NCBI GenBank assembly: GCA_019637855.1
Contig: JAHBUX010000016.1
Coordinates: 1-64,000, forward strand
Direction of reading: 5' to 3'
From: Bdellovibrionales bacterium
Lineage (GTDB): Bacteria; Bdellovibrionota; Bdellovibrionia; Bdellovibrionales; UBA1609
Length of the DNA stretch: 64,000 bases
Of this stretch, positions 1 through 64,000 are shown piece after piece. The notes under the pieces are model-generated. The model searched no databases. It was given only the letters and a program-made list of their open reading frames with translations, and was not told the DNA's origin. Both the position numbers and the translations under genes were made by a program. Each line of letters opens with the position of its first letter. Position 1 is the stretch's first letter.

Positions 1-1
1 C

Positions 2-130
2 GCGATGCTTCGAGCGAACATTGCAAGATTGATCCGAAAGACCTGGTGTACGACTAAAAAACGGGAGCGTTTGGCGGACCATATCGCCATCTACGCCGTC
101 TATCACAATCAACATTTAAATAAGGCTTAG
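2..130 (+). mobile_element. C-terminal fragment of a transposase (IS1-like?), cut by window edge
   Basis: An open frame enters from the left edge and runs to TAG at 128-130. Its roughly 42 visible residues are rich in Arg and Lys, with a segment RLIRKTWCTTKK followed by an aromatic/His tail IYAVYHNQ. This resembles the C-terminal end of IS1-family transposases, which carry an RL-R-KT...(F/Y)-N pattern. The catalytic part lies outside the window, so the family call is tentative. A second frame ends at TAA 55-57 and shows nothing recognisable. If correct, an insertion sequence abuts the sugar locus that follows. Confidence 0.38.
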
Positions 131-199
131 GAAAGCTAAGATCCGTTGATCAAAAATATCCCGAAGAGATCATCGCTCCGTCCAAAAACCACAGGCTGG

Positions 200-913
200 T
201 CAGCCAGTTCTTGAATTTTTATTGCCGACAGCGACCAAAAAATGGGCGTGGCGAACATCGACATTTCCAAAACTCGCAGGGAACGGATAATAGCCTGAAC
301 CGAGTAAGCGAACGTTTCTGAAGCGAGAGACCTGCAAAAATTCCTTGAGTCCGCGATAGTTAAAAATAATCTTGTGCGTCCAACTGCTCAACTCAACATC
401 TTCATGGCGATGCAGAGCCATTGGATTTCCTATGCCCGACTGCACACGCGAGAAGTTCGTTAGTGAAAAATTCTGCCAGCCCATAACAGCCGCGAAAATA
501 TTATGCCAGCTACTGCCGTTTTCCGTGCTGATGATGACACAACCACCGGGTTTAAGTATGCGATGGATTTCGGCCATAAAAGTGTCCACATCATGCAGAT
601 GCTCGATGACCTGGTTGGCGTGAACGATGTCGAAAAAATCCGAATCGAACGGCAACGCGCCGTTAAGATCTGCCTTGACCACCTGGATGCCCTTGGACCG
701 CGCCCGCTCCATACGCTGATCGACAATCTCAATACCAAATGTATTCGCCACTCCGGCTTTCGCCGCCAAACGCAAAGTCCACTCGCCATCATCACAACCT
801 AGATCGAGAAGACGGCCGTTAGGCGCATGGGGAACCGAACTTAAAATATTCTGTGCGTTTAGACTATGAGCCTTTAAAAAGAGGCCCGTTAGATAGCCAT
901 GCAGTATTCCCAT
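200..913 (-). CDS. class I SAM-dependent methyltransferase
   Basis: A 237-residue soluble protein with a Rossmann-fold methyltransferase domain. Motif I is LLDLGCDDGEWT (about residues 35-46), the acidic residue ending strand 2 is in FGIEIVD, and the post-motif is FDIVHANQVIEHLHD, typical of the Methyltransf_11/UbiE-like group. The C-terminal part (GGCVIISTENGSSWHN) fits the substrate lid of small-molecule or sugar methyltransferases. It points away from the sugar operon starting at 1078 and is separated from it by a promoter-like region. Involvement in O-methylation of a surface glycan is inferred from position only; the substrate is unknown. Confidence 0.75.
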   Translation of the reverse strand: MGILHGYLTGLFLKAHSLNAQNILSSVPHAPNGRLLDLGCDDGEWTLRLAAKAGVANTFGIEIVDQRMERARSKGIQVVKADLNGALPFDSDFFDIVHANQVIEHLHDVDTFMAEIHRILKPGGCVIISTENGSSWHNIFAAVMGWQNFSLTNFSRVQSGIGNPMALHRHEDVELSSWTHKIIFNYRGLKEFLQVSRFRNVRLLGSGYYPFPASFGNVDVRHAHFLVAVGNKNSRTG

Positions 914-1008
914 AGCTAAGACCTTTTACCCCGGCCGTAAACTATGCAAGTCCAGAAGCCCCCAGTCCAAAGTTGAGGAAGTTTTCTCGAAAGCTTTAAC
1001 GCCATGGC

Positions 1009-1037
1009 TTGTTGAGCCCTTAAGTGCGCTGTAGAAT
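1009..1037 (+). promoter_or_regulatory. possible sigma70-type promoter of the colitose-type operon
   Basis: TTGTTG (1009-1014) and TAGAAT (1032-1037) are separated by 17 bases, 40 bases upstream of the ATG at 1078. The -10 matches the consensus at five of six positions; the -35 is weak. It lies in the divergent gap between the methyltransferase and the ColD-like gene. Seen by eye only. Confidence 0.35.
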
Positions 1038-1077
1038 TAGATGGTTACCGCCTGCACATCAGCTATGAAAGACATCT

Positions 1078-2262
1078 ATGCGCAAGATTCCGTTGAACGA
1101 GTGCACTTTCGGAGAAGATGAGATCCAAGCGGCGATCGCCGTGTTGCGATCCGGGCATCTCACCATGGGTTCGCAGTGCGAAGCCTTTGAGAATCGCTTC
1201 GCCCGCGAACTAGGAGTGCGCAACGCTCTGTTTGTGAATTCGGGATCTTCGGCCAATCTTCTCGCCGCCTTTGCCCTGGTGAATCCGGCTCTTCAAGGGC
1301 ACTGCCCTCCCGGAGGTGAAGTGATTGTACCGGCGGTCACTTGGTCGACGACGATCTGGCCGATCGTACAAGCAGGTCTGACTCCCGTCCTCGTCGACAG
1401 CGATCCGCAGACTTTTCAGATGGATCTTCAGCAAGTGAAGGCGGCCATTGGGCCGAAAACTGTCGGCATTTGCCCTGTTCACGTCTTAGGGAACGCCGTT
1501 CCCATGATCGCTCTTCAAGCTCTGGCAAAGCAACATGACCTCTGGCTGATTGAAGATACCTGCGAAGCATTGGGCACGCGTCACGCCGGCAAAGACGTGG
1601 GGACCTTCGGTGATATTGGAACTTTTAGCTTTTATTTTTCACACCACATCACCACCATCGAAGGTGGCATGGTGGTCACCGACAACGATGAACTGGCAGA
1701 GCTGATGCGCTGCCTGCGTGCGCATGGCTGGACTCGGCAAATGAAGGGACGCGCGGCGATGGAGGCCAAGCACCCGGAGATCGACCCGCGCTTTCTGTTC
1801 GTGAATACGGGATTTAACTTGAGAGCGACGGAAATCAACGCGGCCTTTGGCCTTAAACAGATTGAGAAACTGCGCACGTTCAACAAAACACGCATTCGCA
1901 ATGCCGAGTTTTGGAACAAAGAATTCGCGACTTTGATTCAAACGGGTTATTTCCGACCGATGCAGCCTACCGAGGGCACTGAATCTACTTGGTTTGGCTA
2001 TCCGATCATTTGCAAGGACATCGAACTCCGCAAACAGCTGGGCGCGCACCTGGAGAAAAACGGTATAGAAACTCGTCCCGTGATCTGCGGGAACTTGGCC
2101 CGCCAACCGGCCTTCAAGATGATTCCCCATCGTATCGTAGGCGCACTCAAGGGCGCCGATGAGATTATGGACTGCGGATTGTTCTGGGGTTCGCACCCAG
2201 TGATGAACGAGAACGACCTCAGTTACGTCGCCAACACGGTAAAGGGTTTTTTCAAAGCATGA
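1078..2262 (+). CDS. colD: GDP-4-keto-6-deoxy-D-mannose 3-dehydratase (ColD-like)
   Basis: 394 residues of the DegT/DnrJ/EryC1/StrS PLP-fold family. Instead of the Schiff-base lysine of aminotransferases the motif reads SFYFSHHITTIEGG, with His189 at the lysine position. This is the signature of ColD/E1-type 3-dehydratases, which use PMP and glutamate to remove the C3 hydroxyl. Other ColD-like features are GEVIVPAVTWSTT, LIEDTCEALG, RAHGWTR and GIETRPVICGN, and the length is close to E. coli ColD (about 388). The Cys set of the iron-sulfur E1 enzymes was not seen. The gene overlaps the ColC-like gene by 4 bases and Gmd follows, exactly the enzymes needed for GDP-L-colitose. The substrate is inferred from family and neighbours. 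Confidence 0.85.
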   Translation: MRKIPLNECTFGEDEIQAAIAVLRSGHLTMGSQCEAFENRFARELGVRNALFVNSGSSANLLAAFALVNPALQGHCPPGGEVIVPAVTWSTTIWPIVQAGLTPVLVDSDPQTFQMDLQQVKAAIGPKTVGICPVHVLGNAVPMIALQALAKQHDLWLIEDTCEALGTRHAGKDVGTFGDIGTFSFYFSHHITTIEGGMVVTDNDELAELMRCLRAHGWTRQMKGRAAMEAKHPEIDPRFLFVNTGFNLRATEINAAFGLKQIEKLRTFNKTRIRNAEFWNKEFATLIQTGYFRPMQPTEGTESTWFGYPIICKDIELRKQLGAHLEKNGIETRPVICGNLARQPAFKMIPHRIVGALKGADEIMDCGLFWGSHPVMNENDLSYVANTVKGFFKA

Positions 2263-3200
2263 TGAAGCGTGAAGACGTCATTCTGGTGACCGGATCCGAC
2301 GGCATGGTCGGTCACGCGCTAGTTCACCATCTGCGCGGGAATTTCACCCATGTAGTGGCACTGACGCGCAAGGATTGCGATCTCGAAGATCGCGAAGCCA
2401 CGCGAAAATGTTTTCAATCGCATCAACCTAAGTTTGTTTTTCATCTCGCCGCCAAAGTCGGCGGTATCAAGGCCAACATTTCGGATCCGGTTGGTTTTCT
2501 GCAAGCCAATGCCTTGATCAGCTGCCATGTATTGGAAGCGGCCTACAAGGTAGGCGCACATAAGACTCTCGTTCTTGGTAGCTCCTGTATCTATCCGCGC
2601 GAATGTCCACAGCCCATGCGTGAAGAGTACATAATGACCGGCCCGCTTGAGCCCACCAATGAGGGTTATGCCCTGGGCAAAATTCTCGGACTGCGTCTGG
2701 CCCAATACTATCATCAGCAGCACGGCATGAACGTGGTCTGCCCTGTTCCGAGCAATATCTACGGTCCCGGCGACACCTATGATCTAGAACGCAGCCACGT
2801 GCTTAGCGCGTTGGTACGCCGTTTTGTGGATGCGCGCGAGGAGGGTCGCAACAGTGTCACTCTATGGGGAAGCGGCAAGGCGCGCCGCGAGTTTGTCCAT
2901 GTGGAAGACGTGGTGCGGGGAATGCTTTTTTGCATGCAGCAGCTCAACACTCCGGAGATCCACAATCTAGGGCCGGGCACCGACTGCAGCGTCGCGGAGC
3001 TCGCCGAAAAGATCAAAGCACTCACCGGCTACAAGGGCCGCATCGATTGGGACACCAGCAAAGCGGACGGAATGCCACGCAAGTGCATGGACGTCAGCCG
3101 CTTAAAGGCACTTGGTTTCACAACGCAAGTGTCCTTGGAAAACGGAATTCGGGAAGTGGTGAAGGAATACGAAACGATCTACACGCGGGAACACAAATGA
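2259..3200 (+). CDS. colC: GDP-L-colitose synthase / GDP-L-fucose synthase-like SDR epimerase-reductase
   Basis: 313 residues, extended SDR fold. The NAD(P) glycine motif is VTGSDGMVG near residue 10. The catalytic SSCIYP and YALGK (Tyr-x-x-x-Lys) are present, and the acid/base Cys and His of GDP-fucose synthase are kept in SSCIYP and [12 protein letters not shown]-fucose synthase and ColC share this fold and chemistry (epimerisation then 4-keto reduction). Because the preceding gene is a ColD-type 3-dehydratase, ColC (GDP-L-colitose) is the more economical reading; GDP-fucose synthase (fcl/wcaG) is the alternative. It overlaps the neighbours on both sides by 4 bases (ATGA), so translation is probably coupled. 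Confidence 0.78.
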
Positions 3201-4204
3201 AGAAGGCGTTGATTACCGGTATCACCGGCCAAGATGGCTCGTACCTGGCGGAGCTGCTGCTCGAAAAAGGTTATCAAGTTCACGGAATTATTCGGCGCTC
3301 ATCGTCCTTCAACACCGGTCGCATTATGCATATCTTCCAAGAGGTGCAAGAGAGCGACTCACGCTTGGTTTTGCACTATGGAGATCTTTCCGACGCCAGC
3401 TCGCTGGAGAAATTGATCGATGTGATCCAGCCCGATGAGATCTATAACCTGGGCGCCCAGTCGCATGTGCGCGTCAGCTTTGATCAACCGATCTACACTA
3501 TGGACATCGTGGGCAATGGCACACTTCGCCTACTGGAAGCGGTCAAAAACACCGGCGCTTACAAGACGACACGCTTGTACCAAGCATCGAGCTCTGAAAT
3601 GTATGGCCGCGTGCACGAAGTTCCGCAAAAAGAGACCACTCCGTTTTATCCACGCAGTCCCTACGCCTGCGCTAAAGTCTTCGCCTTTCACCAATCGGTG
3701 AACTATCGCGAAGCTTACGACATGTATGTGTGCAACGGCATCCTGTTCAACCACGAAAGCCCCCGCCGCGGTGAAACGTTCGTCACTCGTAAAATCACAC
3801 GCGGGTTGGCACGCATTCTGGCCGGCTTCGACAAAAAGATTTATTTGGGCAATCTCGATGCTAAACGTGACTGGGGTTTCGCCAAAGACTATGTTGAAGC
3901 CATGTGGTTGATGCTGCAGCAAAAAGAAGCCGAAGACTTCGTTATCGCCACCGGAGAAACCCACTCGGTGCGGGACTTCTTGAATCTGGCGTTCAAATGT
4001 GTGGGTAAGAGCTGGGAAGAGCATGTGGAAATCGATCCTCGCTACCTGCGCCCCACCGAAGTCGACCTGCTTTTGGGCGACGCCAGCAAAGCGCACCAAA
4101 AACTGGGATGGAAACCGAAGACCTCGTTTAAAGATCTCGTGCAGATCATGGTGCACGCGGATTTGGACTCTTACGGCATGAGCCGACATTTTGTGGGACT
4201 TTGA
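3197..4204 (+). CDS. gmd: GDP-mannose 4,6-dehydratase
   Basis: 335 residues. The frame is open further upstream, but the family N-terminus ([17 protein letters not shown]) begins at the ATG overlapping the colC stop, so that start was chosen. Motifs are the NADP-binding [19 protein letters not shown], the catalytic SSSEMYG and YACAK, and [16 protein letters not shown], all diagnostic of Gmd. The enzyme converts GDP-D-mannose to GDP-4-keto-6-deoxymannose, the common precursor of GDP-fucose, perosamine and colitose. No GDP-mannose pyrophosphorylase (manC/colA) is in the window, so precursor supply must come from elsewhere. Confidence 0.95.
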
Positions 4205-4207
4205 TCC

Positions 4208-4906
4208 GTGAAGATCACCTTATGCATTCTTTGCCGCAATGAGCTTGAGTGCCTGAAGCTGATGCTGCCACGTTTGCCACAACCTGGCCCGCGCTCCGGC
4301 TATGATGCTTGGGTCGCGATCGATGGCGGATCGACCGACGGGAGCGTCGAGTTTTTGCAAAGCCACGGCATTCCGGTCGTCGCGCAAAGCCGGCGAGGGC
4401 GAGGCGATGCGTTTTTGCAGGCCTTCGATAAAATTGACAGCGACGCTTATATTTTCTTTTCGCCCGATGGCAATGAAGACCCGGATGACTTCACTCGCTT
4501 TCGCCTGGAACTGACCAAGGGCGCCGATCTTGTCATCGCCTCGCGCATGATGAAAGGCGCGGTGAATGAAGAAGACATTCATTGGATACGCCTGCGAAAA
4601 TGGGCCAACAACGCGTTTAATCTTCTAGCTAATCTCCTGTTCCGCCGCGCCGGCCCCTACATTACAGATTCCATCAACGGATATCGCGCCATCACTCGCG
4701 CCGCCGCCCGCCGGCTGAACCTGGATTCTCTCGACTATACGATCGAGTATCAGATGACGATTCGTGCGCTGAAGGCGCGGCTGAATATCGCAGAGTTCCC
4801 GACTCACGAGGGGCAACGTTTGGCGGGCGACACAGGCGCGCAATCTATTCCCACGGGCATTCGCTTTCTAAAAAAACTTTGGCGCGAGTTCAGAATAGGA
4901 CGATAG
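4208..4906 (+). CDS. family 2 glycosyltransferase
   Basis: 232 residues, GTG start three bases after the gmd stop. A GT-A fold is indicated by LCILCRNE at the N-terminus, IDGGSTDGS, and an acidic metal/sugar-nucleotide site in FFSPDGNEDPDD. There are no C-terminal transmembrane helices, unlike dolichol-phosphate-mannose synthases with membrane tails. It probably transfers a sugar made by this locus, or builds the glycan that receives it; donor and acceptor cannot be told from the sequence. It is co-directional with gmd and the flippase-like gene that follows. Confidence 0.8.
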   Translation: MKITLCILCRNELECLKLMLPRLPQPGPRSGYDAWVAIDGGSTDGSVEFLQSHGIPVVAQSRRGRGDAFLQAFDKIDSDAYIFFSPDGNEDPDDFTRFRLELTKGADLVIASRMMKGAVNEEDIHWIRLRKWANNAFNLLANLLFRRAGPYITDSINGYRAITRAAARRLNLDSLDYTIEYQMTIRALKARLNIAEFPTHEGQRLAGDTGAQSIPTGIRFLKKLWREFRIGR

Positions 4907-4909
4907 ACG

Positions 4910-6046
4910 ATGAGCTCAGCGAAATGGCGCGAGGGAGGGATTTTCGTTGCAGGGAACCTGCTCGCCGGTCTGCTGAACTATCTGTATCAAGTTGTCGCCG
5001 CTCGCCAGCTTAGGCCCGAAGATTTTGCCGATCTCAACGCGTGGCTGGCCCATATTGCTTTGTTTTCCGTCAGCGCCGGACTTTTGCAGTATGCCGCCAA
5101 CTTCTTTCCTTCACGGCAAAATCTCTTACGTGGGACCATCATTGCCTTCAACTTTATCGCTCTGCTCTTTATTGGCCGCTGGTTCACGCTCTCCGGTCTA
5201 ACGCTAGAGAGGGCGATTATGATCGTCACCTTGGCTTCGATGGCCGGCTGGCTGCTAGGCCAAGCCCAGATCCGCCTGGCCTTTATCGCCATGACTGTGG
5301 CTAATATCGTACTCGGTCTGGCGAAGCTGACATCGGCATTCTTTCCGATCTACGAAGGTGGGAGTCTTGAACGCTTTGCCTTCTCACTCCTATTTGGCTA
5401 TGTGCCGGCTCTATGGGCGCTCACTTATCTGCTATGGTGGCGCGGCTCCCCTGAGCGTCCCGTAAAATCCTCATGGACCGCGCCGGTGATCTTGTCTCTG
5501 ACTTCGGTGATGATCCCGCAGTTCGATATGATCGTCATGAATCACACACAAAACCCGGCAACGTTCGAAAGCTTCGTCAAAGCCAGCTTGTTTTATAAAA
5601 GCATCTACTTCTGGGTGTACATCGGTGCACAATGGCTTTTGCCCCACCAGATTCAAGGCGGCGCCAAGTCCACGCTGCGCGGCCTGCTACTCACCTTTCT
5701 TTTGGCCCTGATCGGTTGCGCCGGGTTAACGGCTCTGAGTCCCTTTATCTCCACCGCCCTATTGAAATGGAGCGAGCCCCCCGCACTACGGCTAGTGTTT
5801 CTCTCTTGCCTACATATGAGCCTGCTCACCATGCTGTTTTTATGGATACAGGAAATGTGCGCCCATCGACGCCCCCAAGTGGCGGCGCTTGTATTGGCCG
5901 TTCTTGCCATTGAAGCCGCAAGCCAATGGATCCTCCGCTTTCCAGCCACAAACTATCTGATTCTTGTAACCGTTCTACAAACTTGCCTGCTAGGAACTGC
6001 CTACGTCCTCAGCGGTCATTTGCGCCCAAAACGGGGTGGCATTTAA
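4910..6046 (+). CDS. multi-spanning membrane protein, Wzx/flippase-like
   Basis: 378 residues with about ten hydrophobic segments. The N-terminal stretch (GGIFVAGNLLAGLLNYLYQVVAARQL) and the following DFADLNAW resemble the first helices of polysaccharide flippases of the MOP superfamily, where small residues and an R-L-x-x-x-x-F pattern are common. It is shorter than typical Wzx proteins (about 400-480), so a truncated or divergent flippase is possible. The position at the end of the sugar operon, three bases after the glycosyltransferase, supports a role in moving a lipid-linked glycan across the inner membrane. Family assignment is moderate. Confidence 0.55.
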   Translation: MSSAKWREGGIFVAGNLLAGLLNYLYQVVAARQLRPEDFADLNAWLAHIALFSVSAGLLQYAANFFPSRQNLLRGTIIAFNFIALLFIGRWFTLSGLTLERAIMIVTLASMAGWLLGQAQIRLAFIAMTVANIVLGLAKLTSAFFPIYEGGSLERFAFSLLFGYVPALWALTYLLWWRGSPERPVKSSWTAPVILSLTSVMIPQFDMIVMNHTQNPATFESFVKASLFYKSIYFWVYIGAQWLLPHQIQGGAKSTLRGLLLTFLLALIGCAGLTALSPFISTALLKWSEPPALRLVFLSCLHMSLLTMLFLWIQEMCAHRRPQVAALVLAVLAIEAASQWILRFPATNYLILVTVLQTCLLGTAYVLSGHLRPKRGGI

Positions 6047-6071
6047 CGCCCGGATATAGTTATATCTAGGG

Positions 6072-6932
6072 GTGGATAAGTCCTTCGAAGGCCTCTTATT
6101 CAGTCTCGCCATTCACGCCTTGTTGGTGGTGGCATTCTTTAATATGCCGTCCAAACCCTTTTTTGCCGATGGCGATCGCACCGAGATCACGCTGATCGAA
6201 AAGCCCCAATCCAAGGCCAAAGCTTTCGTTACTGAAACCGAAAAACAAAAACCGCCCGAATTGGTCGACGTTAAAGATGCGGCGGACTATCTGTCGGAAT
6301 TCACTAAGCGGGTAAAAAAACAGATTGTGGCGCGTAACAGCGGCCCCACCCGCAATTCACAACCAACCGTAATTCCACTGCGGCCGAAAGAGGTCCACGA
6401 TCGCGGCCGGGTGGCCGGCATGGACACCCAGCCACGCGCGCGCCGTGAGGAAGGCGTCGGCCTGCCCACCGTGGGCGGCAACCAATCCATGCGCGAGGTC
6501 GCCATCGGACCGTCGAGCGTGGCGGAGTTTATTCCAGGAGTGGAGCAAGGTGAATTCACGGCGCTGAACACGGATCAATTCACCTACTACTCGTTCTTTG
6601 CGCGCATCAATGAGCAAATTCGCAATCGTTGGGTGACCGGCATTCGCAACTATATGGCCCAGCTCTCGACCAAGGATCACGAGATGCTCTCAAAGATCGA
6701 TCGACAAACGGTGGTCGAGATCATCCTAACTCCCAATGGGGAGTTCTCTTCTTCGGTGCTGGAACATTCTTCTGGCGATCGTGTTTTGGACCAGACAACG
6801 GTCGATGCCTTTCGAGCAGCGGCTCCTTTTCTAAATCCACCGCGCGGCATAGTCGAGTCCGACGGTTTTATTCATTTGCGCTATGGCTTTGTGGTGCGCT
6901 TTCGCCCGCCTTTAGGTCAGGCCGGTTTCTAG
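6072..6932 (+). CDS. TonB-family energy-transducer-like protein
   Basis: 286 residues, GTG start. One N-terminal transmembrane helix (LLFSLAIHALLVVAFFNM) is followed by a charged Lys/Pro-containing linker and a C-terminal TonB_C-type domain from about residue 170. The latter shows INEQIRNRW, VVEIILTPNGEF and DQTTVDAFRAAAPFLNPP, the usual end of TonB/AgmX-type domains. Such proteins couple the inner-membrane motive force to an outer-membrane partner. No ExbB/ExbD genes are nearby. The next gene encodes a small outer-membrane beta-barrel, so the two may act together, but this is only positional inference. Confidence 0.7.
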   Translation: MDKSFEGLLFSLAIHALLVVAFFNMPSKPFFADGDRTEITLIEKPQSKAKAFVTETEKQKPPELVDVKDAADYLSEFTKRVKKQIVARNSGPTRNSQPTVIPLRPKEVHDRGRVAGMDTQPRARREEGVGLPTVGGNQSMREVAIGPSSVAEFIPGVEQGEFTALNTDQFTYYSFFARINEQIRNRWVTGIRNYMAQLSTKDHEMLSKIDRQTVVEIILTPNGEFSSSVLEHSSGDRVLDQTTVDAFRAAAPFLNPPRGIVESDGFIHLRYGFVVRFRPPLGQAGF

Positions 6933-6977
6933 TAAACTGGTCCGCCACGGGCTCTATCCTTTGCTAAAATAATCAGT

Positions 6978-7541
6978 ATGCGAGTGATTCTTTTCAGTGT
7001 TCTGCTGTTTAGCAGCATGCCTGCCTTCGCGGGCTTTATCGAGCTCGGCGCTTCGGCCAACTACCGCTCTAGCGGCTACAACGAGTTCAATAAAATCGAG
7101 AGTCTGACTTACACCGCTTCGTTCTCTTACTACTTTTTTGAAACCTGCGCGCTCGAGTTCAACTACACCACTGGATATTCCAAGCAGCTAACGAAGGGGC
7201 CTGGTGAACTCGATGATCAAGACAAAGTGGAAGACAACATCGACATGGCTTCAACCGACCTGGTGTTGTCGTTTGCCGGCCGTCAGGATCCCTTTCGTCC
7301 ATATATCAAAGCCGGCGCTGGCTATTTGATCAAAGAGCGCTTCCGGCAGATCAACAATGGTGATAAAAATCGTCTCTATAAGCAGGAAGGCATTGTGCCT
7401 AGCGGAGGCGTCGGTCTATCGATCAATCTCACCAAAGAACTGAGTGTGAAAATCGGCATCGAAGCATGGACGTCGCCACTGAAACAAAAACCGGTGGTAG
7501 TCGACTACGCGGGACGCGCCGGCATCGCTTGGATCTTCTAA
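6978..7541 (+). CDS. small outer-membrane beta-barrel protein
   Basis: 187 residues with a clear signal peptide (MRVILFSVLLFSSMPAFA, cleavage after AFA). The mature part has alternating aromatic/hydrophobic strands (YTASFSYYFFETCALEFNYTTGYS; PYIKAGAGYLI; GGVGLSINLTKELSVKIGIEAW) and ends in IAWIF, a C-terminal Phe typical of BAM substrates. The size fits an eight-stranded OmpA/OmpW-type barrel. The following lipoprotein gene starts inside or directly after its 3-prime end. Confidence 0.7.
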   Translation: MRVILFSVLLFSSMPAFAGFIELGASANYRSSGYNEFNKIESLTYTASFSYYFFETCALEFNYTTGYSKQLTKGPGELDDQDKVEDNIDMASTDLVLSFAGRQDPFRPYIKAGAGYLIKERFRQINNGDKNRLYKQEGIVPSGGVGLSINLTKELSVKIGIEAWTSPLKQKPVVVDYAGRAGIAWIF

Positions 7542-8605
7542 AAAGTTTGAGTCTTATCGCGCTCCTGTGGACGTGCACCGGTTGTCAGATCGGGTACTAC
7601 ATGCACAGCGCCTATCACCAATCCAAACTTGCCAACAGCCGCCGGCCGATTCCCGAAGTTCTTAAGACAGACAAACTGACGGCGGAGCAAAAGAAGAAGC
7701 TCGAACTGGTGGAAGAGGTAAAGACCTTTGGTGAAACTCAATTAGGTTTGGCGAAATCAAAGAACTACACCAGTTTTGTGCAGCTGGAAGAACCTTACGT
7801 CACATATATTGTACAGGCAGCCAAGGTCTACGAGCTGAAACCGTATCTTTGGCATTTCCCCTTTGTGGGCGATGTGCCTTATAAAGGCTATTTCCGCAAG
7901 GCACTGGCCGAAGAAGAGGCCGCCGCCTTTGACAAAGAGAAATACGACACCTATGTACGCGGAGTGTCCGCCTACTCCACACTGGGTTGGTTTCAAGATT
8001 CTGTTTTAAGCAGCATGCTGCGCTACACGGATATAGATCTGGTCGAGACGATTTTGCACGAGACCATTCACACCACCTTGTACATCAAGAGTGCCGCGGA
8101 TTTTAATGAGCGCCTCGCCACCTTCATGGGTCACGAAGGCATGAAGCTATTTTACCTACAAAAAGAAGGGCTGAGCTCACCCCACCTCAAAGAGGCCGAA
8201 AACGACAGCGCCGATCAGAAACTGTTTTCGGCCTTTATCACCAAAGAGTTAGACGATTTAAAAAAGTGGTACGAAATGAACGCCGGGCAAGTGGGCCGCG
8301 AGAAAAAAGCGGCGCGCCTGAAAGAGATCCAAGATCGCTTTAGCAAAGATCTTAAACCTAATCTGAAGGGGCGCAACTACGCTGACTTTGACAAACGCGA
8401 GTTGAACAACGCCTTGCTGTTGGCCTACAAAACTTATGAGTTCAGCCTGGCCGATTTTGAGAAAGTTTATGAACACTTTGGCCGCGATTTCAGGAAAACG
8501 TTGGAATGGATGAAAGGCCTTGAGAAGGAAAAAAATCCTGAACAAGCCTTGAAGGATTTTGCAGCTCAGGTTAGCTCGCCCTCTCCTGCGCCGCAAACGC
8601 GCTAA
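7529..8605 (+). CDS. putative zinc aminopeptidase lipoprotein (PF10023-like)
   Basis: About 358 residues from a TTG start at 7529 (a second TTG at 7547 is possible). An ATG 21 codons further upstream would add a hydrophilic extension before the signal sequence. The N-terminus LLKSLSLIALLWTCTGC looks like a lipoprotein signal ending in a Cys. The core HETIHTTLYIKSAADFNE carries an HExxH zinc motif with a downstream FNE, typical of the putative aminopeptidase family PF10023. It begins inside the 3-prime end of the beta-barrel gene and ends four bases into the convergent gene. It probably acts in the periplasm; its substrate is unknown. Confidence 0.65.
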   Translation: MDLLKSLSLIALLWTCTGCQIGYYMHSAYHQSKLANSRRPIPEVLKTDKLTAEQKKKLELVEEVKTFGETQLGLAKSKNYTSFVQLEEPYVTYIVQAAKVYELKPYLWHFPFVGDVPYKGYFRKALAEEEAAAFDKEKYDTYVRGVSAYSTLGWFQDSVLSSMLRYTDIDLVETILHETIHTTLYIKSAADFNERLATFMGHEGMKLFYLQKEGLSSPHLKEAENDSADQKLFSAFITKELDDLKKWYEMNAGQVGREKKAARLKEIQDRFSKDLKPNLKGRNYADFDKRELNNALLLAYKTYEFSLADFEKVYEHFGRDFRKTLEWMKGLEKEKNPEQALKDFAAQVSSPSPAPQTR

Positions 8606-8895
8606 GGACTTGCGTCGCAGACACTCTTGGCTTCTTTCTCTATAGGCAATATCTGATCAATAGCAGACATAATATGGCTACGCATGCGCATCAAGCACTG
8701 ATCGCTATCTACTCCCGAAGCAGGGTCCGACTCTTTCACCCATTGTTTGAGCAGGCGAAAGTTTTCGAAACTGTCTCGGTCTTCAGCCGAATGCTCCAGC
8801 AACAACTCCAAATCTTTATCGAGCGTGGGATCGAATTCGTTCTCTAAATAATCGATCCACCACCACCACTCAGTATCCTTTAGCGAATCCTCCAT
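8602..8895 (-). CDS. small acidic protein coupled to an ECF sigma factor; candidate cytoplasmic regulator
   Basis: 97 residues, acidic, with a run of four Trp near the N-terminus (DTEWWWWIDY). No transmembrane helix and no HxxxCxxC zinc motif are visible, so it is not a standard ZAS anti-sigma factor. The ATG directly abuts the TAA of the sigma factor gene, and a GGAGG lies inside the sigma 3-prime end, so translation is probably coupled. The first 60 residues (DPTLDKDLELLLEHSAEDRDSFENFRLLKQWV) resemble the helical N-terminal part of some anti-sigma proteins. A role as anti-sigma or modulator is inferred from this arrangement only. Confidence 0.6.
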   Translation of the reverse strand: MEDSLKDTEWWWWIDYLENEFDPTLDKDLELLLEHSAEDRDSFENFRLLKQWVKESDPASGVDSDQCLMRMRSHIMSAIDQILPIEKEAKSVCDASP

Positions 8896-9501
8896 TTACC
8901 CGTCGACCTCCATTTGATTAACCCCCAACTCGAGCAATGAAAAACGCGGCTGCTCTGACCATGTCTTGAGCGCGACGTTGCCTTCCAAACGTGCTTTTAA
9001 CTTCAACAGTGCATGCCTGTAGTTAGCCTTCGCCGTGTCGTACGGACACTGCATGATCTCGGCGATCTCTTTAAAACTCAAATCTTCAAATACCCGCAGA
9101 GACAGCGCCGTGCGCTGGCGATCAGGAAGCCTGTCGATCTCTTTTTGCAGCAGACCACGCACATCTAGAGCGCTCATATGCTGATCCACCTCACCTTCGA
9201 CCACAATATCCATGTGTTCGGTGCCGATAGTCTCACGCGAGGTTTTGCGAAAACGATTGCGCGTAGTGTTCAGCGCAATCTGATAGAGCCATGAGCGAAA
9301 GCTGGCGCGACCTTCGAAGAGATGAAGGCGCTTGTAGGCTTTGATAAAACTGTCTTGCACGACATCCTCCGCCGCATTTAGGTCCCGGGTCATTCGCACG
9401 ACCACTTTGATTAAGAAGCGCTCGTGTCTACGCACGAGTTCTTCAAAGGACTTTTTCATGCCGCTCTTTACATCCTGTATGAGCTCAAGGTCCGTCTTCA
9501 T
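8896..9501 (-). CDS. ECF-type RNA polymerase sigma factor (sigma70 family)
   Basis: 201 residues. Region 2 spans roughly residues 20-90, with AAEDVVQDSFIKAYKRLHLF and FRSWLYQIALN. Region 4 spans residues 130-185, with LPDRQRTALSLRVFEDLSFKEIAEI and a helix-turn-helix. The length and the two-domain layout are those of group IV (ECF) sigma factors. The 97-residue protein follows with no gap and probably modulates it. Target genes are unknown, and no ECF-type GGAAC-n16-TC motif was recognised upstream. Confidence 0.88.
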   Translation of the reverse strand: MKTDLELIQDVKSGMKKSFEELVRRHERFLIKVVVRMTRDLNAAEDVVQDSFIKAYKRLHLFEGRASFRSWLYQIALNTTRNRFRKTSRETIGTEHMDIVVEGEVDQHMSALDVRGLLQKEIDRLPDRQRTALSLRVFEDLSFKEIAEIMQCPYDTAKANYRHALLKLKARLEGNVALKTWSEQPRFSLLELGVNQMEVDG

Positions 9502-9774
9502 GGACGCTAACTCCCCCGTTGGACCTGGCCAAAGGCCGGGCCGGTTAAATGTTTTTGCATCGACGGCGTGTTGAGCAATTCATGAGGTGTTTCTTGGGGT
9601 TGTGTAGCGTGGTTCGGGCTTTCGTTCCGTCGATGCCCTCGCGCTCCTCTAGAGCAAGAGAGGGACCAAGTACGGCACTGGTAGGCAACGATTACAGAGG
9701 TTCTGAGATCTTCACGCCAGGAGCGAAACGCCACCAGTATCGCTACGGGTGGTGCCATCGTTGAACTGGACCGA
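9502..9774 (+). other. divergent intergenic region, no gene recognised
   Basis: This 273-base gap separates the ECF sigma gene (leftward) from the GT-C-like membrane protein (rightward) and must hold both promoters. A short open frame at 9549-9764 has no good ribosome binding site and Arg-rich low-quality content, so it is not called. A short inverted repeat (CCTCT...AGAGG, about 9650-9665) is the only structure seen. Confidence 0.4.
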
Positions 9775-11589
9775 GTGAGCGACGCATGGGACGATTTAGA
9801 AGTGAAACTACGAGCCACTTTGTTCATCGTGATCAGTTTGGTTTTAGCCTACGCCTATCTCTACCCTGGCAGCCAAGCCTGGTTAGAAAGACGCACCGAT
9901 ATCGTGATGAGCGACGGTACCGATATCACTGCCGTTCCTTATTCATGGGATCTGCTCAAGCGCGAGTGGGAACAACATCCTTCGCATTGGCTCTATGGCA
10001 CCGTGTGGGCCGACGCCGGCGACCCCGAACGTGGCAACCCGATGTGGATTGCTTGGTCAGAACGCCTAATAAGCCTACCTTCTCTGTATATAAACTCGGT
10101 CGAGCAGTCTTCAGCGTCTATCGCCATCGCTCTTATTCTTCTAAATGTACTAACGATGTATGGCTTGGGGCGCATTCTAAAATGGCCACCTTGGATTGCG
10201 TTTGCATTGGCATTGGCCTGGGGGTTTTGCGCCTACACGCGGGCACGCGCTCAAGTGCACCCCAGCCTGGCGGGTACCTATCATATTCCCCTCCTTTTCA
10301 TCGGCCTGCTGCTGACCGTGCGGGGAGTGAGTTGGCGCTCGACCGCGGCCGCAACCCTCGCTTTCCTTGCAGCCGCGATGGCGCCTCACTATTATGTCGT
10401 GACCGCCGTTTTTCTTACCCCTGCGCTTCTCATATACGTGTATCTGCAACCCGAGTTCTCAAAAGAATGGCGACGTATCCTGGTGCGCCTATGTGCCGCA
10501 ACTCTTCCCGCAATTCTATTCTTGGCTTTTAATCTGCGCTTTACGATTCCGTCCGATGCAAAGCTCTCTGCAACGATGGCTCTACCCGCGACCGGTGAGA
10601 CCGCAACTGGAGAGCTACATCCCTTCTTGAGCATCTATGCCGCGCGCCCGATTGACTTTTTCACGTCGGATTTAGGGCTAGCCGGAGGCCTGCGCGACCC
10701 CAATCCGCTGAAGACGGTTCTCAACGAAGCCGTTGTCGAAGATCTTACCAAGGACGGTCGCAACGGAAATGCGCACGAACGCACGAATGGGATTAGATGG
10801 CTCATCTGGCTATTGGCGGCAGCGGCGCTAGTCACCACCGTTCGAAAACCCCGCGGCGAGAATCGAACGCAGATTTGGTTCTTTGCAGGCCTTGCCGCAT
10901 TTACGTTTTGTCTATCTCTTTCACCTGAAGCGCTCGGCTACGGTCCTTCGGCATGGCTATACAAGTTGGTGTCGCAGATTCGGGTCTCTGCACGCGCCGG
11001 TACGTGGGTCCACTTCTGTCTACTAATGATCACGGGAATCTGGCTTTCCTCATCTCTCGCGGGTGAAAGACTACGGCGGTGGGCCGCCCTTCCCGCCCTG
11101 TTGGCTGTGATGGTTGTGCTTGAATATCCGCCGCTTTGGCAAACTGTTCGCATGGCGGAGATCGCGCCCCCTTACGCAACTCTGGCGCGCGACAAAGGCG
11201 CGTGCGGTACGGGTATGTATTTCCCGTTGGTCAGCAATCACATGGGTTCAATTGTTTACTATCGCTTCTTACAACGCACCCGCGGATCGGACTGCCATAT
11301 GTTAAACAGCTTTGCCGATCTCAAACGACTTTCCTATATTACCAATCTCTTTCCACCCACCGGCGAGTATTTGGCGAATCTAGCAGGCGATATGATCACC
11401 CCTATACGCTTGCAAAAGTTAGCGCAATGCGTGCCGTTGAGCTTTGTGGCGTTTGATCCCGCAGTACCTATTCACCTGGTGAGTGACTACTGTAAGAACT
11501 TGGGATGGTTGCTGACGGAAGATCGCCTCTGCGTCTCTCCGCAAAAGGGTGTTCCTCTGGCCAAATTTCCAGATCAGTGTGAAATCTAG
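9775..11589 (+). CDS. large multi-spanning membrane protein, GT-C glycosyltransferase-like
   Basis: 604 residues from a GTG start. About ten to twelve hydrophobic helices fill residues 15-460, followed by a soluble C-terminal domain with several Cys. A long, acidic first extracytoplasmic loop (roughly residues 35-95, with DGTDITAVPYSWD and WADAGDPERGN) precedes helix 2, the layout of GT-C enzymes that use polyprenyl-phosphate sugars and keep catalytic Asp/Glu in that loop. No exact family was recognised. It ends against the convergent formyltransferase gene (4-base overlap). With the ArnD-like gene beyond, an ArnT-like transferase role is possible but unproven. Confidence 0.5.
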   Translation: MSDAWDDLEVKLRATLFIVISLVLAYAYLYPGSQAWLERRTDIVMSDGTDITAVPYSWDLLKREWEQHPSHWLYGTVWADAGDPERGNPMWIAWSERLISLPSLYINSVEQSSASIAIALILLNVLTMYGLGRILKWPPWIAFALALAWGFCAYTRARAQVHPSLAGTYHIPLLFIGLLLTVRGVSWRSTAAATLAFLAAAMAPHYYVVTAVFLTPALLIYVYLQPEFSKEWRRILVRLCAATLPAILFLAFNLRFTIPSDAKLSATMALPATGETATGELHPFLSIYAARPIDFFTSDLGLAGGLRDPNPLKTVLNEAVVEDLTKDGRNGNAHERTNGIRWLIWLLAAAALVTTVRKPRGENRTQIWFFAGLAAFTFCLSLSPEALGYGPSAWLYKLVSQIRVSARAGTWVHFCLLMITGIWLSSSLAGERLRRWAALPALLAVMVVLEYPPLWQTVRMAEIAPPYATLARDKGACGTGMYFPLVSNHMGSIVYYRFLQRTRGSDCHMLNSFADLKRLSYITNLFPPTGEYLANLAGDMITPIRLQKLAQCVPLSFVAFDPAVPIHLVSDYCKNLGWLLTEDRLCVSPQKGVPLAKFPDQCEI

Positions 11590-12353
11590 CGTAAGCGAGG
11601 ACGTCCCCGAAAGGCCCCCCAGAGCTCGACTAAGCCTGGAGTCGGCCAGCTCTGCGCCAGCGAAGCGGACTGAGACTTACGACTCATCTGTCCCGACTGA
11701 AAAAGTCGAACCACGCGAATTGCCAACTCCGCGTTTAAACGGATGTTGGCAATAATCGCCGAGGCTACAGATACGGCCTCACGCGCAGGAATGGACTGCT
11801 GCAAAACAATATCGCCGTTGTCGACACCGGCAGTGACCACCAAAACGGAACTGCCAACGCGCTCGGTCTCACCGTTACGAAGGGCCCAGAATTCGCTATG
11901 CACATTTTGATAATGCGGAACTATTCCTCCATGCAGGTTTAAGAAGAGGGGGGCCATGAGGAGTGTTTTTTTGCTGAGGATTGCCGTTCCGTAAACAAGA
12001 ACCAAATCGGGCTTCCAACGTTGTAGAGCCGACCGAGCAATGGAGTCGTTGGCGTCCTCACAAGTGATCGATTCAACTTCGTGGGACAGAGAGACATGAC
12101 GGAAAGGTGCATCGGCCGCACTCGACACAATTCGACTGATTAACAGTGCCGCGGCCACGTCCATCACTCGCCACGGCCAGAGCCATAGCGGCGAGTGCGT
12201 GAAGTAGCGTTTTAGTTTCCGGCAACGGGCCGACCCTCCCCGCTCCCATATGAATTTTACATCAAAGTGCTGCGCCAACTCGGCAGCTATATAGCGCCCA
12301 GCCACGCCATCACGAGCGAGGAAAACTAAGCTTAGGCGGCTTTCGTTCGACAT
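11586..12353 (-). CDS. formyltransferase family protein (Fmt/ArnA N-terminal-like)
   Basis: 255 residues from the ATG at 12353; a start 14 codons further upstream would overlap the deacetylase gene more deeply. The formyl-transfer triad of the family is visible: Asn139 and His141 in LNLHGGIVPHYQN, and Asp178 in GVDNGDIV. A Rossmann-like start (LSLVFLARDGVAGRYIA) binds 10-formyl-tetrahydrofolate in relatives. The protein is shorter than Fmt (about 310) and lacks a clear C-terminal tRNA-binding domain, so a sugar-amine formyltransferase like the ArnA N-terminal domain is more likely. It overlaps the ArnD-like gene by 22 bases. Confidence 0.75.
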   Translation of the reverse strand: MSNESRLSLVFLARDGVAGRYIAAELAQHFDVKFIWERGGSARCRKLKRYFTHSPLWLWPWRVMDVAAALLISRIVSSAADAPFRHVSLSHEVESITCEDANDSIARSALQRWKPDLVLVYGTAILSKKTLLMAPLFLNLHGGIVPHYQNVHSEFWALRNGETERVGSSVLVVTAGVDNGDIVLQQSIPAREAVSVASAIIANIRLNAELAIRVVRLFQSGQMSRKSQSASLAQSWPTPGLVELWGAFRGRPRLR

Positions 12354-13195
12354 AACTCTGCCACCTCTGCCAAAGTCACAATTCGATAGCCGCACTCGCG
12401 CACGTGCCTCAATACCGCTTCAAGAGTGTCGATTTCACGCAACCCCGCATAATAGGGGTGATCATAAACAACGGCATAACCCGGTGAACGCTGCAAACGT
12501 TGCTCAAAGTCGGCCAACACTTGAGACGTTGTTTTCCCCAAAGCGCGCTGATGCTCGAAATAGGCGACGCCTCCCGGCTCACCGGTCATATTCGTACCCA
12601 CATTGATCAGCCCACCTTCGCGTTGCCCCCAGATAGCCTCGCTACCGTGACGATCGGCACGGTAGCGAAAACCTTGCCGTTCTAAAACGCGAGGCAGATC
12701 TGGGTGTTCAGCCCAACCCGGAGCCGAAAAGCCTGCAGGCTGCACGCCCATACGCCTCAACCAGCTGAGTGACCATTCAATCTCATTTTCCAGCTTCTGC
12801 ACTGACCAGGTCGATACGCCGTGATGCCAGAGATCATGATTGCGACCGCCGTGTAAACCCAACTCCTGAGATTTTGCCAAGCGCTCGACGATCTTGGGAT
12901 ACGACGGACCGATGTTTGGATTTATAAGAGCGGTGTAAAGATAATCACGTAGGCCAAGCTTGGCGCGGGCCGAAAGAGCGACTACCCGTTCTTCGTGCGG
13001 TGAGGGAAAACGCGCTCCACTTAGCTTGTTTTTTACAAAATTGCCGAGAGACACGCTACGACCGACATTCAAAAAAAACGTGAATTGCATGCCGAGTCGT
13101 TCAGCCAAATCGATCAAAGGAGGCACACCCTCACTAAGGCATTTTGGCGTATCGATATCAAAGCGTAGTGCGAAGATCTTAGATGCGGCCATCAC
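12332..13195 (-). CDS. ArnD-like polysaccharide deacetylase / deformylase
   Basis: 287 residues of the NodB/CE4 fold. RFDIDT at the N-terminus matches the catalytic-base/metal Asp segment RIDVDT of ArnD. ELGLHGGRNHDLW provides the metal-binding His pair, FSAPGWAEHP corresponds to the ArnD AAAGWRAD segment, FRYRADRHG to its LRYNSDCRG, and AVVYDHPY to its C-terminal His motif. ArnD removes the formyl group from undecaprenyl-phosphate-Ara4FN in the periplasm. No signal peptide is evident, which differs from secreted CE4 enzymes but fits ArnD. The adjacent overlapping formyltransferase supports a formylate-then-deformylate route. Substrate sugar unknown. Confidence 0.72.
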   Translation of the reverse strand: MMAASKIFALRFDIDTPKCLSEGVPPLIDLAERLGMQFTFFLNVGRSVSLGNFVKNKLSGARFPSPHEERVVALSARAKLGLRDYLYTALINPNIGPSYPKIVERLAKSQELGLHGGRNHDLWHHGVSTWSVQKLENEIEWSLSWLRRMGVQPAGFSAPGWAEHPDLPRVLERQGFRYRADRHGSEAIWGQREGGLINVGTNMTGEPGGVAYFEHQRALGKTTSQVLADFEQRLQRSPGYAVVYDHPYYAGLREIDTLEAVLRHVRECGYRIVTLAEVAELCRTKAA

Positions 13196-13201
13196 CTATG
13201 A

Positions 13202-13756
13202 TTATAGACGCCCCTCCGCAGGGAAGTGTAGACCGGGGTTGATAAACTGGCGGTCGCCTTTGCGAGCGATGGCGCGCACGCGCTGAGTCTGTTGGCGATA
13301 GGATTCACGCAGGCGATTTAAGCTCTCTTCTTCCTTTTGGAACTCGCGGAAGAGGCGTGGGAAATCCTTGTCCGCCGGAGCGAGGTCCATATCCATTTGC
13401 GTGATAAGGCTTACAGCGAGGGAGGAAAGGTCCATTTGACGGCGCAAGTAAACACGCAGATCATCCATATCCGATACGTCGGGTTTGGTGACCTCATCAA
13501 AAACTTGCATCATATCGGCGGAAACTTCCAAGCCGTTTTTACGGGCGTGCACCACTAAGGCACGCACGGTGTTCATACGTAGGTCGTAGGCAAACACGAG
13601 CTCCTGAACATAGCGATCCGCGCGCACCGTGGACTCGACCAGAGTACGGATGCGCATGCTCTCGACGATCTTTTCTCGATAAAAGCCGCAGAAGAAAAGT
13701 GTGATACTTAAAATGGCTAAAGCTTTGCGCGGATGATTCTTAACGATAGACATCAT
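13202..13756 (-). CDS. membrane-anchored helical protein, weakly LemA-like
   Basis: 184 residues. One N-terminal hydrophobic segment (ALAILSITLFFCGFY) is followed by an almost entirely helical, charged region. The order of a single anchor, a helix starting around residue 35 (TLVESTVRADRYVQELV), a middle NTVRALVVHARKNGLEV and a C-terminal coiled segment recalls LemA proteins, but the conserved LemA motifs are not obvious. It ends 6 bases upstream of the ArnD-like gene on the same strand, so it may be the first gene of that unit. Function unknown. Confidence 0.5.
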   Translation of the reverse strand: MMSIVKNHPRKALAILSITLFFCGFYREKIVESMRIRTLVESTVRADRYVQELVFAYDLRMNTVRALVVHARKNGLEVSADMMQVFDEVTKPDVSDMDDLRVYLRRQMDLSSLAVSLITQMDMDLAPADKDFPRLFREFQKEEESLNRLRESYRQQTQRVRAIARKGDRQFINPGLHFPAEGRL

Positions 13757-13927
13757 TTACCTGCTCCTCTACGAGATCGACTGGCCTTCCACCTAGCTTA
13801 ACTTCCAGGAGGCGGCATCACCAAACGCATGACCGACCTAGGTCTAGCTGAACTCACCTATCGGACAAGATTTTTCGTAAAAATAGAGGGGCCTTAATAT
13901 TCTCGGATTGAAACAAGGTGAGCCAGC

Positions 13928-14884
13928 TTAGCCGGCCACCGAAACGCGGTTACGACCGCTGTTTTTTGAATGAAATAGAGCTTTGTCCGCGCGCTCATAG
14001 ATGAATTCCCATGCTGGATCACCTTGGGCCTTGAACGCGATTCCCACCGAAATTGTCGTAGGAATAGACTGCCCTTCAAATTGAAACTCATGACCTTCGA
14101 TAGTCGCGCGAATCCGCTCGGCGATTTCTTCCGCTTGGCGCGGAGGCGAGCCGAGGAGTAGCAAAGCAAACTCCTCGCCACCGAATCGGGCGAAGAAGTC
14201 GTTGCCACGGATCAGTTTGCCACTGATGACTTTGGCGATCTCTTTCAACACGTAGTCACCGGCCAAGTGGCCGTAAGTGTCGTTGATCGATTTGAAACGG
14301 TCGATATCGAAAATCATAAACGTGAACGGCACGCCTAAAAGCTCGGAACGCTTGAACAGCTCCGGTGCTTTGCTTTGCAAAGCACCGCGGTTGGCGATGC
14401 CCGTCAGAGCATCCGTCTGAGCACGGTCAAAGGTGGCGGCCGAAGCCACTGTTTCGATAGAGCCACGTTCGAGGAATTTGAAAATGATATTTCCAACTTT
14501 GATCTGATCGTTGTTGTGCAGCTTATGTGGCACCAAGGCCTGGATCTGACGGCCGTTCACGACAGTCTTGTTAGTCGACTCAAGGTCGATCAACGAGACA
14601 TCTCCGCCAGCCATCACCAGCTTGGCGTGAAATTTACTGACACTTTTATCATCAACGAAAATATGCGCCGTCGGCGCGCGGCCGATGATGCGATCCGTGT
14701 CCTCGATCGGCCATTGACGCCCGACGCTTGCGACGGGTCCCACCAACATAACAATCGACGGCGGAGCCTGCCCGGCTTGGGCTAAGCGCAGCTTGAAAGT
14801 GTCGCTCTGAAGAATACTGGTTTTGTCGGTGAGATCGCGAGGATCGTTATCATCACCGCCGTTTTTATCATCTGCATCTGACAT
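13928..14884 (-). CDS. FHA-GGDEF diguanylate cyclase
   Basis: 318 residues. An FHA domain occupies about residues 50-140 (GRAPTAHIFVDDKSVSKFHAKL, with the phosphothreonine-binding Arg, Ser and His). A GGDEF domain spans 150-315, with the active site GGEEF and an allosteric RGND (RxxD) five residues before it. It should therefore make c-di-GMP from two GTP, with product inhibition and control through binding of a phosphothreonine partner. The architecture is that of Bdellovibrio DgcB, an FHA-GGDEF protein linked to predation. It follows the phosphoesterase gene across a 99-base palindrome. No start upstream of 14884 is needed. Confidence 0.9.
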   Translation of the reverse strand: MSDADDKNGGDDNDPRDLTDKTSILQSDTFKLRLAQAGQAPPSIVMLVGPVASVGRQWPIEDTDRIIGRAPTAHIFVDDKSVSKFHAKLVMAGGDVSLIDLESTNKTVVNGRQIQALVPHKLHNNDQIKVGNIIFKFLERGSIETVASAATFDRAQTDALTGIANRGALQSKAPELFKRSELLGVPFTFMIFDIDRFKSINDTYGHLAGDYVLKEIAKVISGKLIRGNDFFARFGGEEFALLLLGSPPRQAEEIAERIRATIEGHEFQFEGQSIPTTISVGIAFKAQGDPAWEFIYERADKALFHSKNSGRNRVSVAG

Positions 14885-14933
14885 CGTTCATATAGTCTGT
14901 CAGACCCAGCCGCAGGTGACAATAAGACCCGTC

Positions 14934-15032
14934 TAAAGGTAGGGGCTAACATTTCCGCGAATATACGCGAGTTGACGTCCGGTCCGGACGTCAACTCCGC
15001 TATATTTCCGGAAATGTTAGCCCCTACCTTTA
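14934..15032. repeat. 99-base near-perfect palindrome (REP-like element) overlapping a stop codon
   Basis: Two arms of 49 bases are centred on position 14983. The outer 24 bases pair perfectly (TAAAGGTAGGGGCTAACATT and the next four), a middle stretch has a few mismatches, and the inner part (GTTGACGTCCGG) pairs again. On the minus strand the first three bases are the TAA stop of the phosphoesterase gene. A second element with the same TAAAGGTA end lies at 35583-35631. The hairpin would be very stable; it is followed by only TTT on the minus strand, so it is a poor intrinsic terminator but may stabilise mRNA or block transcription. Copy number in the genome is unknown. Confidence 0.9.
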
Positions 15033-16118
15033 GGCGATGGAGACGTCTTCTTCGATGCGGTGGTAGCCGTGCCATTCTTTGAGGCGGCCGCGGGGGCGGG
15101 GGCTGTCTTCCTGGAACTCGAAGAGCACATAAATCAATTTGGTGATCTTGCCTAGCGACGCGATGTCCAGTGAAGTGAGATCGGTCCACGTGCCGGTGTT
15201 GAAGTACTCGCGGTTTTCAGCAAATTGGCGGTACTGGTACACATGGCTATGGCCGAAACAAACGGTGTGGACACGCTCGTCTTGCAAAACGCGACGGGCG
15301 GATTCGGTGAGGTCGGGGAACACAGCGCTCTCAAGCAACACCGCCAAAATCCGCGAGAAGGGAAACATACGGCGCGGATCATTAGTGAAAATCGACTTCA
15401 AAAAGTAAAGAGCCAAGTTAACCATGTTACGAATCGTAAACGCCGTCTCGTTAAACAAAGCCCAGCGGATCATGCGATTGAACGGCCGGATTTTATCCAC
15501 ATGCGGGTACTTCTCTTTGATCTTCATCACGAATTCGACAAAGAAATGTGAACCGAACGGCAAATTCAAAATCGGCTCGGCCAGGTTTTTCTTCAAAAAG
15601 AACTTCCGCGGGTCGAGACGGTTGGCCGCTTCGTGCATATGACCGTGTTCGATATGGACGCCATCGAAGAAATACACGATGTTCTTGTAGTGCACGACCG
15701 AACCGATGACGTCGTTCAAATAGGAGCGCGTCGAGGGCCACAGCATGGCCTGATCGTGATTGCCCACAACGTAGGTCAGCACATTGCCCGGTTTGGCGGC
15801 GAAATCGCGCAGCGCTTTGAAGAACACCGGATGTCCACTCACAATGCGCTTCAAGATATCCATGCAGATCGGTTCGGTGATCACCGTCAGATAATGACCG
15901 CGATAGTCCACCTGTAGAAAGTTGAGAATATCCCCATTCAAAATCAACTCGACTTCATAGTCAGCGTATTTGCCGGTCGTGTAGTAGTGCAGGAATTCAG
16001 AGAATTTCTCATCGAAATAGAACTCTTCGAGCGAATTGAGCTGCCCGTTCTCGAGCGTGCGGCCCACACCAACGTGCAGGTCACTGATCACCAGCTTGAT
16101 TTTCTTCTTGCTGCTCAC
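15030..16118 (-). CDS. calcineurin-like metallophosphoesterase
   Basis: 362 residues with the full set of metallophosphoesterase motifs: ISDLHVGVG (D-x-H), LNGDILN (G-D), VVGNHDQA (G-N-H-D), VHIEHGHMH, and VCFGHSHVY (G-H-x-H). This resembles LpxH-type UDP-diacylglucosamine pyrophosphatases and related UDP-sugar or nucleotide hydrolases, but LpxH is about 240 residues, so this is a larger relative. The stop codon is supplied by the palindrome described above. It is preceded by a GGDEF gene 12 bases away, suggesting an operon with two diguanylate cyclases. Substrate unknown. Confidence 0.82.
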   Translation of the reverse strand: MSSKKKIKLVISDLHVGVGRTLENGQLNSLEEFYFDEKFSEFLHYYTTGKYADYEVELILNGDILNFLQVDYRGHYLTVITEPICMDILKRIVSGHPVFFKALRDFAAKPGNVLTYVVGNHDQAMLWPSTRSYLNDVIGSVVHYKNIVYFFDGVHIEHGHMHEAANRLDPRKFFLKKNLAEPILNLPFGSHFFVEFVMKIKEKYPHVDKIRPFNRMIRWALFNETAFTIRNMVNLALYFLKSIFTNDPRRMFPFSRILAVLLESAVFPDLTESARRVLQDERVHTVCFGHSHVYQYRQFAENREYFNTGTWTDLTSLDIASLGKITKLIYVLFEFQEDSPRPRGRLKEWHGYHRIEEDVSIA

Positions 16119-16130
16119 TCTACAAAGCCT

Positions 16131-17102
16131 TTAAGAGGCCACGAACACGATGTTGCGGCTTTTGCGTTTCCCGTAATACATAGCCTGGTCGGCGATTTGA
16201 ATCAAACCCGGAGCTGTCTGAGCATGCTGCGGGTACGAGGCAAGACCAATACTGACTGTCAGATTTAAGTTATGTCCCTCGACCGTAAAGGTCTTCTGTT
16301 CAACCGCCTTGCGAATGCGCTCGGCCACCTTCTGAGAGTCTTCGGGATTCGCACTGCCAAGCAACACGATGAACTCATCACCGCCGTAACGGAAGCAATA
16401 GTCACAACCACGCACTTGACCCTTGAGCACTTTGCCCAACTCCACCAGCAGGCGCGAGCCCACCCAGTGTCCACGACCGTCGTTCACCATTTTGAAATAG
16501 TCGATATCGAGGAAAAGAAGCGTGAAAGGCACGCCATCGCGCTTGGCCCGGTTGATTTCGTGCTCGAGCACGATGGGCAGATAGCGTTGATTGTAGAGAC
16601 CTGTCAACTCATCCAAATAGGTTTCATTGCGAGCATTCAGATGTTGATAGGCGAAGTGCAGATACTTGCTGGCTAAGTCCATGCCCGGCTTGAATTGGGA
16701 AGTCAGTTGCACCGGGTTGACCTCTTTGGGTTTATCCAACACCACAACACCCAAAAACTTCTCTTCAAAGAAAACGGGATAGACAAAACGCGGAGCCGGC
16801 TGCGTCAGCATATGGGCCGGCATCTTCTTGCGCCACGGTTGCGGAAAGAGATCGTTCACTTGTCGCCACAATTGAAACACCGAGAACGAATCGGATGCCG
16901 GTTGGCTCCACATATGCTGCCCGATCACGTCGGCCGCCGCAAACGCGTGCTGCCAGTTGGCCTCGGAGGCTTCATGCACGCGCATCAACCCGTAGGCCGA
17001 AATCCAATGCACAGCCGTGCATTTGGTCTGCGCTTGGCAGTAGCCCATCACCTTGGTCAAAACATCGTCTAAGGCCAGTGAGGTGAAATCTTCGTGCTTC
17101 AC
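16131..17102 (-). CDS. GGDEF diguanylate cyclase with N-terminal GAF-like sensor
   Basis: 323 residues. The first 150 residues look like a GAF-type sensor (alternating helix and strand, FVYPVFFEEKFLGVVVLDKP); this assignment is weak. The GGDEF domain starts near DELTGLYNQRYL and contains the active-site RYGGDEF with an RGCD (RxxD) inhibitory site five residues before. It should be a catalytically competent, product-inhibited cyclase. The start overlaps the coiled-coil gene stop by 4 bases (ATGA), so the two are translationally coupled. Confidence 0.88.
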   Translation of the reverse strand: MKHEDFTSLALDDVLTKVMGYCQAQTKCTAVHWISAYGLMRVHEASEANWQHAFAAADVIGQHMWSQPASDSFSVFQLWRQVNDLFPQPWRKKMPAHMLTQPAPRFVYPVFFEEKFLGVVVLDKPKEVNPVQLTSQFKPGMDLASKYLHFAYQHLNARNETYLDELTGLYNQRYLPIVLEHEINRAKRDGVPFTLLFLDIDYFKMVNDGRGHWVGSRLLVELGKVLKGQVRGCDYCFRYGGDEFIVLLGSANPEDSQKVAERIRKAVEQKTFTVEGHNLNLTVSIGLASYPQHAQTAPGLIQIADQAMYYGKRKSRNIVFVAS

Positions 17103-18103
17103 TTCACCTTCCTGACTTTGACAGGTGAAGCTTCTTCTTCACCCTCCAGCATACTCAGAGCCAAACGCAGAGCCTTCACGGTCCGACGCAATTGCTCTTG
17201 CTTGTCATTGCTCAGGCGATTGAGCTCTTGGTTCTTGGTGCGGTAGTTGTTCAGCTCGAGATTCAATTGATCCATCTGGCGTTTCAAATCCAGTATCATT
17301 TCATCTTTGGCGCGGATAAGTGCGGCACTTTCCATCTTCACGAGTTCAAGACGGTTCTCCAACTCACGTTCGCGCACGCGAATCTTTTGCACACTGTTAG
17401 AGATACGTAGTTCGAGCTCTTCGCCCTTACGCCTCAACAGCTCAATCTCACGTTGCAAGGCCTCTTTGGTGTTGGTGAGGATATGCTTTTCTTGTTCAAA
17501 AGTGCTGAGCGCGTGAGCATAGTCTTGCTCACGCTGACTGTTCTCGGTCAGCAGTTCGTCGGCACGGCGGCGCAGAGTCTCGCCGGCCGCGGCCAGCTCT
17601 TCGTTCTGCAAGCGCAGGCGTTCGAGTTCGTTTTCGAGCTCTAAAATGCGGCTTTGAGCGATTCGCAAGGATTCACTTTGCGCCAATGCGGCTTCTGTCG
17701 CCGTCGGCGCACCTAAGGAACGGAATGCACCAGGACGGCCGACGGATGTACGGGCGCGCTCTTCCCCGCTTTGCGCCTGTGGCGAAACCAAGGTGGTGGC
17801 GTTGTTGTTATTGCTATTCAGTGGAACCGTGCGATCTTCCTCACCGCGCGCGGGCATGGGGCGATCTTGCGAAACTTCGGTTTTGTCCGCGCCAATGTCG
17901 ATCGTTGCGTCATCGGGAAGTTTGTGCGGCGGTGGAGTTTTAGCGGAGGCCTTCACGGCGGAGCTCGGCGGCTGCACGATCGTGCCGTGCGCGAGCGGAG
18001 CTTTTCTATTTGGCTCGTCCTTCAACTCCACGATCTCCGACTTCTCATTCAGAAGATCGTCGATGAGTTCAAGGGCAAGTTCCTTGCCTTTTTTCTCGGC
18101 CAT
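17099..18103 (-). CDS. coiled-coil protein in c-di-GMP operon
   Basis: 334 residues from the ATG at 18103 (a GTG 17 codons upstream is possible but has no better ribosome site). The N-terminal 120 residues are Pro/Ala/Thr-rich and charged. Residues from about 140 to 325 form a long heptad coiled coil rich in Leu, Glu, Arg and Gln (repeating ELERLRLQNEELAAA-like patterns). There is no signal peptide or membrane helix. It is coupled to the GGDEF gene, so a scaffold or localisation role for the cyclases is conceivable. No known family recognised. Confidence 0.7.
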   Translation of the reverse strand: MAEKKGKELALELIDDLLNEKSEIVELKDEPNRKAPLAHGTIVQPPSSAVKASAKTPPPHKLPDDATIDIGADKTEVSQDRPMPARGEEDRTVPLNSNNNNATTLVSPQAQSGEERARTSVGRPGAFRSLGAPTATEAALAQSESLRIAQSRILELENELERLRLQNEELAAAGETLRRRADELLTENSQREQDYAHALSTFEQEKHILTNTKEALQREIELLRRKGEELELRISNSVQKIRVRERELENRLELVKMESAALIRAKDEMILDLKRQMDQLNLELNNYRTKNQELNRLSNDKQEQLRRTVKALRLALSMLEGEEEASPVKVRKVK

Positions 18104-18180
18104 CTTAAGACAACTATCGGAAAAAACTGCGTTCTTATTTAGGGGAAGCCGCACGGACAGCGGCTTAGGTCGGGTCCAGG

Positions 18181-19083
18181 TTAGGAAATGACGCCGCGGT
18201 AAGCGTCAAGTCGCTTCGAAAGATCAGCGCCGCTCACACGAGCAATGCCTTCCACACCAAAGTCCTGCACAGTGAAGCTAGCCAAAAGGCAGCCATGCAC
18301 GCTGGCCTGCTTCAAGTCTTCTCGGGTCCACGGACGGTTCATTTGAGTCAGGTGGCCTAAAAATCCGCCGGCAAAGGTGTCGCCCGCACCCGTGGGGTCC
18401 ACGACATTTTCTACCGGAAAGGCCGGCAGAATGTAGAACTGCTCTTGGCAGAACATGACAAAACCATACTCGCCGCGCTTGATCACCACGGCCTTGGGCC
18501 CCATCTGTAGGATCTGTTTGGCAGCGCGAATGGTGTTCCACTCGCCGGTCAGTTCACGCAGTTCGGTTTCATTGAGCAAAGCGATGTCGATGCGTTCAAG
18601 CACGTTGAGCAGCGCCGATTTCTTCGAATGAATCCAGTAGTTCATAGTGTCGGCGGCCGTCAGACGCGGACTCTTCACTTGTTCGAGAACCTGCAATTGC
18701 AAAACGGGATCGATGTTGGCCAGAAAAACCACTTGCGAATCACGGTAGCTGGCGGGAATGGCCGGATGGAAATTTTCAAACACGTTTAAGTGAGTGGCCA
18801 AAGTGATGGCCTCGTTCATGTCCTTTTCGTATTTGCCTTCCCAGCTGAAGGTTTTACCCGACACCTGTTGCAAACCGGCCAAGTCCACATTGCGCGATTC
18901 GAGAAGCTGTTTGTGCTGCGCTTGATAGTCTTCACCCACCACACCGACCACACGAACCGGCGCATAGAGCGAAGCTGCGAGAGAGAAGTAATTGGCCGAG
19001 CCGCCCAAGATATGCTCACGATGGCCCTTCGGCGTAGAGATCGAATCGTAGCCTACGCTGCCCACAACCAGAATCGCGTTCAT
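18181..19083 (-). CDS. PfkB-family (ribokinase-like) sugar/nucleoside kinase
   Basis: 300 residues. The N-terminal glycine pair GGSANYFSLAA, the central YDSI and ADTMNYWI segments, and the C-terminal anion-hole motif DPTGAGDTFAGGFLGH with its catalytic Asp are those of PfkB kinases. Relatives phosphorylate ribose, adenosine or other sugars; the short lid and NYF motif do not identify the substrate. The start is 12 bases after the rlmN stop on the same strand, and the coiled-coil gene follows. Confidence 0.85.
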   Translation of the reverse strand: MNAILVVGSVGYDSISTPKGHREHILGGSANYFSLAASLYAPVRVVGVVGEDYQAQHKQLLESRNVDLAGLQQVSGKTFSWEGKYEKDMNEAITLATHLNVFENFHPAIPASYRDSQVVFLANIDPVLQLQVLEQVKSPRLTAADTMNYWIHSKKSALLNVLERIDIALLNETELRELTGEWNTIRAAKQILQMGPKAVVIKRGEYGFVMFCQEQFYILPAFPVENVVDPTGAGDTFAGGFLGHLTQMNRPWTREDLKQASVHGCLLASFTVQDFGVEGIARVSGADLSKRLDAYRGVIS

Positions 19084-19095
19084 TTGTATTCCCTT

Positions 19096-20148
19096 TTAGA
19101 GAGTGAGTTGAGGCTCCGGACTCTTCTTCACGGCGGTCGTCAACTGACCGCAAGCCGCATAGATGTCCCGCCCCATAGTCTTACGACGTAAAACATGGCT
19201 CCCCAGACGAATCAACTCATTTTGGAAACGCACGATGTCTTGCTCCGCAGGACGAGTGAAGCCGGACTCAGGATGCTCATTGAACGGAATGATATTGATT
19301 TTGCACGGAACTGTGCGTGTCAGATCGTGTAGATCACGGGCGTCTTGCAGAGAATCGGTCACGCCTTTGAGCAGCACGTACTCGAACGTCACTTTGTCAC
19401 CGGTGGCTTCGCAATGCTCGCGGCACGCCTGCAAGAGCTGTTCGAGCGGCCAACGCTTGTTGATCGGCATCACTTCGCTGCGGATCTTGTCATTCACGCC
19501 ATTCAAGCTGACGGCCAAACGCACACCCGCTTCGGTGACCCGGGGAATCAACGGCACAATTCCCGAAGTGGAGACGGTCACCCGTTTGCGCGAGACATTC
19601 AGCCCCCATTCGGAATGCAAAATCTCGATGGACTTAAAAACCGCGTCCGGATTGTCGAGCGGTTCACCCATGCCCATGAAAACGATATTGGAAATCCTCT
19701 GCCCCGGCTCCAGCAGACGCGCGGCCTGAACAAACTGTCCCACGATCTCCCAAGTCTCGAGTTTGCGCTGCAGTTTTTGTTTGCCGGTGTAGCAGAACTT
19801 GCACGCCATATTGCAACCGACTTCGCTCGACAGACAGATGGTCAAACGATCCGTCGAAGGAATCAAAACCGCTTCCACCGACTTACCGGCGCCCACGTTG
19901 AACAAAATCTTAGTGGTGCCATCCACCGACTTGTGCACCTTGAGGATTTCGGGCAGGCAGAAGTCGAACATCTCCGGAACTTCCTTGCGGAACTCCTTGG
20001 AGAAGTTGGTCATCTTATCGAAGTCTTGCACGCCAAGCTGGTGCACCCAACGGTACAATTGTTGAGCGCGAAAGCCCTCTTTGCCGAGGCCTTTGATCGC
20101 CGTAGTGAGCTCGGCCAGCGTATGATTGAAGAACTTGGGTTTTTCCAT
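19096..20148 (-). CDS. rlmN: 23S rRNA/tRNA adenine-C2 methyltransferase RlmN
   Basis: 350 residues from the ATG at 20148, which begins the conserved N-terminal domain (FNHTLAELTTAIKG); upstream in-frame codons are low-complexity. The radical-SAM cluster motif CNMACKFC (CxxxCxxC) is present, with preceding SSEVG and the RlmN motifs FMGMGEPLDN, RVTVSTSG and LAVSLNGVND. A catalytic Cys lies near the C-terminus in YAACGQL. RlmN methylates A2503 of 23S rRNA and A37 of some tRNAs using two SAM. The PfkB gene follows closely. Confidence 0.95.
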   Translation of the reverse strand: MEKPKFFNHTLAELTTAIKGLGKEGFRAQQLYRWVHQLGVQDFDKMTNFSKEFRKEVPEMFDFCLPEILKVHKSVDGTTKILFNVGAGKSVEAVLIPSTDRLTICLSSEVGCNMACKFCYTGKQKLQRKLETWEIVGQFVQAARLLEPGQRISNIVFMGMGEPLDNPDAVFKSIEILHSEWGLNVSRKRVTVSTSGIVPLIPRVTEAGVRLAVSLNGVNDKIRSEVMPINKRWPLEQLLQACREHCEATGDKVTFEYVLLKGVTDSLQDARDLHDLTRTVPCKINIIPFNEHPESGFTRPAEQDIVRFQNELIRLGSHVLRRKTMGRDIYAACGQLTTAVKKSPEPQLTL

Positions 20149-20382
20149 GAACTGGGCGGTTCTAGCATATGTTGGAGCAGGGCGCCAGAGGTGAGGACGG
20201 GCTTTTTGCACGGTGGAGGAAAGAGCACCCGCCTGCGAAAGGTGCTGTTAAGTCATGAAAAGCCTTAAGAAAAAAGTGAAACCCCAGGCGACAGCGAGAC
20301 CCACCTCGGGATCTCAGGCTGTCATCTACGCCATTTTGATGCGGCTTGCTTGCGCGTTTTTGTGCACGGACAGACCATCCCA

Positions 20383-21420
20383 CTACGCCTCTGTCAGAAC
20401 TCCGATGTAGTCCAAGAGCTCACCCCGCGTGCAGGGAACGCAGCCGACTTTGCCCACCACCACACCGGCGGCGACGTTTCCGAAAACACAAGCTTCAGGC
20501 AGAGTGAAACCGCCGACATGAGCCAAGGCCAAAGCGGCAATAACCGTGTCACCGGCTCCCGTTACATCGAAAACCTGACGCGCAAAGGTCGGCATATGCA
20601 CAGCCTCCCCCGAATCGATCAACGTCATACCGTCTTTTCCGCGCGTGATGACGATGTTTTCAACTTTCATACCGGCCCGCAAAGCTTGACCGACCTCTAA
20701 AATAAAGTTGGGACTGACCTGAAGATCGTCGTAGTCCAAACCGCTCAGTTCAACGGCCTCATCGCGATTCGGCGTGATCACATCGGCGCCGCTGTAGAAT
20801 TTGGCCGGTGTCCCGCGATTGGGATCAACGAAAACCTTCTTCCCGGCCGCATGGGATTCGCGAATAATCGCTTGAATGGCCTTTTCCGACAAAACGCCCT
20901 TAGCGTAGTCCTCGATGATCACGCCCGCAGCCGAAGACAAAAGCCCCTTCACTTTGGCGACAACGGCGGCTTCAACGGCTTCACTTAGATACTGCTTTTT
21001 CTCAAAATCCACACGCACGATATGGTGCGGGCCCGACATCACACGCAGCTTGCGGGTGGTCGGACGACTCTTATCGACAATCAAATGATCAGGACTGACT
21101 TCGGCTGAACGCAGCTTCGCGCGCAGATTATCGGCGGTTGCGTCCTCTCCGACCACGGCTACCAGTAGCGCTTCCCCACCCAACGAAGCCACGTTTTGAG
21201 CCACGTTGGCCGCCAAACCGAGTCGGGCGTCGGTCGACTGCACTTCGAGCACCGGGACCGGGGCTTCGGGTGAAATGCGCCGCACATCCCCAAGGACGTA
21301 CTCATCAAGACCAATATCGCCAATGACAACCAAACGACTTTTGGGCAGAGACTCCATCCGCCGCGGAAACGATTTCAGCAACGTCTTGAGCTGTTCACCT
21401 TCGATTCTGGATTCTTTCAT
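20383..21420 (-). CDS. hldA: D-glycero-beta-D-manno-heptose-7-phosphate kinase (HldE kinase domain / HldA)
   Basis: 345 residues from the ATG at 21420 (a start nine codons upstream is possible). It is a PfkB-fold kinase with the RfaE1 signatures VIGDIGLDEYVLGDVRRISPEAPVPV, GLAANVAQNVASLGG and the catalytic DVTGAGDTV. It phosphorylates heptose-7-phosphate at C1 for ADP-heptose synthesis, the precursor of LPS core heptose. The cytidylyltransferase-fold domain that E. coli HldE carries at its C-terminus is absent, so a separate HldC/RfaE2 is needed elsewhere. A heptosyltransferase-like gene occurs at 37334. Confidence 0.85.
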   Translation of the reverse strand: MKESRIEGEQLKTLLKSFPRRMESLPKSRLVVIGDIGLDEYVLGDVRRISPEAPVPVLEVQSTDARLGLAANVAQNVASLGGEALLVAVVGEDATADNLRAKLRSAEVSPDHLIVDKSRPTTRKLRVMSGPHHIVRVDFEKKQYLSEAVEAAVVAKVKGLLSSAAGVIIEDYAKGVLSEKAIQAIIRESHAAGKKVFVDPNRGTPAKFYSGADVITPNRDEAVELSGLDYDDLQVSPNFILEVGQALRAGMKVENIVITRGKDGMTLIDSGEAVHMPTFARQVFDVTGAGDTVIAALALAHVGGFTLPEACVFGNVAAGVVVGKVGCVPCTRGELLDYIGVLTEA

Positions 21421-21554
21421 ATGTCCATTAGATATCGCCGCCCGCACGAACCTTGTCCAGCCGCCGCCCTAGCTTACATGACGCGTTGACTGTCGACGCC
21501 GCCCCCTGGCCAGGCATAGATTGAAAACCTCAGCTTTTTCTTAAGGTTAGAATC

Positions 21555-21561
21555 AAGGAGG
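21555..21561 (+). promoter_or_regulatory. strong ribosome binding site that fixes a TTG start
   Basis: AAGGAGG lies six bases before TTG at 21568. The match and spacing are optimal, and no ATG lies at a better distance, so the glutamate dehydrogenase very likely starts with TTG. Confidence 0.85.
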
Positions 21562-21567
21562 ACCGTT

Positions 21568-22824
21568 TTGGAAGCCCTAACTGGTGGACCCTTATACCAG
21601 AACACAATGAAGATCGTAGAAGACGCCGGCAAGCTCGTGAATTTGAGCCCGAACGTTTTAGAGCGCTTGAAATATCCCCGTCGCACGTTGGTCGTTTCAG
21701 TTCCGGTGCGCATGGATGATGGTCGTGTAAAAGTGTTTACTGGCTATCGTGTCCAACACAACCAAACTCTCGGTCCCTTCAAAGGCGGCATCCGTTACCA
21801 CCATCAGGTGGACTTGAGCGAAGTGGCCGCGCTGGCCTCGCTGATGACCTTCAAAAATTCGCTGATGAATTTGCCCTTGGGCGGCGCTAAAGGCGGCGTG
21901 CAAGTGGACCCGAATAAACTTTCGAAAGCCGAACTGGAAAATCTCACTCGCCGTTTCACCTCCGAGATCTCACCCTTCATCGGCCCTGACCGCGACATTC
22001 CCGCACCTGACGTCGGCACCGACTCGCAGACCATGGCGTGGATGCTCGACACCTACTCCCTTGAATCCGGTTATTCGCAAACGGGTGTGGTGACCGGTAA
22101 ACCGGTTGAAATCGGCGGATCGCTGGGGCGCGAAGCGGCCACGGGTTTGGGCGTGATTTACGCCACCGAAAAAGCGCTCGAGAAATTGAACAAGCGCATT
22201 TCGGAAACCACCATCGCCATTCAAGGTTTCGGTAAAGTGGGCATGTACGCCGCCATCGAAGGTTACGCCAAAGGCGCCAAAGTGGTGGCCGTCAGTGACG
22301 TGAGCGGCGGTTTGTACAACGAGCGCGGCATCAACATCGCCGAACTGGCGCGCTACGTGAAAGAAAAGAAAGTCGTTAAGGACTTCCCCGAAGCGACACA
22401 TATCTCCAATGAAGAGCTGATCGAAATCCAAGCCGATGTGCTGGCCCCCTGCGCGCTCGAAGGCGTGATCCATGCCGGCAACGCAGCTCGTGTGAAAGCG
22501 AAGATCATCGTGGAAGGCGCCAACGGTCCGACCACTCGCGAAGCCGATGAGATTCTCAATAGCAAAGAGGTCGTGGTTGTCCCCGACATTCTAGCCAACG
22601 GCGGCGGTGTGGTGGTGAGCTACTTCGAATGGGTGCAGGACATCTCGTGGTTGTTCTGGACCGAAGATGAAGTGCGCAACAAACTGCGCGAAGTGATCTA
22701 CAAATCCTTCGATAAAGTTTGGGCCTTCTCGGAACAGCACAAAGTAAGCATGCGTACCGCGGCCATGGGCACTTCGCTGCTGCGCTTGGAGCGCGCTATG
22801 AAGCTCAGAGGTCAGGCCTGGTGA
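21568..22824 (+). CDS. gdhA: Glu/Leu/Phe/Val dehydrogenase (glutamate dehydrogenase)
   Basis: 418 residues, TTG start fixed by the AAGGAGG six bases upstream. The catalytic-lysine motif LPLGGAKGGVQVDP, the substrate segment FKGGIRYH, and the NAD(P)-binding IQGFGKVGMYAA are all present, with length normal for hexameric GDH. It interconverts glutamate with 2-oxoglutarate and ammonia. A branched-chain amino-acid dehydrogenase is the main alternative, but size and motifs (FIGPDRDIPAPDVGTDSQTMAW) favour GDH. Its stop overlaps the pyrD start (TGATG). Confidence 0.92.
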   Translation: MEALTGGPLYQNTMKIVEDAGKLVNLSPNVLERLKYPRRTLVVSVPVRMDDGRVKVFTGYRVQHNQTLGPFKGGIRYHHQVDLSEVAALASLMTFKNSLMNLPLGGAKGGVQVDPNKLSKAELENLTRRFTSEISPFIGPDRDIPAPDVGTDSQTMAWMLDTYSLESGYSQTGVVTGKPVEIGGSLGREAATGLGVIYATEKALEKLNKRISETTIAIQGFGKVGMYAAIEGYAKGAKVVAVSDVSGGLYNERGINIAELARYVKEKKVVKDFPEATHISNEELIEIQADVLAPCALEGVIHAGNAARVKAKIIVEGANGPTTREADEILNSKEVVVVPDILANGGGVVVSYFEWVQDISWLFWTEDEVRNKLREVIYKSFDKVWAFSEQHKVSMRTAAMGTSLLRLERAMKLRGQAW

Positions 22825-23810
22825 TGGGTGTTAAGCCATGGTTATGGCTCTCACCCGCACTTGCGCATAAACTGAGTCCCACGGTTCTTAAAAGTTTAAG
22901 CCTGTTCAGTCCCGACAAACCGCCCGAGTGGCAACCACTCGAGTGGCGGGGCTTGCATTTTCCCAACCGTCTCGGTGTGGCCGGCGGCGTGGACAAGGAT
23001 GCGCGCAATATCAAATCTTGGTGGGCGCTCGGGGCCGGATTTCTTGAGATCGGAACGATCACGCCGCAACCCCAGCCAGGCAACACTCCGCCCGTTTTGG
23101 GACGCGATGTTTCGCAAGAGGCTTTGTGGAATCGCCTCGGGTTCCCTTCACAAGGGGTGGGACGAATTAAGAAGCGCTTAGTCGAAATGAAGCGCCCCTT
23201 TCTGACGCCCGTTTTTGCCAATATCGGTAAGAATGCCGCCACTCCGCTGGAGAGCGCGGCCGAAGACTATGTTGAACTGCTCAATCAGTTGCGCGGTACG
23301 GTGGATGGTTTTGTGGTGAATATCTCTAGCCCCAACACCAAAGGCTTGCGCGATCTTTTGAAGCCCGAACGCTTACAAGAGTTCTTGCGCCCGATTTTAC
23401 AAAAGAAGAGTGAGCCGATTTTGCTGAAGCTCAGCCCGGATATGGAAGATGAAGAGCTCGAGCGAGTTCTTACCATCTCGCATGATTTAGGTATCGACGG
23501 CTGGATTCTGACCAACACCTCACAGGGCATTCGTGACAATCTGCGATTTCCCAAAGAAGGCGGCGTTTCTGGCCGGCCATTGGCAGGCCGTTCGAAAGCG
23601 CTTTTGCAACGCACGTTGCGCTTGCTAGGTCCGCGCCGCCAAGGACGTTTGATCGTTTCGGTCGGCGGTGTGATGAGCGCCGAGGACGTGCAAGAGCGCT
23701 TGGCTCTCGGCGCGGATTTGGTGCAGGTGTACTCGGCTTTGATTTTTGAAGGTCCGTATTTTTTTAGGAAGGTGGCCAACCAGTGCCTACCAGCAAAACC
23801 GATGGCGTAA
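22824..23810 (+). CDS. pyrD: dihydroorotate dehydrogenase, class 2 (quinone-dependent)
   Basis: 328 residues from the ATG that overlaps the gdhA stop; the longer open frame lies inside gdhA. FMN-binding and active-site motifs are LGVAGGVDKDA, NISSPNTKGLRDL with the catalytic Ser of class 2 enzymes, LLKLSPD, and IVSVGGVMSAED near the C-terminus. An amphipathic N-terminal part (WLSPALAHKLSPTVLKSL) fits membrane association. It oxidises dihydroorotate to orotate in pyrimidine synthesis and passes electrons to quinone. Confidence 0.93.
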   Translation: MGVKPWLWLSPALAHKLSPTVLKSLSLFSPDKPPEWQPLEWRGLHFPNRLGVAGGVDKDARNIKSWWALGAGFLEIGTITPQPQPGNTPPVLGRDVSQEALWNRLGFPSQGVGRIKKRLVEMKRPFLTPVFANIGKNAATPLESAAEDYVELLNQLRGTVDGFVVNISSPNTKGLRDLLKPERLQEFLRPILQKKSEPILLKLSPDMEDEELERVLTISHDLGIDGWILTNTSQGIRDNLRFPKEGGVSGRPLAGRSKALLQRTLRLLGPRRQGRLIVSVGGVMSAEDVQERLALGADLVQVYSALIFEGPYFFRKVANQCLPAKPMA

Positions 23811-24208
23811 AAAAACGCGCCTCCTGGGTGCCCGTAGTGGCGGCGTTGATGCGCCGTCAGGGCAAGGTTTTGGTGGGTCAACGCCCGCAGGGCGGATCTT
23901 TGCCTGGCACTTGGGAATTCCCCGGCGGCAAAATCGAGTTGGGCGAAAGCCCCGAGCAAGCGCTTGTGCGAGAACTCAGCGAAGAACTGGGCGTGGAAGC
24001 CGAGGTTGGCGAGCTCAAGTTCGTCGCCACTCACACTTATGGCAAGACCGGCATTTTGTTTTTGTTCTATGACGTCAAATTCTGGAAGGGTCAGATCAAA
24101 ACTCAGCAGCACTTCGAGCTACGCTGGGTGACGCCCAAAGAGCTCGGGACCCTTGAGTTGCCTGAGGCCAACAGCAAGTTTTTAAATCAAATCTTAGAGG
24201 TGCTTTAA
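23783..24208 (+). CDS. mutT: NUDIX hydrolase, MutT-like (8-oxo-dGTP diphosphatase)
   Basis: 141 residues, GTG start overlapping the pyrD end by 28 bases; AGGAAGG ten bases upstream supports it. The Nudix box GGKIELGESPEQALVRELSE followed by ELGV fits G-x5-E-x7-REUxEExGU. FPGGK and the short length are typical of MutT. It should hydrolyse oxidised nucleoside triphosphates to monophosphates. Other Nudix substrates are possible. Confidence 0.85.
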   Translation: MPTSKTDGVKKRASWVPVVAALMRRQGKVLVGQRPQGGSLPGTWEFPGGKIELGESPEQALVRELSEELGVEAEVGELKFVATHTYGKTGILFLFYDVKFWKGQIKTQQHFELRWVTPKELGTLELPEANSKFLNQILEVL

Positions 24209-24210
24209 GC

Positions 24211-25152
24211 GTGGCGCGCCTGGCAGTGTTGACAGACAGATTGCCGGGCGACGCGAGCTGGAAGGGCGCTTACACCTGGGAGATCATTCGTTCACTGTGT
24301 GAAAGTCAGCACGAAGTGACCGTGTTTACGACTGAGAACCCCGAGCATATTCCGCTCACCCATTCGCGCTTAACCGTGGCCCGGCCGGCACGCTCTTTTA
24401 GCGCCGACAAGCTGCCGCGCTGGACCCAAGCTCTTTTAGTTTATCGGCCGGAAGTCATTCATACTTTTCCGCTACAGAACACCGCGCACTGGCCTTCACT
24501 CACCGTTTGGCCTTACCTCGATGCGGTCTGCAAAGTGCTGCCACAGACAAAGCGCGTATCGACGATGTTCGACCGCGAGGATTTCGTTACCGCGCCAGCG
24601 TGGCATGCAGGGGCTGACGGTTGGACCGTGTTCTCAAATGAGCTTGAGAGCGAAGCACGCCGCGTATATCAGGGACGCATCGACGTGGTGCCGTTGGAAG
24701 AGATGAGCTGGAGCTCCGCCGACAACAGCCCCGAAGGTTTCGAAGAGCGCGATTATGTTTTTATCCCTGCACCGGTTAGTGAGTGGCACCATCGTCAGCA
24801 TGCTTTGTCCATCTTGGCCGATCATCTAATTCATCACCCCGAAACGTGTGTCTACATCAACGGTGGTTGGGGCGATTTGTCTTTAAGCGAACGACGACGA
24901 GGTTGGTCACAGCTTTCGCATGTGGCTTCACGAGTGCGCCTGATGGAAGCCCAACCACTGCCGAAGTTCGTCGCCCGGGCACGCGTAGCCTCGCATCTAT
25001 GGCTGGAAGGAATTGCGCCGAACTCTTGGCGTTACATGTTGAGCCGTCAGGTGGCGCAAACGTTAGGCAAAGAAATGATCGGTTCTGCAAACGACTCGGC
25101 TTTGCCCTCAGGCTCAACCGCCAATTTTCTCTCGCGTCTTTACCTCAGCTGA
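24211..25152 (+). CDS. glycosyltransferase-like protein (GT-B fold, GT4-related)
   Basis: 313 residues, GTG start two bases after the Nudix stop. The N-terminal half resembles the acceptor domain of GT4 enzymes (LTDRLPGDASWKGAYTWEI and SLCESQHEVTVFT). The C-terminal half is short, and the usual GT4 E-x7-E donor motif was not found, so it may be catalytically altered or divergent. A true GT4 gene follows 14 bases later. The pair probably acts on one glycan. Confidence 0.55.
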   Translation: MARLAVLTDRLPGDASWKGAYTWEIIRSLCESQHEVTVFTTENPEHIPLTHSRLTVARPARSFSADKLPRWTQALLVYRPEVIHTFPLQNTAHWPSLTVWPYLDAVCKVLPQTKRVSTMFDREDFVTAPAWHAGADGWTVFSNELESEARRVYQGRIDVVPLEEMSWSSADNSPEGFEERDYVFIPAPVSEWHHRQHALSILADHLIHHPETCVYINGGWGDLSLSERRRGWSQLSHVASRVRLMEAQPLPKFVARARVASHLWLEGIAPNSWRYMLSRQVAQTLGKEMIGSANDSALPSGSTANFLSRLYLS

Positions 25153-25166
25153 TCTACCTTAGAGAA

Positions 25167-26450
25167 ATGTCGGCTTCCGCCCAAGAGCCTCTCAATATCT
25201 GCATCGTCTCGCGCCGTTTTCCGCTGCTCAACAACTCCGGAGAGATTGGCTTTTTATTCCCTATCGCTCGTGGCCTGGTCCGTCAGGGCCATAAAGTTAC
25301 GGTGCTCTCTTGGCGCAACAAAAATCGTTTGGACGTGGTTGAGGTCGGCGGCGTAAAGGCCTACTTCCTCGGCGAGGGCAATGCACAGCCTGCCGACGCC
25401 TTTCCCGAACAGGTTTTACGCAAGTTTCAACAACTGCACAAGCAAGAGCCTTTTCATCTGGTGCACAGTCTGGACAACTCAGGTTTTGAAGTCGGCCGCC
25501 GGCGCAAAGAGCTGGGCGTTGCCGTGGTGTACGATGTGGACGCCACCCATATGGCTCAGGTGTATTCCATTCTCGGTATGTCGCAAGAGACTTTGGGAAG
25601 CTTGATCAAAACCAGCTGGCGCGTGACCATGAAGTTTCTGAAAACCTACTGGCGTTATGATCGCCGTTTGCTGAAGACCGCGGACGCCGTGTTTGTGCAC
25701 TCCCCGCAGCAACGCGTGATGCTCGAACGCTATTATGTCTACCCCGATCAGCGCATCTTCACCGTACCACTGGGAATTGAAGCCGAGGATCTGTCTCCGC
25801 GCGAACGTTCGGAAGAGCTGATGAAAAAACTCGGTCTTCCTGTGAACGCGCAGAATGTGGTGACCGTCACCGATATGGCCGAACTTGGAGAGATGCGCAA
25901 TCTGCTGCATGCGTTCGAACGGGTGGCGATTAAAAAGCCCACGGCGCGACTGATCGTGGTCGGCACCGGGCCGTTGAAAAAAGAGATCGAGTTCGAAATG
26001 CTCAGTCTGGCCTTGGGTTCACGCGTGGTGTTCACAGGTGAAATTCTGGCCAGTCAGTTGGCTGAACATATCGCTCTAGCCGATGTGTTTGTGAATCTGA
26101 GTGCACGTTCAAGCGGCATTGAACAGAGTTTACTGGAAGCCATGGCACAGAAAAAAATCATCATCGGCTCCGAAGTCAGTCCGCTCGGCGATGTGGTGGA
26201 AGACGGTATTGATGGATTTTTGATTCGTCCGGCGGATACATTCACGCTGTCAGAGCTTTTACTCCAGGTTTTTAACGGTCAAATCTCTGGAGTTGAGATG
26301 GGTGAACAGGCACGTCAGAAGGTTTTAAACCTTTTTGATGCGGATAAAATGCTGGCACAAACGCTTTTGGCCTACCGTCAGGCCCGACAACGCTTTGTCA
26401 CGGCGCACAGAGGGCTCTTTTCTCTTCCAAGGCCCTTAGGTTCCCCATAG
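25167..26450 (+). CDS. family 4 glycosyltransferase
   Basis: 427 residues from ATG 25167; a longer open frame overlaps the preceding gene and was not used. The N-terminal acceptor domain starts ICIVSRRFPLLNNSGEIGF. The C-terminal donor domain shows LIVVGTGPLKKEIE, RVVFTGEI and the E-x7-E motif in SGIEQSLLEAMAQKK, the hallmark of retaining GT4 enzymes. LPS or capsule glycan synthesis is likely but not shown. An HU-like gene follows 34 bases downstream. Confidence 0.82.
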   Translation: MSASAQEPLNICIVSRRFPLLNNSGEIGFLFPIARGLVRQGHKVTVLSWRNKNRLDVVEVGGVKAYFLGEGNAQPADAFPEQVLRKFQQLHKQEPFHLVHSLDNSGFEVGRRRKELGVAVVYDVDATHMAQVYSILGMSQETLGSLIKTSWRVTMKFLKTYWRYDRRLLKTADAVFVHSPQQRVMLERYYVYPDQRIFTVPLGIEAEDLSPRERSEELMKKLGLPVNAQNVVTVTDMAELGEMRNLLHAFERVAIKKPTARLIVVGTGPLKKEIEFEMLSLALGSRVVFTGEILASQLAEHIALADVFVNLSARSSGIEQSLLEAMAQKKIIIGSEVSPLGDVVEDGIDGFLIRPADTFTLSELLLQVFNGQISGVEMGEQARQKVLNLFDADKMLAQTLLAYRQARQRFVTAHRGLFSLPRPLGSP

Positions 26451-26484
26451 AATAGACCTAATTTCAATAACTTCGGACAGGTCG

Positions 26485-26769
26485 ATGACAAAAGCGGACT
26501 TGATCAATCTGATAGCGGAAAAAGCCAACATCACGCGTGTAAAAGCGGAAACGGTGGTCAACACCATCTTCGATTCCATGGTTGAAGCGCTGATGCGCAA
26601 TGACCGTATCGAGATCCGCGGTTTCGGTTCGTTCGTTAACCGCGACTATGGCGCCTACAAAGGCCGCAACCCGCGCACCGGAGAAGTGATCGAAGTCGAT
26701 GAAAAAAAACTCCCCTTCTTTAAAGTCGGCAAAGAGCTCAAAGACGATATCAACAAAGGCAAAGGCTAA
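26485..26769 (+). CDS. HU/IHF-family DNA-binding protein
   Basis: 94 residues, the normal HU length. TKADLINLIAEKANITRVKAE at the N-terminus, IEIRGFGSF and the GRNPRTGE arm (residues about 67-74) are the family motifs. It bends and packages DNA as a dimer. IRGFGSFVNRDYGAYKGRN is closer to the IHF-beta-like/HU variants of proteobacteria, but HU versus IHF cannot be decided here. The next open frame begins inside its 3-prime end. Confidence 0.92.
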   Translation: MTKADLINLIAEKANITRVKAETVVNTIFDSMVEALMRNDRIEIRGFGSFVNRDYGAYKGRNPRTGEVIEVDEKKLPFFKVGKELKDDINKGKG

Positions 26770-27244
26770 GACCAGCGCGCTCTTCGCGGCGGTACTGTTC
26801 TGTCTTCCGCTACAGGCGCAGCGTGCGTTACCTGCAAAACCGACTCTGCGCGAGCAGCAAAGAGCTGTGCGCGATGCCCGTACGCACCTGCCTAAGATGG
26901 AGCGTGTGGTATGTTTGCTAGCCAACAACTGCCGTTTCCCTCCGCCTCAGACGTCTGAGAAAGACTTGATCGAAACGGGTACACGCCTGCGTTCCTCATC
27001 ATTGAAGGACACCACCCCTCAAGGTGTCACACTCGACGTGCATCTTCCGAAAGAACTCACCTATCTGTCACCTGGCTCGGGTATTCGCGTACGCGCCTAC
27101 CAGGGTGAGATCGTTGAGATCATGTTTTTCCGCGAGCCACTGTCCCGCAAAGGCGTGGTGGTTTATGGCGAAAAACCTTCGGAGGCTTTGCTACAGCCTG
27201 CGGATCTGCAACCGAAGTGGCGATTCGGCTTTCTGAGCAAATAG
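26699..27244 (+). CDS. secreted hypothetical protein overlapping the HU gene
   Basis: 181 residues if it starts at the in-frame ATG inside the HU gene (71-base overlap); no ATG, GTG or TTG lies between that codon and the predicted signal peptide, so this start or a non-standard one is needed. From about residue 25 a hydrophobic segment (SALFAAVLFCLPLQAQ) looks like a signal peptide, which leaves an unusually long Lys/Ser-rich leader. The mature part has LLANNCRFPP and ends in WRFGFLSK. No family recognised. Its coding status is supported by the signal peptide, not by homology. Confidence 0.55.
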   Translation: MKKNSPSLKSAKSSKTISTKAKAKTSALFAAVLFCLPLQAQRALPAKPTLREQQRAVRDARTHLPKMERVVCLLANNCRFPPPQTSEKDLIETGTRLRSSSLKDTTPQGVTLDVHLPKELTYLSPGSGIRVRAYQGEIVEIMFFREPLSRKGVVVYGEKPSEALLQPADLQPKWRFGFLSK

Positions 27245-27246
27245 AA

Positions 27247-27269
27247 CTGGCCGACAACAGAGTGGCCAG
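27247..27269. terminator. weak hairpin between convergent genes
   Basis: CTGGCC (27247-27252) pairs with GGCCAG (27264-27269) across an 11-base loop, then ACAGTTTATTT follows. It lies in the 30-base gap between the secreted hypothetical gene and the convergent SDR gene. The stem is short and the T-run interrupted, so a termination role is uncertain. Confidence 0.3.
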
Positions 27270-27274
27270 ACAGT

Positions 27275-28201
27275 TTATTTGTGATTGCGGCGTTTCGTGT
27301 AGGCCCTTCCCCACTTGCGGGCCTTCGGTAAAAACCAAAACAGAAACGGCATAAGCCAGCGGCGTGGAACGAAACGGCGCAGATAATAAAAAACCATAGC
27401 GTCAATGGTGGCCGGTATCCATAGAGGCGGATTTTCCGTGCGGATCACGCGCACCACCAGCTTTGCTAGTGTACGGGGGCGAGTGGTACTCAAACGCATC
27501 AAACGCGCGACAAAAGGAATCATATTCACGTAGTAGTCGCCGTAGATACCTTCGCCATCTTTAGCCGCTAAGGATTTTTTAGTGTAAACCACGTTCTCGA
27601 AGGACTTCGAGTGCACAAAACCCGGTTGGATCACACTGACGTTGATGCCAAGGGGACGCACCTCGTACCAAAGCGCCTCGCTCATCCCCTCCATCGCCGC
27701 TTTCGAAGCGCTATAGGAAGCCATGGTCGGCATCGCCAACATGCCGCTGACCGAAGAGATATTGATGATTTTGCCGCGTCCCTGTTCACGCATGCCCGGA
27801 AGAACCATCCGCACCAAGCGGACCGGCCCCAAATAGTTGGTGTCCATTTGAATGGCTTCATCTTCGTCGGTCATGTGTTCCACCACCGAGCGATAGCTAA
27901 TGCCGGCATTGTTTACCAAAATATTTACGCCACCCCATTTGTCATTGATCTCTTGAATCAATTTTTCGGCGTCGGCGCGCGAGCGTACGTCGAGTTTACG
28001 GATCCAAAACCGATCGTCTTCTTCAAAACGCTCGCGCAACGAATCGAGACGGCGTGAGGTGGCCACAACGCGGTAAGAGCGAAGTGAATAGAGCATCTCG
28101 GCGATGGCCATGCCAATGCCTGAACTGCAGCCGGTGACCAGAATCACTGGCTTGAAGGAATACCTGGTCCGGCGTTTGTACCAGTACCAAAGGTGCAGCA
28201 T
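27275..28201 (-). CDS. short-chain dehydrogenase/reductase
   Basis: 308 residues, classical SDR. The cofactor motif TGCSSGIG, the structural VNNAGIS, the catalytic Ser in ISSVSGML and the YSASKAA (Tyr-x-x-x-Lys) motif are all present. An Arg in ATSRR after strand 2 suggests NADPH preference. A C-terminal extension of about 60 residues with aromatic and hydrophobic stretches (IDAMVFYYLRRFVPRRWLMPFLFWFLP) could touch the membrane. Substrate unknown. It is divergent from the transglycosylase gene at 28368. Confidence 0.85.
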   Translation of the reverse strand: MLHLWYWYKRRTRYSFKPVILVTGCSSGIGMAIAEMLYSLRSYRVVATSRRLDSLRERFEEDDRFWIRKLDVRSRADAEKLIQEINDKWGGVNILVNNAGISYRSVVEHMTDEDEAIQMDTNYLGPVRLVRMVLPGMREQGRGKIINISSVSGMLAMPTMASYSASKAAMEGMSEALWYEVRPLGINVSVIQPGFVHSKSFENVVYTKKSLAAKDGEGIYGDYYVNMIPFVARLMRLSTTRPRTLAKLVVRVIRTENPPLWIPATIDAMVFYYLRRFVPRRWLMPFLFWFLPKARKWGRAYTKRRNHK

Positions 28202-28367
28202 GCCCTACCCTCCTTCCTCTTATTTTACCCCACTTGCCGAATGAGGAGAAAACCTGTTGTCGCGAAATGAGACAGCGCAAATTTCCTCGGCGCTTTGAAG
28301 AACATTGGTCCAATTCCGCACACCTGGCCCTTCTGCACGTTGGCGATTCACGCGACAATTTAGCTCT

Positions 28368-29468
28368 ATGAAGACATTTATTTCTACCGTCCTTCTGACT
28401 TTGGTCGCGTCGACAGCTGTCGCGCAAAACACTATCAAACCCGCGGTAGTTAACTCCACACCCGCGGCCACACCGGCCGCTACGACGACAAACGGAGTGC
28501 CGGCCGCAGGAACACAAACTCCGCAGTTGCCAGGCGTTTCGCCTGTAACCGGTCAGCCCATCATCTATCAGAACTTGGCGAAAGAGCCGAAGGAGTCGGA
28601 AGAGACAAGTCCGCAGAACAACCCGATGATGCAACAGCTGCAACAGATGTTGAGCAGCATGGGTGACGGTTCACGCGGAGACTCCGTGCCGGCCAACACC
28701 GACTGGAACAAGTACGAATATCCCGACAACTTCAAGTACTACTACGGTGGTAAGGGTGTGGGGAATATCGGGGATGGCTTGTGCACGGCTAAAAACGTCG
28801 AGCGTTCGCAAGTTAAGCTGGAGTATTGCAACGCTCTGTCGGAGGTTTTAACCAACGAAGATCCCATGAGCTGCGCGGCGCGCGAGCTGAACCAGATCAT
28901 CAACAAGCCCATCGGCGATCTCAATAAATTCTGCCCCACCTATTCCCAGCTCGGCACGCCTTTCAAAAAGAAGATGATGTATCTGCAGATTCTGGCTTCA
29001 CTGATCACGTTGGAGTCCGGGTGGAATGCCCGCGCGACTGAAAAGGGCTGGTATAAAAACGGCAAACTGATGCAAGGCAAAGGTTTGTTTCAGATCGGAA
29101 CCTGGGATTCGAGCCAGGACCCCGATTGCGTCGGCATTGGATCGGACGCCGGCATTTATGACGCCAAAAAGAACATCCGTTGCGGGGCCTGTATCGCGCT
29201 GAAGAATCTCAACAAGGACAGTACGATCGGACACGGGTCCACAGACAAAGACTGCCAAGCCGGCGGCTCATGCGGAATGGCGGCCTATTTTGGACCGATG
29301 CGCGACGGACAGTCCTCGAAGCGCGCGACCATGCAGGCGACCGTGAGCAACTGGTGCCGCAACACTACGGGTAGTTCGAGCAGCGATATTTATGGCGGTG
29401 CGGGTTCCGGTGGTGGATCAAGCGGCGGCTCTAGCGGCAGTGGTGGCGGCAGCGGCACTCGCAACTAA
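28368..29468 (+). CDS. secreted transglycosylase-like murein enzyme (SLT fold)
   Basis: 366 residues. A clear signal peptide (MKTFISTVLLTLVASTAVAQ) is followed by a Pro/Ala/Thr-rich stretch, then a motif MMQQLQQMLSSMGDG at residues 87-101 that also occurs in the L,D-transpeptidase at 54507. The catalytic part around residues 205-350 carries ITLESGWNA, whose Glu216 matches the single catalytic Glu of SLT enzymes, and GLFQIGTWD like the family GxxQI motif. Many Cys pairs suggest disulfides in the periplasm or outside. The C-terminus is a Gly/Ser-rich tail. The gene ends in a 4-base overlap with epmA. Confidence 0.72.
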   Translation: MKTFISTVLLTLVASTAVAQNTIKPAVVNSTPAATPAATTTNGVPAAGTQTPQLPGVSPVTGQPIIYQNLAKEPKESEETSPQNNPMMQQLQQMLSSMGDGSRGDSVPANTDWNKYEYPDNFKYYYGGKGVGNIGDGLCTAKNVERSQVKLEYCNALSEVLTNEDPMSCAARELNQIINKPIGDLNKFCPTYSQLGTPFKKKMMYLQILASLITLESGWNARATEKGWYKNGKLMQGKGLFQIGTWDSSQDPDCVGIGSDAGIYDAKKNIRCGACIALKNLNKDSTIGHGSTDKDCQAGGSCGMAAYFGPMRDGQSSKRATMQATVSNWCRNTTGSSSSDIYGGAGSGGGSSGGSSGSGGGSGTRN

Positions 29469-30691
29469 CGCTCGAAAACCTCAGCCACCGAAAACAATTT
29501 CAACTCGCGAATATCAATCACGCCGGCGCAAGCCATGTACAGGCGTTCCACACCTAGGGCAATACCCCCGCTGGGCGGCATTCCTTTACGTAAGGCGCGG
29601 ATTAAACCTGGATCAGCGGGCACTGCGCTTGAACCAAGCCGCAGGCGCTCACGTTGCTCATCTGCCCAACGCTGTTTTTGCTCATCCGCCCCATTCACTT
29701 CATTGAACGCATTGGCGATCTCTAAACCGTTCCAATAGAACTCAAAACGATCGGCCCATCCATCTTTGTCCAGCTTAGCCAGAGCGGCCTGTGACGGCGG
29801 AAAGCGTTTGACGATGACCGGGCCCATTTCCGCGATCTCCGACTCTAGGCGGTCGACCAACAGGCGGTGAAAGAGATCGTTGAAACTGTCGTCGGCAGTG
29901 GTGTGCACATTCAACTGCTGGCATAGATTCAACAGCTCCGCGGCGTTCGTCTGCGGAGTCAATGCGAAGCCCAAGTGGGTGCGAAACAAGGCGGCGAAAT
30001 CCGTCACTTGAATCTGCGGCGCAGTCGTTGACCACCCCTCATCCGCCAGCACCTGAACTAAACCGCGCAGATCGTCTTCGATCATCTTTAGGCCGGCAAA
30101 ACCTCGGTACCACTCGAGCATGGTGAATTCGTTGTCGTGATGAGACGAAAACTCACCGCGCCGAAAACAGCTCTTCAACTCAAAGATATCCGTCCAACCG
30201 GCTGCCATGGCTTTTTTCAAATGGATTTCAGGGCTGGTGGGCAAATAAACGGTCTCGCGCAGACGGCCATAATTGGCCTCGGTCGCGAACGGCTCGAGTG
30301 ACGGCTCTAGTCCCGGGCAGCGCACCAGGGAAGGTGTTAAGACTTCGTTAAAGCCGCGAGTGACAAAAAAGTCGCGCACACGACTCAAAAACACGGCGAA
30401 ACGCGCAGCATGGGGTTTGGGAGGAATGTTCGTAGGCGCTTCACTTTTGACGTAAATATCGAGAGCTTCTGCCAAAACATTAAACTCGTCGGCGCGTTTG
30501 ACTTTCACGACCACCAGATCGCCGTCACTGAGTCCCTTGAACAGCGTCTCCGGCCCTTCGAGCTCAACGCTTCCAAGCGCGTCCCTGAGGTAGTGTTGCC
30601 CCTCGCGACCAAGGTATTCGCCGCCCAATTCAAAAGGCGGTACGGGCTTGTGAAAACGAAATCTCGATAGTGAGTAAAGCATCTGACGCAA
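29465..30691 (-). CDS. epmA: EF-P--(R)-beta-lysine ligase-like protein (EpmA/GenX/PoxA family)
   Basis: 408 residues with class II aminoacyl-tRNA synthetase catalytic motifs: FELKSCFRRGEFSSHHDNEF (motif 2) and SGGIALGVERL (motif 3). The close order of CFRRGE and HHDNEFTMLEWYR is characteristic of EpmA rather than full-length lysyl-tRNA synthetase. EpmA attaches beta-lysine to elongation factor P. The protein is about 85 residues longer than E. coli EpmA, with an N-terminal extension before the catalytic core. No efp or epmB is in the window. Confidence 0.85.
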   Translation of the reverse strand: MRQMLYSLSRFRFHKPVPPFELGGEYLGREGQHYLRDALGSVELEGPETLFKGLSDGDLVVVKVKRADEFNVLAEALDIYVKSEAPTNIPPKPHAARFAVFLSRVRDFFVTRGFNEVLTPSLVRCPGLEPSLEPFATEANYGRLRETVYLPTSPEIHLKKAMAAGWTDIFELKSCFRRGEFSSHHDNEFTMLEWYRGFAGLKMIEDDLRGLVQVLADEGWSTTAPQIQVTDFAALFRTHLGFALTPQTNAAELLNLCQQLNVHTTADDSFNDLFHRLLVDRLESEIAEMGPVIVKRFPPSQAALAKLDKDGWADRFEFYWNGLEIANAFNEVNGADEQKQRWADEQRERLRLGSSAVPADPGLIRALRKGMPPSGGIALGVERLYMACAGVIDIRELKLFSVAEVFER

Positions 30692-30740
30692 GTCGCTAGC
30701 ATGTGCAAATTACGCTGTCAAAACAAGAGGGCCACTGCGC

Positions 30741-30769
30741 TTGACATTGCTCATCAAGAATCTCACATT
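30741..30769 (+). promoter_or_regulatory. possible promoter of the H1-like/gcvP transcription unit
   Basis: A perfect TTGACA (30741-30746) is followed after 17 bases by CACATT, which matches the -10 consensus at only three of six positions. It lies 28 bases upstream of the H1-like ATG. Given as a candidate only. Confidence 0.25.
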
Positions 30770-30796
30770 GTTCGCATCTTAGCCGAAAGGAAAACC

Positions 30797-31240
30797 ATGA
30801 CCACGCAAGTGAATTGGCAGCGGATCCGCAGCGAATTGCAGCGCCTCTCCGACGTTGAGCAGCTGAAGAGCGAAGTTCAACGCATCGGATCCGAAATCCG
30901 TAAGTTCGATTTCCACACGGTCTTGAGCCCCAGCGCTCAACAGAAAGTGAAGACTTTCGAAAAGCGCTACGCCGAGTTGATGCGTACGATTCATCAAGCC
31001 CAGCGCCAGATGGACCGCGAGTTCAACCGCATCCTCCGTCAAATCAAACTGCATCGCACGGATGTCAGCAAAGTCGTCGGCCAGCAGAAAGAGAAACTGG
31101 AGAAGATTTCGACCGACTTCCAAAAGCGCTTTTCCAAGAAGGCCAAAGCCGCTGCGAAGAGCAGCACGACCACGGCCCGCAAAACCGCACGCAAGCCGGG
31201 CACTAAGACCGCCACTCGCAAGCGTCGTAAGAAAGCTTAA
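30797..31240 (+). CDS. small basic coiled-coil protein with histone H1-like C-terminal tail
   Basis: 147 residues from the ATG at 30797, which has AGGAAA upstream. Residues 5-100 are helical and charged ([21 protein letters not shown]). The last 40 residues are almost only Lys, Arg, Ala and Thr ([20 protein letters not shown]), like the Lys/Ala-rich tails of bacterial histone H1-like proteins. DNA or polyphosphate binding is plausible, and no known family was identified. It precedes gcvP by 86 bases on the same strand. Confidence 0.65.
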
Positions 31241-31326
31241 GTCAATTGGCCAGCGAAGTTACCGCACCTGCAACCGCCCGTGGCCCGCAAGGCCTCGGGT
31301 CGGCACCCACCGCTCTGGGGAGAGAA

Positions 31327-34191
31327 ATGAAACTGGATCAGAACCATTCCTTCATTCCACGCCACATTGGACCGGATGAAAAGGCTCAAGCCGCTATGCT
31401 GAGTACCTTAGGGCTACGTACCCTTGGTGAACTCATCGATAAAGCCCTGCCCGACAACATCCGTACGCACCAGCCTTTGGATCTCCCTGAGGGTATGAGT
31501 GAAGCCAAGCTGCTCGACACCGCTTGGAAGCTGGCTTCGAAAAACAAAGTTTTTCGCTCGTTCATCGGACAAGGCTATTACGACACACTGACGCCCTCGG
31601 TGGTGTTGCGCAATATTTTAGAAAACCCGGGTTGGTACACCGCCTACACGCCTTACCAGGCTGAAATCTCGCAGGGCCGGATGGAGGCTTTGCTCAACTA
31701 CCAAACAATGATTATTGATCTCACCGGTCTGCCGATCGCCAACGCCTCGTTATTGGATGAGGGTACGGCTGCGGCCGAGGCCATGCACCTGGCCTTTGCG
31801 GCTCGGAAGAACAAAACTGCGAAGCGCTTTTTTGTCAGCGCCGATGTATTCCCGCAGACTCTAGAAGTTATCCGTACACGTGCACTGCCCCTCGATATCG
31901 AAGTGGTGGTGGGCGATGAAGACAAAACTCGCTTGGGTACGGATTTCTTTTCGGCACTCGTACAGTATCCCAACGCTCGCGGCGAAGTGAAAGACATCAG
32001 TGTCTTCCTGCAGATGTGCAAAGACAATCAGCTGATCAGCGTGGTGGCCTCTGATCTGCTGGCTCTATGTATGCTGAAGCCGCCTGGAGAAATGGGCGCT
32101 GACGTGGTGGTGGGTTCCAGCCAACGCTTTGGTGTGCCGTTTGGTTTCGGCGGCCCGCACGCCGCCTTCATGTCCACACGCGAGGAATTTAAGCGCCTGA
32201 TCCCCGGCCGTATCATTGGTGTGTCGATCGATAGCCATGGCCAACCGGCGATGCGCTTGGCTCTGCAAACTCGTGAACAACATATCCGCCGTGAGAAGGC
32301 CACCAGCAACATCTGTACCGCTCAGGTTTTGCTAGCTGTGATGGCCTCTATGTACGCGGTCTATCATGGACCGCAGGGCTTGCGCGCCATTGCCGAGCGC
32401 ACACACTCTTTGGCACGCGCCTTAGGTGAAGGTTTGAAGCGCTTGGGTTTCCAACTGGTGAGCGAGAGCGTGTTCGATACGCTGCAAGTTCGCGTCTCGG
32501 GTGCAAAACGCAACGAGATCATTGAGCGGGCCGAGCATTTCCGCGTGAATATGTGGACCAAAACCGCCGACGTGCTGGGCATTTCGCTCGACGAGGTGGC
32601 CACCCACGAAGACGTGGAGACTCTGCTCAACATCTTTTCGGCCGGCAAGAACACAGCCACGGCCGACGAACTGCTCAGGCAAACCACTCTGGGTCTAAAA
32701 AAAGGACTGCTGCGCACCTCGAGCTACCTGACACATCCGACCTTCAACCGTTTCCACTCGGAAACGGAAATGTTACGTTACATCAATCGTCTGCAAGCCA
32801 AAGATCTCTCGTTGATTCATTCGATGATCCCACTCGGCTCATGCACAATGAAGCTCAACGCCACCACCGAGATGATTCCGATCACGTGGCCCGAGTTCTG
32901 CCGCATCCATCCGTTCGCGCCGATCAATCAAGCGCATGGTTTCCTTGAGCTGATCCACCAGCTTGAACGTTGGTTGACCGAGATCACCGGCTTTGCCGGC
33001 GTGAGCGTGCAACCCAATGCCGGTTCGCAGGGCGAATATGCCGGTCTGTTGGTTATTCGCGAGTACTTGCGCTCCAAAGGACAGCAGCAACGTACGGTGT
33101 GTTTGATTCCCTCAAGCGCCCACGGCACCAATCCGGCGAGCGCGGTCATGGCAGGCTTTAAAGTGGTCGTTGTGGCTTCGGATGAACAAGGCAATGTGAA
33201 TCTGACCGACCTCAAAGCCAAAATCGAAGCCAACAAAGACACTCTGGGTGCTTTGATGATGACCTATCCATCCACACACGGCGTGTTTGAAGAGACCTTC
33301 AGTGAAATCTGTGGGTTGATTCATGCGGCCGGTGGTCAAGTGTACATGGATGGCGCCAATATGAATGCGCTGGTTGGCGTTTCGAAGCCGGGCAAGATCG
33401 GCGCGGATGTTTGCCATTTGAACCTGCACAAAACGTTCTGCATTCCCCACGGTGGTGGCGGCCCGGGAGTAGGTCCTATCGGCGTGGCCGAGCATTTAAA
33501 GGAATTCTTGCCCAAGCACAGCTTGGTCGCAGAAGCGGGACCAAGCAAAGGCATCACCTCCACGACCAGTGCGCCTTGGGGCAGTGCGGGTATCTTGCCG
33601 ATATCATGGGCCTACATTGCCATGATGGGACGCGATGGATTGCAAGCCGCCACCGAAGTCGCCATTTTGAATGCCAACTACATCGCGAAGAAGCTCGCCC
33701 CGCACTACAAGACTTTGTACACGGGTAAGAACGGCTTTGTGGCGCACGAGTGCATTTTGGACGTACGCCCCTTCAAGGACAGCGCCGGCATTACCGTGGA
33801 TGATTTTGCGAAGCGTTTGATGGACTTTGGCTTTCACGCACCGACCATGTCATGGCCAGTGGTGGGAACGCTGATGATTGAGCCCACCGAAAGTGAGAGC
33901 AAAGAGGAATTGGACCGCTTTATCGAAGCCATGATCAAAATTCGCCAAGAGATCGCTGCGGTCGAGGAAGGTAAGTCTGATAAGGACAACAACGTCCTCA
34001 AGAACGCGCCTCACTGTTATACTCATCTGTTGGGCGAAAAGTGGGATCATCCGTATACCCGCGAGGCCGCGGCCTTCCCGCTGCCTTGGGTGAAAGAGCG
34101 TAAGTTCTGGGTGAGCGTAGGTCGTGTCGACAACGCCCATGGCGACAAGAATTTAGTGTGTGCATGTTTGCCGGTGGACGCCTACCAATAG
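31327..34191 (+). CDS. gcvP: glycine dehydrogenase (decarboxylating), single-chain P-protein
   Basis: 954 residues from the ATG at 31327, preceded by GGGGAGAG; the longer frame lacks family similarity upstream. The N-terminal half starts [10 protein letters not shown] and has GQGYYDT. The C-terminal half has the PLP-binding Lys702 in [17 protein letters not shown]. The fused P1+P2 architecture is that of proteobacterial and eukaryotic GcvP. The enzyme decarboxylates glycine and loads the aminomethyl group on lipoyl-GcvH. No gcvT or gcvH is in the window, and no glycine riboswitch was seen in the 86-base leader. Confidence 0.96.
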
Positions 34192-34224
34192 GCGTTTACT
34201 CGGTTGACGCTATCTATCCGTGGA

Positions 34225-34665
34225 TTAAATGTCGGCCGGAATTTCTTCTTCGGCCTCGCAACGGAGCAAAGCCGTATTGAATAGATCGATCTTCTTTTTG
34301 ATATAGTCGCGCGTATTGCGAAAGCCCATCAGCTGATCTTTTAAACCGCTCGGATCCGGAGTGGCCCAATCGATTTTCTGAGCGTCCCCAGGCAGGATCG
34401 GGCAGACTTCTTCCTGACAGAGTGTAATCACGAAATCCAATTCTTGAATGAACTCGGGCTCGACCGCATCGATGCCTTTCGAAGCGAGACCCGTTGTTGG
34501 CACGCCAATCTCTCTGAGGACTTGCAAAACAACGGGATGAACACGGCCGCTTGGATTGCTGCCGGCACTGCGCACATCCACACGATTACCGAACGTGTGA
34601 CGAGCGATCGCTTCAGCAAGCTGACTACGAATGGAATTGGCTACGCACATGAACAGGATCTTCAT
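34225..34665 (-). CDS. arsC: low-molecular-weight phosphatase / thioredoxin-type arsenate reductase
   Basis: 146 residues. The P-loop CVANSIRS (Cys7-x5-Arg13) is the phosphatase nucleophile motif. ITLCQEEVCP supplies two further Cys as in the redox relay of thioredoxin-coupled ArsC, and DWATPDPSG contains the general-acid Asp. The spacing of the second Cys pair is shorter than in classical ArsC but found in related proteins. It reduces arsenate to arsenite in that family; protein-tyrosine phosphatase activity is the alternative. No arsR or arsB is adjacent, so a resistance operon is not evident. Confidence 0.75.
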   Translation of the reverse strand: MKILFMCVANSIRSQLAEAIARHTFGNRVDVRSAGSNPSGRVHPVVLQVLREIGVPTTGLASKGIDAVEPEFIQELDFVITLCQEEVCPILPGDAQKIDWATPDPSGLKDQLMGFRNTRDYIKKKIDLFNTALLRCEAEEEIPADI

Positions 34666-34721
34666 GCCCTCTCCTCTGTGATTTGAAGATCCTACTACAG
34701 GAACCTGGCGGAAACCATAGC

Positions 34722-35570
34722 CTAAGCGAGCAGGACTTCGACCCAGGCCTTCTGAGTCGGTGAAAGCGAGTCTTTTGGGGTCATTAGCCCCATTTTAAAT
34801 CCTTGCGAACCGCAGTCGCACCCTTGCAACAGTGTCTCTTCCTTAGCCAGGATTTTTTTAAGAAGGGTAAACGCCTTGCTGTTGTTCTGGCGCATGATAG
34901 TTAGCACCTCATCTAAAGTCACATGAGGGCGACTGGTGTCCCAGCAGTCGTAGTCGGTGATGAAACTGCACGGCAGGTAGCTCATGCCAGCTTCGCGGGC
35001 CAAGGCATATTCGGGAAAATTCGTCATGCCAATGATGTCAGCTTTGAGCTCACGATAAGATAGGCTCTCCGCCAGAGTCGAAAAATTCGGGCCTTCAATA
35101 GTGACATAGGTGCCACCCAAGTGGACGGGTAAACCCTCCTTTTTAGCGAGAGCGTAGGCTTGCTCGGCCAGACCGCTGCACACCGGATAGGCCAGTGACA
35201 TATGACCAACCACGCCGTCACCGCAGAAAGTGTGGCGCCGCAAACCTTTGGTGCGATCGATATATTGCGTAGGAATCACCAGATGGCCGGGCTCGTACTG
35301 CGGTTGCAGGCTACCGACTGCACTCATGCTGATCACGGCCTTCGCACCGTGGGCTTTCAGCGCAAAAATATTGGCGCGGTAGTTGATCTCGGAAGGCATG
35401 AGTTCGTGGTGATCGCCGTGGCGCGAGACAAACAGCGCTTCGATGCCGTTCACCCGCACCTTTTTAAAACCGCTAGAGGTCAATCCAAACGGAGTTTCTC
35501 GCGAAAGCACCTGGACAGTTTCAAAACCCTCAAATTTTTCGAAACCTGAACCACCTATAACAGCAAACAT
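34722..35570 (-). CDS. mtnP: S-methyl-5'-thioadenosine phosphorylase / purine nucleoside phosphorylase
   Basis: 282 residues from the ATG at 35570, with GGAGGAG directly upstream; the frame is open 40 codons further but crosses the palindrome and the mtnA end. FAVIGGSGFEKF, the phosphate-binding VSRHGDHH, and VTIEGPNFSTLAES and MTNFPEYALAREAGM are PNP/MTAP motifs. It should cleave methylthioadenosine (or 5'-deoxyadenosine) to adenine and the pentose-1-phosphate used by MtnA next door. The palindrome at 35583-35631 lies in its leader. Confidence 0.88.
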   Translation of the reverse strand: MFAVIGGSGFEKFEGFETVQVLSRETPFGLTSSGFKKVRVNGIEALFVSRHGDHHELMPSEINYRANIFALKAHGAKAVISMSAVGSLQPQYEPGHLVIPTQYIDRTKGLRRHTFCGDGVVGHMSLAYPVCSGLAEQAYALAKKEGLPVHLGGTYVTIEGPNFSTLAESLSYRELKADIIGMTNFPEYALAREAGMSYLPCSFITDYDCWDTSRPHVTLDEVLTIMRQNNSKAFTLLKKILAKEETLLQGCDCGSQGFKMGLMTPKDSLSPTQKAWVEVLLA

Positions 35571-35582
35571 ATCTCCTCCAAA

Positions 35583-35631
35583 AAAGGTACCAGGTTCCTT
35601 TCCGAATATCGGAAAGGAACCTGGTACCTTT
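35583..35631. repeat. 49-base perfect palindrome (REP-like, with terminator features)
   Basis: Arms of 23 bases (35583-35605 and 35609-35631) pair perfectly around a 3-base ATA loop. On the minus strand it reads from the TAA stop of mtnA through GGTACC...GGTACC and is followed by six T residues, the form of an intrinsic terminator. The ends TAAAGGTA and the TTTCCG...AATAT centre are shared with the 99-base palindrome at 14934-15032. It could attenuate mtnP relative to mtnA. As both elements sit exactly on a TAA stop between co-directional genes, insertion at stop codons is suspected. Confidence 0.92.
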
Positions 35632-36643
35632 AAAGTAGCGCGCCTTTTCTTACGTCTTCGCGGGTAAAGATGCCGCGATCTAAGACCCAAGCGGTGACTA
35701 AAGACTCAGGGGTTACATCAAATGCAGGGTTCCAAACATCGGCGTGCGGTAGAGACCATTCGACTTGACCGAAGGCGCCACGCACACCGCGCACCTCGTA
35801 GGCGGAGCGCTCTTCCACGGGGATGTCGCGGCCGTAGGCACAGTTGACATCGACTGTGGTTTGAGGTGCTACCACGTAAAACGGCACGCTGTGAAACTTG
35901 CACAACACGGCCAAACTGTAGGTTCCAACCTTGTTGGCAAAATCTCCGTTACGCGCGATGCGATCCGCGCCGACCAATACGCGATCCACCTTCCCCTGCT
36001 GCATCAAAGCCGCCGCCATACTGTCGCAGATCAAAGTGAACGGAATGGAGTTTTTCTCGAGCTCCCACGCCGTGAGCCGACCGCCTTGCAGGAGCGGGCG
36101 CGTTTCGTCGACAAAAACGTGCACTTTCTTGCCGTCACGGGCCGCGTGAATGACAGCGCCAAGAGCGGTGCCAAGACCAGCCGTAGCCAAGCCTCCGGTG
36201 TTGCAATGAGTGAGAACTTGATCCCCGTCTTCAATGAGCTGCGCACCCCACGCGGCCATGCTGGCACACAGTTCAACATCTTCGCGGCAAATACTTTCCG
36301 CCTCAATGATCAGCCCTTGTGGGCCTTTTTTCTTTAGCGCCACTAAACAGCGATCCATGGCATTCATTAAATTGACGGCGGTAGGGCGCGCTTCGCGCAA
36401 AACGAACAAAGCCTTTTCGAGCTCATCGGAACTTGCACCCTGCTCAGCCAGGTGCGCCAGCTGCAGACTTGCGGCAACCCCGATCAGAGGGGCACCGCGC
36501 ACCTTGAGCTCACGAATGATTTGCACCATGCTTTCTGTCGACGGCGAGAGCAACCATACTTCTTGCTGAGGCAAGAGTGTTTGATCCAAGACCCACAGCC
36601 CTTTTTGATCAACCCGCAAAGCGGTGGAGGTGAAGTCGGTCAT
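35630..36643 (-). CDS. mtnA: S-methyl-5-thioribose-1-phosphate isomerase
   Basis: 337 residues. Family motifs are VRGAPLIGVAA, THCNTGGLATAGLGTALG, VFVDETRPLLQGGRLTAWEL (with the catalytic Asp) and VGADRIARNGDFANKVGTYS. It isomerises methylthioribose-1-phosphate (or 5-deoxyribose-1-phosphate) to the ribulose form. Its TAA stop is part of the palindrome. The 5-prime end overlaps the class II aldolase gene by 4 bases, giving an aldolase-mtnA-mtnP order in transcription. Confidence 0.95.
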   Translation of the reverse strand: MTDFTSTALRVDQKGLWVLDQTLLPQQEVWLLSPSTESMVQIIRELKVRGAPLIGVAASLQLAHLAEQGASSDELEKALFVLREARPTAVNLMNAMDRCLVALKKKGPQGLIIEAESICREDVELCASMAAWGAQLIEDGDQVLTHCNTGGLATAGLGTALGAVIHAARDGKKVHVFVDETRPLLQGGRLTAWELEKNSIPFTLICDSMAAALMQQGKVDRVLVGADRIARNGDFANKVGTYSLAVLCKFHSVPFYVVAPQTTVDVNCAYGRDIPVEERSAYEVRGVRGAFGQVEWSLPHADVWNPAFDVTPESLVTAWVLDRGIFTREDVRKGALL

Positions 36644-37290
36644 AACAATCCCTCTCCCATCTGTTCGCGCATTTTTCTTAGAGCGTTAACCTCTTCTCTG
36701 GGCAGCGCATGTGAACCGCCCAGCTGCTCAGCCAACCATAGGATCTGAGCCGAGTGCTCCAGGCGCTCCATCCCGTTCAACGCTTCTTCCAGACTCGTCC
36801 CCCAACAGACAGCTCCGTGACGGGACAGAATCAGAGCCCGGCATTCAGGAAGATAAGGCGCGAGTTCCCCACCCATCGCCTCACTACCCGGGCGTGCATA
36901 AGGGACGAAGGGAATGCGACCAGCGCCCAAAATGACTTCGCTCAAATGATCGTTAGGCAATTCTTTGAGCTGCGGACGGGCCAACGACCAAGCCACCGCA
37001 TGCGGCGGATGAGCATGCACCACAGCTCTAGCTTGCGGGCAGCGACGATAGATTTCGAGATGCATAAGACGTTCACCCGAAGGTTTGCCGGTGAGCACTT
37101 CACCGTTTAAAGCAGTGATGGCAATGTCCTCCGGCGTGATAAAGGCCTTTTGCCGACCGGAGGGCGTAAACAGGATACGCTCATCACTGAGCCGAAAGCT
37201 GACATTGCCGTCCGCGGCCGCCAACATATTGCGCGCGTAAAGGCGGCGACAAACGTCCACGATCTGATTGCGGATTTCGTTTTCCGTCAT
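36640..37290 (-). CDS. class II aldolase/adducin family protein (fuculose-aldolase/Ald2-like; MtnB alternative)
   Basis: 216 residues with the zinc-binding motif AVVHAHPPHAVAW (H-x-H), a third His in SRHGAVCWG, and NVSFR near the N-terminus. The central IPFVPYARPGSEAMGGEL resembles fuculose-phosphate aldolase and the Ald2 aldolase of the DHAP shunt more than MtnB dehydratase, which usually has a different IPI-NT segment. It is first in the mtn transcription unit. If it is Ald2, the product pair would be DHAP plus (methylthio)acetaldehyde; if MtnB, mtnC/mtnD/mtnE should exist elsewhere. Confidence 0.75.
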   Translation of the reverse strand: MTENEIRNQIVDVCRRLYARNMLAAADGNVSFRLSDERILFTPSGRQKAFITPEDIAITALNGEVLTGKPSGERLMHLEIYRRCPQARAVVHAHPPHAVAWSLARPQLKELPNDHLSEVILGAGRIPFVPYARPGSEAMGGELAPYLPECRALILSRHGAVCWGTSLEEALNGMERLEHSAQILWLAEQLGGSHALPREEVNALRKMREQMGEGLL

Positions 37291-37333
37291 TTACATTTCC
37301 TTCGAATTCGTTTCATGCCATATATAGGAGCAC

Positions 37334-38380
37334 ATGGACAGTAGAAATGTGGACATTCTCTTGATCCGAATGGACAAACTGGGCGATCTCGTCGTCAGTT
37401 TGCCGGTCGATGAGCATCCCGCATTGGCGGGTGCGCGCCTGCACTGGTTCATCAGCAAAGGCCTTAGTTTCATTACCGAACAGGCTGTTCCCAAGCGCCA
37501 GAGCACTGAGTTCAAACGTGGTTTTTCGCCCTTCGAGTTTCTGCGCATGGTGCGTTGGATTCAAAAACACAGTCCTCAAACTGCGGTGTTGCTACACAAC
37601 CCCTGGTGGGTGTCGGCGGCGGTTTGGTTTGCCGGAGTGCCTGAGCGCATCGGGCGCAAAAGCCAATGGCACAGCTACCTGTTTTTGAATGTGGGCATTC
37701 GGCAAAAACGCAGTCTGGCCGATCGGCACGAAAGCGATTTTAATTTCGATATTGTCGAGTGGGGCTTCAATCGCCTCGGCGTGCGCAGCACGTTTAATTT
37801 GTCTGGCTTGAAGCGCACCTTCTTACGACTGATGGCGCCCAATCCTTTTGGCACTGCCGAAGCGCGCGGCTTGAAAGAGCGCGGCTATTACATCGTGCAC
37901 CCGGGAATGGCCGGCTCAGCTCTGAATTGGCCAGCGGAGAACTTTGTAACCTTAATTGAGCGCTTGGCCGAGCGTAGGCCAGTGCTGATCACAGGCACCA
38001 AGATGGATCAGAAGTATCTGCGCGCCATCGAAAAAGTAAAAGGCCTGCCCAACGTACGCTGGGTGGTGGACGAATTGCGCGCCTCGGAACTTCTGGATCT
38101 ATTGTCGCAAGCTCGTGCGGTGATCGCACCAAGCACTGGTGTTTTACACCTCAGCGCTTCGCTAGGAACGCCGACATTGGGCATCTATTCTCCCCGCAAG
38201 GTGGAGCATCCGCGCCGGTGGGGCCCTAAGGGACTCTATGCCGAATATTTAGTTCCGCAGGTGGCTGATGCCGATAATTTTGCCGCCGATGTTATGCGAG
38301 AGATCACTCCCGAACATGTCTTGCAAAAGTTGAACGACCTGGAGAATCCGCGTGGATCTGAAGCTCACCCCAGCGTTTGA
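37334..38380 (+). CDS. family 9 glycosyltransferase (ADP-heptose:LPS heptosyltransferase-like)
   Basis: 348 residues. ILLIRMDKLGDLVVSLP at the N-terminus is the heptosyltransferase signature (I-R-x-D-x-x-GD). The C-terminal donor domain has YIVHPGMAGSALNWPAENFVTLIERL and VIAPSTGVLHLSASLGTP, matching the ADP-heptose binding regions of WaaC/WaaF. Which core position it glycosylates is unknown. It is divergent from the mtn operon with a 43-base gap and overlaps the Rsm22-like gene by 29 bases. An HldA kinase at 20383 makes its donor precursor. Confidence 0.85.
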   Translation: MDSRNVDILLIRMDKLGDLVVSLPVDEHPALAGARLHWFISKGLSFITEQAVPKRQSTEFKRGFSPFEFLRMVRWIQKHSPQTAVLLHNPWWVSAAVWFAGVPERIGRKSQWHSYLFLNVGIRQKRSLADRHESDFNFDIVEWGFNRLGVRSTFNLSGLKRTFLRLMAPNPFGTAEARGLKERGYYIVHPGMAGSALNWPAENFVTLIERLAERRPVLITGTKMDQKYLRAIEKVKGLPNVRWVVDELRASELLDLLSQARAVIAPSTGVLHLSASLGTPTLGIYSPRKVEHPRRWGPKGLYAEYLVPQVADADNFAADVMREITPEHVLQKLNDLENPRGSEAHPSV

Positions 38381-39371
38381 ACGCATGGTGCGCGGCGCTT
38401 CGCAAGCGTCTGCGGACGATGTGATGCAGCTGTCAGCCTTCTTTCACAGCAACCCGGGTGCCGCCACTCCGTGGATCAAAGCCTTCACTCTTCCCGCCTA
38501 TGTGAACTACTATCTGCCATTGAACTATGCGCGCTTGAGAGCGGTCTTCCGCGAAGTCGAACGCTTTTTACCAGCAGCGGCAGTCAGCGAAGTGTGGGAC
38601 TACGGCAGCGGGCCTGGCACCACACACTGGGTGCTGGAAGATGAAGAGTGGCTATCGCCGCGGCCATTTTTTTGTTTAGAAAAATCCAACGAAGCGGTGT
38701 CGATTCACAAACGGCTGATGGCGAGTCGAAAAGGCCGATGGCAACCCGAGTTCGAAGGTTTTCGCCGCCCTTCATCGGGGGCTTTGGCCGTGTTCTCCTA
38801 TTCGTTTTTAGAAATGCAGAAGAATCCGCCGAATCTAGGAGCCTTTGATCATTTATTGATCGTTGAGCCGAGCACCCGCGACTGCGGGCGCCAGCTGATG
38901 CAGTGGCGCGGGCGCTTAATGAGCGAAGGCTTTCATGTTTTAGCGCCATGCACGCATGAGCAGACTTGTCCCTTACTCGAACACTCAGAGCGCGACTGGT
39001 GTCATATGCGCGTTGGTTTCGAAGCACCTGAATGGTGGCTGCTATTGGAAGACGAGTTGCCGATGAAGAATCGCACCCTCACCTATTCATACCTGCTGTT
39101 GAGCCGCAAAGTTCAGGACGACAAGTGGCGCAGCTTTTATCCGTTGACGCCAACACCGGCACGCGTGACAGGCGATACTTTAGAAGAACGCGGCAAGACC
39201 CGACAGATGGTGTGCCGCGGCCCCGAACGCGAGTTTGTGTCCTGGTTGCACCGAGAGGGCCCGCCCCCGTTTATCCCGCATGGAGCTCTATTGAAGGGCT
39301 TAGAGGGCTGCGACGTTAAAGGTGCAGAGCTGAGGGTGAATCCGTCGACCCACCTTCAGTGGGTCGAATAG
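38352..39371 (+). CDS. Rsm22/METTL17-like ribosome-associated methyltransferase-fold protein
   Basis: 339 residues, GTG start. The N-terminal segment NYYLPLNYARLRAVFREVER, the SAM-fold DYGSGPGTTHW, and the Cys cluster APCTHEQTCPLL followed by DWCHM match the bacterial homologues of mitochondrial Rsm22/METTL17. NRTLTYSYLLLSRK near the C-terminus is also family-typical. The mitochondrial protein carries an iron-sulfur cluster and acts in small-subunit assembly; transferring that role to bacteria is inference. The gene begins inside the heptosyltransferase 3-prime end. Confidence 0.75.
   Translation: MDLKLTPAFERMVRGASQASADDVMQLSAFFHSNPGAATPWIKAFTLPAYVNYYLPLNYARLRAVFREVERFLPAAAVSEVWDYGSGPGTTHWVLEDEEWLSPRPFFCLEKSNEAVSIHKRLMASRKGRWQPEFEGFRRPSSGALAVFSYSFLEMQKNPPNLGAFDHLLIVEPSTRDCGRQLMQWRGRLMSEGFHVLAPCTHEQTCPLLEHSERDWCHMRVGFEAPEWWLLLEDELPMKNRTLTYSYLLLSRKVQDDKWRSFYPLTPTPARVTGDTLEERGKTRQMVCRGPEREFVSWLHREGPPPFIPHGALLKGLEGCDVKGAELRVNPSTHLQWVE
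39346..39366. other. hairpin at the end of the Rsm22-like gene
   Basis: CGACCCAC (39346-39353) pairs with GTGGGTCG (39359-39366) across a 5-base loop just before the stop codon at 39369. There is no following T-run, only an A-rich stretch about 20 bases on. It may protect the mRNA end or be chance. Confidence 0.3.
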
Positions 39372-39438
39372 CGGATGACTTGAGAGCAAAAAAATTAATT
39401 ATTCTCAAACCTGGTCTTCCGATTCCCAAGGAGCCTCA

Positions 39439-39864
39439 ATGAAAATGTTAATCTTATTGTTCACGGCCGCATTGATCTCCATTACGACCTCCTTTGCCAC
39501 CGAGCAATTCTTCGGTGCAAAGTTTCTCGACACGCCCACAGCAATAAAAAAATGGGGCTCTCTCCCTTTCAACGCGAAGAAGTTCAAAGCGGCCGCCGAG
39601 AAAGAACGTGGTGCGATGGCCGTCGGCGCAATCACCTCTGGCGCTCTGAAGGGTCAGGACATGCTGAAGGTTCGCGAGCAGATGGGCGATCCGAACAGCT
39701 ACTTCTTTAGCGATACGCTCTACGCCTACATGATCTCAGAAAGTCAAAAGACCGGCCAGGAAACTTGGCACCTGGTACTTATCCCCGATGCCGATCTAAA
39801 AAAGGTCGCCGATGTTAAAATTCACAAGAAGTGCTGTTACAAAACGCCCGACTGGGCCAAGTAA
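39439..39864 (+). CDS. small secreted protein of unknown function
   Basis: 141 residues. The N-terminus MKMLILLFTAALISITTSFA is a signal peptide. The mature protein has an outer-membrane-lipoprotein-SmpA/BamE-like feel (MLKVREQMGDPNSYFFSDTLYAYMI: a G-x-P turn followed by strands), but the family is not certain. Two adjacent Cys (KKCCYK) lie near the C-terminus. It ends 1 base before the convergent lipoprotein gene. AAGGAG upstream of the ATG gives a good start. Confidence 0.65.
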   Translation: MKMLILLFTAALISITTSFATEQFFGAKFLDTPTAIKKWGSLPFNAKKFKAAAEKERGAMAVGAITSGALKGQDMLKVREQMGDPNSYFFSDTLYAYMISESQKTGQETWHLVLIPDADLKKVADVKIHKKCCYKTPDWAK

Positions 39865-39865
39865 G

Positions 39866-40597
39866 CTAATACTCACGGCACTCGCTGAACTTGAGCTGGG
39901 AATGTTGAATCGGACGCTCTTCGCCGACCGCAATCCACAGGGACCGTGGAAGGCGACGACTGTCGATGCGATTTGAATCCCACACAAAATCATCGAGGAC
40001 GATTTGCAGTCCGGTTGTGGTCCTTTGCTCCAAGCGGGTGGGTAACCACTCGCCGTCCGTTTGTGCGTAACTTGCCAACATCGTACCGCGACCCTTGGTA
40101 CGGGTTTCGACGTCAAAGGCGACCGGATCTAAGGTCAGTCCAAGATCCTTGCCCTCGGCGATCGCCAAATGCACCTTGCCATCCTTGTCACTCAAGCGCT
40201 CCGGCGCGTAAGGGAACTCATCAAACGGAGAGTTCACCCAATGCGTTTGCAATAGGACGCAAAGAGCGGTGTCGAGGAAGCCTTTGTAATTCGACGTCAG
40301 CGCTGAGCGATCCAGGGCCGTGACCTCACACGTGGACTCACGCGCTTTCCACGTGAACGCCACATCTTGATTTGCGCGCGCGCTCTCTTCCGGAAACATC
40401 TGCTGATAGCGGGCCCGGGCCGGCTCAGTCAGCTGCGCTTCGACCCGACACCAGGTGGCTTTGTAAGAAGAGAGTGGCTTTAACTTTTGCACACGATCGG
40501 CGAGCACACTCACCCGCCGCTGATGAGCGGTTTGGCAGCCGACGAAAACCACGGTGAATAGTGTTGCGGCAAAAAGCATTGCCGCGCCATACTCCAT
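39866..40597 (-). CDS. lipoprotein of unknown function
   Basis: 243 residues from the ATG at 40597, chosen because it lies outside the radical SAM gene and places a lipobox (VFVGC) at the end of the first hydrophobic segment; the in-frame ATG at 40579 would also work. The mature part has four further Cys and strands such as VHLAIAEGKDLGLTLDPVAFDVE that suggest a beta-rich fold. It resembles no family recognised here. It is convergent with the small secreted protein gene. Confidence 0.6.
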   Translation of the reverse strand: MEYGAAMLFAATLFTVVFVGCQTAHQRRVSVLADRVQKLKPLSSYKATWCRVEAQLTEPARARYQQMFPEESARANQDVAFTWKARESTCEVTALDRSALTSNYKGFLDTALCVLLQTHWVNSPFDEFPYAPERLSDKDGKVHLAIAEGKDLGLTLDPVAFDVETRTKGRGTMLASYAQTDGEWLPTRLEQRTTTGLQIVLDDFVWDSNRIDSRRLPRSLWIAVGEERPIQHSQLKFSECREY

Positions 40598-40613
40598 GCG
40601 ACTGGGTATGGCC

Positions 40614-41558
40614 CTAGGCACGAGCGCCCACCAACTGCCCTTGGAACGCCCCACGAGTCTTCATAAACTCGATCTGCTTTTGATAGGTTTCCATTTTGTA
40701 AGTGGACCAAGCCGGTGCCACCAGCTCATCCCAACGCGAAGACAGCGCCGACAAACGGTGGACCGCGATATCTTCGCGCAGATGCTGAAGGAACAAAGTG
40801 CAGCGACGGAAGTATTCCTCTTGCTCGACCGGGACAAACTCACCGCGCGCGTACTCTTCGGCCAGCGGTGTGTCTTTCAAAACGTGCATATGATGTAGTT
40901 TTACATTTTGCAGGGGCAAATCGTTGATGCGCAAAGCGGTCTCTATGATCATTTGGTCGGTTTCACCGGGGCAGCCAAAGATCAAATGAATGCCTAAGTT
41001 TACCTTTGGACATTTCGCAGAAATTTGCTGAATGGCCCTTAACGACTGCTCGGCCGTGTGCCCTCGACGCATCCATTTCAAGATGTCGTTGTCGAAGGAC
41101 TGCACTCCAAACTCAACTGCCATAAAGCCACGCTCGGCCATCTCATTGCAGGTTTCGATAAAGGATTGCGAAATGCAATCCGGTCGTGTCCCCACCACAA
41201 TCCCCACCACATCAGGGTAAGACAGCGCAAGTTCGAACTGCTCGCGCAGTTTGCTCACGCGAGCAAAAGTGGTGGTGTAGGCCTGGAAATACACCAGAAA
41301 TTTATCCGCCCCGCGCTTACGGCGCAAAACCTCGCGCACCTCTTCGATCTGCTGGCTCAAGGGCTTTTCTAAATTCTGCTTGTAGGCCGCCGAACCCCAT
41401 TGGTCGCAGAAGTTGCACGTCTGCATGCCTTTTAAACCTTCGCGGTTCGGGCAGGTCTCGGCGACTGACACCGAGATCTTGTAAACCTTGGTGTTAAAGG
41501 TGTCGCGGTAAAAGCGGCTGATCGGATTGTAGGGCAAAGCCTCATTGGCCATAGACAC
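40614..41558 (-). CDS. radical SAM protein, YhcC-like (TIGR01212 family)
   Basis: 314 residues. The N-terminal NTKVYKISVSVAETCPNREG and GMQTCNFCDQWG give the three cluster Cys in the spacing typical of the YhcC family, and GTRPDCI, VEFGVQSF and GIHLIFGCPGET follow in the expected order. The reaction of this family is not established; Elp3-like chemistry has been suggested from similarity. It is upstream of the lipoprotein gene on the same strand and divergent from the MnmC-like gene. Confidence 0.85.
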   Translation of the reverse strand: MSMANEALPYNPISRFYRDTFNTKVYKISVSVAETCPNREGLKGMQTCNFCDQWGSAAYKQNLEKPLSQQIEEVREVLRRKRGADKFLVYFQAYTTTFARVSKLREQFELALSYPDVVGIVVGTRPDCISQSFIETCNEMAERGFMAVEFGVQSFDNDILKWMRRGHTAEQSLRAIQQISAKCPKVNLGIHLIFGCPGETDQMIIETALRINDLPLQNVKLHHMHVLKDTPLAEEYARGEFVPVEQEEYFRRCTLFLQHLREDIAVHRLSALSSRWDELVAPAWSTYKMETYQKQIEFMKTRGAFQGQLVGARA

Positions 41559-41594
41559 ATCGATTAAAATGATCTAAGCGGTTTGACAATCAAT

Positions 41595-42341
41595 ATGCAG
41601 AGTCTACCGGCCAATATCCGCTTTTTTACCACCGCCGACGGCAGCCCTACCCTGGCTTTCGCTCGTGAGGATGGTTACGTCGAAAAGATGCACCACTCAG
41701 GCGGGGCGCTTTCCGAAAGCCTGTATATTTATCAACAAGCCTTGGCCCTCATGCTGGCGGAAAAGCGGGCTCCGCGAGTGCTGTCGCTCGGCTTGGGCTT
41801 AGGCTACAACGAGTTGATCAGCCTCGCCGAATTCGAGCGCTCGCAGATCAAGGATTTCAAAATCTACAGCTTCGAAGCTTTGCCGGTTTTGCGGGACGCG
41901 TTTCGAGCTTGGGCCGCCAGCACCACCCACTTGCCAGATGAGCTAGGCGCAGTGACCGCAGTGGTGGCACAAGCGGCCGCGCAGGTGTCGCGCGCGATGA
42001 GCGTTGATCTTTCGCGCCTGCGCGAACTCACGGCAGCTGCGCTCAATGATCATCGACTCGAGCTGCGCGGCGCTTTTCCCGATGACCTCGCCGGCGTTGA
42101 TAAAATAAATACAGTTTACTATGACGCTTATTCCAAGAAGATGGACGCTGGCCTTTGGTTGGAGGAAGTCATCATCAGCCGCATGGGCCCTAGCCTCGAC
42201 GAGTGTTGCGTCCTGGCCACCTACGCCGCGACCGGCGCTCTAAACCGGGCGGTCAAAGCTCTTGGCTTTCGTCTGTTTCCGAAGGCCGGCTTTCAAGGAA
42301 AGCGGCAAAGTACTCTAGCGCTCAAAGGTATCTTGAACTAA
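41595..42341 (+). CDS. MnmC methyltransferase-domain-like protein (Methyltransf_30)
   Basis: 248 residues from ATG 41595 (TTG 41583 would add four residues). VLSLGLGLGYNELIS is the SAM motif I of the MnmC/Methyltransf_30 family, VYYDAYSKKMDAGLW corresponds to its conserved D-F-P/D-A-F segment, and LATYAATGALNRAVKALGF with GFQGKRQSTLALKG forms the expected C-terminal end. MnmC methylates aminomethyl-uridine at tRNA position 34; here only the methyltransferase part is present, without the FAD-dependent oxidase domain. tRNA as substrate is inferred. Confidence 0.75.
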   Translation: MQSLPANIRFFTTADGSPTLAFAREDGYVEKMHHSGGALSESLYIYQQALALMLAEKRAPRVLSLGLGLGYNELISLAEFERSQIKDFKIYSFEALPVLRDAFRAWAASTTHLPDELGAVTAVVAQAAAQVSRAMSVDLSRLRELTAAALNDHRLELRGAFPDDLAGVDKINTVYYDAYSKKMDAGLWLEEVIISRMGPSLDECCVLATYAATGALNRAVKALGFRLFPKAGFQGKRQSTLALKGILN

Positions 42342-42357
42342 ACGCCGATAATATAGA

Positions 42358-43035
42358 ATGGTCGTTCTGCAAATCGCATTCGTGATGGTGAACCTGGCGG
42401 TTCCCTATTGGCTGTGGAGCAAAAAATCTCCAACAGTGCTGCCTGCTGTCGAACGCGAAGCCGTGGGACGCGCCATCTTTCGAGTGATTGCAGCGTCAGG
42501 AGGATTCCCTCCCTGCGACACAGACGATCTTGTCGAAGACATCCAAGAGCTTTGTGACCAATCACGGCTCAAATACAGCGATAAAACGACCATTGCTTTT
42601 GAGCGCGCCGGCACCAACGTGGTGTTCTCCTGCGAAGTGCGCAAGAACGAAGTCAAAGTGAAGTGGACACCGGAAAACGTGGGCCAACCCGATATGGACT
42701 GCCATGCCAATAGCGATGAGCAGATTGACTACGCTCCCAGCTTTTCCTTCAACCTAAAGGGCAAGATTAGGACCATTGGCTATTCCACTCCCGCCGGCAA
42801 GCGAGCGACTACAGAGGTGAAGAGTTGCCGCCGCAAACTGGCCAGCGCAAAAGCCATGGGCGATCGGATTCCTGCGAGCGAAGATGAGTTCCTTTCGCAG
42901 TTGGTGCATCTACCGAACGACCCGCCGGATGTGCTGACTAAAAACAAAGTGTGTTTCTTGTTTGATCCCGCGGAAGACTGGGATCCTTTCCGCGACAAAT
43001 ACGACGATGAGAATATGGAAGCGAGTGCGGACTAG
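42358..43035 (+). CDS. membrane-anchored hypothetical protein
   Basis: 225 residues, ATG start 17 bases after the MnmC-like stop. One N-terminal transmembrane or signal-anchor helix (VLQIAFVMVNLAVPYWLW) precedes an extracytoplasmic region with five or six Cys (FPPCDTDD, QELCDQS, FSCEV, DCHA, SCRR, KVCF), likely disulfide-bonded. No family recognised. It overlaps the convergent REC-Hpt gene by 4 bases. Confidence 0.6.
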   Translation: MVVLQIAFVMVNLAVPYWLWSKKSPTVLPAVEREAVGRAIFRVIAASGGFPPCDTDDLVEDIQELCDQSRLKYSDKTTIAFERAGTNVVFSCEVRKNEVKVKWTPENVGQPDMDCHANSDEQIDYAPSFSFNLKGKIRTIGYSTPAGKRATTEVKSCRRKLASAKAMGDRIPASEDEFLSQLVHLPNDPPDVLTKNKVCFLFDPAEDWDPFRDKYDDENMEASAD

Positions 43036-43802
43036 ACCGCCAAGTCTTGAAAGATCTCGGTCAAGTAATGCTTCAGCCAGTAGATAGAGCGCTCAAGCAG
43101 CTTTTCCAGATCGGCACCGTTACGAATAGGCGCTTCGGGCTTGGCTTCTATGGCTCGCATCTCTTCTGAGATGCGCACCAATCCCAAGTTGATCGAAGTG
43201 CCGGCCATGCGATGCGAGACGGAGCGCACTTCGGCGTAGTGCTGGCTCATGCCGTGACGTAAGAGATGTTGAAGTTCAATACGGGCGTGCGTCTCAAACT
43301 CCTCTACGATATGCAGAAGATCGGCGCGCTCAAGGGCAACAGCCAATTCACGCACGACGCCGATATTCAGAAGATCGGGATCGGGCTGCAGCTCCTCAAG
43401 CTTGGGGAATTTGCGGCGAGCGATGGACAGGTGACCATACTCCATAGCTAAGCGAATGGTTTGGTTGAGGCGGTCCACAAACACAGGTTTTTGAAAGAAG
43501 TCGAAGGCTCCGAACTCCCAGGCCTCGCGTATCACTCTGAGATTCGAATAAGCTGTGACCAGAATATAGGGCAGACGAGGATAGTCGGCTTTCAGGCGCT
43601 TTAAGAGCTCCAGACCATCGATATTGGGCATGTCGTAGTCGGCGATCACCAAGTCCACCGGATGGGCGGCAAGGGCTTCGAGCGCCTGTTGGCCGTCTTG
43701 GGCCAAAAGTACATTGTAATGTAACTTTTCAACCAGTTTGGAAATTAGGGCGAGAGACACTTGGTCGTCGTCAACGATGAGAATCGTCTGCTTGTTTTCC
43801 AT
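43032..43802 (-). CDS. response regulator receiver fused to a C-terminal Hpt domain
   Basis: 256 residues from the ATG at 43802. The receiver (residues about 4-120) has the acidic pair in IVDDDQ, phosphoacceptor Asp in LVIADYDMP, conserved Thr in LVTAYS and Lys in FQKPV. The C-terminal helical region contains SVSHRMAGTSINLGL, matching the phosphorylatable His motif of Hpt domains (H-R-x-x-G). It probably serves as a phosphorelay intermediate, receiving phosphate on Asp and passing it through His, or as a phosphate sink. No cognate kinase is adjacent. Confidence 0.85.
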   Translation of the reverse strand: MENKQTILIVDDDQVSLALISKLVEKLHYNVLLAQDGQQALEALAAHPVDLVIADYDMPNIDGLELLKRLKADYPRLPYILVTAYSNLRVIREAWEFGAFDFFQKPVFVDRLNQTIRLAMEYGHLSIARRKFPKLEELQPDPDLLNIGVVRELAVALERADLLHIVEEFETHARIELQHLLRHGMSQHYAEVRSVSHRMAGTSINLGLVRISEEMRAIEAKPEAPIRNGADLEKLLERSIYWLKHYLTEIFQDLAV

Positions 43803-43883
43803 GGGTAATCTATCGACATTTGGACCCGACCTCTTTATGGTTTTTTGCTGGACCATTTAGGGACGACAGGGCAGAACAGGGGC

Positions 43884-44417
43884 ATGCTGTTCAGATTTCT
43901 GTTTTGTCTCACCACGACATGGTGGAGTGCCCCCGCTGTGGGTGCCACCGTCGCATTCTTGGAATTGCATTGGCAGGATGGCCAGCGAGTTCAGTTGGAA
44001 CCGGGGGGCCGTTTCGCTCATGTGGCCATCAAGGTCGGCCGCAAATGGTTGCATGCACACACCGAGCGCGGCGTGGATATCGTCCGCAACATCACTCACT
44101 ATGGTAACAATGTTGTTTATCTGGAAAACGACCAGTACGAGAGTCCTACGCAATGGAGCGTTCAGACCTGGATGGGCAAACCCTTTGACACCGCCTACCG
44201 CTGGGGAGTGGTCAACGCCACGTACTGCACGCGGCTGGTGGCTGAACTTCTGCATATCCCGCCCCGACCGATGCAGTTCCGCTCGGAAGTGTGGGACCGC
44301 ATGAGTTCCGCTCCGCGGGGTGAGTTGGGACTCTCTCCTGACGAGCTCTATGAAGAACTAATCAAACGCGGCTTCAAGCCGGTAAAAACCTGTGCGAGGG
44401 CGTTGATCGATGGATAG
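43884..44417 (+). CDS. secreted YiiX/YaeF-like NlpC/P60-superfamily cysteine hydrolase
   Basis: 177 residues with a signal peptide (MLFRFLFCLTTTWWSAPAVGA). The permuted NlpC/P60 order is seen: GGRFAHVAIKV carries the catalytic His first, and NATYCTRLVAELL the nucleophile Cys later. This is the arrangement of YiiX/YaeF-type proteins, which cleave amide or lipid-ester bonds in the envelope. The start was set at 43884 to give the signal peptide. It ends overlapping the HAD gene by 8 bases. Confidence 0.7.
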   Translation: MLFRFLFCLTTTWWSAPAVGATVAFLELHWQDGQRVQLEPGGRFAHVAIKVGRKWLHAHTERGVDIVRNITHYGNNVVYLENDQYESPTQWSVQTWMGKPFDTAYRWGVVNATYCTRLVAELLHIPPRPMQFRSEVWDRMSSAPRGELGLSPDELYEELIKRGFKPVKTCARALIDG

Positions 44418-45048
44418 TCTGCACGAACACATTAAGGGCAAGACACATATCATCTGGGACTGGAACGGCACCTTGTTGGCTGATATCGATCACGCCGTAA
44501 AAACCGTCAACCGCATCTTAGAGGAAGAAAAGCTCCCGCTGACAACGGTAGAGTCTTACAAATCCATCTTCGGCTTCCCAGTGATCGAGTACTACAAGAA
44601 GTTAGGCCTCCCCACCGAACCCAACTATTTTTTAGGACTGTGCGACCGTTTCAACCAATACTTCCACGAAGAGCTACATAAGCTGGAACTTCACCCCGGC
44701 GCCCGCAACATTCTGGCGAGCATAAAAGCGGCGGGCAAAACTCAGTCCCTTCTTTCCGCTTCGGAACATCACCGTCTGTTGGAATGCGTCCGCACGTTTA
44801 AAGTGGAGAGTTTCTTCGACCACGTTTACGGCATCTTCGACAAAACCGCCGCCTCAAAAGTCGAGCGTGGCTTAGAATTAATCCGCACGACAAACACCCC
44901 AAAACACAAAACGGTATTGATCGGCGACACCGACCACGACCTAGAGGTCGGCCAAGCCATGGGAATCGAAGTGATCTTAGTAGAACACGGCCATCAAAAC
45001 CCCAACCGGCTGAGGGGTGTTCATAAGAATGTGGTGAAGGTACTCTGA
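44410..45048 (+). CDS. HAD-superfamily phosphatase (phosphoglycolate-phosphatase-like)
   Basis: 212 residues. Motif I reads IIWDWNGTLL: the nucleophile Asp is present but the second Asp of DxDxT is Asn, a variant also seen in some HAD phosphatases of this subgroup. Motif II is SLLSAS, motif III includes the Lys in KVERGLEL, and motif IV is LIGDTDHDLEVG. A helical cap lies at residues 20-90. It probably hydrolyses a small phosphorylated metabolite; the substrate cannot be assigned. Confidence 0.8.
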   Translation: MDSLHEHIKGKTHIIWDWNGTLLADIDHAVKTVNRILEEEKLPLTTVESYKSIFGFPVIEYYKKLGLPTEPNYFLGLCDRFNQYFHEELHKLELHPGARNILASIKAAGKTQSLLSASEHHRLLECVRTFKVESFFDHVYGIFDKTAASKVERGLELIRTTNTPKHKTVLIGDTDHDLEVGQAMGIEVILVEHGHQNPNRLRGVHKNVVKVL

Positions 45049-45399
45049 CCGCAAAGCCCCCCTGATCTTTGCGAGCCTGGCCATGCACGTCCGCGCCTTT
45101 GCCATTCAGGTGACCGCCACTCGGGCTCTGCCGCTTGGTCTCCGTCTGTGCTCTCTTGTGTGCCATTTCTATCTTACTTATCCTTGTCTTTTGACCTAAG
45201 ACTAAAAACTTCCGAACTATGACCCTTTCGAGCCCAGGACGGGCGAGAAATAGCGTTCTCATGGACGGACGGTCTGCGCGAGCACGCGCACGGCACCTCG
45301 AAGAAAAGACTTCTCACCAAGCACCAAAACACAAGAAAACAACGACTCAAAGCATTTCCAGTTGTGGCGATTCCAAGTCACAAATATATTGCCCCGATA
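45049..45399 (+). other. gene-poor region upstream of the REP-type transposase
   Basis: No convincing gene was found in this 351-base stretch. Two open frames (one on each strand) overlap the HAD or transposase genes and are Arg-rich without domain features. A small hairpin with TGCGCG/CGCGCA arms and an AGCA loop lies at 45275-45290. The stretch may carry the transposase promoter or degraded flanks of a mobile unit. Confidence 0.5.
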
Positions 45400-46005
45400 A
45401 TGAAGCAACAATCCCTCTTCAACAAAGAAACGAAGTCAAGATACGGCAGAACCGAGTACGGAGGCTTGAAGACAAAAGGCCACCGCAAACTGGAAAGACC
45501 GTTTCATCAACGCAAATGGATGCACTTAGTGTTAAAGAGTGACAAAGCGTACGGAAAACTCAGTTTAAAAGGGGCGAACAACCAAAACTTCATTCGTCAG
45601 CTGGTCTACGATAAGGCTAAGCAGTTTGGAGTTAGCATCGGCGATTTCGTCAACATGGGGAATCACTTGCACATCAAGGCGAGAAGCAGCTCAAGGTTAC
45701 AGTTTCAAAAGTTTCTCAAGTCCATCACCGGGCGCATCGCCAGATATGTCACAGGCGCTCGCCGCGGGCGGAAGTTTGGGCGCTTTTGGCAGGGGCTGGC
45801 TTATACTCGCGTGCTGGCCAGCTCTCTCGAAGAACGACGGCTGCACAATTACTTTTGTGCCAACCGCATGGAAGACCTCGCCGGCAAAAAGCGACGTGAA
45901 AAATACCTCAATGAAATGAACGAGTATTTAAAGCAGCAGAGAAAAAGAGCGAAGTCGGATCAGCGATCGTATTCGTTTGAAGAGACAGCGCCAGCTTGGG
46001 CCTGA
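45400..46005 (+). CDS. REP-associated tyrosine transposase (Y1, IS200-like)
   Basis: 201 residues from the ATG at 45400. FHQRKWMHLVLKS is the first conserved strand, and FVNMGNHLHIKARSS carries the HUH metal motif (H-x-H) of Y1 transposases in the RAYT context (usually MpNHvH). The following helix FLKSITGRIARYVTGARR contains a candidate catalytic Tyr. RAYTs are normally single copy and act on REP palindromes. No clear ribosome binding site was found. The gene is flanked by gene-poor DNA, consistent with a mobile or domesticated element. Confidence 0.75.
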   Translation: MKQQSLFNKETKSRYGRTEYGGLKTKGHRKLERPFHQRKWMHLVLKSDKAYGKLSLKGANNQNFIRQLVYDKAKQFGVSIGDFVNMGNHLHIKARSSSRLQFQKFLKSITGRIARYVTGARRGRKFGRFWQGLAYTRVLASSLEERRLHNYFCANRMEDLAGKKRREKYLNEMNEYLKQQRKRAKSDQRSYSFEETAPAWA

Positions 46006-46065
46006 ACTTCTGCGCCTGAAACCTAGCGTGGCTTGAGATCTGCCGTAGAGTTTAGAAAAGGCTTT

Positions 46066-46179
46066 ATGACCTATGCCTACCGTACCGACGAAGTTATCCA
46101 TGAGGCCGGCGTAGACTTAAAGCCGGCCGTTGCCCCAAAGACGGGCCCGAGACTCGCGCGAAAACCGGCGCCCGACTAA
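46066..46179 (+). CDS. possible 37-residue small protein
   Basis: A short frame with AAAAGG five bases before the ATG. The product is hydrophilic and Pro/Lys-rich at the end (starts MTYAYRTDEV). There is no similarity to any known family, and its stop overlaps the end of the convergent small membrane protein. Reported only because the ribosome site is good. Confidence 0.2.
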   Translation: MTYAYRTDEVIHEAGVDLKPAVAPKTGPRLARKPAPD

Positions 46180-46349
46180 CCAGCCAACTCACTCTGAGCG
46201 GGAGTGGCTTCATCCAAAGGAGCCTGCGTCTTTTGAACCGCCACCACCGGGGCTTGGGGAGCGCCAAACCAAACGGTCAGCACGAAGTAGCCGATTAGGA
46301 TCATCATAAACACCGAAGCAAAGCCGACCGGGATATCAAAGAGTGTCAT
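46176..46349 (-). CDS. 57-residue small membrane protein
   Basis: A frame of 57 codons with one transmembrane helix (ASVFMMILIGYFVLTVWFG, about residues 11-29) and a short Pro/Ala/Gln-rich tail. AGGA lies about a dozen bases upstream of the ATG. A similar small membrane protein with a helix plus hydrophilic tail occurs at 54108. Function unknown. A dyad at 46436-46448 lies 90 bases upstream. Confidence 0.5.
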   Translation of the reverse strand: MTLFDIPVGFASVFMMILIGYFVLTVWFGAPQAPVVAVQKTQAPLDEATPAQSELAG

Positions 46350-46435
46350 TTAGCAAAGTCCTCATGAACTGATAAGGTCAAGACAAAATCAGTTTAGGGG
46401 AATGATCGGAGAGTCGCCATCTTTACGAGAGTGAT

Positions 46436-46448
46436 TCTCAAACTGAGA
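46436..46448. promoter_or_regulatory. operator-like inverted repeat upstream of the small membrane protein
   Basis: TCTCA (46436-46440) and TGAGA (46444-46448) form a perfect dyad with a 3-base spacer. On the minus strand a TTGACA lies about 12 bases upstream of it (46461-46466), but no good -10 was seen at normal distance. It may be a repressor site; low confidence. Confidence 0.2.
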
Positions 46449-46551
46449 CACACTATTTTTTGTCAATCCTTCGCCCCGACCGCCGACTACCCGCCAGCGT
46501 GGGTAGTGAAGACGTGAGGCGGACCAAGCAAGAAGGAAATCTTAAAGCCGA

Positions 46552-47721
46552 CTAACGGAACGCCGCTGTGCCTGTGATCTCTTGTCCCACTACGAGGCGG
46601 TGAATATCCTCAGTGCCTTCGTAGGTGTTGACCGTTTCCAGGTTCATCATGTGACGGATCACAGGATATTCGTCGATGATCCCGTTCCCACCCAGCATGT
46701 CGCGAGCTTCACGGGCCGTATCCAGAGCCACACGGCAGTTGTTCATCTTGCACATCGACACATGGTAGGGCTGCAGCTTGCCGGCCTCTTTCAAACGACC
46801 GGCTTGCAGCACCAACAGCTTACCCTTGGTGATCTCTTGCACCATCTTGACCAGCTTAGCTTGGGCCAGCTGGTACGCCGACAACGGACGACCATCGAAA
46901 ATGGCGCGCTCTTTGGCGTAGTTCAAAGCGGTATGGTAGCAAGCATTGGCCGCGCCCAACACACCCCAAGCAATTCCGTAACGGGCTTGAGTCAAACAGC
47001 TCAACGGGCCTTTCAAACCCTTCGCCAAAGGCAGCATGTTTTCTTCCGGAACCACGCAGTCTTCCATATGCAGTTCGCTAGTTACGCTCACGCGCAACGA
47101 AAACTTGCCCTTCATGGTCGAAGTCGAAAAACCTTTCGTGCCTTTTTCAACGATAAAGCCACGCACTTCGCCATCAAGCTTTGCCCACACCACGGCGATA
47201 TCCGAAATGCAGCCGTTGGTGATCCACATCTTGTTGCCGTTCAACTTGTAACCGCCGGGAACTTTCTCGGCCTTGGTGCGCATCGCACCAGGGTTCGAAC
47301 CTGCGTCGGGCTCGGTCAAGCCAAAGCACCCGATCATCTCAGCCGTTGCCAGCTTGGGCAGATACTTATTCTTTTGCTGTTCAGAACCGTAGGTGAAGAT
47401 CGGGTACATCACCAGCGCGCCTTGCACGGAGCAGAAAGAACGAATGCCCGAATCGCCGCGCTCAAGCTCAGCCATCACTAAACCGTAGGCCACATGACCC
47501 AGGCCCGCACAGCCATAACCTTGGATGGTGGAACCGAGCAAACCCATCTCGCCGAAGCGCGGGATCAGGTCCATCGGAAACTTCTCAGCGCGATTGGCCT
47601 CTTGCAGAACAGGAATGATCTCCTCGTCCACAAAGCCGCGAACGGTGTCGCGGATCATCAGCTCTTCGCTGGTAAACAGGCCGTCTTCTTCCATGTAATT
47701 CAATGATTCATACGGTGCCAT
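46552..47721 (-). CDS. gcdH: glutaryl-CoA dehydrogenase-like acyl-CoA dehydrogenase
   Basis: 389 residues; GGGGAG precedes the ATG. FAD/acyl-CoA motifs include MIGCFGLTEPDAGSNPGAMRT and KMWITNG, and the catalytic Glu lies in ETVNTYEGTED. RSFCSVQGALVMYPI, ARYGIAWGVLGAA and VVGQEITGTAAF are features of glutaryl-CoA dehydrogenases rather than medium-chain enzymes. It oxidatively decarboxylates glutaryl-CoA to crotonyl-CoA in lysine/tryptophan degradation. The gene is divergent from the branched-chain E1 gene, with 100 bases between them. Confidence 0.85.
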   Translation of the reverse strand: MAPYESLNYMEEDGLFTSEELMIRDTVRGFVDEEIIPVLQEANRAEKFPMDLIPRFGEMGLLGSTIQGYGCAGLGHVAYGLVMAELERGDSGIRSFCSVQGALVMYPIFTYGSEQQKNKYLPKLATAEMIGCFGLTEPDAGSNPGAMRTKAEKVPGGYKLNGNKMWITNGCISDIAVVWAKLDGEVRGFIVEKGTKGFSTSTMKGKFSLRVSVTSELHMEDCVVPEENMLPLAKGLKGPLSCLTQARYGIAWGVLGAANACYHTALNYAKERAIFDGRPLSAYQLAQAKLVKMVQEITKGKLLVLQAGRLKEAGKLQPYHVSMCKMNNCRVALDTAREARDMLGGNGIIDEYPVIRHMMNLETVNTYEGTEDIHRLVVGQEITGTAAFR

Positions 47722-47821
47722 GGCACTCCCCTAATGGTGATCTCTTAGTCGTAGCAGAGGCGCAGAGCCTGCGCAAAAGGATTTGCCCTCTCAGGACCCG
47801 CGGGGGTAGCCTAACCTTCCT

Positions 47822-50020
47822 ATGTACAATCGGGCCGAAGCCGTAGATCGCAACTTCGTAAAATTCGTGCAAGAGCAGCATTTCCCCGAACCCCGGAGCA
47901 ACACCGGATTGGCGGAGGCTGGACTCACCGCTGCCGACTACATGGACCTGTTTGAAACACAGGTCATGAGCCGGCAGATGGACTTACGGGCACGTATTCT
48001 TAAGAACCAAAACGAATGCTACTACACCATCGGTAGCGCCGGGCATGAGGGCAATGCGGTTTGGGGCCGCGTCTTCCGCCTCACCGACATGGCGTTTGTG
48101 CACTATCGCAGCTGCGCCTTCATGATTCAGCGAGCCAAGCAGATCCCCGGTTCAACCCCACTTTACGACACAATGCTTTCGTTTGTGGCTTCCTCTGAAG
48201 ATCCGATTGCCGGAGGGCGGCACAAGGTGTTCGGCAGCTATCCGCTTATGGTTCCCCCACAAACCAGCACCATCGCCTCACACCTTCCCAAAGCTATGGG
48301 CGCAGCACTTTCGATCGCACGTGCCAAGGATCTCGGTTTAGATTCCTCCGTCATGCCGTCCGATGCCATTGTGATGTGCACCTTCGGCGACGCCTCGATC
48401 AATCACTCCACGGCGGTGGGGGCAGTGAACTCGGCGCTATGGGTATCGCATCAAAATGTCGCTATGCCGCTGGTTTTGATTTGTGAGGACAACGGTATTG
48501 GGATTTCTGTGCCGACACCCAATCAATGGCTGGAGAGCCAGTATGCCCATCGGCAAGGGCTGCACTACATCACCTGCGATGGTTTGAATCTTTGCGACCT
48601 CTACGCCAAAGCCCGCGAAGCCGAGACCTACGCTCGCAGTCAACGCAAGCCCGTGTTCTTACACACCAAGACCGTGCGCCTGCTTGGACATGCCGGTTCG
48701 GACGTGGAGTCGACTTATTCCACTATGGCTAAGATCGAAGCCACCGAGTTCAATGATCCGCTTTTGCATTCAGCCCGCTTTATTATCGAAAACGGTTTGG
48801 CCACTTCCGATCAAATCATCGATATTTATAAAACCATCGAAGCTCAAGTCGCGGCAATCGGCGAGTATGCCAAAACGCGGCCGAAATACCTTAAACGCGA
48901 AGAGGTGCGCGAGAGTTTGACCGCCGTCGCTCATCCGCGAACCTCGCCGGCGCCGCCTGACTCCGACTCTCTTAGAGAACTTCTAGGCGCGGATCTGGAC
49001 AAACCTCTGCACTTGGCCAAGCTGATAAACATGGGTTTGCAAGAGACCCTGCACCGCTATGGCGGTGCCGTGATCTTTGGCGAAGACGTCGCGCAGAAAG
49101 GCGGCGTCTACAATGTGACCGAAGGACTGTACAAAAAATTCGGGCCCCGCCGCGTGTTCAACTCCCCTCTGGATGAACAAACGATTTTAGGAACGGCGAT
49201 TGGGTTCGCCCACAACGGATTTCTCCCGCTGCCTGAAATTCAGTTTCTGGCCTACGTGCACAATGCCGAAGATCAAATTCGCGGTGAAGCGGCGACTTTG
49301 GCCTTTTTCTCGCAAGGGCAATTCACCAACGGCATGGTGATTCGCATTGCCGGCCTGCCTTACCAAAAAGGTTTCGGGGGACACTTTCACAACGACAACT
49401 CTTTGGCCGTGTTCCGCGACATCCCCGGCGTGATCGTCGCCGTGCCCTCGAACGGTGAAGACGCCGTGAAGATGCTGCGCACCTGCACCGAAGAGGCTTG
49501 GGAGCGCGGCCGCGTGGTGGTTTTTGTCGAGCCGATCGCCCTGTACATGACGCGCGACTTGAATGAAGCCAACGACAAAGCCTGGACGTCCACCTACCCG
49601 CGTGAAGGCAAAATCAAACTCGGCGAACTCGGCGTTTGGGGCGAGAGCGATGAATTGACCATCGTCACTTATGGCAACGGAGTTTTCTACTCCCGCCAAG
49701 CGGCCAAAGAGCTTCTGGATAAACACGGCTTGAAAACCAAGATCATCGATATGCGCTGGATGGCGCCCGTGGATCGCGATGCCGTGCTTACGGAGATCGG
49801 CGATTGCCCTCACGTGCTAATCGTCGACGAATGTCGTAAGACGGGCTCGTGGAGCGAGTGGATGTGCGGCGCTATTTTGGAAAACGCGGTGAAAGTTCCC
49901 AAAGTGCGCGTGGTCGCCGCCGACGATTGTTTTATTCCGCTCGGTAAAGCGGCAGCGGCGGGCTTACCCAGCAAAGAGGAGATCGTGATGACGGCGCTGC
50001 GCCTGGTGAACCGCGTATGA
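47822..50020 (+). CDS. bkdA: branched-chain 2-oxoacid dehydrogenase E1, fused alpha and beta subunits
   Basis: 732 residues. The first half (to about 360) is an E1 alpha subunit: YYTIGSAGHEGNAVWG and a thiamine-diphosphate site in CTFGDASINHSTAVGA with the GDAS/N pattern. The second half (about 390-732) is E1 beta: GEDVAQKGGVYNVTEGL, FNSPLDEQTILGTAIGFA and IDMRWMAPVDRDAVL. Separate subunits are the usual form, so this is a natural fusion. It would decarboxylate branched 2-oxoacids and acylate a lipoyl E2; neither E2 nor E3 is nearby. It overlaps the acyltransferase gene by 4 bases. Confidence 0.92.
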   Translation: MYNRAEAVDRNFVKFVQEQHFPEPRSNTGLAEAGLTAADYMDLFETQVMSRQMDLRARILKNQNECYYTIGSAGHEGNAVWGRVFRLTDMAFVHYRSCAFMIQRAKQIPGSTPLYDTMLSFVASSEDPIAGGRHKVFGSYPLMVPPQTSTIASHLPKAMGAALSIARAKDLGLDSSVMPSDAIVMCTFGDASINHSTAVGAVNSALWVSHQNVAMPLVLICEDNGIGISVPTPNQWLESQYAHRQGLHYITCDGLNLCDLYAKAREAETYARSQRKPVFLHTKTVRLLGHAGSDVESTYSTMAKIEATEFNDPLLHSARFIIENGLATSDQIIDIYKTIEAQVAAIGEYAKTRPKYLKREEVRESLTAVAHPRTSPAPPDSDSLRELLGADLDKPLHLAKLINMGLQETLHRYGGAVIFGEDVAQKGGVYNVTEGLYKKFGPRRVFNSPLDEQTILGTAIGFAHNGFLPLPEIQFLAYVHNAEDQIRGEAATLAFFSQGQFTNGMVIRIAGLPYQKGFGGHFHNDNSLAVFRDIPGVIVAVPSNGEDAVKMLRTCTEEAWERGRVVVFVEPIALYMTRDLNEANDKAWTSTYPREGKIKLGELGVWGESDELTIVTYGNGVFYSRQAAKELLDKHGLKTKIIDMRWMAPVDRDAVLTEIGDCPHVLIVDECRKTGSWSEWMCGAILENAVKVPKVRVVAADDCFIPLGKAAAAGLPSKEEIVMTALRLVNRV

Positions 50021-51048
50021 AAAAACGCGCTGTAGTGATTTGTCCCGGTCGCGGCACCTATACCAAAGAAACTCTTGGCTATTTGAAACAGCATGGGGCC
50101 TACGCGGCGGATTTCCTGGACGACATCGATCGCCGGCGTCAGGCCATGGGCGAACCAACCATCCGCGAGCTGGACTACGCCGAAACCTTTCAACCGCAAC
50201 TGCACACGCGCGGCGAACACGCTTCGAGCTTGATCTACGCCTGCAGCTACGTCGACTTCATGGCCATCAATCGCGAAAAATTCGATATCGTGGCCGTGAC
50301 TGGAAATTCGATGGGTTGGTATCTGACCCTCGCCTTTGGGGGCGCACTGGACTGGGCTTCCGCCTTCACCGTGATCAACACTATGGGCTCGATGATGAAA
50401 AATGAAATCATCGGCGGCCAGGTGATCTACCCTTTGTGCGATGAAAACTGGCTGCCTTCACAAAAACGCATGAGTGATGTAGACCAGGCCGTGCAAAGAG
50501 CCGCACAAAACGATGGCGTTGAAATCTATCCGTCGATTTTCTTAGGTGGCTTCTTGGTTCTCGGTGCCAACAAAGCGGGTGTGCAAGCCTTGCTGAAAGA
50601 ACTTCCGCCGGTGGAAAATTACCCGTTTCAATTGATCAATCATGCGGCCTTCCACACGCCGCTTCTACGCGAAACTGCGGCGCGCGCCTTCCGTGAGCTG
50701 CCGGAATCCCTGTTCCAAGCGCCGCAGTTGCCGTTGATCGACGGGCGCGGCTGTATCTGGCAGCCGTACTCCACCAATATCGAAGATCTTTACCACTACA
50801 CCTTGGGCCATCAAGTGGTTGAGCCCTATGATTTCTCGCGCGCCATTGGCGTGGCCCTCAAAGAGTTCGCACCCGATCATTTGATCCTGTTGGGGCCGGG
50901 CAGTTCGCTCGGGGGATCAGTGGGCCAGATTATGATTGAGAACAACTGGAAAGGCGTCAGCAACAAGGCGGAGTTCACCCGGCTGCAAGCTGAAGATCCA
51001 TTTCTGTTAGCTATGGGCAGGCCCGACCAACGCCGTTTACTGGCGTAG
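50017..51048 (+). CDS. FabD-like acyltransferase lacking the malonyl-selecting Arg
   Basis: 343 residues with the acyltransferase nucleophile elbow VTGNSMGWYL (Ser98) and the catalytic His in INHAAFHTP. Following the family pattern, the Arg 25 residues after the Ser (R117 in E. coli FabD, which binds the malonyl carboxylate) is Met123 here. This suggests a monocarboxylic acyl substrate such as a branched starter rather than malonyl-CoA. The ATG overlaps the stop of the fused branched-chain E1, so coupled expression supports this. Function otherwise unproven; it ends overlapping a convergent gene by 12 bases. Confidence 0.72.
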   Translation: MKKRAVVICPGRGTYTKETLGYLKQHGAYAADFLDDIDRRRQAMGEPTIRELDYAETFQPQLHTRGEHASSLIYACSYVDFMAINREKFDIVAVTGNSMGWYLTLAFGGALDWASAFTVINTMGSMMKNEIIGGQVIYPLCDENWLPSQKRMSDVDQAVQRAAQNDGVEIYPSIFLGGFLVLGANKAGVQALLKELPPVENYPFQLINHAAFHTPLLRETAARAFRELPESLFQAPQLPLIDGRGCIWQPYSTNIEDLYHYTLGHQVVEPYDFSRAIGVALKEFAPDHLILLGPGSSLGGSVGQIMIENNWKGVSNKAEFTRLQAEDPFLLAMGRPDQRRLLA

Positions 51049-51729
51049 GCCCGTCGATTTTTCGGCGTAACACATCTCCGAATCCAAAGACGGGTGGATC
51101 GGCACCACTTGCTCGTCGGCATTGAAGGCCAAACAGGTCTCGTTGATGCACACTTCGGTGTTCTTAGTGAGCGGGTTCAAGCGCACGCTGGCATCAAAGG
51201 TCACCGCAAACTTGTCTTTGAAGATGAAACCTTCGTAACCCTCTTTCGTGATGTGCATGAAAACGCCGTCGAGGAACTCGTCGGAAGGGCTCATCAGCCG
51301 GGTGTTGAAATCATGATACAAAAAGAGGCCGGTTTGGTGCCCCCCAAAGAGCGCTTTGATATCGTTATACAGTTTCACCTTCAGCACCATCAGCTCATAA
51401 CTGGCGCGGGCGGACAAATCCCACTCGCGCTGCGGCTCCTTGATGAGGAAACGCTCAAGCTGTAATGCATTGATCTGCGCCACATCGGCGCGATAGCGGT
51501 TCAACTGACGAGCCAACTCTAAGGCCAGCTCGAAACGACCGCCCTTAAAAGCGGTGCGAAGGTTCAGGTCCGAAATCAAAGTGATGTCCGAAGTGGCCTT
51601 CTGAATGAAAATCTCTCTGGATTTAACTAGAAACTGTTCAGGACGATAGATGGCGCAGGGGGCTTCGGCTATGGCCAAAGGGGTTGCGATAACGGTCAAT
51701 GCCGCAAGCAAAACAGTCCAGGCTTTCAT
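51037..51729 (-). CDS. secreted hypothetical protein
   Basis: 230 residues from the ATG at 51729, which begins a signal peptide (MKAWTVLLAALTVIATPLAIA). An upstream in-frame ATG would put 16 extra residues in front of it. The mature part contains helical segments (GGRFELALELARQLNRYRADVAQI) and a strand-rich end with paired Cys (EVCINETCLAF). No family recognised. It is convergent with the acyltransferase gene and overlaps its last 12 bases. Confidence 0.65.
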   Translation of the reverse strand: MKAWTVLLAALTVIATPLAIAEAPCAIYRPEQFLVKSREIFIQKATSDITLISDLNLRTAFKGGRFELALELARQLNRYRADVAQINALQLERFLIKEPQREWDLSARASYELMVLKVKLYNDIKALFGGHQTGLFLYHDFNTRLMSPSDEFLDGVFMHITKEGYEGFIFKDKFAVTFDASVRLNPLTKNTEVCINETCLAFNADEQVVPIHPSLDSEMCYAEKSTGLRQ

Positions 51730-51904
51730 GGCGCAAAGGCTCCTTAGAAATTTTCCGATGCGGCTTTCTAACAACATTCGTCAAGAACGTCCAGAGTATC
51801 AATTTCACGAGTGTTTAAAGAAGCGGCGGTAGCACGAAGTGCCGTCGCCCGTACCAGTGCAACGCAAACTTGACAAGACGGAGTAAAACTGGCCGAGTCG
51901 CAAT

Positions 51905-54124
51905 ATGGTTCATCTTCCGCATATCATTGAAGATCTCGCCCTGATTCTTGTCGCCGCTGCCTTCTTTAACGTCGTCTTCCGCAAGATCGGTCAGCCGGTG
52001 GTGCTGGGTTACATTATCGCGGGTGCGTTGATCGGACCGCATTTCAGTTGGGCCCCGAATGTGGCCGACGGCGAAAGCGTAAAGGTATGGGCCGAGATCG
52101 GCGTGATCTTTCTTCTCTTCGCGCTCGGTCTTGAATTCAGTTTTAAAAAACTCGCGCGAGTGGGGCCATCGGCTTCAATCACCGCCATAGTCGAAGTGCT
52201 GGGTATGCTCGGCATCGGTTACTTGCTCGGCCGCTCTTTTGGCTGGGGCGCCATGGACAGCATCTTCTTGGGCGGCATTTTGTCCATCTCATCGACCACC
52301 ATTATCATCCGTGCTTTTGATGAACTCGGCATGAAGACGCGTGGATTCGTGCGGCTGGTGTTCGGAATTCTGATTATCGAAGACTTGGTGGCCATTTTGC
52401 TTTTGGCCGCACTCACCACCATAGCCGCGAGCAATACGGTTTCCGGCGGAGCGTTGGCCTTGGCGGGTGGCAAACTCGTCTTTTTCCTCACTCTATGGTT
52501 CGTCTTGGGTATTTTCTTGGTGCCGTCCTTCTTCCAGAGAATCCGCGCCAATATGAAATCCGAGACTTTGTTGATCATTTCGATCGGCCTGTGCTTTTTG
52601 ATGGTCGTTCTGGCTTCGCAGGTGGGATTTTCTCCGGCCCTGGGTGCCTTTATCATGGGCTCCATTCTGGCGGAGACCCTGGAAGGCGAGCGCATCGAAC
52701 ATTTGATTGAGCCGGTCAAAGATCTCTTTGCCGCTATTTTCTTTGTCTCCGTGGGAATGCTGATCAACCCACAGATTCTGATGCAGTACGCGGGGCCGAT
52801 TGTGGCGATCACTCTCGTCACTATCGTCGGAAAGGCGTTGACCACCACGGTGGGAGCCCTGGTTTCTGGCCAAAGTCTGCGCCATTCGGTGCAGTCGGGC
52901 ATGAGCTTGGCACAGATCGGTGAATTCTCATTTATCATCGCAGCCCTGGGTTTAAGCTTAAAGGCCACCAGCGATTTTCTTTACCCGATCGCCATCAGCG
53001 TATCTGCGGTCACCACCTTCACCACGCCCTATCTGATTCGCTTAGCAGATCCTCTTGTGCATTGGTTAGAGCGCCACCTGCCCCGCCGCGTGCATCGCGC
53101 TCTCGAGTCCTTTCACGTGGCTTCGGGCTCTCCGGCCCAAGCATCGGACTGGCAGATCCTGCAAAAACGTTTGGCCATTAAGATGGGCACCAATGGTGTC
53201 GTGGTGGTGGCGATCTTCTTGCTTGCGGATTTGAATCTGTATCCGTGGATCCTACAGCAGACCGAAAGTTTGCGACTCTCGCTTTGGGTCAGCCTAGCCA
53301 TCGCTTTTGTACTGTCGGCGCCATTTATTTGGGCCATGGCCTTTGGACGCTTGCAAGGGCCTGAGGTCAAAGCTCTGTGGCGCGATCCTTCAAATAAAAC
53401 GGCGCTCCTCGTTTATGAAGTCATGCGCTGGGTGATCGCGATCTCACTGACCGCAGCTCTTGCCAGTCGCTTCGTTTCTGCGGGGAAAGTCTTGCTGGCC
53501 GTGAGCAGCCTATTGATCATCATCGTCTTCATCCTGTCGCGCCATTTGGAAAAACCCTATCGCTGGTTGGAAAGCCGCTTTTTCTCGAACCTCAACGAGA
53601 AAGAGCAAAGCACGCCTAGCCGCGTGTTGCCCAAGTTAGCGCCGTGGGATTCTCACTTAGTGGAACTCACCGTTTCACCCGATTCGCCGCTGGCAGGACG
53701 CAAACTTTCAGATGCCATGATCCGCGAACGCTTCGGCGTCACGGTCGCCTTGATCGAGCGTGGCAGTCGCATCATTCCAGCGCCCCGACGGGACGAACAG
53801 ATATTCCCCGGCGATCAACTGCAAGTGATAGGCACCGATGAGCAGATCACGCGCTTTAAAGCCGAGTGTGAGCAAGGCAGCCAAAACAGCGCGGACTTCA
53901 CTCATCTCGACTATGCTTTGCATCCGGTTTTTGTAGGTCCGAGTTCACCCTATGCAGGTAAGACCATCCGTGAGTGCGGCTTGCGCGAGAAGACGCATGG
54001 CCTCGTGGTGGGTATCGAAAAGAGCGGCAAACGCACGCTCAATCCCGACTCTACGACTTTGATCGAAGGTGGCGACGTGTTGTGGGTCGTCGCCGATCTG
54101 GCTTTAATTACTGAGCATCAGTGA
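51905..54124 (+). CDS. CPA2-family cation:proton antiporter with two C-terminal RCK_C domains
   Basis: 739 residues. The first 380 form the Na+/H+ exchanger fold with about 12 helices; GYIIAGALIGPHF and LGGILSISSTTIIIRAF are CPA2 motifs, and ALGLEFSF is typical of KefB-like proteins. Further helices lie around 420-540. Two regions at about 590-655 (VELTVSPDSPLAGRKLSDAM) and 675-735 (YAGKTIRECGLREKTHGLV) resemble TrkA_C/RCK_C ligand domains. The NAD-binding TrkA_N domain of Kef proteins is absent. K+ or Na+ export coupled to proton uptake is likely. Confidence 0.85.
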   Translation: MVHLPHIIEDLALILVAAAFFNVVFRKIGQPVVLGYIIAGALIGPHFSWAPNVADGESVKVWAEIGVIFLLFALGLEFSFKKLARVGPSASITAIVEVLGMLGIGYLLGRSFGWGAMDSIFLGGILSISSTTIIIRAFDELGMKTRGFVRLVFGILIIEDLVAILLLAALTTIAASNTVSGGALALAGGKLVFFLTLWFVLGIFLVPSFFQRIRANMKSETLLIISIGLCFLMVVLASQVGFSPALGAFIMGSILAETLEGERIEHLIEPVKDLFAAIFFVSVGMLINPQILMQYAGPIVAITLVTIVGKALTTTVGALVSGQSLRHSVQSGMSLAQIGEFSFIIAALGLSLKATSDFLYPIAISVSAVTTFTTPYLIRLADPLVHWLERHLPRRVHRALESFHVASGSPAQASDWQILQKRLAIKMGTNGVVVVAIFLLADLNLYPWILQQTESLRLSLWVSLAIAFVLSAPFIWAMAFGRLQGPEVKALWRDPSNKTALLVYEVMRWVIAISLTAALASRFVSAGKVLLAVSSLLIIIVFILSRHLEKPYRWLESRFFSNLNEKEQSTPSRVLPKLAPWDSHLVELTVSPDSPLAGRKLSDAMIRERFGVTVALIERGSRIIPAPRRDEQIFPGDQLQVIGTDEQITRFKAECEQGSQNSADFTHLDYALHPVFVGPSSPYAGKTIRECGLREKTHGLVVGIEKSGKRTLNPDSTTLIEGGDVLWVVADLALITEHQ

Positions 54125-54302
54125 TCTGAGCGTGTTCTTCTAAGGTGGTACCCCAGTCTTGTTGAGCGAGGTGCTTCGCTTCCATCACTTGCAGTTCATC
54201 CACGGTGGCGGCGACTTCACTTGGGGCAATAGCTGGAGCAGACACGACACGAACGATCCAGTACATGGCGATCAAGAAGGTAAATACAGTGGCTCGTTTC
54301 AT
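54108..54302 (-). CDS. 64-residue small membrane or secreted protein
   Basis: A frame of 64 codons with an N-terminal hydrophobic helix (ATVFTFLIAMYWIVRVVSAPA) that could be a signal peptide or anchor, followed by an acidic, Gln/Glu-rich tail. GGGGGAT precedes the ATG. It overlaps the antiporter 3-prime end by 17 bases in convergent orientation. Function unknown. Compare the 57-residue protein at 46176. Confidence 0.5.
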   Translation of the reverse strand: MKRATVFTFLIAMYWIVRVVSAPAIAPSEVAATVDELQVMEAKHLAQQDWGTTLEEHAQITDAQ

Positions 54303-54506
54303 GACATATCCCCCATTTGCGTTTCACAGTTAGGTAGAGCAAGAGCGGGACCGAAGGCGAGGGCCAGTAATCGAGGGCGCTGTTGATCTCCTGGTCAGCT
54401 GTTTAACAGGTGTAACAGACCATATTGAGAACGAATTAAAGCGGTACGTATCATTATTAGGCGGTTTTTCCTCAAGACCTCCAAGGGGTTGTTCGATAAG
54501 TAGCCT

Positions 54507-55451
54507 ATGAGACAAGCCGTTGTTTTCGCTGCCTTGAGCTTTTTTACTTCAAGCGCATTTGCCCAAATAACGCAATTTCCGAGCAGTCGGTTGCCATGGC
54601 CCACGCCCGGTCAAACAACGACAACGCCCACAGCGCAATTGCAAACAACCACTCCCGTTCCAGTGCGCGTAATCGCAACGGAAACGGCTGCAGCGGCAAA
54701 CAAAGAGTCGAGAAGCAACGACAGCTCCATGCAGAGCCAACTCGCCCAGATGCTTTCCAACTTCGGTCAAGGTGGAATGGGAGGCACGGGAAATGCGAGC
54801 GGCAGTACTGGCGCCGGTCGCGGAACAGCCAGTGCGGGAGCGATGTACGGTGGCGGCAGTGGATCTGTAGACATGAGAAGCTGCGGCGAAAAATCCGCCG
54901 ATCCGACGGCGTTGGAAACCCTTTTCCTGTGCGCCGATCGCAAACTCTCTGCCGCTAGCAATAGCAAAGCAGCCTTGGTCGATGTCGATCAAAAAGTGAT
55001 GTTTATCGTGGACCGAAATACGAAGCGGGTGGAAGGCTGTGTGAATATCGCCACCGGAAAATCCACCGGTGCGGGCACCGGTCAAACGCCGACAGGGATG
55101 ATGATCACAGGCCCGCACAACGGACCGAAATATCAATCCAACGCCGACGGCACCGTGCAAGACTGCGTCGGCCTAAAAGGCACCGACCCGGAAACCATCA
55201 AGCGTTCCGCCAACGGCGTGGTGATGCACAAAGCGCACGGACGAGCCGGAACTGCCGGAACCGCAGGCTGTATCGGCGTGGAGGATGCGAAGTTTGACGC
55301 GATCAAGGACATCCTCTACGGCAGCGACAAGAGTCCAAAATCTTCCGCCATTTTTATTCATGACAAATACTCGCGCGCCGAGTGCAATGGTACGGGTCGC
55401 GAAGGTTCGAATATGAATCAACTTCCCTCCAACTCGAACACGGGTCAGTAA
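54507..55451 (+). CDS. secreted L,D-transpeptidase (YkuD_2-like catalytic domain)
   Basis: 314 residues. The signal peptide (MRQAVVFAALSFFTSSAFAQ) is followed by a Thr/Pro-rich stretch and the motif SMQSQLAQMLSNFGQG (75-90), which echoes the segment in the transglycosylase at 28368. From about 150 the catalytic domain shows VDVDQKVMFIVDR and an active-site pattern MHKAHGRAGTAGTAGCIGVED with His241/His244 and Cys255, as in murein L,D-transpeptidases. It would cross-link or attach murein. The next gene follows with no gap. Confidence 0.72.
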   Translation: MRQAVVFAALSFFTSSAFAQITQFPSSRLPWPTPGQTTTTPTAQLQTTTPVPVRVIATETAAAANKESRSNDSSMQSQLAQMLSNFGQGGMGGTGNASGSTGAGRGTASAGAMYGGGSGSVDMRSCGEKSADPTALETLFLCADRKLSAASNSKAALVDVDQKVMFIVDRNTKRVEGCVNIATGKSTGAGTGQTPTGMMITGPHNGPKYQSNADGTVQDCVGLKGTDPETIKRSANGVVMHKAHGRAGTAGTAGCIGVEDAKFDAIKDILYGSDKSPKSSAIFIHDKYSRAECNGTGREGSNMNQLPSNSNTGQ

Positions 55452-55793
55452 ATGAAGATCTTTATTTTTGCCTTTTTGTTTGTACTCGCTCCTCTGGCCG
55501 GCGCCGCTGTGGACGATGAGCCGCCAATCAAGGGGGGAACGGCGATTCAGGTACGCGCGTGGGATCCCCGCAGTCAAACTTACGATATCGTGATGCCGCA
55601 ATTCGAAGCCCAGGGCCCGAACTATGCCACGCTGGCCGATCTGGCCAAAGCGGTCACCAGTTTGGATTTGAAGCGCGTGAAGGCCAATCCAAAAACGATC
55701 GTCGGTATGGAGTACGTGCTCGACAAAGAGTTGCGCTTGCAATCGGTCTTAAAAGTCCAAGCCGCGCAAAAAAAGAAAAGCCCGAAACGATAG
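55452..55793 (+). CDS. small secreted protein in the L,D-transpeptidase operon
   Basis: 113 residues whose ATG follows the transpeptidase TAA with no gap. A signal peptide (MKIFIFAFLFVLAPLAGA) is evident. The rest is polar with a Lys-rich end (KKKSPKR). No known domain was seen. Its tight coupling suggests it acts with the transpeptidase, perhaps as a chaperone, inhibitor or targeting partner; this is inference. Confidence 0.6.
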   Translation: MKIFIFAFLFVLAPLAGAAVDDEPPIKGGTAIQVRAWDPRSQTYDIVMPQFEAQGPNYATLADLAKAVTSLDLKRVKANPKTIVGMEYVLDKELRLQSVLKVQAAQKKKSPKR

Positions 55794-55843
55794 AGTGACA
55801 GGCGCGAGGGTGCGGTACTAGTCTCCGGGCAAACGGAGACATT

Positions 55844-56272
55844 ATGAGCGCCTATTTCACGACATCCTATTTTATTGATGAAGCCCTTCTGCTTGCCCGA
55901 CTTTTCCTTGGGCCCTGTTTTGTCGTGCACGCTCTTGGCAAACTGGGCGTGGTGGGACCGGGAAATATGGCGGGTTTTACCGGTTGGCTGAAGAGTCTTG
56001 GCGTGCCCTTCCCGGCCGTGCAAGCACGCTTGGCCATGTCGGCAGAAATGGTGGGCGGCATTTTGATCACGCTGGGTCTATTCACGCGTTTGGGATTTTT
56101 GCTTTGCGGGGCCACCATGGTGATGGCAGCGGCGATTGGCCATAAAGGCGGCGGCTATCTGATCACCAACACTCCGCCGGGCAACGAGTACGCCCTGAAT
56201 TTAGCGGCCCTATGTTTGGTGTTTTTCCTACTTGGTCCCGGCCATTACGCGCTCGACGCCCTGCTATTCTAA
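55844..56272 (+). CDS. DoxX-family membrane protein
   Basis: 142 residues with four transmembrane helices. LLLARLFLGPCFVVHALGKLG at the N-terminus, VQARLAMSAEMVGGILITLGLFTRLG and ALCLVFFLLGPGHYALDALLF at the end are the normal DoxX arrangement. Some family members take part in thiosulfate oxidation or redox/oxidative-stress complexes, but many are uncharacterised. GGAG upstream of the ATG supports the start. The tRNA-Leu gene follows. Confidence 0.8.
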   Translation: MSAYFTTSYFIDEALLLARLFLGPCFVVHALGKLGVVGPGNMAGFTGWLKSLGVPFPAVQARLAMSAEMVGGILITLGLFTRLGFLLCGATMVMAAAIGHKGGGYLITNTPPGNEYALNLAALCLVFFLLGPGHYALDALLF

Positions 56273-56303
56273 TTTAAAGGCTTAAAAACGGGCGCTTTCA
56301 CGC

Positions 56304-56332
56304 TTGACGGCGGGCCGCCCCGGCCATTAATT
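56304..56332 (+). promoter_or_regulatory. probable promoter of tRNA-Leu
   Basis: TTGACG (56304-56309) and, after 17 bases, TTAATT (56327-56332) lie 15 bases upstream of the tRNA 5-prime end. The -35 matches the consensus at five of six positions, and the distance fits a stable-RNA promoter. Confidence 0.45.
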
Positions 56333-56347
56333 TACGCTTTCTCTTTA

Positions 56348-56434
56348 GCTCGACTGGCGGAATTGGTAGACGCGCTAGATTCAGGGTCTAGTGGCCGTAA
56401 GGCTGTAGAGGTTCAAGTCCTCTGTCGAGCACCA
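56348..56434 (+). tRNA. tRNA-Leu(CAG)
   Basis: A full cloverleaf of 87 bases: acceptor GCTCGAC/GTCGAGC, D arm with GGTAG, anticodon stem CTAGA/TCTAG with the loop TTCAGGG (anticodon CAG at 56382-56384), a long class II variable arm, and a T arm AGAGGTTCAAGTCCTCT. The encoded 3-prime end ACCA is present. Long variable arm plus CAG identify leucine. Confidence 0.97.
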
Positions 56435-56563
56435 AACTATAAATCGTCGACGATAGCTTGCGCATACTTGGTGCGAACAAACACCCGTCGTGCAACAGCG
56501 GCTTGGGTGCCGTCCCCGGTTCTGTGGCTCGGCGGTTGCACCTTGTGCCTGCCGGAGGTCCCT

Positions 56564-57076
56564 ATGTTTATTTCTTCTTTTCTCGCCTTAGCATTCACCT
56601 ACATATCTGGGGCACAAACGGTTCAAAGCTCTCCGCAAACGCTAGATGACAACCAAATCATAGGAGTATTGCAGGTGATTGATCGTGGTGAAGTTGAAAG
56701 TGCCACGCACGCCTTAAGGAAAGCCAACCATACCTCCGTTAAGGAACTCGCTAAGCATATCCGTGACGACCATCGCGCACTGGAAGGTCAATCCACCAAC
56801 GAAATGCAGCTGCGACCGGCGCCAAGCCCCATCGCCGAGAGTCTGCAAAAGGATGCACGCAAACGTTTAACTGCGCTTAAGCGCAGTTCCAATAAAGACT
56901 TCGATCGTGCCTACATCCAAGACCAAATCGGTACGCATACCGCGACTCTCCAGATGATCGATCAGCAGCTGCTTCCACAAGCTAAAAAGGAAGTCGTGCG
57001 TGAGCACTTGAAAACCGCTCGCGCCAAGATCGAAGGGCACCTGGCCACTGCTCAACGCGCGGCTATCGATATTTAA
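56564..57076 (+). CDS. secreted DUF4142-family protein
   Basis: 170 residues from the ATG at 56564, with GGAGG five bases before it; a longer frame would begin in the tRNA gene. The signal peptide is MFISSFLALAFTYISGAQ. The mature part is a four-helix DUF4142-type domain (IGVLQVIDRGEVESATHALRK, VKELAKHIRDDHRALEGQ, and IQDQIGTHTATLQMIDQQLL). DUF4142 proteins are periplasmic or outer-membrane associated and of unknown function, with a ferritin-like helical fold suggested for relatives. It is convergent with the histidine kinase gene. Confidence 0.8.
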   Translation: MFISSFLALAFTYISGAQTVQSSPQTLDDNQIIGVLQVIDRGEVESATHALRKANHTSVKELAKHIRDDHRALEGQSTNEMQLRPAPSPIAESLQKDARKRLTALKRSSNKDFDRAYIQDQIGTHTATLQMIDQQLLPQAKKEVVREHLKTARAKIEGHLATAQRAAIDI

Positions 57077-57089
57077 TGTCTGCACTGCT

Positions 57090-58565
57090 TCAAGCGTTCG
57101 AAGAGACTCGGCGGAAGCGCACATTTACTTGCGTGCCACGGCCGCCAGGGGGCGCAGACAGGTCTATTTGCGCCTGATGGATGCGCGCGATCTCAGCCGC
57201 AATCGATAATCCTAAACCGCTACCAGGGACAATGTTTGAGGGTTTCACGCGCGTGAAGCGCTCGAAAATCTTCTGCCGCAGATCCTCCGGAATGCCCGGT
57301 CCCTGATCGCGCACGGTGACTTCGACCACATCGGGACGTGTGCGCATGTTCAACTCAATGGTGGAATTTTCCGGAGAGTACTTCACCGCGTTCTCCAAAA
57401 AGTTCTCAAGCATCGACTCCAAGAGCTCTTCATCGCCCATCACCTCAGCCTCAAGCTCTTGGCCCTGTGTTTCAGCCGAAAACTGCGTGTGCAGCTGAAC
57501 GCTTTTGTTCTTGGCCAGCTTTTGAATCCGCGCGACCACTTTCAACACCGCTTCGTCTAAACGCACGGGCGCCAGCGTGATGGTGTCACGACCGGCCTCC
57601 AGACGCGCCAGCAACAAAAGATCCTGCACCAGTTGAATCAAACGATTGATCTCGGCCGTGGCCGAATCCAAACCGCCCTGCACTTCCGCGTTCTGGGCCG
57701 GCGGACTCTTGCGCAAGAAATCGAGTTCACCTTTTAGGATCGTCAACGGCGTCTTCAGCTGATGGGATGCATTCGAAATAAAACGATCCTGGCTGGCGAA
57801 GGCTTTATCCAAACGATCGAGTAGACTGTTGATGGTCACCGCCAATTCGTGAATCTCGTCCTCAGCACCCGAGACCGGAATGCGCTCTTTTAACTTCTCG
57901 ACGCCGGTAATGCTCTTGGCTTTCAGAGTGATCAACTGCACCGGCAACAGCGCGCGTTTGGACATCCACAAGCCGGCAAAACCCGCTACGAGCAAAAATG
58001 CCGGGATGCTGATCAAAAAGAACAAAAGCAGATCGCGCTGCTCTTGCATGGGCAGCTCCATCGGAACCGCGATCTGCAGGATCAAAGGTTCGCGCCAATC
58101 GGCGTGATGTGCCAGATAGGTCAACAAACGCAACTCCGAAGTGGTCGACTTCACTCCTAAGCTCGACGCCCGTATGGTTTCAAAAAAATGCTTTTGCTTA
58201 CCCAACAAGGCAATCCCCGCCGGATTCAGAGGCAGACTGCGATCGCCCAATGAGCGCGAATGCATCAATACCTTACCGCGAGAATCACGGATCATAAAAA
58301 ACGACGAGGGCACAGTGAACGGCAGGTACTTACCGACTTCAGATACATTGGGATTGACCACAAACAGGCGACCGACAAAATCCATCTCGAGATTGGCGCT
58401 AAAGTCGACGGCGAAGTTGTACAGCATGGAATCGAAGGCTTCGCTCTGAGTGCGCTGAAAATACTGGAACAATATGGCGCAGAAGACCGAGAGAATGACG
58501 GCGAAGATGCCCGAATAGAGCAGCGCTAGACGCCGTCGAATGCCTAGTTTACGGAATACAATCAT
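57090..58565 (-). CDS. membrane sensor histidine kinase (CusS/heavy-metal-type)
   Basis: 491 residues. Two transmembrane helices bound a sensor region (first near residues 12-32, second near 175-197, LLLFFLISIPAFLLVAGFAG). A HAMP segment follows, then HisKA with the phosphorylated His in FISNASHQLKTPLTILKGEL. The ATPase boxes are N (ENFLENAVKYSP), G1 (VRDQGPGIPEDL) and G2 (GSGLGLSIAAEI). It starts inside the response regulator stop (4-base overlap). The regulator is CusR/CopR-like, so metal or envelope stress sensing is likely, yet no metal efflux genes are adjacent. Confidence 0.9.
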   Translation of the reverse strand: MIVFRKLGIRRRLALLYSGIFAVILSVFCAILFQYFQRTQSEAFDSMLYNFAVDFSANLEMDFVGRLFVVNPNVSEVGKYLPFTVPSSFFMIRDSRGKVLMHSRSLGDRSLPLNPAGIALLGKQKHFFETIRASSLGVKSTTSELRLLTYLAHHADWREPLILQIAVPMELPMQEQRDLLLFFLISIPAFLLVAGFAGLWMSKRALLPVQLITLKAKSITGVEKLKERIPVSGAEDEIHELAVTINSLLDRLDKAFASQDRFISNASHQLKTPLTILKGELDFLRKSPPAQNAEVQGGLDSATAEINRLIQLVQDLLLLARLEAGRDTITLAPVRLDEAVLKVVARIQKLAKNKSVQLHTQFSAETQGQELEAEVMGDEELLESMLENFLENAVKYSPENSTIELNMRTRPDVVEVTVRDQGPGIPEDLRQKIFERFTRVKPSNIVPGSGLGLSIAAEIARIHQAQIDLSAPPGGRGTQVNVRFRRVSSNA

Positions 58566-59236
58566 GCCTCCCCGCGTTTTAGCACATAACCGTAACCGGT
58601 AACAGTGTGCAAAAGGCGGGAAGGAAAGGGTTCATCGATTTTTTTGCGCAAGTGACGGACATACACGTCAATCACATTGGATTCATTGTCGAAATGCACA
58701 TCCCAAACATTCTCACCAATCTCCGTGCGGGTGAGTGGACGATTGGCATTGCGCAAGAAATACTCGAGCAGCGCGAACTCTTTTTGCGTCAGAGTGATAT
58801 CCGTACCCGCACGCTGCACGCGACGCTGGATCAGGTCCATCTGCAGATCTTCAAAGCCCAAACGGGTGCGACCACCCTCTTTGCGTCGAAGCAGCGCTCG
58901 AATGCGGGCCAAGAGCTCGTCGAATTCAAAAGGTTTCGACAGATAGTCATCGGCTCCCGAATCCAATCCGCGCACCTTGTCGCGGGTCGAATCAAGCGCC
59001 GTAAGCATCAGGACAAAACCTTTAAAGCCCTCGTTACGCAGTTGCCGGGATACATCCATGCCGTTGCCGTCAGGGAGCATCACGTCCAGTACGACCAGAT
59101 CGAATTCGGAGTTGGCCGACATTGTCAGCCCCGCACTCGCACTCTCCGCAGCTTCGACCACGTAGCCAGCTTCGCGCAGCCCTTTTTGTATAAAGGCCGC
59201 TGTCTTCTTCTCATCTTCAATCACTAAGACTCGCAT
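58562..59236 (-). CDS. OmpR-family response regulator (CusR/CopR-like)
   Basis: 224 residues. The receiver domain has IEDEKK, phosphoacceptor Asp in LVVLDVMLPDGNG, the Thr/Lys pair in LMLTALDS and LSKPFEFDELL. The C-terminal winged helix has ITLTQKEFALLEYFL and RTEIGENVWDVHFDNESNVIDVYVRHLRKKID, a close match to CusR-type regulators. The histidine kinase gene overlaps its stop, making a two-gene operon. A 10-base-period direct repeat 45 bases upstream may be its own operator. Confidence 0.92.
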   Translation of the reverse strand: MRVLVIEDEKKTAAFIQKGLREAGYVVEAAESASAGLTMSANSEFDLVVLDVMLPDGNGMDVSRQLRNEGFKGFVLMLTALDSTRDKVRGLDSGADDYLSKPFEFDELLARIRALLRRKEGGRTRLGFEDLQMDLIQRRVQRAGTDITLTQKEFALLEYFLRNANRPLTRTEIGENVWDVHFDNESNVIDVYVRHLRKKIDEPFPSRLLHTVTGYGYVLKRGEA

Positions 59237-59280
59237 GGTCGTAAGCTACATTTAATCACGGTGCACCCGCAACCCTTATG

Positions 59281-59296
59281 AACTTCTTTTAACTTC
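59281..59296. promoter_or_regulatory. direct repeat AACTTC, possible OmpR-type operator
   Basis: AACTTC occurs at 59281-59286 and again at 59291-59296, exactly 10 bases apart, in the divergent gap between the response regulator and the secreted protein at 59466. Tandem half-sites about one helical turn apart are typical of OmpR/PhoB-family regulators. Binding is not shown. Confidence 0.3.
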
Positions 59297-59372
59297 GCTT
59301 TCATCCACCCTTTACGATGCTCCAGTAAAACGGATTACAGAGAGCAACGAGTAAAACCCCTTTTGTCTGACG

Positions 59373-59403
59373 GGTGAGAGGAAGTGACGAGCTTCCTCTC
59401 ACC
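59373..59403. promoter_or_regulatory. perfect 12-bp hairpin in the leader of the secreted protein gene
   Basis: GGTGAGAGGAAG (59373-59384) pairs perfectly with CTTCCTCTCACC (59392-59403) across a 7-base loop, about 60 bases upstream of the TTG start at 59466. There is no T-run on either side, so it is not a classical terminator. It might be an operator or an RNA regulatory hairpin. Confidence 0.5.
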
Positions 59404-59465
59404 TCCCTCCTTCCTTGACTGGGCGGCCTTCTCGCCATTTAAATAGAGTTTTCTAGGAGACCTCG

Positions 59466-60365
59466 TTGATTTGGCTACTTAGCATCGTCTTGACCTTTGC
59501 CTCCCTGGCCGACGCCAAGCCCCGCAAGAGCGCCCGCGCCCCGAAACCTACCGGTCGCTATGGTTTGAAAACAGTGGGGTCCTGCGCCACACCCGACGCC
59601 AAGAAAAAAGTCTACATCATCAAACAGTGGCATCTGGCACCCACCACAATCACCAAAGGCTTTCCAAAAGAGAAGTACCCTCAGGAGCGTAATCAAACCG
59701 CGATCTATCAAATGCTGTCGGCCCACGTAAAAGACAAAAAAATGCAAATGGTGGTGGCTGAGGGTTGTGAGGGCGAAATCACTCCTGAGTTTACACCGGC
59801 CTTCAACGGCTGGGACTATGCGAGCCTGCACAAGGTGTCGCAAACCAAAGGTTACGAGAAAATCTTAAGCTTGGTGCCATTAAAAATTGAAGCGCGCTAC
59901 GACGATAAAATCCTCACCATGTGTGGGGATGACGAAGCCAAAATCAAAGAGGGAAATCTGCGCATCTCAAACTTGCGCGGTTGGTTCAACTTCTATGCGC
60001 GACTCAATGAGACCTATCCTGACGACAAGGGCAAGCTCTTCGCAGACGCGGCCGCCGAGCTTTTGAAGGTGCCGAAGACCACCGCGACGCCCGATCTGTT
60101 GAAGCAGATCAACGCGCGCATCAAGGAAGAACTCACCGCTTTTCGCACTTTGCTGAACGAGCGTAACGACGGTTTCGTGAAAGTGCTGCAAGAGAAAGAC
60201 TTTGAAACAGCAGCCGTGGTGATTGGCGGATTGCACGCCGATGACTTGAAAGAAAAGGTGCAGGCCGCGGGCTTAGGTTGTGAAGTCCTGGAGCCGCCCG
60301 GCTACCAACGTGAAGCCGAGCAACTGGTTCAGGATTTTGAAAGAGTCGCGACGGCCGGAAATTAG
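59466..60365 (+). CDS. secreted protein, possibly TIKI/EreA-like fold
   Basis: 299 residues, TTG start six bases after AGGAG. A signal peptide (MIWLLSIVLTFASLADA) is followed by a domain with IIKQWHLAP near residue 55, MVVAEGCEGE near 100 and VVIGGLHADDL near 255. A His in the first motif, an acidic residue in the second and a second GxxH at the end recall the EreA/ChaN/TIKI superfamily of metal-dependent or esterase-like proteins; the match is weak. Four Cys are present. It is convergent with, and overlaps by 4 bases, the Cys-rich secreted protein gene. Confidence 0.5.
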   Translation: MIWLLSIVLTFASLADAKPRKSARAPKPTGRYGLKTVGSCATPDAKKKVYIIKQWHLAPTTITKGFPKEKYPQERNQTAIYQMLSAHVKDKKMQMVVAEGCEGEITPEFTPAFNGWDYASLHKVSQTKGYEKILSLVPLKIEARYDDKILTMCGDDEAKIKEGNLRISNLRGWFNFYARLNETYPDDKGKLFADAAAELLKVPKTTATPDLLKQINARIKEELTAFRTLLNERNDGFVKVLQEKDFETAAVVIGGLHADDLKEKVQAAGLGCEVLEPPGYQREAEQLVQDFERVATAGN

Positions 60366-61411
60366 CCGGCCGTCTCAGCCGCGTCCTCATCCGCCGCCGG
60401 AGTGGAGGGTTTAACCTCCGAGCCGCCGCCACAGCCGCCGTATCCACCGGCTGTATTCATGGCGTAGATCTGTTGACCAATGATTGCGCACTCCGAACAG
60501 AACATAGCTTGATAGGCAGAATCGCCAACACAGAGATCCGCGTATCGTCCTTCGACACTGGCTTTGAGCTCATCGTACTTTTCTTTGAGACCACTGAAGC
60601 CTTCAAGGTCCTTACTGAAATCGCACGCGCGAGGCGTGGCCTTGCGGGCCGAGTTGTAGACCGCGCGATGCTTTTTCTTTAACGCCGAGAAATCCAATTT
60701 GTTTTTCTTGGACACCGTTGCCTCTTCCCATTTGCTAAGACAGGTTTTGGTCATATCTTGGCCCAGGTTCACGCAGATCGGTGCTGGCAAAAAATGCATG
60801 CTGCCATTGATGTCGGCATCCACACCAGCGCAGAACAAAAGCGGATTGCACAAAGACTCACCGCGGTCACAGCTGAGTTTGTTGGCGGCCTTCTCGTCAG
60901 GAAAGCTGTACTTGTAGCTACAGTTACCCACTTTGGGGACGTTGTTGCGATAGCTGACAAAATTGCCGGCGGTGATGCACTCGTTTTTCTTATTGCGACG
61001 GAATTCATTTTTCAAACGATCGAGATCGACTTTTTCTTTGATCTCTTTGCACGCGAGAGTGGCCGGAGGAGCGCAATCGGCCGCAGCCGCAACAACAGCC
61101 GATTCTTCCGCGGGTTCAATCGGCTCCTCGGCTTGCGCGTATGGAATAAAATCACTCATTTTTATCAAGCGCGCGATCTGCTCCTTCATCTCACGCAAAG
61201 AAGTCGTATCTGCAATCTCCATCTTTTTCTGCTGCTTCTCCATCTGCAGCACCACTTCCGTAAGCGCTTTAAGATAGGCCGCACGCTTCACTGGGGTCAG
61301 GCGCATCAGCTGGTCAAAGCTGTAGAGGCGGCCTTGAAAAACGCCTTTGCTCGCTGCCGCAAAAGCGGGTGTAAAAGCGAGCAGGACAAAAAGTAGAATC
61401 ATTGCACGCAT
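60362..61411 (-). CDS. cysteine-rich secreted protein of unknown function
   Basis: 349 residues. GGGAGGA precedes the ATG. A signal peptide (MRAMILLFVLLAFTPAFA) leads to a helical Lys/Glu-rich region (residues 45-90) and then a domain with 14 Cys in irregular spacing (for example CDRGESLCNPLLFC and MFCSECAIIG), likely disulfide-linked. The tail is Gly/Glu/Ala-rich. No known family recognised. It is divergent from the ABC transporter operon, with 127 bases between the starts. Confidence 0.7.
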   Translation of the reverse strand: MRAMILLFVLLAFTPAFAAASKGVFQGRLYSFDQLMRLTPVKRAAYLKALTEVVLQMEKQQKKMEIADTTSLREMKEQIARLIKMSDFIPYAQAEEPIEPAEESAVVAAAADCAPPATLACKEIKEKVDLDRLKNEFRRNKKNECITAGNFVSYRNNVPKVGNCSYKYSFPDEKAANKLSCDRGESLCNPLLFCAGVDADINGSMHFLPAPICVNLGQDMTKTCLSKWEEATVSKKNKLDFSALKKKHRAVYNSARKATPRACDFSKDLEGFSGLKEKYDELKASVEGRYADLCVGDSAYQAMFCSECAIIGQQIYAMNTAGGYGGCGGGSEVKPSTPAADEDAAETAG

Positions 61412-61538
61412 ACGCTGTCCTCCCGGATACCTAAGCTTGCCCTATTTTTCGGCGTTCGTGGACACGAGATGGGCTTCACTACGGCATTCCCGACCAAGAG
61501 CTTGCCAGCTGGAAAGCCCTCGTGTTCTATTGTCCTAC

Positions 61539-62465
61539 ATGTCGTCCCGCACATCCGTCGTTCAAGCTGAAAACGTAAGAAAATCCTTCGCCGACTTTGA
61601 AGCTGTACGCGGAGCGAGCTTTGATATCCGCCCTGGTGAATGCTTCGGCCTGCTTGGACCGAATGGCGCGGGCAAATCGACATTTATAAATATGATCTAT
61701 GGAGTCACCCGTCGCACCAGTGGTGATTTACGCGTGTTCGGCATGGACCCGAACAGCGAAGCGCGCGCCATCAAACGCCGTCTCGGTGTGGTCACGCAAG
61801 AAAACGCTTTGGATGAGAGCCTGAGCGTGCGCGAAAACATGGAGATCTACGGCGCGTTTGTCGAACTTTCGCGCGATCAACGTGACCGTCGGGTCAGCGA
61901 GCTGCTCGAGTTCATGAGCCTGGCGCACAAACAAAATGATCCGATTCGCACTCTTTCGGGCGGAATGAAGCGCCGCTTGGTGTTTGTGCGCGCTCTTTTG
62001 GCCGATCCCGAACTGGTGATTCTGGACGAGCCGACCACAGGATTGGACCCGGCCGTGCGCCATCTGCTGTGGGGCAAAGTGAATCAACTCAAAGCGCAGG
62101 GCAAAACGGTGGTGCTGACCACTCACTACATGCACGAGGCCGAAGTGCTCTGCAATCGTTTGGTGATCATGAACCAAGGACAAGTGATCGCGGAAGGCTC
62201 GCCTCAGGCCTTGCGCGAACGCTACTCACCAGGCTTTGTCGCGGCCTTTGAAAGCAGCGATGCCGCCGGCGTGAAATCCGAAGCCTTACAGGCCGGTCAC
62301 GAAATCAGCGAAGACAGCAGCGGCATTTATGTGCGCGCCCCCCTTTTGACCGATCTGATTGAATTTCAAAAACGCCTTGGACTAAACGCTCAACAGATGC
62401 GGCCTTCGAATTTAGAAGACGTGTTTTTACAACTCACCGGCCAGGAGCTCACCGCCGATGCTTGA
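61539..62465 (+). CDS. ABC transporter ATPase (NodI/DrrA-like)
   Basis: 308 residues from the ATG at 61539, immediately before the conserved domain; an upstream frame overlaps the divergent gene. Walker A is GLLGPNGAGKST, the signature is TLSGGMKRRL, Walker B is LVILDEPTTGLDP, and the switch His is in VVLTTHYMHEAEVL. DrrA/NodI-type ATPases energise ABC-2 exporters. The permease gene overlaps its stop by 8 bases, forming a two-gene exporter. The substrate is unknown (lipid, polysaccharide or drug). Confidence 0.9.
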   Translation: MSSRTSVVQAENVRKSFADFEAVRGASFDIRPGECFGLLGPNGAGKSTFINMIYGVTRRTSGDLRVFGMDPNSEARAIKRRLGVVTQENALDESLSVRENMEIYGAFVELSRDQRDRRVSELLEFMSLAHKQNDPIRTLSGGMKRRLVFVRALLADPELVILDEPTTGLDPAVRHLLWGKVNQLKAQGKTVVLTTHYMHEAEVLCNRLVIMNQGQVIAEGSPQALRERYSPGFVAAFESSDAAGVKSEALQAGHEISEDSSGIYVRAPLLTDLIEFQKRLGLNAQQMRPSNLEDVFLQLTGQELTADA

Positions 62466-63228
62466 GACCTTGAAACTGAGCTGGCATATCGTACGCCGCA
62501 ACTGGTGGGTCTACCGCAAAGACTTCTTGGCTAATATTTCACCCACGGTGACCGACGCGGCCTTCCCGATTCTTTCGTTTGGCATCGGCCTTGGCGCTTT
62601 AGTCACAAATGTCGAGGGGCGCAGTTACATCGCTTACCTCGCCCCCGGCCTCGCCGTCACCACCGCCATGTTCACCGCCTTCTTTGAAACCAGCTACGGT
62701 TTTTACGTCCGCATGACTTACGAAAATATTTTTAAAGCCATGCTCACCACTCCGATCGGCGTCAACGAGATCGTCATTGGCGAATTTATCTGGGTCGCGC
62801 TCAAGGGCGCGCTCATGGTTACCGGAGTCAGCCTTGTTCTGCTGGGCTTTGGTATGTTCACACAGCCTCTCAATTTGTTGTTGGCGCCCTTAGCGGGGAT
62901 TTTGATGGCGCTGCCGCTAGGTTGCATGGGTTTGTTGGCCACGTGCTATGTCCGCAACATCAATCAATTCCAAACGGTGTACTCATTCTTAATCTCGCCA
63001 CTGTATTTTTTCTCCGGCGTTTTCTTTCCGCTAACGCAAATGCCCGAATGGCTGCAAATCCTCGCAAAAGCGCTGCCTCTATATCATGGCGTGCGCTTGA
63101 GCCAATCCATGTTCTGGAATGAAGACGTGCTGGCCACTTGGCTGGTGCACGGACCTATCCTGATCGCGTATTCAGCCGTGATGCTCGCCTGGACGTTTCG
63201 CCAAGTGCGCCGCAAACTTGAGACTTAG
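62458..63228 (+). CDS. ABC-2 type transporter permease (NodJ-like)
   Basis: 256 residues with about six transmembrane helices. The N-terminus (WHIVRRNWWVYRKDFLANISPTV) and the conserved FFSGVFFPLTQMPEWLQILAKALPLYH near residues 180-205 are typical of ABC-2 permeases such as NodJ. It forms the membrane half of the exporter with the preceding ATPase. The gene ends 57 bases before the CBS-domain gene. Confidence 0.88.
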   Translation: MLETLKLSWHIVRRNWWVYRKDFLANISPTVTDAAFPILSFGIGLGALVTNVEGRSYIAYLAPGLAVTTAMFTAFFETSYGFYVRMTYENIFKAMLTTPIGVNEIVIGEFIWVALKGALMVTGVSLVLLGFGMFTQPLNLLLAPLAGILMALPLGCMGLLATCYVRNINQFQTVYSFLISPLYFFSGVFFPLTQMPEWLQILAKALPLYHGVRLSQSMFWNEDVLATWLVHGPILIAYSAVMLAWTFRQVRRKLET

Positions 63229-63285
63229 GCCCTATTGAAGCGATGGTGGTGGGCGACACCGCCCTTTCTATATTAATCTTTAGAC

Positions 63286-64000
63286 ATGAAAACAGACAGC
63301 AAAGCTCCACCGGTTAAGAAGTTCATGAGCCAGGTTCTGTTCACTCTCGATGAGAACACTCCACTCACTGAGGCCGCACAGTTTTTCGCCTCTCACCGCC
63401 TGACCACCGTGCCCGTCACCTCTGACAACGGAATGATTGTCGGGGTTTTGTCTGATTTTCACCTGCTGCGGGCACTGCTGAAGGCCCGCCAGGAAACCGG
63501 TCATCCCCTCCTCCTTAAAGATGTGAAAGAAGAACTCGATCCGGTGGTGACCATTCATGAAGAAGACTCCATCGTGTCGGCCTTCCGCCTGATGGTGCAG
63601 TCACCGAATCACCGCATCTACGCTTTGCATGGAGAACGCCTGTGCGGAGCTCTTAGTCCCAAAGACGTGCTTCTTTATATGGCAGGTATCAAGGATCGCA
63701 ATGACGAGATCATGGACGCGATGGTACAGAAACAAATCGAAACAATTCTCAAGGAATTGAACGACACCCGCCGCCAGCTGAGTGAGTACCAACAGATGTT
63801 TCACGACGCTCCCTACCTGATGCATTCGGTGGATCTGAACGGTAAAATCACCGCGGCCAACAAAATGATTCATTATGTGCTGGGTTATGAGGACGGCAGC
63901 CTAATCGGTAAATCCCTGCGTCAGCTCTACCCCCCTGAAAATTACAAAGAGGCCATGCAAGGGTTAGAAACCGTAGCCAAGCTGGGGTTTCACCCGGTCG
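63286..64000 (+). CDS. CBS-pair and PAS signalling protein, cut by the window edge
   Basis: At least 238 residues are read from the ATG at 63286 to the window end with no stop. Two CBS repeats cover about residues 10-135 (LTTVPVTSDNGMIVGVLSD, DSIVSAFRLMVQ and CGALSPKDVLLYMAG), the adenine-nucleotide-sensing fold. A coiled linker (about 145-165) and a PAS domain (about 168-235, HDAPYLMHSVDLNGKITAANK) follow. The missing C-terminal part is probably an output such as a histidine kinase or GGDEF domain. No known gene name can be given. Confidence 0.8.
   Translation, partial: MKTDSKAPPVKKFMSQVLFTLDENTPLTEAAQFFASHRLTTVPVTSDNGMIVGVLSDFHLLRALLKARQETGHPLLLKDVKEELDPVVTIHEEDSIVSAFRLMVQSPNHRIYALHGERLCGALSPKDVLLYMAGIKDRNDEIMDAMVQKQIETILKELNDTRRQLSEYQQMFHDAPYLMHSVDLNGKITAANKMIHYVLGYEDGSLIGKSLRQLYPPENYKEAMQGLETVAKLGFHPV

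Follow-up and report, generated by a model that had tools for sequence, protein, structure and literature searches.

An ArnD-like deacylase gene overlapping a putative sugar formyltransferase gene in a Bdellovibrionales genome: a candidate acetyl-to-formyl exchange module for surface glycans

Introduction

What do a deacylase and a formyltransferase encoded by overlapping genes do together? N-formyl sugars have a scattered distribution among O-antigens, capsules and the glycans of archaea. The formyltransferases WbtJ, VioF, FdtF and WbkC serve O-antigen synthesis by adding a formyl group to a nucleotide sugar at an amine made by a PLP aminotransferase, and to our knowledge the characterised sugar formyltransferases all act on amines derived from aminotransferases. 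The question was raised by a locus in a 64,000-nucleotide stretch of a Bdellovibrionales genome (the window), for which a first-pass annotation had proposed an uncharacterised route to a formyl-protected amino sugar or lipid carrier, made up of a formyltransferase, an ArnD-like deformylase and a large membrane protein.

Results

Organization of the locus

The three predicted ORFs of the first-pass annotation, at 9775-11589 (+), 11586-12395 (-) and 12332-13195 (-), are present and all three are considered real (Table 1). The longer form of the formyltransferase ORF starts at GTG 12395; the most likely start is ATG 12353, which has a Shine-Dalgarno-like stretch in front of it (AGAGGTGG). Counting from this ATG, the deacylase gene comes first and the two genes overlap by 22 bp (12332-12353), in agreement with the overlap initially reported. 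The gene of the 184-aa protein lies just ahead of the deacylase gene, with 6 bp between the two, and its product matched no Pfam family with confidence and had no relative among 19 related genomes. No substrate-making genes were found in the transcription unit of the pair, and the G+C content is even over the region (51-56%). The gene of the large membrane protein is convergent with that of the formyltransferase, with a 4-bp overlap at the stop codons (11586-11589); given this head-on arrangement, it lies outside the transcription unit of the pair.

Table 1 Features of the window considered in this work.
Feature	Coordinates	Strand	Remarks
ArnD-like NodB-fold N-deacylase	12332..13195	-	287 aa from GTG 13195, or ATG 13192; first of pair
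Sugar N-formyltransferase-like protein	11586..12353	-	255 aa from ATG 12353; second of pair
Possible first gene, same transcription unit as pair	13202..13756	-	184 aa, no assigned family
Large polytopic membrane protein, GT-C-like by D47/D50 in first loop	9775..11589	+	Convergent neighbour, outside pair
Flippase-like membrane protein (context)	4910..6046	+	Relatives travel with relatives of 9775-11589
ColD-like dehydratase, GDP-fucose-synthase-like reductase, Gmd (context)	1078..4204	+	Nearby GDP-colitose/fucose-type surface sugar genes

The formyltransferase is distinct from the housekeeping enzymes

The formyltransferase passed the PF00551 model (46.4 bits, cut-off 26.1) and keeps the catalytic N-x-H...D residues Asn139, His141 and Asp178 (numbered from the ATG start), confirming the triad noticed at the outset. 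Three PF00551 genes were found in the genome, namely one of PurN size, one of Fmt size and that of the window; since PurN and Fmt are located elsewhere, the housekeeping formyltransferase functions are covered without the window gene. A role as an additional tRNA-fMet or purine enzyme, overlapping the deacylase by accident, is highly improbable: the weak matches to the NCBIfam Fmt and PurN models that point in this direction (35.5 of 201.5 bits and 38.1 of 150.1 bits, respectively) are far under the cut-offs. Grouping with tRNA-fMet enzymes had been named by the first-pass annotation among the outcomes that would speak against its reading. In a maximum-likelihood tree the window formyltransferase was placed outside the Fmt (100/99), PurN (100/99) and ArnA (100/99) clades; its branch is long and its exact position is not firm. 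A non-housekeeping enzyme, predicted to be coupled to the ArnD-like NodB-fold protein in a surface-glycan setting, is supported by these comparisons.

The deacylase is a rare and divergent relative of ArnD

The deacylase passed the PF01522 (NodB/CE4-like) model (26.8 bits, cut-off 23.1), as did a relative (24.1 bits), and was borderline for DUF2334 (Pfam). ArnD was its best named match, as the first-pass annotation had suggested: the protein matched the sequence of the ArnD crystal structure 8t0j (PDB) at 9.8e-12 and was nearest to ArnD in a profile comparison, with 99% probability over 265 columns. It keeps D13, D15, H115, H120 and H246, corresponding to the D-x-D motif, two metal histidines and the C-terminal His. 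However, with the NCBIfam ArnD equivalog model NF011923 it scored 48.3 bits (8e-13) against a cut-off of 382, its metal motif is spaced H-x4-H rather than the H-x3-H of ArnD, and the ArnD C-terminal extension is absent. No hydrophobic segment was detected, and the deacylase is thus probably cytosolic. AlphaFold modelling from the two available sequences yielded a pLDDT of 56, too poor for fold searches.

The deacylase is rare: of the 369 genomes searched in the phylum, one encodes a relative, at 40% identity. This protein, from Bdellovibrionales bacterium RIFOXYD1_FULL_53_11 (G354), was the sole relative found in two genome-contig scans; a scan of viral contigs returned none, and tblastn searches of plasmids and phages returned only ArnD proteins or distant ArnD-like stretches. 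The G354 gene is part of a heptose-type polysaccharide cluster and has an acetyltransferase-like gene next to it and no adjoining formyltransferase. The possibility that G354 is devoid of any sugar formyltransferase, which would favour deacetylation, was ruled out, as one is encoded on another contig in a nonulosonate-type cluster. A PF01522 search of the window's own genome gave no match at threshold, so that the genome shows no sign of a further NodB protein of this type.

No arn pathway is recognised in the genome

ArnD is a deformylase, and the pair could accordingly be read as an Arn-like protection system, in which the product of the formyltransferase, a formylated nucleotide amino sugar, would be used by a polyprenyl-phosphate glycosyltransferase and the lipid-linked sugar would then be deformylated by the ArnD-like enzyme. 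The pair shares with ArnA and ArnD of the L-Ara4N pathway the formyltransferase fold with the N/H/D triad of the ArnA N-terminal domain and a NodB-fold deacylase that is closest to ArnD by both sequence and profile and has a D-x-D, two metal histidines, albeit at a different spacing, and a C-terminal His; moreover, the arnA and arnD genes also overlap in E. coli. The remainder of the pathway was not recognised, as initially noted. A search of the genome with E. coli ArnT, performed without a positive control, gave no match, the best ArnC relatives (26% identity only) are ordinary GT2 enzymes, and the best ArnB relative (40% identity) adjoins a PglC-like sugar transferase instead of belonging to an arn operon; no arn operon or cluster was seen in these ArnT, ArnC and ArnB searches. 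The genomic context of ArnD, with arnA, arnB, arnC and arnT alongside, was likewise not seen, and the window formyltransferase is devoid of the ArnA dehydrogenase half. The deacylase gene precedes the formyltransferase gene in the window, whereas arnA is ahead of arnD in the arn operon. Arn-like loci with ArnD do exist elsewhere in the phylum (G118 and G266), and the ArnD of G118, itself also under the cut-off of the ArnD model, scored 247 bits, about five times the 48 bits of the window deacylase. Together with the differing metal motif and the missing C-terminal extension, and with the de-N-acetylase-like partners of similar formyltransferases described below, these differences make formyl protection unlikely, with Arn-type deformylation retaining some weight because the window deacylase is nearest to ArnD.

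Formyltransferase genes recurrently adjoin deacetylase genes

In a survey of the phylum we inspected 50 stretches around formyltransferase relatives, picked mostly by protein length, so that the counts do not describe an unbiased sample. In six of the approximately 50 loci (L083, L085, L086, L092, L101 and L114) the formyltransferase gene overlapped a NodB (PF01522) gene on the same strand, the overlap being exactly 4 bp in four of the six. In a further locus (L089, from G211) both domains are carried by a single chain of 535 aa, with PF00551 at 107-206 and PF01522 at 332-457. The NodB identity was confirmed by Pfam in five of the six loci and in the fusion, and that of L114 by similarity to L092 and a PF01522 search hit. 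A PIG-L gene adjoins the formyltransferase gene in L112. The 14 genomes tested contain between 0 and 9 PF01522 genes each, which puts chance adjacency well under 1% per gene.

The pairing is not restricted to this phylum. A PIG-L gene followed by a formyltransferase gene, with a 4-bp overlap, was found on Roseobacteraceae plasmids (n = 3; Antarctobacter and two Leisingera strains), a NodB gene followed by a formyltransferase gene, again with a 4-bp overlap, on a plasmid of the archaeon Haloarcula halobia, and formyltransferase and PIG-L genes around neuB and neuC in a Halorussus cluster. In some paired loci the formyltransferase gene comes before the deacetylase gene, as in L083, where the gene row is formyltransferase, NodB, neuB, neuC and neuA (neuB identified by search, neuC and neuA read from their sequences); nonulosonic acid genes are present in two of the clusters. 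Outside the window, the NodB partners are similar to the de-N-acetylases PdaB, PgdA, PgaB, IcaB or HfsH, not to ArnD, and the PIG-L family comprises enzymes that de-N-acetylate GlcNAc derivatives. The formyltransferases on the ArnA/Fmt side in the phylum survey instead often adjoin ArnB-like aminotransferases.

The deacetylase-paired label was clustered on the formyltransferase tree, with 4 changes versus 10.8 expected and none of 500 shuffles as low, and the starred branches of the tree force at least three changes of the label. The pairing has therefore arisen, or been kept, in several lineages, with unrelated deacetylase folds.

The membrane protein gene is convergent with the pair

The large membrane protein had been proposed as part of the route. 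It gave no Pfam, profile or PDB/structure match, and an AlphaFold model built without homologues (pLDDT 41) was too poor for a fold search. Its designation as GT-C-like is based only on its hydrophobic segments and on D47 and D50, predicted in the first loop; these residues, which follow the first hydrophobic segment, are invariant together with E110 in the alignment of five sequences. Relatives with 38-44% identity come from five genomes, two of congeneric species and three from elsewhere in the order, and most of those retrieved have genes for epimerases, GHMP kinases, nucleotidyltransferases or glycosyltransferases clustered around them. The deacylase is missing from all five genomes. A relative of the flippase-like protein shares a contig with the membrane-protein relative in three of the five (G037, G026 and G002), being beside it or overlapping it in G037 and G026. 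Given the convergent orientation of its gene, and given that its relatives belong to polysaccharide clusters lacking the deacylase, we regard the membrane protein as a probable neighbour rather than a partner of the pair, and on this synteny we no longer consider it the ArnT of the route.

The other sugar genes of the window (1078-4204) look like a GDP-colitose/fucose-type set, since the product of the gene at 1078 best matched the ColD dehydratase 2gms (251 bits); the set also matched GDPFucSynFcl (352 bits, NCBIfam) and GDP_Man_Dehyd (486 bits, Pfam). In view of this match and of the His in place of the PLP lysine, we discarded the idea that the gene at 1078 encodes an aminotransferase of the arnB or perosamine synthase kind.

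Discussion

We consider it moderately probable that the pair carries out an N-acyl exchange on a surface-glycan amino sugar, taking an acetyl group off and putting a formyl group on. In the cytosol, the NodB-fold enzyme would deacetylate by hydrolysis a 2-acetamido sugar linked to a nucleotide or a polyprenyl carrier, and the formyltransferase would then move a formyl group from 10-formyl-tetrahydrofolate to the freed amine, generating an N-formyl sugar. We infer the substrate, the order of the steps and the nature of the acyl group removed, acetyl rather than formyl. Exchange is favoured over protection because the recurrent partners of such formyltransferases are NodB or PIG-L proteins resembling GlcNAc de-N-acetylases. 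The first-pass annotation was right to place the locus among uncharacterised routes involving formylated amino sugars, but was probably mistaken about formyl protection, given the recurrent pattern of deacetylase plus formyltransferase, and about the role of the membrane protein.

Several observations point away from exchange. The window deacylase sits on the ArnD side of the NodB fold, and its only close relative (40% identity, G354) has no formyltransferase beside it. The loose placement of the formyltransferase on the tree, the lack of substrate-making genes in the unit and the flipped gene order in some pairs are further points of this kind.

Enzymes of the NaxD or FlmF2 type, which are ArnD-related NodB enzymes, deacetylate lipid-linked HexNAc and thus act on an N-acetyl sugar; no formyltransferase partner is known for NaxD. 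The window deacylase is likened to them as an ArnD-related NodB enzyme. By analogy, it might take the acetyl group off a polyprenyl-phosphate HexNAc that is then transferred to lipid A, with the formyltransferase modifying a different sugar and the gene overlap reflecting co-regulation only. The heptose-type cluster of the G354 relative, with no formyltransferase adjoining, and the GT-C-like protein nearby are compatible with this arrangement, which we nevertheless regard as quite improbable, as the gene overlap in the window and the recurrent pairing, including a fused chain, argue for consecutive steps.

A precedent for the proposed acetyl-to-formyl exchange may be found among the nonulosonic acids. 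Their C5 nitrogen descends from C2 of GlcNAc and is acetylated at the outset, from which it follows that 5-N-formyl-legionaminic acid requires both deacetylation and formylation. This compound is a known glycan sugar, and the cluster for its synthesis in Halorubrum sp. PV6 includes a putative formyltransferase (PMC6137143); a search of the text of that report found no occurrence of the term 'deacetyl' and no mention of a deacetylase. The Halorubrum pathway resembles the one proposed here in that the N-formyl group is found at a nitrogen that was acetylated at the outset, but no clear NeuB was found in the window genome, for which reason we propose the same chemistry on a different sugar. Unlike the loci of WbtJ, VioF, FdtF and WbkC, the window and the related loci have a deacetylase as the adjacent gene.

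More broadly, we regard as evenly balanced the proposition that a general acetyl-to-formyl exchange route operates in bacteria and archaea, assembled repeatedly from a formyltransferase and unrelated deacetylases (ArnD-like NodB, other NodB or PIG-L). Such a route would dispense with the aminotransferase in making N-formyl sugars and would account for the 5-N-formyl nonulosonic acids. If true, the recurring deacetylase-formyltransferase module would represent a second, predictable route to N-formyl sugars, allowing genomes to be read for their presence and supplying a missing step for 5-N-formyl-legionaminic acid.

Formyltransferase types and gene neighbourhoods

In one Bdellovibrionota genome (G211), a formyltransferase and a NodB deacetylase are joined in a single chain; in the window the formyltransferase and the NodB-fold deacylase are encoded by separate, overlapping genes. 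A second, distinct conserved formyltransferase of about 246 aa is present in many genomes of the phylum (loci L094-L099, L111, L113, L124, L126, L129 and similar ones) and, at the loci whose neighbours were seen, lies ahead of a PEP-synthase-like gene and of a protein of 800 aa that begins like a hydrolase.

Just upstream of the window's pair, a metallophosphatase-like gene lies between two genes for GGDEF-type proteins, one of which is preceded by an FHA-like domain. Elsewhere in the window, a 379-aa protein may be a predicted aminopeptidase.

Features of the window and of related loci
Feature	Location	Description
379-aa protein	window 7466-8605	HETIH motif, zinc-peptidase-like
GGDEF-type protein	window 13928-14884	just upstream of the pair
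GGDEF-type protein	window 16131-17102	upstream of the pair
Formyltransferase-NodB fusion, 535 aa	L089:4007-5614 (G211)	formyltransferase N-terminal, NodB deacetylase C-terminal
609-aa protein	L115:4207-6036 (G349)	formyltransferase N and C domains fused to enoyl-CoA hydratase domain
Formyltransferase-NodB pair and adjoining 1213-aa protein	L085:414-6526 (G357)	start of the 1213-aa protein resembles carrier/synthetase (NRPS-like) protein
DegT-type aminotransferase and formyltransferase-like gene	L077:1-1535 (G003)	formyltransferase-like gene: PF00551, 34.5 bits

Because a protein with an NRPS-like start adjoins the pair in G357, secondary metabolites may be a further use of the module proposed to exchange N-acetyl for N-formyl groups on amino sugars. 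The G003 contig, from the window's genus, also carries a relative of the window's membrane protein; given its aminotransferase and formyltransferase-like genes, members of the genus may commonly make N-formyl sugars.
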